Of a stretch of DNA of 32,444 bases, positions 1 to 32,444 are shown one piece after another. The notes beneath the pieces were generated by a model. It was not told where the DNA came from and did no database searches. It worked only from the letters and a program-made list of their open reading frames with translations. How positions within the stretch are numbered: position 1 is the stretch's first letter; each line of letters begins with the position of its first letter. The translations under genes were made by a program, and so were the position numbers. This stretch comes from Candidatus Saccharibacteria bacterium CG_4_10_14_0_2_um_filter_52_9 (GTDB lineage Bacteria > Patescibacteriota > Saccharimonadia > Saccharimonadales > UBA4665), in NCBI GenBank assembly GCA_002792275.1, contig PFOA01000081.1, forward strand, positions 1 to 32,444. The letters run 5' to 3'.

Positions 1-48
1 CATGTCCTTAACGGCCACGACTGCGCAAACGTTATTACTTCCTAACAT
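1..48 (-). CDS. 5' end of a CDS running off the window (MLGSNNVCAVVAVKDM...; possibly VOC/glyoxalase-like)
   Basis: ATG at 46-48 on the minus strand preceded by a strong SD (AAGGAGGGCGCT-ATG); frame open to the window edge. Family guess rests on 16 residues only. Confidence 0.5.
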   Translation of the reverse strand, partial: MLGSNNVCAVVAVKDM

Positions 49-133
49 AGCGCCCTCCTTTTGATAATAAGGTTAATGATTATGAGGTTCTGGTCTTACT
101 TATACTATACGCCGCCCTATCAAGCCTTGGTAC

Positions 134-718
134 TTATTTCTTTTTGCGGTCGTGATAGGCCAGCTGTTTGCGGAGTTGGTCGAGACGGGTGATCTTGGCG
201 TCGAAGACTTTTAGCAGGCTGGAGTACTGCCAGTTGGGGGTCAGGATCTGCGCCAGCTTGCCCTGCTCTTCCAGGTATTCGGCCAGGCTGAAGAAGTCGC
301 CGTCGCCGGAAACGATGATGGCTTGCTTGTAGTGCTGGAGTTCCTTCATGGCATAGAGGACGAGTTCGGCGTCGACATTGCCCTTGATGGTGGGCTTCTC
401 TTTGTCACCTTCCGGTTTTTTTGGCTGGTCGCCGGCCGGGGCTTCCAGCTTTTGGGGGTCGTCTTTATCGTGGCCGCTGATATCCACCGTTGGTTTAAGC
501 ACCACCAGGAAGCCGAGTTCGTGCATATATTCGTAAAGCGATTCGTTTTCGCTCATGTAGCCGATGAACATGTAGGCCTTGGTGACGCCGTATTCGTCGG
601 CCAGGTACTGGCGGAATTTGCGCCAGTCCAGCTTCCAGCCCATGCGCTGGGTGCCCAGATTGAGGTTCTGGCTATCTATAAATGCATAGGTATTAGGCTT
701 TTGACTCTTTCGTCGCAT
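134..718 (-). CDS. NYN/LabA-like PIN-fold domain protein (putative RNase)
   Basis: AFIDSQNLN near the N-terminus, KGNVDAELVLYAM and IIVSGDGDFFSLAEYL motifs typical of NYN/DUF88 proteins. Confidence 0.8.
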   Translation of the reverse strand: MRRKSQKPNTYAFIDSQNLNLGTQRMGWKLDWRKFRQYLADEYGVTKAYMFIGYMSENESLYEYMHELGFLVVLKPTVDISGHDKDDPQKLEAPAGDQPKKPEGDKEKPTIKGNVDAELVLYAMKELQHYKQAIIVSGDGDFFSLAEYLEEQGKLAQILTPNWQYSSLLKVFDAKITRLDQLRKQLAYHDRKKK

Positions 719-760
719 GCTTATAGTCTAGCACCGGTTGCAGATTTTGGCTTACCCGGC

Positions 761-1051
761 CTAGACAAAGGCGACCTTTTTGCCCAAGGCTTTGGCGATT
801 CGACACATGGTGTTGTAGGTTGGCATGGCACCACCGTTTTCGAGACGGGCAATGGCCGACTGTTTCATGCCGGCTTTTTTTGCAAGCTTGGCTTGGGTAA
901 TGCCCTGGCTGAGCCTGGCGTGTGCAAGCTGGTGGGCAAAGAGCATTTTCTGCTCGTACTCTTTGCAGGCTTTTGCAAATTGCGGATCCTTAAGCCACTG
1001 GTGTTTAGGGTCACTCCAGCTCGGTAGATCGTTAATATTCACTTTATCCAT
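761..1051 (-). CDS. XRE-family helix-turn-helix transcriptional regulator (HigA-like)
   Basis: C-terminal HTH ARLSQGITQAKLAKKAGMKQSAIARLENGGAMPTYNTMCRIAKALG. Confidence 0.85.
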   Translation of the reverse strand: MDKVNINDLPSWSDPKHQWLKDPQFAKACKEYEQKMLFAHQLAHARLSQGITQAKLAKKAGMKQSAIARLENGGAMPTYNTMCRIAKALGKKVAFV

Positions 1052-1060
1052 AATATTTGA

Positions 1061-1082
1061 ATTATAACTAACTCGTTATAAT
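1061..1082. promoter_or_regulatory. Inverted repeat ATTATAAC-N6-GTTATAAT overlapping the -10 of the XRE gene (candidate operator)
   Basis: Perfect 8-bp arms; TATAAT lies 9 nt upstream of the XRE ATG. Confidence 0.55.
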
Positions 1083-1135
1083 GAAGTCAAGCTCCTCTAC
1101 ATAGCGTTTTACTTCCCAGTTCACTGGCAGCGAGT

Positions 1136-1720
1136 CTATTGGGCTATGCCGCTGAACGCGAAATCTATATTGCCCAGCGTGGCACCAGTGCCGCTGACAG
1201 CATCAGCCGCCATCGATACTTTGAGGGTAAACTGGGAAGTGTTGCCCACGAACAACTGTGCCGGGGCGGTGATGGCGGTGCCGGCACCGGCGCCGGCTGT
1301 CATCAGCGCGTCCAGACTGAAGGTCTGTGCCACGCCACCGGAAACCGGCGTTAGAATGACCGAAACTTTAGACAGGTCAATATTGCCAGTGATGGTTGGC
1401 GTGGTAGTGACTGCAATTTTAAGAGCCAGCGGCGTGCCGCCGATATTCTTCAGCCAGAAACTGTAACCGCTCTGCGGTACGGCCGCGCCGCCCGGTACGA
1501 CATTGGAAAAATTAAAACCGGTTTGAGCCGTTTGGTAGGTCGTGCCGTCGGTGCTGATTTGCAGATTTGCAGTGGCTGTTTCTATAGTGTTGCCGGTTAA
1601 TTTATCTTGCTGGCTTTGTAAGATGGCGAAGGCGGCACTGCCCATTAGGCTGATAGTAAGCAGTGTAGCCAAGGCTAGCTGCCAGCCTGGCTGCCGCCTT
1701 GATGATTTACATTTGTACAT
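1136..1720 (-). CDS. Secreted TasA/camelysin-like protein with N-terminal signal peptide
   Basis: Basic N-terminus plus hydrophobic segment (WQLALATLLTISLMGSAAFAILQ), then GNTIETATANLQIS and Thr/Gly-rich beta-type sequence; SD AGGAGATCGC-ATG. Confidence 0.55.
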   Translation of the reverse strand: MYKCKSSRRQPGWQLALATLLTISLMGSAAFAILQSQQDKLTGNTIETATANLQISTDGTTYQTAQTGFNFSNVVPGGAAVPQSGYSFWLKNIGGTPLALKIAVTTTPTITGNIDLSKVSVILTPVSGGVAQTFSLDALMTAGAGAGTAITAPAQLFVGNTSQFTLKVSMAADAVSGTGATLGNIDFAFSGIAQ

Positions 1721-1805
1721 GCGATCTCCTGAAATTAGTCAGTTCAGCATGCAACACATGAAAACAGGCGTCAAAAGTTTAGGGCTCGATTTAATGATTA
1801 TTTAA

Positions 1806-3326
1806 TTAAACGGCGTGGTTAGCGATGATGGCCAAGATGTCGGATCCGTAGGACTCGACTTTTTTACTGCCAAAACCGGGCAGTGCCAGCAGCTGTTGAG
1901 GAGTGGCCGGCTTGGCGCTGGCCACGGCTTGCAAGCCGGCGTTGTGGGCGATCATATAGGCGGCGACACCGTCGGACTGGGCACGCTGAAGGCGCCAGCT
2001 TTTGAGGTCTTCGAACAGGTCTTCGTCGAGTTCGAAGACGGCGGCCTTAACCGGCTGTTCCTCGCCGATATCATCGGTGTTGGCGGCCAGGTGGACTGAC
2101 TCACGGCGCAGTTCCTCATCAAATTCGTGGATTTGGGGATGCATAACAAAGGCCATGCTGTTCAGGCCTTTCAGGTATAAGCCGTCCAGGCTACGGACTC
2201 GCGACAGCGCCACATAACCCATGCCCGGCGTGAAGGCCCGGCTGAGGTCGATCTCGGCAGAGTCCAGGCTCATGCCCTGGCTCTTGTGGATGGTAATCGC
2301 CCAGGCCAGCCGCAGTGGCAATTGGGTGATTTCTGCCCGGATCTTACCGTCTTCGGACAGACTCCAGGTGTTGGGCTCCACCCTTATTTTGCGGCCGTTA
2401 ATAAGCTGAACCACCGGCACGTCATATTCAAAATCGATCACCCTGCCCCGGCTGCCGTTGACATAACCCTCCCCAAAATTGTTGGCAACGAACATCACCT
2501 CGGCACCGGTTTTGAGCAGTAGCGTTTCCGGCACCAGCAGGCTCTTGGCCAGCTGTTCCAGCTTGGCCTTACTGCCCTTGGTTTGCCTGCCAAACTGCTG
2601 GAGACTGCCCGGCAGTGCTTTGAGGTGGCGGTCGTTGATGCTGTCGACATCGACGTTATGTGAATACAGCCGGGTGATGGTTGTGGCCTCGTCGGGCTGT
2701 ATCTGCAGGCGGTCTTTGATGACCTCAAAATGGTCGTCGCTAACTTCGGCACTGCGCATGGCCTCCAGGAATCCCAGCAAAGCATCATTGCCGGCTTGGC
2801 GGTGCTGTTCGGTCAGGTAGCAAATCTGCAGATCCAGCTCGGCCCAGGACTGGGACATATGGGCAAAGTCGACAATTTGCGAGCCACGAGTAATCGGTGG
2901 CAGTTGGAATAAGTCGCCCACCAGAATCACCTGCATGCCGCCAAACGGCGCCTCGGATGACCTCAGCAGTTTGGCCATTTGGTTGACCATGTCGAGCCGC
3001 TGGCCGTGCAACATGGAAACTTCGTCGATCACCAGCACGTCAGTAGCATTGTAGCGTTTGAGCAGGCGGTCACTGCCGCCCAGACGCTTTAAGTCCTCGG
3101 GCAGTAACTCATCCAGAATACCCAGGCCGGACCAGGAATGGATGGTGGTGCCGCCCAAGTGACTGGCGGCAATGCCGGTGCTGGCCGTAACCGCCACCCG
3201 CTTGCCTGCCCGCTCGGCACGCTGAATAAAACGGTTCAAAACATAGGTTTTGCCCGCTCCCGGCGCACCCGTCAAAAAGACATTTGCGCCGCTCATCATA
3301 ACCGATAGTGCTTGTGCCTGCCTCAT
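1806..3326 (-). CDS. PIF1/RecD-like superfamily 1 DNA helicase with C-terminal HRDC-like domain
   Basis: Walker A GAPGAGKTYV, VLVIDEVSM, AWAITIHKSQGMSLD, VALSRVRSLDGLYL; C-terminus LLALPGFGSKKVESYGSDILAII. Start placed at MRQAQALS, 10 nt after TACAAT. Confidence 0.85.
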   Translation of the reverse strand: MRQAQALSVMMSGANVFLTGAPGAGKTYVLNRFIQRAERAGKRVAVTASTGIAASHLGGTTIHSWSGLGILDELLPEDLKRLGGSDRLLKRYNATDVLVIDEVSMLHGQRLDMVNQMAKLLRSSEAPFGGMQVILVGDLFQLPPITRGSQIVDFAHMSQSWAELDLQICYLTEQHRQAGNDALLGFLEAMRSAEVSDDHFEVIKDRLQIQPDEATTITRLYSHNVDVDSINDRHLKALPGSLQQFGRQTKGSKAKLEQLAKSLLVPETLLLKTGAEVMFVANNFGEGYVNGSRGRVIDFEYDVPVVQLINGRKIRVEPNTWSLSEDGKIRAEITQLPLRLAWAITIHKSQGMSLDSAEIDLSRAFTPGMGYVALSRVRSLDGLYLKGLNSMAFVMHPQIHEFDEELRRESVHLAANTDDIGEEQPVKAAVFELDEDLFEDLKSWRLQRAQSDGVAAYMIAHNAGLQAVASAKPATPQQLLALPGFGSKKVESYGSDILAIIANHAV

Positions 3327-3418
3327 GTAGACTACGATTGTACCACCCGAGCCCACCCTACCCCAAAACGCCCAAAAGATTTAACAATAATTTAACTTTA
3401 TGGCGTACACTAGCTTCT

Positions 3419-3741
3419 ATGAAAATCATCGGCATCGCCGGCGGCTCCGGCTCAGGCAAATCAAGCGTCAGCTACGCTCTTGTTGACTCCAACCCAGCCA
3501 ACTTTGAAGTAATTAATCTTGATGATTTAGCAACAAATACTACCTAAATCTGGATCAAACCACTCGAGATTCCCGCAGAGATAAGGGCAAAGTCATAGAC
3601 CAAGTTGACTACGAAACAAAGGTTCTGGCACCGATGTTCAAGCGATACATGGAACCGACCACGCAGAACACCGACGTCGTATTAGATGTTGCAAACCTGT
3701 CAGTTGAACAAATAGCCCAGAAGATACTAGAAGACCTGTAA
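3419..3741 (+). pseudogene. Frameshifted remnant of a P-loop kinase (uridine kinase-like)
   Basis: MKIIGIAGGSGSGKSSVSYALVDS...VINLDDL in one frame to about 3530, then NKYYLNLDQTTRDSRRDKGKVIDQVDYETKVLAPMFKRYMEPTTQNTDVVLDV...EDL* in another frame. Confidence 0.65.
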
Positions 3742-3746
3742 ACGGA

Positions 3747-4209
3747 TCATCTATTGAACTTCTCGCACAGTAACTTTACGTCGTGATAATCATTCTCGTC
3801 GAGCTCGTAGCCGCTGTGAAACTTGACCATCCATTGCGGATCAATGCCTTTGACCTGGTGGTCACCGATTTTGCCGGTGCCGGTCAGATGCTCAGCAATA
3901 TAAGCCACACCAAATATTGCCCTGCTCGTCGAGCTCGAAACTATGGATATCGACCTGCCGCCCGGCGTCATCGCCGAGTACGAAATTGCAATCCCGGGTA
4001 TCGTCTCGGGGTATCGGCTTGTAGCCTCTTGCCGCTATTATCTCGCGGAGCTTGCCCACATCCTTATGTCGCAGAGCGATATCCAGATCGCTATGTTCCC
4101 TGGTCTGCTCACCAAGCAAAGCGTCGACGCCCCAGCCGTCATCGACCCAAACCTCGATGCCGTTGCTTTCAAAAAGCTCCAATAATTCTAAGACGTCTTC
4201 TTCGCTCAT
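3747..4209 (-). pseudogene. Frameshifted nucleotidyltransferase (aminoglycoside/lincosamide NTase-like)
   Basis: GIEVWVDDGWGVDALLGEQTREHSDLDIAL...VDIHSFELDEQGN, then FGVAYIAEHLTGTGKIGDHQVKGIDPQWMVKFHSGYELDENDYHDVKLLCEKF in a frame offset by 1 nt around 3905-3925. Confidence 0.7.
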
Positions 4210-4224
4210 GCCTCAATAATAGCA

Positions 4225-5100
4225 CTAGCCCAGGTTTAGCCAGACTATGCCGGCCACTACCAGCACCGCCCCAGCTCGCTTCACGGCGCCGATTCTTTCA
4301 TGGTCGAGAACCGCTGCCCATGCGGAAGCCACCAGCGGGCCAATTGAAGATAAAACTGCGGGAATCACGATTCCAGTTGAATAATCAGAACCTATGTACA
4401 GGGTGATGCCTCCTAGAGCTCCCACCGTAGCCGTTAGCAGTACAAGCTTGCGGCTAAGCGTTCGCTTAATGGCGGCAACTGTTTTACGTCTGTGGGCGAG
4501 TAACAGCAAGGCCAATGCCATGATAAAAGAATAGATGTAGGCCACTACGACCAGTGATTGCCAAGAAATTTCCTGCGTAATAGGATTAAGCACAAAGAAT
4601 GCTACGCCCCACGTGACAGCTGCCACGATTGCCAGCATCGTCTCGTAATGCAGCTCTTTGAGCGTGAGGTTCTGCGTATTCTTTTCATATGACAATACTG
4701 CAGCACCTAAGATAATGATGCCCATTGCACCGAACTGCACGTACGAAAAGATCTGGTTGAGAAATACCACTGAAAGCACGATCGTTACCAAGGCATAGGA
4801 GTTAGCGAGGGGCACGATTATGCCAACTACTCCTGAGGAAAGCGCCTTCACAAACACTAAGTATGCCGCTGTGATGAGCGTGCTGCCTAAGACAATGCTA
4901 CCTATTTGATGAAGAGTGGGTATGGCGATGCCTGAAAAGCCAATTACTAAACCTGCCAGCAACAGATCAACCACCGAAATTGCAAAATTGATTTCTATAG
5001 GACTGAACTTTTTGGCACTTCGTGCGGACAGATAATCACCCGTGCCCCAGAATAAAGCGGTTAGCAATCCCGCGATTGTAGCTACTAGTAGAGGATTCAT
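4225..5100 (-). CDS. EamA/DMT-superfamily transporter
   Basis: About 10 hydrophobic segments, ALFWGTGDYLSARSAKK start, two repeated halves. Confidence 0.75.
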   Translation of the reverse strand: MNPLLVATIAGLLTALFWGTGDYLSARSAKKFSPIEINFAISVVDLLLAGLVIGFSGIAIPTLHQIGSIVLGSTLITAAYLVFVKALSSGVVGIIVPLANSYALVTIVLSVVFLNQIFSYVQFGAMGIIILGAAVLSYEKNTQNLTLKELHYETMLAIVAAVTWGVAFFVLNPITQEISWQSLVVVAYIYSFIMALALLLLAHRRKTVAAIKRTLSRKLVLLTATVGALGGITLYIGSDYSTGIVIPAVLSSIGPLVASAWAAVLDHERIGAVKRAGAVLVVAGIVWLNLG

Positions 5101-5107
5101 CGTCGAT

Positions 5108-6445
5108 TCAGTTTAGTTTGCTTGGTAGGTTTGCTATGGCAACGCGCGTTTGTTTGGTAGTGTCACGGTCGCGGACGGTGACGGTGTCGTCTTCCAGGGT
5201 GCCGAAGTCGATGACTACGCAGTACGGGGTGCCGATTTCGTCTTGGCGGCGGTAGCGTTTACCGATGTTGCCGTTGTCGTCCCACATGACGTTGCCGAAT
5301 TCTTTTTTGAGCGCGTCGTAGACTTCACGGGCTTTCTTGGCCAGTTCGGGCTTGTTCTTTAATAGCGGTGACACGGCGACACGATATGGAGCCAGGTCAG
5401 GTTTGAGTTTAAGGACAACGCGGGTTTCACCGTTGATTTCTTCTTCGTGGTAGGCGTCTGTCAGCACGGCCATCAGCATGCGGCCTACGCCAACGGATGA
5501 TTCGATAACATACGGCGTGAAGCGTTCCTGGCTTTGATCGTCAAAATATTGCAGGTCTTTGCCGCTGGCCTTTTGATGGGCACCTAGGTCGTAATCGGTG
5601 CGGTTATGCGTGCCCCATAGTTCCTTGAAGCCCTGCGGAAACTTGAAGTAAATATCGTGGGCGGCGGCGGCATAGTGGGCGCGTTCTTTGGCATCGTGCT
5701 CGTGCCACTCCAGGTTTTTTTCATCAATGCCGAGTCGCTCAGTCAAGAACTTCCAGGCAAAATCACGCCATTCCTCATATGTCTTTTCCTGCTCTGCCGG
5801 TCGGATAAAATATTGCATTTCCATCTGTTCCAGCTCGCGGACGCGGAAGATAAAGTCACGGGGGCTGATCTCGTTGCGGAAGGCTTTGCCGATCTGGGCG
5901 ACACCGAACGGCAGTTTGGCGCGCATGGTTTCGCGAACGTTTTCATAATTGGTAAACATCGGGCCAGCGGTTTCCGGGCGCAGGTAGGCCGTGCTCTCGC
6001 TGTCTTCAACCGGGCCGACGTAGGTCTTCATCATCATATTAAAGACTCTTGGTTCGCTGAGCGGATTGCCGTCGGGGGATTTTTTATCTTTTAGCAGCTT
6101 GGTTAGTTCTTTTAGGTCGTTGCTGTCTACTCCCGCCAGGTGGTCGGCACGGTAGCGTTTGTGCGTAACGGTATCTTCGACCAACGGATCGGTGAAGCCG
6201 CCGACGTGGCCACTGGCTTCCCACAGTTTTGGATTCTGGATAATCGCGCTGTCGACACCGAAAATATTGTCGTGCTCGCGCACCATGGCCTTCCACCATT
6301 CCTGTTTCAGATTGTTTACGAGTTCGACGCCGAGCGGACCGTAATCATAAAAACCGGCCAAGCCGCCGTAAATCTCGCTGGCCTGGAACACAAAGCCGCG
6401 GCGTTTGGCCAGGCTAACGATGTCTTCTAGTTTTACTTGGCTCAT
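5108..6445 (-). CDS. glyS: Glycyl-tRNA synthetase (single-chain class II)
   Basis: LAKRRGFVFQASEIYGGLAGFYDYGPLGVELVNNLK, RNEISPRDFIFRVRELEQMEMQYF, VIESSVGVGRMLMAVLTDAY. Confidence 0.95.
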   Translation of the reverse strand: MSQVKLEDIVSLAKRRGFVFQASEIYGGLAGFYDYGPLGVELVNNLKQEWWKAMVREHDNIFGVDSAIIQNPKLWEASGHVGGFTDPLVEDTVTHKRYRADHLAGVDSNDLKELTKLLKDKKSPDGNPLSEPRVFNMMMKTYVGPVEDSESTAYLRPETAGPMFTNYENVRETMRAKLPFGVAQIGKAFRNEISPRDFIFRVRELEQMEMQYFIRPAEQEKTYEEWRDFAWKFLTERLGIDEKNLEWHEHDAKERAHYAAAAHDIYFKFPQGFKELWGTHNRTDYDLGAHQKASGKDLQYFDDQSQERFTPYVIESSVGVGRMLMAVLTDAYHEEEINGETRVVLKLKPDLAPYRVAVSPLLKNKPELAKKAREVYDALKKEFGNVMWDDNGNIGKRYRRQDEIGTPYCVVIDFGTLEDDTVTVRDRDTTKQTRVAIANLPSKLN

Positions 6446-6509
6446 TGTTGATAATTATACCTTAAGGTGTGGGTTCCTATATGTCTTTTTTGGGTACTGC
6501 TTAAAGTGG

Positions 6510-6534
6510 TGTATAAAGTGTATCACTTTATACA
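6510..6534. repeat. 25-bp palindrome TGTATAAAGTG-TAT-CACTTTATACA, copy 1
   Basis: Perfect 11-bp arms, 9 bp beyond the recO stop; same element recurs at 17337-17361. Confidence 0.85.
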
Positions 6535-6543
6535 GGTGGTGAT

Positions 6544-7236
6544 TTAGACCCTAAGGTGGTTGTGCATCATGGTCATTATCAGCGGTGCGCATTCATTAAT
6601 CAGCTTGCCGACGCCTTGCACCCGGCCGATTGAGGCCGGTGAGTGCGAGCTGAATAATAGCCGCAGGACTTTGATGTCGTCGGCCGTGAAATTGCCGGCG
6701 GGGTGCGGCATGAAGGCCATGTTTTCGAAGTCGAAGTTGTATTTGGCGGTGGTGGTTAGGGGTTGGTCGTCGCTGTCGGTTTTGAGGTTGGGGCTGTGGC
6801 CAGCCTGCTTGAGCAGGCGGCATTGGAACCAGGCACGAATCAGCTCCGGGTCTATGGTCGGGTCATTCAAAGCCTGGAAGGCTTCGTTTAACAGTGTGAA
6901 GTACTCGGCTTCGGGATTGTCTTCGGTGACCCGGTTGGCCAGCTTGATGAGTTCGTAGCCCAGCTGGACGCGGTCGATATCTTTAACAATCTCTCTGTAG
7001 TACTTGTTGAGGCGGGCGGATATAAGGGTGCCGATTTCGCCCTTGCCTTTTATGTAGGTCAGGTCGCTGACGCTGAACAGCTCGATGCCGCCGGCCATTT
7101 TGCTCTTCATGCGGCGGACGCCGCGCACCATCAGGCGCAGTTTGCCCTGCTCAGGCGTGAGCAGAGTGACGATGCGGTCGGCTTCGCCATAGTCGGTACG
7201 GCTGAGGACTATGCCCTGCGTAACTAACTGTTTCAC
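6544..7236 (-). CDS. recO: DNA repair protein RecO
   Basis: TQGIVLSRTDYGEADRIVTLLTPEQGKLRLMVRGVRRMKSKMAGGIELFSVSDL. Confidence 0.9.
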   Translation of the reverse strand: MKQLVTQGIVLSRTDYGEADRIVTLLTPEQGKLRLMVRGVRRMKSKMAGGIELFSVSDLTYIKGKGEIGTLISARLNKYYREIVKDIDRVQLGYELIKLANRVTEDNPEAEYFTLLNEAFQALNDPTIDPELIRAWFQCRLLKQAGHSPNLKTDSDDQPLTTTAKYNFDFENMAFMPHPAGNFTADDIKVLRLLFSSHSPASIGRVQGVGKLINECAPLIMTMMHNHLRV

Positions 7237-7619
7237 GCCTTTACCGCGAGTTGCTGGTTGACCGTTTTGACCAGTTTATCAAGCGAAGTCTGCGGTTTGT
7301 ACAGATAGGCCACGACGCCGAGTTCTTTATTCAGCAGATCCCAACTATCGGCGAATTCGGTGACCGGCACATGGCTCTGCACCACAACCGGAATCTTCTG
7401 CCACTCCGGGTATGAACGAAATTCATATAGGAATTCGATGCCGGAGTGGCTGGTTAGCTGAAGTTCTAACACCACCAGATCGGGCTTAGTCTGATCGGCT
7501 ACCATGATAGCCGCCTGGGCGCCGACGCAAACGCCCACGCTGTGCCCGGCCATGGCCAGAGCTTGCAGATAGGTATCGGCCAGCAGGCGGTCGGGTTCGA
7601 TCAGCAGAATATCGGCCAT
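7233..7619 (-). CDS. Response-regulator receiver-like protein lacking the phosphoacceptor Asp
   Basis: DILLIEPDRLLADTYLQAL...KPDLVVLELQL...VVVQSHV...YKPQ; overlaps the recO start. Confidence 0.8.
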   Translation of the reverse strand: MADILLIEPDRLLADTYLQALAMAGHSVGVCVGAQAAIMVADQTKPDLVVLELQLTSHSGIEFLYEFRSYPEWQKIPVVVQSHVPVTEFADSWDLLNKELGVVAYLYKPQTSLDKLVKTVNQQLAVKA

Positions 7620-7621
7620 GT

Positions 7622-8338
7622 CTAAACCAGATGTAGTTGGTTATTGGGCTGGAGGACGGTGCCCAGGCCGTAGAGTCGGTGGTGGCGCGAGGCTACCAGG
7701 TGCAAGTCCATGGCTTTGAGGATGGTATCGGCCACAAAGACGCCTGCTCCGCTGGTGTGGCTGAGGTTCACAAGCGGTTGTCGACTGCGGCGCTGTAGGC
7801 GGCGGCCGCTCTGCAGGGCTTGACTGCTGAGCTGTTTGGTGTCGGCGTAAAGGCCGGCCACAATGCCGTAGCGACTGCGGTGGGTGGCCAGCTGGAGCTT
7901 GAGTTGTGGGCTGTCCTGGGCCGGCAGGCCCTCTATAAGAGCGGCACCCAGACTAACCAGAGCGGCTTCCAGCCCTTGGCGGTGCGCCAGCACTGGGCCA
8001 AAGCGGCCGGCAATGTTCAATTCCAGTTCTACGCCGTAGTTTTTGGCCAGCGCATCGAGCTGTTGGCCGGTGTTATAAAGCACCGAGGAGACGGATACCG
8101 ATTCCAGCGCCAAGTGTTCAGGATCCAAAGCCAGTCGCACGCCCAAGGCATAATTATCAAGTAAACGCAGGGCGCCATCGGCTGTCTCCTGGATCAAACG
8201 CAGGTCGGTTTGGCCGGTTAAACGCCCCTGCTCTGCTTGCCGCGCAATCTGTAATAATGGCAGTTTGAGTTCTTCGGCCACGCCGAGCAGTAGCTGTTGT
8301 GACAAAATCGGGGACCCACCCTCATTACGCGCCATCAC
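7622..8338 (-). CDS. Degenerate histidine-kinase-like protein
   Basis: HisKA-like GVAEELKLPLLQIARQ...LRLIQETADGALRLLDNYALGVRLAL; degenerate ATPase half with SGAGVFVADTILKAM. Confidence 0.6.
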   Translation of the reverse strand: MMARNEGGSPILSQQLLLGVAEELKLPLLQIARQAEQGRLTGQTDLRLIQETADGALRLLDNYALGVRLALDPEHLALESVSVSSVLYNTGQQLDALAKNYGVELELNIAGRFGPVLAHRQGLEAALVSLGAALIEGLPAQDSPQLKLQLATHRSRYGIVAGLYADTKQLSSQALQSGRRLQRRSRQPLVNLSHTSGAGVFVADTILKAMDLHLVASRHHRLYGLGTVLQPNNQLHLV

Positions 8339-8388
8339 CCAGGGTTACCCTCACTTCCTTGTAGGCTTAGTATAGCCCAAACGGGCGG

Positions 8389-9054
8389 CTACGGCGAGAA
8401 GCTGAAGTTGGGTAGGATGTTCTTGTTGAAATCGTCGAGATATTGGCTGCCCTCGGTCCAGATTTGCAGAGTTTGCGAGCGCAGAGGCAGAACTACCATG
8501 GTTACATTCTTTTGATCGGTAATTTCGCCGGTGGCCAGCAGACCGACCACTTTGGGTAGTTTTGGCAGGGCGTAGGCCGAGGTAGTCAGCTTGCCGCTCT
8601 GTACCTGGCCGGCAAAGGCCTGGACGACTTGGGCATAGGTTTGGCTAAGGACTTTGACGCGCAGGGCGAAGACCGAGTTCTGATCATTAATGGCCGGTAC
8701 AACGCCGGGGGCAAAATAGCCATCCATCGCACCGCTACCACTGCCGGTGGAATCGATATAACCGCTCCAGGTTTTGGGGAAGTTGATGATCAGACTGCCC
8801 AGAGCCTCCGAGCCATTGTAGGTTTTGAGAGGATTCTTGGCGTCTTCGGCGAATTGCAGGTCTTTGGCAGAGCTTTCTTTCTGCTTGGCCACTTCGGCGG
8901 CGGCAGCCGACTTTTTGTCGGAGTTATTCTTGTAATCCTGACGGCCGGTGATGGCCCAGGCGGCTATCCCTATTGTTCCAAGCAGTAATACGATCGTTAA
9001 TATCAGCGACACAACGACGCCGTTGACTGCCCCATCCTGATTATGTTTGATCAT
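8389..9054 (-). CDS. Membrane-anchored extracytoplasmic protein, function unknown
   Basis: Single N-terminal TM (VVVSLILTIVLLLGTIGIAAWAI) followed by a soluble domain. Confidence 0.6.
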   Translation of the reverse strand: MIKHNQDGAVNGVVVSLILTIVLLLGTIGIAAWAITGRQDYKNNSDKKSAAAAEVAKQKESSAKDLQFAEDAKNPLKTYNGSEALGSLIINFPKTWSGYIDSTGSGSGAMDGYFAPGVVPAINDQNSVFALRVKVLSQTYAQVVQAFAGQVQSGKLTTSAYALPKLPKVVGLLATGEITDQKNVTMVVLPLRSQTLQIWTEGSQYLDDFNKNILPNFSFSP

Positions 9055-9064
9055 AGCCTCAATC

Positions 9065-9562
9065 TTACCCCAGTTGCCGGTAGGTGTAAAGCTGTACGCC
9101 GGCTTTTTCGGCTTCGACCGGCTTGTCGACTATTGTAAAGGCAAAACTCACAAGCTTGACCGGTTTGAATGGATATTGTATAACTTTTTTATTCAATTTC
9201 GCCATGTAGCGTGGCAATAAAAAAGTAAAGATCGCCTGCGCCTCGAGCCAGGGTTTTTGCCAGAAATCACCCCATATAATTTGCACCTGATGGCGATAAC
9301 GCCGGGTTCTGAGCCAGGCGACGGCGGCTAGCAATGGATTAAGCTCGTAGCCCACAACCCTGATGCCCTGCTTGGCGGCCGCCAGCACGACTTTGCCGTC
9401 GCCACAACCCAGTTCTAACAGCGTGTCACCGGGTTTGAGAGCCGCCAGCTCCAGAGCCGCCGCCACCTGGGGCTTTAAGGTTGGCAAATAGGGCGCGCCA
9501 AACAGTAAAACACCGGCGAAACAGACGACCAGAATGGCTACCACTATGGTCAGGAAGATCAT
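9065..9562 (-). CDS. N-terminally anchored class I SAM-dependent methyltransferase
   Basis: LKPGDTLLELGCGDGKVVLAAAKQGIRVVGYELNPLL motif I/II. Confidence 0.75.
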   Translation of the reverse strand: MIFLTIVVAILVVCFAGVLLFGAPYLPTLKPQVAAALELAALKPGDTLLELGCGDGKVVLAAAKQGIRVVGYELNPLLAAVAWLRTRRYRHQVQIIWGDFWQKPWLEAQAIFTFLLPRYMAKLNKKVIQYPFKPVKLVSFAFTIVDKPVEAEKAGVQLYTYRQLG

Positions 9563-9768
9563 TTTTGGGCTTTATTAAAGCTGGCTTTGATCTCTTTGAC
9601 CTGGTTTTCGGCTGTTTTGAGGTACTTTTCGAGGGCAGTAACCAGTTCCAGGCCGCGGCGGTAGTGTTCCAGGGCTACGTCGACATCCAGGTCTTCGCGC
9701 TGTAACTCATTCATAATGCCGTCGAGCTCGGCTTTGAGGCTTTCGTATGTGGATGCAGGCTTGGTCAT
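9559..9768 (-). CDS. xseB: Exodeoxyribonuclease VII small subunit
   Basis: SYESLKAELDGIMNELQREDLDVDVALEHYRRGLELV; ATGA overlaps with neighbours. Confidence 0.9.
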   Translation of the reverse strand: MTKPASTYESLKAELDGIMNELQREDLDVDVALEHYRRGLELVTALEKYLKTAENQVKEIKASFNKAQK

Positions 9769-10901
9769 GATTTAATCCCTTCCGTGCCTTTTACGGTGGC
9801 TGTAAAGCTGCCGTCGGCCAGTTGTACGTCCACTATACCACCCGCCCCCAGGGCGCCGGCCCGGCGGACTGCCCGGCCTTGACTGCGTACAATGGCGTAA
9901 CCGCGGCGTAATATTGAGGCCGGATTCAGGGCTTCCAACAAAGTTATCTGGCTATTTATGCCTGCTTTGGCCTGTTCCAGCAGCTGCAACACTGTACGGC
10001 TCATAGCCTCGGTTTGCTGCTCCAGGCCGCCCCGGGCAGTTTGGATATGGTAACGACCAGCCTGCTCAAGTTGCCCGGCGGTTGCCCGCAGTGCCGCCAA
10101 CACCTCTGTTCTATCCGGCACCAGCAGTTCGGCGGCATTACTGGGGGTACTAGCGCGTTGGTCGGCGGCCAGTTCGGCTAAGGACAGGTCGATTTCATGG
10201 CCGATGGCCACCAACGTCGGTACACGGCTGGCGGCTACGGCACGCGTGACCTGCTCGCTACTAAAGGCCGCCAGATCCTCGGCACTGCCGCCACCCCTGA
10301 TGATAATCAGCGTTTCGGGCGGCTGGGGCCGGCCGTTGAACTGCTCGATAGCCGCCGTGATCTGAGCCGGAGCAACTTCGCCCTGCACCTGCACGTCAAT
10401 CAATTCCACCTCCAGGCCGCGCCAGCGAACATCCAGAATCTTTATAAAGTCGGCGTAGGCCGCCGATTGCTTAGAGGTAATCAGCCCTATCCGAGCCGGT
10501 GGATACGGCAGGCTCCGCTTGCGGGCTTCATCAAACAAGCCCTCGGCGGTTAGTTTGGCCTGTAACAGCTGGGCGGCGCGCTTAATCGTCCCCTCGCCCA
10601 CCGGCTGGATGGTCTGAACATTGACACTGAAACCGTATAAATTATGCAGTTTGGGCAAGCCGCGGACTTTGAGCATCATGCCGTCTTCCAGCGGTCCGGG
10701 CAGTTGGTAAACCGTGCCAAAGAACTTTACGCTGGAGAACTCGTCCTTGAGGTCAAAATAGACCCAGCGGTTTTTACTGACCCGCAAATTGGCCAGCTCG
10801 CCGACAATAACCACGCCCGAATAGGCATATTCCAGCGCCTGGTTGAGCAGAGCCACAAAGTCGCTGACACTCAGTTCAACCGCCGGCGCCTCAGTCGCCA
10901 T
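9765..10901 (-). CDS. xseA: Exodeoxyribonuclease VII large subunit
   Basis: VGELANLRVSKNRWVYFDLKDE, RIGLITSKQSAAYADFIKIL, LIIIRGGGSAEDLAAF, AIGHEIDLSLAELAADQRASTPSNAAELL. Confidence 0.93.
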   Translation of the reverse strand: MATEAPAVELSVSDFVALLNQALEYAYSGVVIVGELANLRVSKNRWVYFDLKDEFSSVKFFGTVYQLPGPLEDGMMLKVRGLPKLHNLYGFSVNVQTIQPVGEGTIKRAAQLLQAKLTAEGLFDEARKRSLPYPPARIGLITSKQSAAYADFIKILDVRWRGLEVELIDVQVQGEVAPAQITAAIEQFNGRPQPPETLIIIRGGGSAEDLAAFSSEQVTRAVAASRVPTLVAIGHEIDLSLAELAADQRASTPSNAAELLVPDRTEVLAALRATAGQLEQAGRYHIQTARGGLEQQTEAMSRTVLQLLEQAKAGINSQITLLEALNPASILRRGYAIVRSQGRAVRRAGALGAGGIVDVQLADGSFTATVKGTEGIKS

Positions 10902-11958
10902 CGAGCACTCCCGGCACTTGCTGTTTGTTCTGGCGCAGGGTCTGCAAATACAGATAATACCCCGGCGGAATCTGAATCAGAGTGTTAACGATGCGATACA
11001 TAACAATTACCGGCAGACTGATGCGGGCCGGCACGCCGGTGCTGGCCAGCACGGCTGTCATCAAGGCCTCGTAGATGCCGATGCCGCCTGGCAATACCGA
11101 GATCAGGCCGGCAAAATTAGCAATCGCGTAGGCCAGAATCACTGAGCCGATATTAACCAGATGGCCGAAGGCCAGAAAGACCACATAAATCGCCATGACT
11201 TCGGTGACATTGGCCAACAAGGCATACAAAAACGGTTTGCCTAGCTGGCGATAACTCTTTTTAATCTCGATGTAATTTTCATGAAAATCATCAATTATCT
11301 GGTGAGCGCGGCCGATATTAAAGGTTTCCGGGTGTTTGGGTCGCACCAGCTGGATCACCCGGTTCAGCGCCTTGGCAGAATTGGTAAAGAAGTTATTGAT
11401 CCGACTCTTGCTCTCCACAACGTAAAAGAAGCCAATGGTGCCCACTAACAGCAATGTGGACAGCGATCCGGCCACCAGAATAACCAGATTGTTCACCCGC
11501 CCCATCACCGCCAGAGCCAGCAATCCAAACACAATCAACAGTTCAAACGACAGGAACGTCAGCGCCAGTTTCATAAAATGCACCAGCGTGGCCTTACTGC
11601 CGGTGAGCCGCTCGCCATCACGTAGCCGCAGGCTGAAATATGACAGCCCGGTTACGCCGCCACTCGGGAAGACATGATTGACGAAATTCAGCTCCAAAGA
11701 GGCTTTATAGAGGTACTTATACTCAAGTTTGTTGCCGACGATACCGAACAGCTGCTGGTACAGCCGCGCCTGGGCATGATAATTTAGTGCCTCAACCGGG
11801 ATAATCAGCAGCAGCGCCCAAGCATGTACCCTAAACAAATTGCCAAAAGTATCGGCCAGCTGATGCCGAATAGCAAAGACCAGCACTACCAGCGCGGCCA
11901 GCGTTACCAGATTCAGAATCAACTTCCACCGCCGCTTCAACCAGCCGTCTTTACTCAT
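10891..11958 (-). CDS. Lysylphosphatidylglycerol synthase TM region/UPF0104-like (flippase-like) membrane protein
   Basis: Multiple TMs; FPSGGVTGLSYFSLRL and VLPGGIGIYEALMTAVL motifs. Confidence 0.75.
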   Translation of the reverse strand: MSKDGWLKRRWKLILNLVTLAALVVLVFAIRHQLADTFGNLFRVHAWALLLIIPVEALNYHAQARLYQQLFGIVGNKLEYKYLYKASLELNFVNHVFPSGGVTGLSYFSLRLRDGERLTGSKATLVHFMKLALTFLSFELLIVFGLLALAVMGRVNNLVILVAGSLSTLLLVGTIGFFYVVESKSRINNFFTNSAKALNRVIQLVRPKHPETFNIGRAHQIIDDFHENYIEIKKSYRQLGKPFLYALLANVTEVMAIYVVFLAFGHLVNIGSVILAYAIANFAGLISVLPGGIGIYEALMTAVLASTGVPARISLPVIVMYRIVNTLIQIPPGYYLYLQTLRQNKQQVPGVLDGD

Positions 11959-11994
11959 TGCCCCTATTATACCCGACAGGTTACACTGATAGAT

Positions 11995-13236
11995 ATGCAG
12001 AGTTTATTAGTTTTGGGGCGGCAGCCGGCGCTTGGCTTGGCAGAGCTGGAGAGCCTGTATGGTGCCGACAAGCTGAAGGCCGTTGGCAAACACGCCGCGA
12101 TTGTCGATGTTGACCCCTGTATGCTGGCCTTTGACCGGCTGGGCGGCAGTGTTAAGTTTTGCCGCTTGCTGACGACTCTTGATACGACTGATTGGCGAAA
12201 AATTGAGAAGTTTTTGCTGGAAGTTTCGCCGGAACACAGTCAAAAGATGCCGGAAGGCAAAATGCAACTCGGGCTGAGCCTGTACGGCTTTAATGAGAAT
12301 CTGAAACGGATCGAAGCCACTGGTTTGAACCTAAAGAAAGCCATCCGCGCCACCGGCCGCTCGGTGCGGCTGATACCGAATAAAGCCGCCGAACTCAACG
12401 CCGCCCAGGTCATCCACAACAAACTGACCGGACCGACCGGCTGGGAACTGGTTTTTATCCGCGACGGCGATAAAACGGTGATTGCCCAGACGGTTAAAGT
12501 TCAGGATATCGAGGCCTATACCCGCCGTGACCGCGAACGTCCCAAACGCGACGCCAAAGTCGGAATGCTACCTCCTAAACTGGCTCAGGTGATTGTTAAT
12601 CTTGGCGCCGGCAAACTGCCCGGGGACAAACTGGAATCGATCTGCGACATTCCGGCCGGACAGCCGATTCCTCGCAAGTTGCTAGGCCAGACAGTGCTGG
12701 ATCCCTTCTGCGGCACCGGAGTATTGCTGCAGGAAGCCCTGCTGATGGGTTATGACATCGTGGGCACAGATCTGGAATCGCGCATGATTGACTACAGTAA
12801 GGTCAATCTGGAGTGGCTGGGCGAGCTGTATGATTTGCCAGCTCAGGATTATCCGCTGGCAGTGGCCGACGCCACCGCTTATGACTGGCGCCAGACGCCC
12901 TTCGACTTTGTGGCCGCCGAGGCCTACCTTGGCCGACCCTTCACTGCCCGACCCGACCCACAAACTTTAGCGCAGACCATTGCCGACTGTAATTTAATTA
13001 TTAAGAAGTTCTTAAATAACCTTGGCGGCCAGATTGAATTCGGCACCCGTTTAAGCCTGGCTGTTCCCGCCTGGCAGGTCAGAAACGGCGAGTTCAAGTA
13101 TCTGCCCCTGATTGACTCCTTAAGCGATTTGGGCTATAATCGGGTAATATTCGAGCGTGTTCAGGACAAAGATTTGCTCTACTATCGAGAAGACCAAATC
13201 GTTGCCCGACAGCTCCTAGTAATCACAAGGAAGTAA
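11995..13236 (+). CDS. TRM11/THUMP-like RNA or DNA methyltransferase
   Basis: LGQTVLDPFCGTGVLLQEALLMGYDIVGTDLESRMIDYSKVNLEWL; start placed at MQSLLVLGRQPALGLAELESLYG, 7 nt after TACACT. Confidence 0.75.
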   Translation: MQSLLVLGRQPALGLAELESLYGADKLKAVGKHAAIVDVDPCMLAFDRLGGSVKFCRLLTTLDTTDWRKIEKFLLEVSPEHSQKMPEGKMQLGLSLYGFNENLKRIEATGLNLKKAIRATGRSVRLIPNKAAELNAAQVIHNKLTGPTGWELVFIRDGDKTVIAQTVKVQDIEAYTRRDRERPKRDAKVGMLPPKLAQVIVNLGAGKLPGDKLESICDIPAGQPIPRKLLGQTVLDPFCGTGVLLQEALLMGYDIVGTDLESRMIDYSKVNLEWLGELYDLPAQDYPLAVADATAYDWRQTPFDFVAAEAYLGRPFTARPDPQTLAQTIADCNLIIKKFLNNLGGQIEFGTRLSLAVPAWQVRNGEFKYLPLIDSLSDLGYNRVIFERVQDKDLLYYREDQIVARQLLVITRK

Positions 13237-13237
13237 C

Positions 13238-13510
13238 ATGGCACATGTAAAAGCTGGCGGTACAGCCAAAAACGTTCACGATAGTCCCGGCCAGCGCCTA
13301 GGCGTTAAGCTGTTTGGCGGCCAAAAGGTCAAAGTCGGTCAGGTTATCGTTCGCCAAATCGGCCTCACCAAGCGCGCCGGCAAAGGCACCAAGCTCAGCC
13401 GCAACTTTACCATTCACGCTGCCCGCGACGGCGTAGTTAACTTCCAAACCCGCCGGGTTCGTACTTTTAGCGGCCGCTCAGTCGCCCGCACCGAAGTCAC
13501 TGTCGAATAA
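13238..13510 (+). CDS. rpmA: 50S ribosomal protein L27
   Basis: MAHVKAGGTAKNVHDSPGQRLGVKLFGGQKVKVGQVIVRQ. Confidence 0.92.
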   Translation: MAHVKAGGTAKNVHDSPGQRLGVKLFGGQKVKVGQVIVRQIGLTKRAGKGTKLSRNFTIHAARDGVVNFQTRRVRTFSGRSVARTEVTVE

Positions 13511-13894
13511 TTAAAGCTGTTCTTGATGAATGGCGTTGTGCTGAGCCATCAGGGCATCCTGGGATTGCACGGTGTTATGCAAGCCGATAGCGCTCTGAAC
13601 ACCGCCAATGATTTTAAGCGCTACGCCAGGTGCCTCTAAGGCAACCGCTACCCCGCTCATGTAAAGCGCATTCGCCCCTACATAACGCCTAAATGTTTGG
13701 CGATAGTTTTCATCTTCTTGGCTAATAATGGATTCGCCTATATTTCGCTTAAGGCGAGCAAAAGGATGAGTTTTGTCGGCGTTTTCCTCGGCTAAACGAC
13801 GTCCAAGAGCTGAGATACGAGCACGCAAGCCGCTTTGTTCGGGCTGGGTTTCTGGCATTGATGCCTGAAGATCTTCGAGTTTGATTTCAATCAT
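13511..13894 (-). CDS. Hypothetical protein
   Basis: 127-aa ORF with TATATT 6 nt upstream of ATG. Confidence 0.5.
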   Translation of the reverse strand: MIEIKLEDLQASMPETQPEQSGLRARISALGRRLAEENADKTHPFARLKRNIGESIISQEDENYRQTFRRYVGANALYMSGVAVALEAPGVALKIIGGVQSAIGLHNTVQSQDALMAQHNAIHQEQL

Positions 13895-13980
13895 AACACT
13901 AATATAGCATAAGCGGCTTTGAATGTGCTAGTGTTGATACAAGTGTCCTATATGTTTAGTGGGTCGACCCTGGCCTACGT

Positions 13981-14388
13981 TTATGGGCCGAGGTGGTGGC
14001 GGATGCGTTCGATGACGTCGGCGATGACGACTTGGGATTTGACGAGGTAGTCGTCTGCTCCGAGGGATTGAGCGCGTTCTTTATCGCTCTCCTGGCTGAG
14101 AGCGGTGAGCATAATAATTTTGAGATTGGCGGTTTCTGGCGTGTTGCGCAAAATATCGAGCACATCAAAGCCGCTGACTTTGGGCATCATAACATCCAGG
14201 ACGACTAGGTCGGGATGATAGCTGAGCGCGGTGGCCAGGGCTTCTTCGCCATTGGCCGTGCGGCGAACCTCAAAACCCTCGGACTGGAGGCGGGTTACAT
14301 AAACATTGGCCAGCGAGTCGTCGTCTTCAACCAGTAAAATACGTTTGGGATGGCCGGCAGGTGCCGGCGGTGTCGGGTTCGGATCCAT
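13981..14388 (-). CDS. Response regulator receiver protein (intact)
   Basis: RILLVEDDDSLANVY...PDLVVLDVMMPKVSGFDVL...IIMLTALS...DDYLVKSQ. Confidence 0.88.
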   Translation of the reverse strand: MDPNPTPPAPAGHPKRILLVEDDDSLANVYVTRLQSEGFEVRRTANGEEALATALSYHPDLVVLDVMMPKVSGFDVLDILRNTPETANLKIIMLTALSQESDKERAQSLGADDYLVKSQVVIADVIERIRHHLGP

Positions 14389-14425
14389 GAAGCTTATGGT
14401 AGCCCAGATATGGGCAAATGGCAAC

Positions 14426-16027
14426 TTATAGGAGGGCTTTGATGAAACCGTCGAACATGGGGTGTGGGCGGTTTGGGCGGCTCTTGAATTCAGGGTGGAA
14501 TTGGCTGGCTAGCAGGAATGGATGGTCGACGCCTTCGATGACTTCTACCAGATTATTCTCGGGATTAATACCAGTAGCCTTGATGCCCCATGCTTCGAAT
14601 TGGTCGCGGTAATGATTATTACACTCGCCGCGGTGGCGGTGGCGTTCAACAATCTTGGTGGTGCCGTAGGTTTTAGCGGCCAGACTACCCTTTTCCAGCT
14701 GGCAGTTGTAGTCGCCCAGGCGCATGGTGCCGCCGGTCATGTGCTTGTCGACTTGGTCGGCCATGGTGGTGATTACCAGGTTTTTGGTGTCGGGGTCGAG
14801 TTCGAAAGTATTGGCGTCTACCAGACCGGCGTTACGAGCAGCGGCAATAACAGCCATCTGTAAACCGAGGCACAGACCCAGGTATGGCAACTTGGTTTTG
14901 AGCGAATACTGGGCGGCTTTGATCTTGCCTTCCAGACCGCGCTGGCCGAAGCCACCGGGCACGACAATGCCGTCGTAACCTTTTAGCTCAGGCTCGATAT
15001 TGGTACCCGGCTCGTCAAATTTGGAAGCGTCGATCCAGGTGATGTCGACACCGCAATCGTTGCGCCAGGCGGCGGCTTTGAGCGCTTCGAAGACTGACAT
15101 GTAGGTGTCGGTGTTGTCCATGTACTTGGCCACAAAGCCGACTTTGAGTTTGCGGTCGTGTTTGGCGGTGGCCAGTTTGACTACTTCGCGCCAGTCTTTC
15201 AGGTCGGGCTTCTTCACTTTGAGATTAAGATGATCGGCGATAACGTCGGCGATGCCGGTGTCTTCCAGGGTCAGCGGTACTTCGTAGATGGTCTCGGCAT
15301 TGGGCAGTGGCGCAATCGCTTCTACCGGCACGCCGCTGAACAGACTGAGCTTGCTGATGACGGCCTCGCTGGCCGGCCTCTCACTGCGGGCTACCAGGAT
15401 GTCGGGCGCGATGCCCAGGCCACGCAGTTCGCGAACCGAGTTCTGCGCCGGCTTGGTTTTGGTTTCGTTGCTGGCACCCAGGTATGGCAGGTAGACAACG
15501 TGGACGTAGGCGCAGTTTTGCAGGCCAACTTTGAGCCCCATTTCGCGGATGGCCTCGATAAACGATAGGGATTCGTAATCGCCGACAGTGCCGCCGATTT
15601 CAACAATGTGCACGTCGTAGCCGGCGCCGGCATTGGCAATCCAATCCTGAATCGCCCCTGTTACGTGCGGGATAATCTGAACGTCGTCACCCTCGAATTT
15701 GCCGGCTCGTTCATCCTGGATAAGTTTGAGCAATACGCGGCCGCTCATCAGTGAGCTGGCGCTGGTCATTTCTTCGTCTACAAAACGTTCGTAGTGGCCA
15801 AGATCGAGGTCAGTTTCAGCACCGTCTTTAGTAACAAAACATTCGCCGTGCTCGCGGGGATTGAGCAAACCGGCGTCAACGTTCAGATACGGATCACATT
15901 TTTGGAGGTTAACTTTGAGGCCGCGGGCTTTGAGGAGGTTGCCAATCGAGGCGGCGGTGATACCCTTTCCTAATCCGGAAAGCACGCCTCCTGTTACAAA
16001 CACATATTTAGTCGCTTTGGCAGCCAC
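14426..16027 (-). CDS. pyrG: CTP synthase
   Basis: KYVFVTGGVLSGLGKGITAASIGNLLKARGLKVNLQKCDPYLNVDAG; GATase domain PYLGLCLGLQMAVIAAARN; GTG start. Confidence 0.96.
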   Translation of the reverse strand: MAAKATKYVFVTGGVLSGLGKGITAASIGNLLKARGLKVNLQKCDPYLNVDAGLLNPREHGECFVTKDGAETDLDLGHYERFVDEEMTSASSLMSGRVLLKLIQDERAGKFEGDDVQIIPHVTGAIQDWIANAGAGYDVHIVEIGGTVGDYESLSFIEAIREMGLKVGLQNCAYVHVVYLPYLGASNETKTKPAQNSVRELRGLGIAPDILVARSERPASEAVISKLSLFSGVPVEAIAPLPNAETIYEVPLTLEDTGIADVIADHLNLKVKKPDLKDWREVVKLATAKHDRKLKVGFVAKYMDNTDTYMSVFEALKAAAWRNDCGVDITWIDASKFDEPGTNIEPELKGYDGIVVPGGFGQRGLEGKIKAAQYSLKTKLPYLGLCLGLQMAVIAAARNAGLVDANTFELDPDTKNLVITTMADQVDKHMTGGTMRLGDYNCQLEKGSLAAKTYGTTKIVERHRHRGECNNHYRDQFEAWGIKATGINPENNLVEVIEGVDHPFLLASQFHPEFKSRPNRPHPMFDGFIKALL

Positions 16028-16084
16028 TGTTCTAACCTCAATTCTTAATCTCTTATGCTACCCTATTTGACCCCTGCTGGCAAA

Positions 16085-17293
16085 TTATTGTTTGGCGGCC
16101 AGGTAGGCTTGGGCGGCCTGGAGCTGGGTGTCGGTGCCGGCTTTGGCGTCAGCGTCGCTGATTTTGACTATTTTGTCGGGGGTGACGCCTTTGTGGTTAA
16201 TGTTCTGGCCGTTGGGGCGGTACCAGCTGGCGACGGTGACCTTGAGTTGGGAGCCGTCACCGAAGTTAATCAGCTGCTGAACAACACCCTTGCCGTAGCT
16301 TTTTTCGCCTATCAGGTAGGCCTGGTTGTTGTCGTGCAAGGCGCCGGCCATGATTTCGGAGGCGCTGGCACTGCCGCCGTCAATCAATACAACCGTCGGG
16401 ATGCCGGTCAGAATGTTACCGCCCACGGAAGTACTGCTATCAGTTGTCCGGTTGCCCTGTTTTTCGTCGAGAACTTTCTGGCCTGGCGGTAACCACAGGC
16501 TGGAAACTTTAATAGCGGCATCCAGCAGGCCACCCGGGTCATTACGCATATCCAGGATGATGCCTTTTACGTTCTGACTCTTGAACTGCTCGGCGGCTTT
16601 TTGAGCCAGGCCAACGGTGTCCGGCGAAAATGAGGTGATTTGCAGGTAGCCTATATTGCCATCGAGCGTTTTACTCTTAACGCTGGGCAGATTAATGTCC
16701 TGGCGGGTGATGTTGAAGTCAAGTGACTGTTTATGGTCGCGCACAATTTGTAATTTAACCTGGGTGTTCTTGGGGCCGCGGATTTTGCTGACGGCTTCGT
16801 CGACCGACATACCGCTGGTAGTGGTGCCGTTAATGGAGGCAATGATGTCTTTGGGTTTAAGGCCAGCCTTAGCGGCCGGCAGGTCGTCTATGGGGGCGAT
16901 GACTTCCAGGTTGCCGTCGGCATCCTGCCCGAGCTGGGCGCCGATGCCGCTGAAAGAATTATTCAGCTGGTCGCTGAAGTCTTTGGCTTCTTTAGGCGTA
17001 AAATAAACCGTGTAGGGATCTTTGGTAGCCGTGGCCAGGCCGTGCTTCAGGCCATCCTGGAGTTGTTGGGCACTGAGCTTTCCATCGTAATTGTCTTTTA
17101 TAGATCGATAGAGCTGGTCGACTCCGGTGTAATCAAGTCGATTAGGCAAGCTACCGTTTACTGATGAATGGCGCTGAAGATCAATCCGGCCATTGCCGAC
17201 ATTCACTCCGGCCAGGAAAATAGCTGCAATCAGTAGTAGATTGGCTGTGCGGCGTGCCCAACGGCGGCCTTTACCCTTTGTTTTTAATCCCAT
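16085..17293 (-). CDS. S41 family C-terminal processing peptidase (CtpA-like, PDZ domain)
   Basis: FSGIGAQLGQDADGNLEVIAPIDDLPAAKAGLKPKDIIASINGTTT; IILDMRNDPGGLLDAAIKVSSLWL; IDGGSASASEIMAGAL. Confidence 0.9.
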   Translation of the reverse strand: MGLKTKGKGRRWARRTANLLLIAAIFLAGVNVGNGRIDLQRHSSVNGSLPNRLDYTGVDQLYRSIKDNYDGKLSAQQLQDGLKHGLATATKDPYTVYFTPKEAKDFSDQLNNSFSGIGAQLGQDADGNLEVIAPIDDLPAAKAGLKPKDIIASINGTTTSGMSVDEAVSKIRGPKNTQVKLQIVRDHKQSLDFNITRQDINLPSVKSKTLDGNIGYLQITSFSPDTVGLAQKAAEQFKSQNVKGIILDMRNDPGGLLDAAIKVSSLWLPPGQKVLDEKQGNRTTDSSTSVGGNILTGIPTVVLIDGGSASASEIMAGALHDNNQAYLIGEKSYGKGVVQQLINFGDGSQLKVTVASWYRPNGQNINHKGVTPDKIVKISDADAKAGTDTQLQAAQAYLAAKQ

Positions 17294-17336
17294 TGCCACC
17301 AAGTATAGCAAATATTGGTGCCTTCGTTTTGACTAC

Positions 17337-17361
17337 TGTATAAAGTGATACACTTTATACA
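17337..17361. repeat. 25-bp palindrome TGTATAAAGTG-ATA-CACTTTATACA, copy 2
   Basis: Exact reverse complement of the 6510-6534 element; between the CHAP gene and ctpA. Confidence 0.85.
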
Positions 17362-17368
17362 CCTGTTA

Positions 17369-17388
17369 GGTACACTTTGTGTATCACC
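17369..17388. repeat. Imperfect palindrome GGTACAC-TTT-GTGTATCACC
   Basis: TACAC/GTGTA arms; resembles GTACAC-ACT-GTGTAC at 28828-28842. Confidence 0.5.
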
Positions 17389-17392
17389 TTAT

Positions 17393-17415
17393 CAACCCTG
17401 CGAAACGCAGGGTTG
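17393..17415. repeat. Hairpin CAACCCTGCG-AAA-CGCAGGGTTG
   Basis: Perfect 10-bp stem, 3-nt loop; 3' of the CHAP gene; no U-tract on the minus strand. Confidence 0.7.
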
Positions 17416-17446
17416 GGACGGCGACCAAAAAGCGCAAAAAATAGTC

Positions 17447-18589
17447 CTAGAAGTGGATGAAACGTAATCCACCCGGACTGATTGTATTAGTGGAGTAACG
17501 GCCGCTGAAATCGGTATTGTACTGGCTGATATTTATGGTGCCGTTAGAGTTGACGCTTTCGACGTACATAGAATGCCCCCAGCCACCGGAATTGCTTATA
17601 GCAACGTCGCCAGCCTGTGGGTTGTCATCAACCGGTATGCCAGCATTCTGAGCATTGTTGCCGGGTCGCCCGGTCCAGGGCCGTTCAAATGCCCATTGCC
17701 AAGCATCACCAACACCGCCCCAATACGGCATGTAGCGGCCGGAAGCGGCGACGCGGAAGGCGGTGTAACTGACGCATTCGCGGTTATACATACCCCAGTT
17801 ATCTAGAACTGAATCCTTGTCTATTTCGCACCACTTGGCTGGATAGCCCCCACCACATGCAGCGCCGTTGCCGGCGCCGCCGATGAAGCGGGAGTTGGCG
17901 GCAATCTGCTGACGCCGCAGTTCGGCAATCGCACCGGAGTTGACCGAAATTTGCTGATTATAAGCCACCTGCTGGCCTTCATTATAGGCCAATAATTGCT
18001 GTTGTTGATACTGGGCGGCGCCAAGCTGGTCATTCTGTTGCTTTTGTGAATTGACCAGTACGTCGAGGTCGGCTTTCTGTTTCTGTAGCTGGGCTTGTAA
18101 GGCCGCTATTTGTTTGATGCCGATGTCGATTTTGTTTTGCACGGTGGTGCGATACTCTTCACGGTCGACATAATCACTGAGGTTTTTGCTGGTCGCCAGC
18201 TCCTCGATAGTGCTGAGCTGGCCATCAATGTACATCGTCTTGATGTCTTCACCCAAGAATTTCTTTTGCTGGTCGATCTTGGCCTGGGCTTCGTTAATTT
18301 GTTGCTGTAGGCTGGCCTGCTGAGCCAGGTTGGCGTTAAGGGCGGCCTGCAAGGCGCTGATCTGGGCTTGTAGCTGATTGATAGCACCCTGGTAACTGCC
18401 CGCCTGATTAGCCAAGTTATTGACCAGGCTCTGGGCATCATTATTCTGGACTCTTAGGGCGTTGATCTGCTCATCAAACTGATCGGCGTGGGCAATCGAT
18501 GCTCCGCCGGCTATGCCAAGCGCCGCCAGCACCAGGATGAAGGCGCGTACACGAATTAAAACCGTCTTTGAAAATTTTTGTTTGGGCAT
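17447..18589 (-). CDS. PcsB-like secreted peptidoglycan hydrolase: coiled coil plus CHAP domain
   Basis: Signal peptide (VLIRVRAFILVLAALGIAGGASIAHA), long Q/A-rich coiled coil, C-terminal NRECVSYTAFRVAASG...AGDVAISNSGGWGHSMYVESVNSNGTINISQYN. Confidence 0.88.
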   Translation of the reverse strand: MPKQKFSKTVLIRVRAFILVLAALGIAGGASIAHADQFDEQINALRVQNNDAQSLVNNLANQAGSYQGAINQLQAQISALQAALNANLAQQASLQQQINEAQAKIDQQKKFLGEDIKTMYIDGQLSTIEELATSKNLSDYVDREEYRTTVQNKIDIGIKQIAALQAQLQKQKADLDVLVNSQKQQNDQLGAAQYQQQQLLAYNEGQQVAYNQQISVNSGAIAELRRQQIAANSRFIGGAGNGAACGGGYPAKWCEIDKDSVLDNWGMYNRECVSYTAFRVAASGRYMPYWGGVGDAWQWAFERPWTGRPGNNAQNAGIPVDDNPQAGDVAISNSGGWGHSMYVESVNSNGTINISQYNTDFSGRYSTNTISPGGLRFIHF

Positions 18590-18685
18590 AGTTTTTGTTT
18601 GCTTTATGCGTGATCCAATTATACCATGTGACGTCAAATCCTACCCCCTCTTTGTGGTGCTAAATGCTGATTTAGACTTTGTGAC

Positions 18686-19636
18686 TTACTTGGTTTTAAA
18701 TTTGAGATATCGGTGGGTCGCTATAACAGAAGATGCCGTACCTATGATTATACCAATAGCAATTTGCAAGGTCAAAAGCTGGAAGAAATGAGCGTCAAAA
18801 TACTGGCTGGCATAGTTGATGTCGAGCAGGCCTAGGGAGCTGGCCTGCAAGGCGTTACTGGAGGCCAGAAAGGCCGAGTTAATAATCAGGATTGAAAAGA
18901 CCGCCGACAGCAGGCCATAAATAGCACTCTCTACCACGAACGGCCCGCGGATGTAGCCGGTGCCGGCCCCGAGCAGTCGCATAATCGTGATCTCATCGCG
19001 GCGGTTGAAGATGGCCATTTGGATAGTGTTAAAGATAATCAGGGCGCAGATGATGGCAAAAACAATCACCGTCACGACGCCGATTTTGCGCAAGACGTTG
19101 GTGGCGTGGGTAATATTATCAATGGCCTGTTTGCGGTCGCCATTATAAGACGGCGATCCCGGCGTCTGGAGCTTCGTGTTCTCCGGCGTAGTCAGGATGT
19201 CCTTGATGTGCTGGATTTCATTGAGGTCGCTGGGGTATATCTGGATGGTGGCCGGAATCGGATTACCGACTGTAGCCGCCGCGGTTATCAGATTCTGGTT
19301 GTTCTTGTTTTGGGCAATGTAGGCCTTGAGAGCGGCATCTTTATTAAGGTATTGAACCCGGTGAACGCTAGGCTGTTTTTTAAGCTGGGCCACTAATACT
19401 TTGGCCTGCGCCTCAGTGGTGGTGTCTTCCAGGTAGGCCGAAATGCTGATCTTATTGGTTATCTGGGCAATGGTGTTTTCGAAGGTGGCGTTGGTTATTA
19501 ACGAGAACAGGATGATGGTCAGGGTCACCACCATGACGGCAATAGCGGCTACGGCCAGTGTTACATTGCGCATAAAATTGACAATGCCGGTGTGAATGAT
19601 GCGCCACAGCGTTATCAGCCGTCGTTCCATAATCAT
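18686..19636 (-). CDS. ftsX: Cell division protein FtsX
   Basis: Four-TM topology, KISISAYLEDTTTEAQAKVLVAQLKKQPSVHRVQYLNKDAAL, MAIFNRRDEITIMRLLGAGTGYIRGPFVVE. Confidence 0.92.
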   Translation of the reverse strand: MIMERRLITLWRIIHTGIVNFMRNVTLAVAAIAVMVVTLTIILFSLITNATFENTIAQITNKISISAYLEDTTTEAQAKVLVAQLKKQPSVHRVQYLNKDAALKAYIAQNKNNQNLITAAATVGNPIPATIQIYPSDLNEIQHIKDILTTPENTKLQTPGSPSYNGDRKQAIDNITHATNVLRKIGVVTVIVFAIICALIIFNTIQMAIFNRRDEITIMRLLGAGTGYIRGPFVVESAIYGLLSAVFSILIINSAFLASSNALQASSLGLLDINYASQYFDAHFFQLLTLQIAIGIIIGTASSVIATHRYLKFKTK

Positions 19637-19637
19637 A

Positions 19638-20321
19638 CTAGTGCTTATACCCGGCGCTGGCGCGGTCGCTGGTGACTTTTCCGCCCTGGATAACGACGAC
19701 GCGGCGCTTTAATTTATCGACAATGTCCCGGTTGTGGGTGGTGAGCAGAACGGTGGTACCGTAACGATTAATCTTTTCCAGCACCTTTATGACGTCCCAG
19801 GCGTGCTTGGGGTCGAGGTTACCGGTGGGCTCGTCGGCAATCAGAATCCGCGGCTGGCGGACGATGGCTCGGGCAATCGCCACCCGCTGGCGTTCGCCGC
19901 CGGATAGCTGGCGCGGCATGCGGTCTTCTTTGCCCTTCAGGTTGACGATGTTCAGCACTTTGGGCACAGTGTGGCGGATCTCGCGGTTGCTGACACCGAC
20001 AATCTCCAGGGCAAAGGCCACGTTCTCATATACCGTTTTATTGGGCAGCAGTTTGAAATCCTGAAAGACAACGCCGATCTTGCGCCTGAGCAGTGGGATG
20101 TCTTTGTCTTTCAGCTTGTCGTAATCGATACTACCAATGATAATTTTGCCGCTGGTGGGGCGCTCCTCGCGGGTCAGCAATCTGAGAAGAGTTGTTTTGC
20201 CCGCCCCGCTCTGACCGATGACAATAACGAACTCTTTGGGTTCGACATGCAGACTGATACGGTCTAGCGCCGTCCCCTCGCTACGCACGTATTTTTTTGT
20301 CACCCTATCGAGTAGAATCAT
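19638..20321 (-). CDS. ftsE: Cell division ATP-binding protein FtsE
   Basis: [11 protein letters not shown]..., [45 protein letters not shown]; start chosen 7 nt after TATAAT. Confidence 0.93.
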
Positions 20322-20337
20322 TACCTTGATTATACCA

Positions 20338-21345
20338 TTACAATAACCACGGCAGCTGCCTGGCTTGTTTGTAAGACAGGTGCATGGCTCGGTAACTACT
20401 AGCATTCCGGCTATTAATAGATTTATTGATTTTACGTGACATGGTTTTATCAATCACCGGCAGTTGCCTCGGATAAAGGTTATGCCCCAAGAAGTGCACA
20501 CCGTGCCGGGCTCGAATAATTACATCGTTCTTTTTATGAACTTTCAGAGAAAGTTTGTTAGACAACCACAGCGTCGCAATTTGCCTAGCCACTATGGCCG
20601 CCGGGCGATCCCGGAAGAACAGTACAAAATCGTCGCCATAGCGCACATAGGCCAGCGGTTTCAAAATGTGGCGGGCATAGCGGTCGAATTCGTTCAGATA
20701 GATGTTGGCGAAAATCTGGCTGGTCAAATTACCAATCGGGATACCCTGACTGACTGACTGACTGACTGACTGACTGACTGACTGACTGACTGACTGACTG
20801 ACTGACTGACTGACTGCATTTTCATAGCTGTCAATCACCTTGTCAAGCAAGTCCCGAGCCGGTGGATCTGAAACGATACGCTGCAAGCAACTCTTCAATA
20901 CCTGGTGATCAATGTGATCGAAAAACTTAGACACATCAGCCCGCCACAGCCACGCGCCGGAGTAATCAGTCATCAACCTACTAGTCCGTCGCAAAGCGGC
21001 GTGCAGACCCTTGCCTGGTCGGCAAGACCAGACATCAAAATCCAGACGCGGATCAACCAGCGGCACTAGGTAGTCATACATTAAGCGATGCACCACGCGA
21101 TCACGCACATTGGCGACGGCTATATCCCGACGCTTCTTTTCGCTGACAATTTTGTGATCATATGAGCCGTGCCGGTACTGTCCGTTATTTAGATCAGCAC
21201 ACAGCCGCAATAAATTAGTTTCCAGCTCACTTTCAAAAGCCATAACTGCCCGGCTGGGTTGCTTGCCGCGCCGAAAAGCCCGCCAAGATCGCCAAAGGTT
21301 TGTTAGACTAAGGTCTATGGAAGAACTGCCGGTCATCGCTGTCAT
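20338..21345 (-). CDS. Diversity-generating retroelement reverse transcriptase
   Basis: LWRSWRAFRRGKQ, RPGKGLHAALRR, WRADVSKFFDHIDHQVL, GIPIGNLTSQIFANIYLNEFDRYAR (DGR-type SQ in motif 4), YVRYGDDFVLF, HFLGHNLYP; adjacent TR/VR pair confirms the class. Confidence 0.93.
   Translation of the reverse strand: MTAMTGSSSIDLSLTNLWRSWRAFRRGKQPSRAVMAFESELETNLLRLCADLNNGQYRHGSYDHKIVSEKKRRDIAVANVRDRVVHRLMYDYLVPLVDPRLDFDVWSCRPGKGLHAALRRTSRLMTDYSGAWLWRADVSKFFDHIDHQVLKSCLQRIVSDPPARDLLDKVIDSYENAVSQSVSQSVSQSVSQSVSQSVSQGIPIGNLTSQIFANIYLNEFDRYARHILKPLAYVRYGDDFVLFFRDRPAAIVARQIATLWLSNKLSLKVHKKNDVIIRARHGVHFLGHNLYPRQLPVIDKTMSRKINKSINSRNASSYRAMHLSYKQARQLPWLL
20746..20816. repeat. Tetranucleotide microsatellite (CTGA)17.75 within the RT ORF
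   Basis: 71 bp uninterrupted CTGA on +; encodes (VSQS)5VSQ on the minus strand. Confidence 0.98.
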
Positions 21346-21655
21346 TTATGAAGTTTATAAGAAATTGGTTGAGCTGAACACGGTAATTGATAAAAAGTAT
21401 CGGCACACGCTCGGCGAACCGGTTATTGTAGGTTGTGCCGAAGTATTGAAACAACTTGTCTTGGCCAAGCATGCGCCCAAACCGCTGAAGGCCAGCTATC
21501 TCATCCAGGCTGATGCCGAGGCCGAGCTAACGGCCATGAAATTGCGTGCCATTTTAGAGTTACACCTAGCTAACGAAACCAATGTTTTAAAAATACAGGC
21601 TCGCTTAAGCGAAGCTCGCCGGATGATCGGCGGCTGGCGCAAAAGCGTGCCTTAA
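21317..21655 (+). CDS. avd: Avd-like DGR accessory protein (four-helix bundle)
   Basis: MEELPVIAVIYEVYKKLVELNTVIDKKYRHTLGEPVIVGCAEVLKQLVLA...LSEARRMIGGWRKS; helical protein next to a DGR RT and TR; TAGACT 7 nt upstream of ATG. Confidence 0.85.
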   Translation: MEELPVIAVIYEVYKKLVELNTVIDKKYRHTLGEPVIVGCAEVLKQLVLAKHAPKPLKASYLIQADAEAELTAMKLRAILELHLANETNVLKIQARLSEARRMIGGWRKSVP

Positions 21656-21676
21656 TTGCTGTAATCCTTTGCACTT

Positions 21677-21786
21677 CACCGCGAGGCGACCGTTGTTGTC
21701 ATTCTCGGCATTCGAGTTGTTCAAGTTCGGCTGGCCATCGTTGTTGACGATAGAGTTCGGGACGCCAGACCAGCCCCCGAACCGCT
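21677..21786 (-). repeat. DGR template repeat (TR1), 110 bp
   Basis: Matches 22052-22163 except at adenines; coding-sense AAC-rich: RFGGWSGVPNSIVNNDGQPNLNNSNAENDNNGRLAV. Confidence 0.95.
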
Positions 21787-21794
21787 ATATTTCC

Positions 21795-21864
21795 ATCACG
21801 GTCTTTTCTGCCAGTCACGCATGACTGGCTTCTTGTTTCTCATTCCGCAAACCGGAATCGTGAT
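21795..21864 (-). ncRNA. Predicted three-way-junction RNA element immediately 5' of TR1
   Basis: Closing helix ATCACG/CGTGAT enclosing hairpins GCCAGTCA-CGCA-TGACTGGC and ATTCCG-CAAAC-CGGAAT. Confidence 0.5.
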
Positions 21865-21895
21865 AGCAAACGTGGGGTGTAAAGGGTTCTTGATG

Positions 21896-21942
21896 TGTCG
21901 GCGACACGACCGCTCCGAGGCGGTAACATCACTGAGCCGACA
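21896..21942 (-). ncRNA. Predicted hairpin element between VR and TR1
   Basis: TGTCGGC/GCCGACA arms enclosing ACCGC-TCCGAG-GCGGT; alternative GTGTC-GGC-GACAC. Confidence 0.4.
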
Positions 21943-22005
21943 AAATCACACGAGGCACCGATAGCTTTCGCCTTGGATTACTTACCTCTTGTTTTAGATT
22001 GTAGC

Positions 22006-22038
22006 AAAAGAAAAAGGCTTCAGGAAAGCGGCAAAGCC
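22006..22038 (-). terminator. Putative rho-independent terminator after the DGR target gene
   Basis: Minus strand GGCTT-N13-AAGCC followed by TTTTTCTTTT. Confidence 0.55.
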
Positions 22039-22045
22039 CAAAACT

Positions 22046-22941
22046 TTACCCCACCGCGAGGCGACCGTCGCTGCCAACCTCGGCAACCGAGTCGTTCAAG
22101 CGCGGCCGGCCATCGTAGAGGCGACGACAGAGTCCGGGACGCCAGACCAGCCCCCGAACCGCTTGGCGTCTAGATTGAAGTGACGGATATAGGTTTTGTA
22201 AAAGGCTTCGCTATCGCTCAAAGTATCGCCCGATGCCCGCAAAGTCTGCCAGTAGGTAACGGCTTCGAGTACACTTGGTACTTTCAGGCTTGGGTTAGCT
22301 TTTTGCATTTCCGCCAGTTTTGCCTGCTGTTTTACTACGGTGCCGGTCAGCGCTTCGTCAAACTTGCTTGGGATTAAGCTGAACATGACGTCATTCCCAT
22401 TTGACGGGTCAGTGCCGGCCAGTTCTTGGGGGCTATATTTCTTATACAGATTCTCATAAACAGAGGTTTCATATGGCTGTTGCTCACCAAAAGTTTTGGC
22501 CAGACGCTCTACTTCGCCTTTCTCAAGCTCTACATTGGGAGTAGCCACGAGCGTAAAACGCAACTCCGGATCGGCCTCCATAGCTGCTTGCACATAGGCT
22601 ACCTTTTCATCGGTCAGCCAGGTCTCAAATTCAATAGTGATTTCTGTCTCAGAGCCTATACTGACGCGGTCTTTAGTTTTGCGTCCGTCATCAAGTTTTT
22701 GAGTAAGCGTGTCGTAAGCAAGGTAGGCCGTATTCAGCTGGCCGTAGAGGCTTTCGCGAACCTCGTCTAACGTTTCTGGGTGTGTGGTGGCTTCAACTGC
22801 CACGGCAGCGGCCGCAAGCGGCAGCTCTAAACCCCGCACTTGAGCAGCTTCAGCGATTTCTTGAGCCGCACTAATTAGCCACTCATCTGATTGCTCTGCC
22901 GGATTGACTTGTACCGATATACCGTTGCCTTTAAGTTCCAC
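22046..22941 (-). pseudogene. DGR target (variable) protein gene, currently frameshifted inside the VR; the ORF as read terminates at 22096
   Basis: GTG start with SD AAGGAG; C-terminal YIRHFNLDAKRFGGWSGVPDSVVA leads into the VR. With a CT duplication removed the frame continues as YDGRPRLNDSVAEVGSDGRLAVG* ending at 22046. Confidence 0.8.
22052..22163 (-). repeat. DGR variable repeat (VR1), 112 bp
   Basis: Pairs with TR1; 16 substitutions, all at TR adenines, plus a 2-bp insertion. Confidence 0.95.
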
Positions 22942-23013
22942 AGCTAACTCCTTACATCTCTATAATGTTTGCTATTTTATCATCATTATACTACTTATGT
23001 CAAGTTTTTGTGT

Positions 23014-24099
23014 TTATGCGTGTAGTGAATACTCTAAAAAGGCGTCAATTAAAGGGTTTAAATTGCCGTCTAGTACGGCGTCGGGGTCGGAGGTTTCGTA
23101 CTTGGTGCGCAGGTCTTTGACCTGTTTGTAGGGGTGGAGAACGTAGCTGCGGATCTGATTGCCCCACTCGGCCGACTGGTTGGGGCCTTTTAGCTCGCCA
23201 AGCTGTTCTTTATGTTGCTCAAGCTGGAGTTGTGCCAGTTTTGATCTGAGGATGGTCATGGCTGTCTCTTTGTTTTGCAGTTGGGAACGCTCGTTCTGGA
23301 TGGCTACTGTGATACCTGTGGGAATATGCATCACCCGTACCGCCGAATCGGTAGTATTAACAGATTGGCCACCCTTGCCTCCGCTACGATAGACGTCGGT
23401 TTTGAGGTCTTTCTCATCTATGTCCAAGTCATCGGGGCGGTCTATCTTGGGCATCACCTCCACCTTGGCAAAACTGGTCTGGCGCAGGTTGTCGCTATTA
23501 AAGGGGCTCAATCGCACCAGGCGGTGAACGCCGTGCTCCCCTTTTAACTTGCCATACGCAAAAGCACCGTCTATCTCGATGGTAGCACTTTTAAGACCGG
23601 CCTCCTCGCCGGCCGACTCATCGATGTTAATCACCTTGTAGCCACTGGCTTCTGCCCAACGAACATACATCCTGAATAACATTTGTGTCCAATCCTGGGC
23701 ATCGGTGCCGCCGGCTCCGGCGGAGAGCGTAAGAATGGCGGCGTGGTCATCGTAAGGACCGTTAAATTTCAGCTCTTCCTTAAGTTCGTTAAAACCGGCC
23801 TCGGTCTCTGTCAATTGCTGGGTTAATTCGGCTTGCATGGTGCTATCTTTGAGTGCGGTCAGCTCAGCGATGTCGTTGCCAGCTTTTTGCAGTTTTTGCC
23901 ATGGTTTAATTCGAGCTTCTAGCCTGGCAATCTGCTTCATAACATCTTGCGCCTTGGCAGAATCATCCCAAAAACCGGAAGCCTGACTGGTAGTCTGGAG
24001 CCCGGCCAATTGAGTACTCAATTCATTGATTTTGAGACGTTCGACAGCTTTGTTGATCTGCTGCTGCAGATTAACAGATTGTTTAGCTAAATCGTCCAT
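23014..24099 (-). CDS. prfB: Peptide chain release factor 2
   Basis: RLVRLSPFNSDNLRQTSFAKVEVMP (SPF motif) and SGGKGGQSVNTTDSAVRVMHIPTGI. Confidence 0.95.
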   Translation of the reverse strand: MDDLAKQSVNLQQQINKAVERLKINELSTQLAGLQTTSQASGFWDDSAKAQDVMKQIARLEARIKPWQKLQKAGNDIAELTALKDSTMQAELTQQLTETEAGFNELKEELKFNGPYDDHAAILTLSAGAGGTDAQDWTQMLFRMYVRWAEASGYKVINIDESAGEEAGLKSATIEIDGAFAYGKLKGEHGVHRLVRLSPFNSDNLRQTSFAKVEVMPKIDRPDDLDIDEKDLKTDVYRSGGKGGQSVNTTDSAVRVMHIPTGITVAIQNERSQLQNKETAMTILRSKLAQLQLEQHKEQLGELKGPNQSAEWGNQIRSYVLHPYKQVKDLRTKYETSDPDAVLDGNLNPLIDAFLEYSLHA

Positions 24100-24241
24100 G
24101 TAGCCCAGTATAACAGTTCAGCCAGCTTTGGGTTTGAGCTGAAGAGAGTGTTCTTTGACGACAGTTTTAAGCATTGTCTGGCCGCTTTCAAGCAGATTGA
24201 TGCGTTCGGTATGATCATCTACCTGGTCTTTGACAGTATTA

Positions 24242-25558
24242 TTATTTAAGAATTGGGACTAGCTCGGGGGCACCTTCCCACAGCGGTGCCAGCTGTTGCT
24301 GGAGTTCGTGGGCAAAGATTTCGCCGCAGTTACCGAGCACGCCTATGCCCCAGAGATCGTCGGCAAACATGGCCTTAGTAACCTCAACGATGCGCTCTTT
24401 GGTGACGGCTTTGATGCGTGCCGGAATGCGGTAATAACTGTCTATGACATCGTCAAAGAAGTAGCGGCCGGCATAGCCGCCGACGGTGCCGCCAACGGTT
24501 TGGCCACTGCGCTGGAAGCGACCCAGAGCATACTGTTTGGTGGCTTCTATTTCGGCTTTGGATATATCACCGTTGAGAACTTTGTGGAGTTCATCGACGG
24601 TAATTTTGAGCAAGGCGGCGGCATTCTTGTCTGATACCTGGGCGCCGAACCACCAGTTGCTGGCTTTACGGGTATTACTAAGTCCGGAGTTCATGCCGTA
24701 GACCAATCCCCTCTCGCGGGCGGTGCCCAGGATCTTGGAGTACAGCGTTTCAGTTAGCATGGTGTTAACCAGGCTCAGAGCGTCGGTTTCGGCCTCGCTC
24801 AAACGGCGCCTCATAAAAGTATCGATGTAAAAGTAGAGGTTTTCGACGGTGTCATTGGCAATGTAAACCGGCCGGACAAGTCGCTTGGGACGCTCATGCG
24901 GCAAAGCAAAACGCTTGCCGTCTTTTGACAGTTCTATGTTTTCGAACAGCTGAACCAGCGACTTGCGGCGGCTCGGTGTCAGATTGCCGGCCACCACAAA
25001 ACGCATGTTAGGCGCAAAGTGAGTGCGGGCATAGTGATCCCTTACATCGTCAACTGTGACATTACCCATAAGTTCCAGGCGTTCGGCATCGGTTTTGGCG
25101 ATCAGGCCGAGACCCTCGCGCATTTCCAGGCTCAGGCGGCGGAAGTGGTTGTTACTGCGGGCAACCATTTCTTCCTGGACATTACCAAATTCGGCCTTGA
25201 ACTCTTCATCCAAAAATAAGGGTTTGGTTATAGCCACCAGCATCAGGCCAAGCACCCTGTCCCATTCAAAATCGGCGCATTCGGCTTCGTAGGTAATGTC
25301 GTACACTCCCGTTGTGGCATTGGAATAGGCGCCGTTTTTCTCGAGTTCGGCCTGAAAGTCGCGAGCTCGTGGTATGAGGTCGTTGGCACCAAGCAGAACG
25401 TGTTCCATTAGGTGAGGCACTTCCCATTTGTCGGGTTCTACCAGATATTCGCCAGCCCTGAAATTAATGTCAAAGGTCATGACAGAAGCACTGGGAATGT
25501 GGATAAACAGGCCTTTGGCACCATTATCCAGGGTGATTTCAGAAACAGTGTGCCGCAC
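24242..25558 (-). CDS. M16 family zinc metallopeptidase
   Basis: HLMEH (HxxEH motif) in VPHLMEHVLLGAN; FNVQEEM-like GNVQEEMVAR. Confidence 0.88.
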   Translation of the reverse strand: MRHTVSEITLDNGAKGLFIHIPSASVMTFDINFRAGEYLVEPDKWEVPHLMEHVLLGANDLIPRARDFQAELEKNGAYSNATTGVYDITYEAECADFEWDRVLGLMLVAITKPLFLDEEFKAEFGNVQEEMVARSNNHFRRLSLEMREGLGLIAKTDAERLELMGNVTVDDVRDHYARTHFAPNMRFVVAGNLTPSRRKSLVQLFENIELSKDGKRFALPHERPKRLVRPVYIANDTVENLYFYIDTFMRRRLSEAETDALSLVNTMLTETLYSKILGTARERGLVYGMNSGLSNTRKASNWWFGAQVSDKNAAALLKITVDELHKVLNGDISKAEIEATKQYALGRFQRSGQTVGGTVGGYAGRYFFDDVIDSYYRIPARIKAVTKERIVEVTKAMFADDLWGIGVLGNCGEIFAHELQQQLAPLWEGAPELVPILK

Positions 25559-25561
25559 GCC

Positions 25562-28171
<2,610 letters not shown>

Positions 28172-28258
28172 CGATTAGTCTATCAACCTCCGGTTACGAA
28201 ATATGCGCACGTCGTATTGTCGTCAATTATAGCCGTTTTTCTCTCTAAATGCGACTGT

Positions 28259-28630
28259 TTATAGCTCAGGCTGATGGCGCCGGAAGCGAGCCATAAGATG
28301 CCGGTGCAGTCTGCCACTGCCGTGCAGGTCTTTATACTTTTGCAGCTGTTGCTTGAGTTTGGCCTCCACAATGTCGACGGCGGCGTACATATTGAGGGTG
28401 CTCTCTTTGATAACAATTACCTGATGCGGCAGGTGCACAGTCACCTCGCAGGTATAACGGTTGTTTTTTTGCTTGGCTTTGGCCTCTTTTAGGTGAACAT
28501 CGACGTGGGCGCTCTCGCGACTGTGACGTGAAATGTAGCGATCCAGGCCGCCGATTTTTTTGGTTACGTAGGTTTTTAACTGATCGTCAACCTTGGCATG
28601 AACGCCATGGATTTCAAATTTCTTGAGCAT
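28259..28630 (-). CDS. hpf: Ribosome hibernation-promoting factor (short HPF/RaiA)
   Basis: FEIHGVHAKVDDQLKTYVTKKIGGLDRYISRHSRESAHVDVHLKEAK; SD GGAGG upstream. Confidence 0.85.
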   Translation of the reverse strand: MLKKFEIHGVHAKVDDQLKTYVTKKIGGLDRYISRHSRESAHVDVHLKEAKAKQKNNRYTCEVTVHLPHQVIVIKESTLNMYAAVDIVEAKLKQQLQKYKDLHGSGRLHRHLMARFRRHQPEL

Positions 28631-28758
28631 CTGTCCTCCTTTGTTTTAATCTGCTGAATGGAACAGCTGTACTATCTATTATACTCCGCACAACCAACCC
28701 GTCTGTGATACGCATCAACCCCACACACGGTTTGGCCAGCCTTTAGCTTTCAGCCGTA

Positions 28759-28797
28759 GCAGTACAATATACATCGTTTGTCCGTATATTGTACTGC
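28759..28797. repeat. Inverted repeat GCAGTACAATATAC-N11-GTATATTGTACTGC
   Basis: Perfect 14-bp arms between serS and hpf. Confidence 0.85.
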
Positions 28798-28827
28798 CGC
28801 AGCGTATCCACACCGTGGACCTTTTGT

Positions 28828-28842
28828 GTACACACTGTGTAC
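28828..28842. repeat. Palindrome GTACAC-ACT-GTGTAC
   Basis: Perfect 6-bp arms with 3-nt spacer, 20 bp 3' of the serS stop. Confidence 0.6.
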
Positions 28843-28861
28843 CCACACCGAAAGTGGAGAG

Positions 28862-30157
28862 TTAGATTTCGGATCGGCCACCCATAAACGGCTGTAAAAT
28901 CTCCGGAATTTTGACATTGCCTTCGGCGGTCTGGAAATTTTCGATGATAGCAATGGGCGTGCGGCTGAGTGCAAAGGCCGTGGCGTCATTGGTATGAATC
29001 AGCTCGGTATCTTCGCCTCGCTTAACTCTGGTTTTAAGGCGGCGAGCCTGATAGTCGGTCATGTAGTCGGCGGTGTGAGTTTCGCGATACGCGTCCTGAC
29101 CCGGCATCCAGGCATTTATGTCGATGCCGCGCGCATTGGGCTTGCCGATATCGGCAGTACATTTGGACAGTACCCGATAAGAAATGCCGAGCAATTGCAT
29201 TAATTTTTCCTGGACTGCCACCAGGAGCAAGTGCTCTTGCAGACCTTGTTCGCCTAGCGTCAGTGATTCCATCTCTAATTTGTCGAACTGGTGCATGCGG
29301 AACATGCCTTCCATATCTTTGCCGTAACTGCCGGCTTCGCGGCGGAAACTGGTGGCATAACCGATGTAGCGCAATGGCAGGTCATTTTCGCTTAACATCT
29401 CATTAGCATGCATAGAACCGAGTACATGCTCGGCACTGCCCTGAAGCCAGAGTTCTTCGCCCTCAATTTTGTAGCGGTCGTCACGCGGCTCCAGACGATC
29501 CATTGCATCGTAAACATCAGTCCGCAACATCAGCGGTGGCAGTACGGGCAGGAAGGGTTTGTTGCTCGTTTGTAAATCGTTTTCCTTAATAACTTCGTCC
29601 AGGAAAGCCTGATCACCCAGCTTGGTGATCACAAACTGCATAATAGCGAACTGAAGGTGGACTAAATCGCCCTTTAAATAAGCAAACCTCGATCCGGTGA
29701 CTTTAGCGGCTCGTTCTTTGTCTAACCAACCTTTGGCCTCGGCAATTTGAGTGTGGGTCTTGGGCTCGAAATCAAACTTTGGTGGCTCACCAACAGTCTT
29801 GCTAACCACATTTTCGTCTTCGCTGGCACCGACCGGTACATCGTCGAGAGGCATGTTTGGCACCTGTTTAAGCAGTTCGGTGAATTCCAGTTCAACAGAG
29901 GCAAGTTGGTGTTCGAGTTTGCCTAGCTGGTTTTTAAGGTCGCGGCCGGCGGCCATTTGCTCCTCGCCGGGCTTCTGGCCTTCGGTTTGGGCGGTTAGTT
30001 CGTTGCGTTGGCGGCGCAGGTCTTCGACCTGCTGTTGTAGTTGACGGCGTTCTTCATCAAAACCCAGCAATTGGGCGATATCCACCTCATAGCCCTTTTG
30101 CCTGGACTTTTCGGCCACAAGTTCTGGATTGTCGCGGATGAACTGAATGTCTAGCAT
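28862..30157 (-). CDS. serS: Seryl-tRNA synthetase
   Basis: MLDIQFIRDNPELVAEKSRQKGYEVDIAQLLGFDEERR; YATSFRREAGSYGKDMEGMFRMHQFDKLEME. Confidence 0.95.
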   Translation of the reverse strand: MLDIQFIRDNPELVAEKSRQKGYEVDIAQLLGFDEERRQLQQQVEDLRRQRNELTAQTEGQKPGEEQMAAGRDLKNQLGKLEHQLASVELEFTELLKQVPNMPLDDVPVGASEDENVVSKTVGEPPKFDFEPKTHTQIAEAKGWLDKERAAKVTGSRFAYLKGDLVHLQFAIMQFVITKLGDQAFLDEVIKENDLQTSNKPFLPVLPPLMLRTDVYDAMDRLEPRDDRYKIEGEELWLQGSAEHVLGSMHANEMLSENDLPLRYIGYATSFRREAGSYGKDMEGMFRMHQFDKLEMESLTLGEQGLQEHLLLVAVQEKLMQLLGISYRVLSKCTADIGKPNARGIDINAWMPGQDAYRETHTADYMTDYQARRLKTRVKRGEDTELIHTNDATAFALSRTPIAIIENFQTAEGNVKIPEILQPFMGGRSEI

Positions 30158-30164
30158 AGCGTTA

Positions 30165-30935
30165 TTATAGCTTATCTATGTGCTTGAGGGTCAGCTCGGT
30201 GCGGGCGCGGGCGTAGCTGCAGTGTTCGCAGGGGCCGCCCATGGCGGCGGTGCCGATCGGCGGCATGTCATCGTTTTCCAGGCAAGCTTTCATTTTTGAC
30301 AGTGTCGGCTCGATCCAGGCGTCGCTACCGGTGTACGGAATTAATTTTGTGTAAAACTCCAGCTTGTCACCAAAGCCGTCCAGGTCAAGCCGGGCGTTGG
30401 TGTAGACAAAGTAGCCGGTGTTGCTAACCTCAAAGCCGTTCTGGCGCAGTAGCCACTGGTAGACTTCCAGTTGGCGCTTGTAACTGATCTGCCAGTCGGA
30501 ATCAATGCTGACCTCTTTATTCTTTGAGGTTGCCTTATAGTCCACCACAATTAATTCGCCGCTGTCATTGACCCACACATCGTCCACAGCGCCAAAGACG
30601 TGCAGGTTGGTTGGCCGGTGCAAGGCCGTCACACCGGTGAAGTTATAACGCCATTTGTCCAGATCATTGTGGGCATATGGGATTGCCTGAATGGCGTTGG
30701 CGACCATGATAGGGTGCGGCGTGCCGGCGACCCGGTGGGCGTCGAATTCCTTTTTATAAAGTTCGTCGATAGTTTTGTTGATGTTAAATGGCGGACTGCC
30801 GGGGCGCTTAATCTTGAGCCGGGCATCGAGCCAGAAACAGCGCGGGCACTGCGTAAACAGCTCGATTTTAGACCGCGAAACTTTATACGGAGCAGACTGC
30901 CCAAGTTTGTATGCGGGTGATCGTTCATAAGCCAT
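30165..30935 (-). CDS. PD-(D/E)XK superfamily nuclease (Cas4/RecB-like fold)
   Basis: YKVSRSKIELFTQCPRCFWLD, VFGAVDDVWVNDSGELIVVDYKAT, QLEVYQWLL, PCEHCSYARAR. Start at MAYERS, 8 nt after TACAAT. Confidence 0.75.
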   Translation of the reverse strand: MAYERSPAYKLGQSAPYKVSRSKIELFTQCPRCFWLDARLKIKRPGSPPFNINKTIDELYKKEFDAHRVAGTPHPIMVANAIQAIPYAHNDLDKWRYNFTGVTALHRPTNLHVFGAVDDVWVNDSGELIVVDYKATSKNKEVSIDSDWQISYKRQLEVYQWLLRQNGFEVSNTGYFVYTNARLDLDGFGDKLEFYTKLIPYTGSDAWIEPTLSKMKACLENDDMPPIGTAAMGGPCEHCSYARARTELTLKHIDKL

Positions 30936-30959
30936 TACCCTATATTGTAGCAAGCCGGC

Positions 30960-31580
30960 TCAGATATCTTCGAGGATTCGCAAAAGTTCGGCCGGCGTGT
31001 CAGCCAGCGCTGTTGGATTAGCTTCTTTGAGATTTTTGCGATTGGCGAAACCCCAAGTAACCGCGACTGCGCGCAAGCCGATAGACTGAGCGGCTTCGAC
31101 ATCACGAAGTTCATCGCCTACATAAACGGCATGCTCAACGTTCAACTGATGATCTTTCAGAAGCTGCCGGAGTGCCGGAGCTTTACCAAACATACCGGCA
31201 CCACCATAAACTTCCAGAAAATATTTGTGGATTTTTTCCTGATGTAGAAACCGCCGTACGTTGCGCAAAGAATTGGTGCTAAGCACGAATAACTCATGGC
31301 CTTCGGCATGCAATTTGCGAATTAGTTGTGGCATGCCATCGAACGAATCCAGATCTTTAATCGCCTGCTGCATGCGTCGCCGACCCTTGAAAAATACGGC
31401 AATCGCCTGCCACCAATGAAAACCCAGCCGGCGGGTCATGGCTGCCATCGATAAGCCGCGCAAAGCTTGTCGAGCCTCCTCGCTAAGCGGCGCTACGCCG
31501 GCTTCTTCGGCCATAAAGTCGGCCACGTAATCAAAACTATCGGCTATGGTGCCGTCAAAATCAAAAATAATCGCTGCCAT
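30960..31580 (-). CDS. HAD-superfamily hydrolase (phosphoglycolate phosphatase-like)
   Basis: MAAIIFDFDGTIADSFDYV, ELFVLSTNSLRNV, VYVGDELRDVEAAQSIGLRAVAVTWGF; TAATG overlap with msrA stop. Confidence 0.88.
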   Translation of the reverse strand: MAAIIFDFDGTIADSFDYVADFMAEEAGVAPLSEEARQALRGLSMAAMTRRLGFHWWQAIAVFFKGRRRMQQAIKDLDSFDGMPQLIRKLHAEGHELFVLSTNSLRNVRRFLHQEKIHKYFLEVYGGAGMFGKAPALRQLLKDHQLNVEHAVYVGDELRDVEAAQSIGLRAVAVTWGFANRKNLKEANPTALADTPAELLRILEDI

Positions 31581-32059
31581 TACACGGCCTCGTAAGGAAT
31601 GTGGCACATGCCCCGCCCTGTGCGTTCGGCAAATTTCTGGTGGTAGTCTTCGGCCGGATAAAAAGTAGTGGCCTTGGTAATTTCGGTCACGATCGGCTCC
31701 TTAAAGTTCGACTGGGCTTTGGTTTTACCAGCTTCGGCGGTGGCTTTTTGCTCATCATTTAGGTAGAAAATAGCCGTCCGATAGCTGTCGCCGACATCGG
31801 GGCCTTGGCGATTCAACTGTGTGGGGTCGTGCATCCGGAAAAAATGCATCAAAAGTGTTTCGTAATCGACCTTCTCAGGCTCAAATTCCAGCTCGACAGC
31901 TTCGGCGTGGCCGGTGGTATGGGTGCAGACTTCTTCGTAAGATGGATCCACGGTATGACCGCCGGTGTAGCCGACAGTGGTCTTCGTTACACCTGGTACT
32001 TGATCAAAATAATACTGCACGCCCCAGAAACAACCGGCTGCAAATATTGCCCTGTTCAT
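31580..32059 (-). CDS. msrA: Peptide methionine sulfoxide reductase MsrA
   Basis: AIFAAGCFWGVQYYFDQVPGVTKTTVGYTGGHTVDPSYEEVCTHTTGHAEAVELEF; start at MNRAIFAAG, 6 nt after TATAAT. Confidence 0.92.
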   Translation of the reverse strand: MNRAIFAAGCFWGVQYYFDQVPGVTKTTVGYTGGHTVDPSYEEVCTHTTGHAEAVELEFEPEKVDYETLLMHFFRMHDPTQLNRQGPDVGDSYRTAIFYLNDEQKATAEAGKTKAQSNFKEPIVTEITKATTFYPAEDYHQKFAERTGRGMCHIPYEAV

Positions 32060-32063
32060 TACC

Positions 32064-32185
32064 AAATTATACACCGCTACGGGACGGAAGCGCAGATTCC
32101 GGTTGTCGTTGTCACGGTTGTTCCAGTTCGCGTTGACCTGGCCGTTGTTGACGTTGGCAATCCGAGCGTTGTCGCGCTCCGCCCT
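32064..32185 (-). repeat. Second DGR template-repeat-like sequence (TR2), boundaries approximate
   Basis: Minus strand reads DNARIANVNNGQVNANWNNRDNDNRNLRFRPVAV, with 10 AAC and 1 AAT codons in about 26; lies outside any recognisable gene, upstream of msrA. Confidence 0.65.
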
Positions 32186-32191
32186 TCCCTC

Positions 32192-32417
32192 GGCCAGGTT
32201 CCCTGGCCACCGTCTGAGCATGGTCGATCGGGGCTCGATTGTTTCAGCGCAAAGACTGCGCTCACTCGCCGAGGATTCCAGTGGTGATTGTTAAGTGTTG
32301 TCGATCGCCGTGAGTCGTGCCGGCTCAGGCATAGCCTGCCAGCAGATCACATCTTGGCGATTGAGACCAGGGTGAGCCGCCCTTTGCCGCACAGGCAAAT
32401 GGCATGATTCGCTCACC
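32192..32417 (-). ncRNA. Structured region preceding TR2 (several hairpins)
   Basis: GGCCAGG-GAA-CCTGGCC (32192-32208); AGCGCA-N5-TGCGCT (32246-32262); ATCGCC/GGCGAT closing helix (32304-32361) around a GCTGG-CAGGC-TAT-GCCTG-AG-CCGGC hairpin; GGTGAGC/GCTCACC (32371-32417) around TTTGCC-TGTGC-GGCAAA. Confidence 0.45.
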
Positions 32418-32444
32418 AAAGAAAAATATACTACAAGATTCAAA

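Follow-up and report, generated by a model that had tools for sequence, protein, structure and literature searches.

The window, i.e., the whole stretch of DNA under study (32,444 nt), corresponds to one complete contig (C59) of a genome assembly of 784 kb in 92 contigs, with an estimated completeness of 99.8%. It contains a DGR (DGR1) composed of an RT gene, an avd gene, a template repeat (TR1) and a variable repeat (VR1), as well as a second template repeat (TR2), located beside the msrA gene near the right edge (Table 1). The AlphaFold2 model of the RT of DGR1 has a mean pLDDT of 89.5. The product of its avd gene matches an Avd PHROG (E 5.1e-12) and, below the respective cut-offs, the bAvd family PF22296 (E 2.2e-7, curated cut-off) and NF033474 (E 4.9e-10). 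The two extra nucleotides of VR1 relative to TR1 shift the frame and shorten the DGR1 target ORF; the shift may be genuine, or the consensus may be wrong in this hypervariable stretch.

Table 1. Features of the window, with positions counted from its first nucleotide.
Feature	Position	Strand	Basis or remark
RT1, RT of DGR1, 335 aa	20338..21345	-	PF00078 E 1.1e-17; phrog_1423 E 8.5e-82
(TCAG)17 repeat inside RT1, just before GIPIGNLTSQ	20746..20813	-	
avd of DGR1	21317..21655	+	head-to-head with RT1
TR1 of DGR1, unrelated to TR2	21677..21786	-	
VR1 of DGR1	22052..22163	-	2-nt insertion relative to TR1
msrA, host gene downstream of TR2, not part of a DGR	31580..32059	-	PF01625 E 3.5e-63
TR2, template repeat of DGR2	32072..32182	-	111-bp ungapped match to VR2 at C37:32-142
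Presumed TR2 transcript leader/spacer, non-coding, predicted structured	32183..32444 (contig end)	-	fold and spacer position
T-rich motif TTTTTCTTT	32418..32426	-	spacer comparison

The template repeat beside msrA and its variable repeat

The first-pass annotation, made from the sequence of the window, proposed a DGR template at 32064-32185. The minus-strand reading on which it relied, DNARIANVNNGQVNANWNNRDNDNRNLRFRPVAV, is confirmed, with AAY codons at 11 of 26 positions, while the proposed interval encloses the homology-defined repeat but extends too far by 8 bp on the msrA side and by 3 bp on the other. The annotation had further reported no variable repeat for this template inside the window, which is correct, and had suggested searching the rest of the genome for a near-match differing at adenines and located at the 3′ end of an ORF. 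Such a partner exists. A whole-genome search with the TR2 stretch returns one strong second match (E 6e-18, 77%), at positions 32-142 of contig C37, where it forms the final coding stretch of a 303-aa ORF. The alignment runs from window position 32182 to 32072 over 111 bp, without gaps and with 26 mismatches. Adenines of TR2 make up 29 of the 111 positions and account for 21 of the mismatches (hypergeometric P 7.7e-12), which bears out the claim of a DGR template; in the reverse direction, adenines of the C37 copy account for a single mismatch (P 0.92). Because the mismatches are concentrated at the adenines of the window copy and not at those of the C37 copy, the former is identified as the template and the latter as its variable repeat (VR2). 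From TR2 to VR2, adenine changes to G at 15 positions, to C at three and to T at three, and five further changes affect other bases. The 3′ ends of the two repeats (putative IMH/IMH* region) are identical except for a T-to-C and a C-to-T change at core positions 103 and 106.

Apart from VR2, the whole-genome search yields only weak matches of 15-30 bp as other possible variable repeats of TR2, and none of 93 further family genomes yielded a TR2 homologue. TR2 is also unrelated to TR1, as had been noted: a whole-genome search with TR1 matches only TR1 and VR1, which excludes TR1 as the source of VR2. Searches of Pfam, PHROGs, NCBIfam and the PDB returned no informative family or relative for the DGR target proteins, and no such match points to a C-type-lectin fold of the VR domain. 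By itself, TR2 is a new example of an already known type of element.

The probable remainder of DGR2 at the end of another contig

The annotation had considered two origins for this repeat: either the RT 11 kb away uses it in trans as an orphan template, or it belongs to a further DGR past the right edge of the window, where another RT or avd was to be sought. The second proposal is supported by the left end of C37, where VR2 and its target gene are found together with an RT and the remnant of an avd gene. The RT piece (RT2, C37:918-1343) lies on the same strand just upstream of the VR2 ORF, contains the motifs IGNLTSQIFANIYL and YVRYGDDF, and matches RT1, with an aligned identity of 49-61% over what remains. 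The avd piece (avd2, C37:1444-1731) precedes RT2 on the opposite strand and covers only HMM positions 43-108. RT2 lacks its first ~143 residues and avd2 its first ~42, and the truncated 5′ ends are fused to each other.

The relative position of the two contigs can be inferred from synteny. In a congener, a single contig carries proS-greA-lysK, a decarboxylase, a 122-aa peptidase, a membrane protein, a 96-aa ORF, msrA, HAD and serS. In the source genome, C37 holds the part from proS to the membrane protein, the window contig holds the part from msrA to serS, and DGR2 lies at the joint; nucleotide homology to the congener ends at C37:1753 and at window position 32061. With the contigs abutting, the starts of VR2 and TR2 would be 404 nt apart, and the corresponding spacing in Saccharibacteria relatives is 350 (G075/L045), 345 (L046) and 412 nt (G027). 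These relatives share the order RT, VR, TR. A T-rich run follows the variable repeat by ~37-45 nt in the same three relatives and in DGR1, and would follow VR2 by ~49 nt. Since both the spacing and the position of the T-rich run would be close to those of the relatives, the gap between C37 and the window is probably close to zero. Altogether, these comparisons indicate, on sequence grounds and without any joining read or long read, that C37 adjoins the window contig, with the break located between VR2 and TR2. As C37 carries the rest of DGR2 and, on this evidence, adjoins the window, the second proposal of the annotation is correct.

The presumed TR2 leader occupies the place of the VR-TR spacers of the three relatives and of DGR1. 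Its predicted fold (32183-32420) has an energy of -93.3 kcal/mol, with a z of -2.5 against shuffled sequences, compared to a weaker z of -1.2 for the DGR1 leader. Beyond the T-rich run, its similarity to the other leaders stays at the level of shuffled sequences, and a search of Rfam returned a sole match, mir-631, at chance level. Elsewhere in the genome, C57:2601-2905 (L015) holds what is left of a third DGR-type RT. By eye, the sequence that follows it resembles the C-terminal end of an Avd, and no full gene is present.

Taken together, the repeat at 32072-32182 is very probably the template repeat of DGR2, a second and chromosomal DGR split by the assembly, in a lineage where translation of RT and Avd is most likely switched by repeats. 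On one strand, DGR2 would read RT, target gene ending in VR2, structured leader of ~260 nt, TR2 and msrA, with avd on the opposite strand before RT. In the active state, an error-prone RT-Avd complex would copy the TR2 RNA and misread its adenines, a copying step inferred here. The resulting cDNA would then replace VR2 and so rewrite the 303-aa target at its C-terminus, although homing is likewise inferred.

Present state of DGR2 and competing explanations

Both RTs carry a tetranucleotide repeat. In RT1, (TCAG)17 sits between KVIDSYENA and GIPIGNLTSQ, with 87 nt between these anchors (0 mod 3), and the gene is in frame. In the AlphaFold2 model, the repeat forms a low-confidence loop (66-68; approximately residues 176-199) between well-predicted parts, which suggests that different in-frame lengths could be tolerated. 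In RT2, (TCAG)23 places 115 nt between the anchors (1 mod 3), and the gene is out of frame. Translation of DGR RT and Avd in this lineage is most likely switched by simple-sequence repeats, of which these two would represent an in-frame and an out-of-frame state.

DGR2 itself looks like a silenced, decaying DGR, its present inactivity being inferred. When pairs are trimmed by one common rule, three non-adenine differences between TR2 and VR2 remain, and no more than 3 of 57 comparable pairs reach at least three; such an unusual number suggests that TR2 and VR2 may be a relic pair. The deletion of the 5′ parts of RT2 and avd2 is seen in the assembly and could be an assembly error; if it is real, phase variation of RT2 is a moot point.

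It is conceivable, if unlikely, that DGR2 is intact in the cell and that assembly errors, arising from (TCAG)n and a mixed population, account for both the lost 5′ ends and the repeat frame. Assembly is difficult in repeats and hypervariable regions, the contigs did break at VR2/TR2, and VR1 contains an odd 2-nt insertion as well. However, the missing 5′ parts are found nowhere else in an assembly estimated to be 99.8% complete, the repeat is just 92 bp long, and the non-adenine mismatches fit disuse.

Use in trans by RT1 and its Avd, which would keep TR2 and VR2 alive, appears improbable. It would matter only because the RT and avd of DGR2 itself are now truncated, and it draws some support from an RT1 that is intact and in frame, from the similarity of RT1 to the rest of RT2 given above, and from the VR2 ORF, which is still open. 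On the other hand, the TR1 and TR2 leaders have no common sequence beyond the T-rich run, and regular copying should have erased the five non-adenine differences between TR2 and VR2. The orphan-template proposal is therefore not excluded, but it is unnecessary to explain the sequence.

That the stretch encodes the N-terminal part of MsrA, or is a chance Asn-rich ORF rather than a template, can be dismissed: the TR2 frame is indeed open into msrA (ORF 31580-32221), which corrects the annotation on one point, yet the congener MsrA has its start codon at the same place, at a conserved Met and without any N-terminal extension, which together with the adenine-specific VR2 match rules out direct coding. 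Because this frame is free of stops, a gene caller could take TR2 for a part of MsrA, and automatic annotation may add a false N-terminal extension of 54 residues (31580-32221).

Simple repeats in avd and RT genes across Patescibacteria

A general pattern emerged from a survey of the best 80 DGR-type RT loci, chosen by similarity from 85,462 genomes and nearly all from Patescibacteria, with 14 phage DGR loci (80 kb) from INPHARED, including Bordetella phage BIP-1, serving as control. A frameshift-capable simple repeat is present in avd or RT in 44 of these best 80 loci, while none was found anywhere in the phage loci (0 of 14, 80 kb, BIP-1 included). An avd gene was detected in 74 of the 80, on the strand opposite RT in 66. 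Among these 74, 34 have a frameshift-capable repeat, made of C9-12, CA, GA/CT or 5-mer units, 3-63 nt before the Avd core. Repeats are 46 times as dense there as in the rest of these loci (34 in 13.3 kb versus 24 in 435 kb). None of the 34 repeat-bearing loci has an ATG between the repeat and the core. In 33 of them an ATG precedes the repeat; it shares the avd frame in 7 and lies in a different frame in the other 26. An in-frame avd ATG is thus available in 7 of 34 loci with the repeat versus 38 of 38 loci without it (P 1.1e-13). These repeats of the avd 5′-coding part (L058-L122, e.g., L081:2929-2939, L075:2893-2932 and L079:2926-2945) mostly leave avd out of frame. In 24 of the 34 loci, the avd repeat does not interrupt the RT frame of the other strand either; one tract might therefore shift both genes.

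Repeats within RT recur at the site of the RT1 repeat, as an out-of-frame (CAAG)8 in the relative G027 and, in frame, as G13 in L046 (Saccharibacteria) and (GA)7 in L057 (Peribacteria). Another RT loop carries (AC)13 in L055 and (GA)11 in L062. The RTs of G075 and G008 have no repeat, the former being 100% identical to an RT in record PKXF01000011.1 (Saccharibacteria MAG). That the repeat unit differs by lineage while the site is kept suggests selection for instability itself. Tetranucleotide repeats (TGGA, GGAT, ATAG) also occur soon after RT in L063:3985-4016, L092:4048-4091 and L087:4060-4091, which have no avd repeat. Two contigs start within G25 (L089:1-25) or (AG)10 (L117:1-20) just upstream of RT, as if assemblies break there.

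About half of the sampled Patescibacteria DGRs therefore have repeats placed where on/off switching of the mutator could occur. It appears likely that DGRs of this phylum are widely phase-variable, a hypermutable repeat in the 5′ part of avd or in an RT loop acting as the switch, so that only a minority of cells would have an active mutator; if so, targets would be diversified in bursts. The loci come from MAGs, the Patescibacteria and phage sets differ in sequencing source, and the closest pair of loci, at 72% identity, is too distant to show a change in repeat length directly.

In the DGR of Bordetella phage BPP-1 (mtd/avd/TR/RT), adenine mutagenesis directed by a template acts on a 3′ terminal variable repeat, with Avd as partner. 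DGR2 would share these traits but differs by its chromosomal location, its order RT, VR, TR and an avd placed head-to-head on the other strand; unlike in Patescibacteria, simple repeats are absent from the locus of the BPP-1-related phage BIP-1. The contingency loci of Neisseria, Haemophilus and Campylobacter carry a non-triplet simple-sequence repeat in the 5′ coding part, leaving genes in or out of frame. The repeats of avd and RT resemble these, whereas the product switched would be a mutagenesis machine (Avd/RT) rather than a surface structure or a methylase, and no variability of the tract within a clone has been shown for them.

Patescibacteria DGRs have been assigned to clade 2 of cellular DGRs (Roux et al. 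2021, PMC8144416). Without any placement in a tree, DGR2 is like these in its DGR RT, its Avd (here a remnant), its adenine-specific TR/VR pair, its chromosomal location and a target without recognisable domain, and unlike them in being split by the assembly, with RT and avd truncated. The main text of that study makes no mention of simple repeats in RT or avd, nor of homopolymers, slippage or frameshifts. More generally, no report of a repeat-controlled DGR RT or Avd was found in the open-access literature searched, subscription papers lying mostly outside the search. Repeat-switched RT and Avd would constitute a new form of a known type of element, and phase-variable DGRs are the best reading of the data.

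Amino-acid turnover was found to be lower in cellular DGR clades, including that of Patescibacteria, than in viral clades, and it was left undetermined whether the cause is that RT activity is more strongly controlled or that selection is stronger (Roux et al. 2021, PMC8144416). The repeats of avd and RT provide a concrete and countable candidate for such control. If this proves true, one mutation mechanism, slippage, would gate another, the targeted mutagenesis of adenines.
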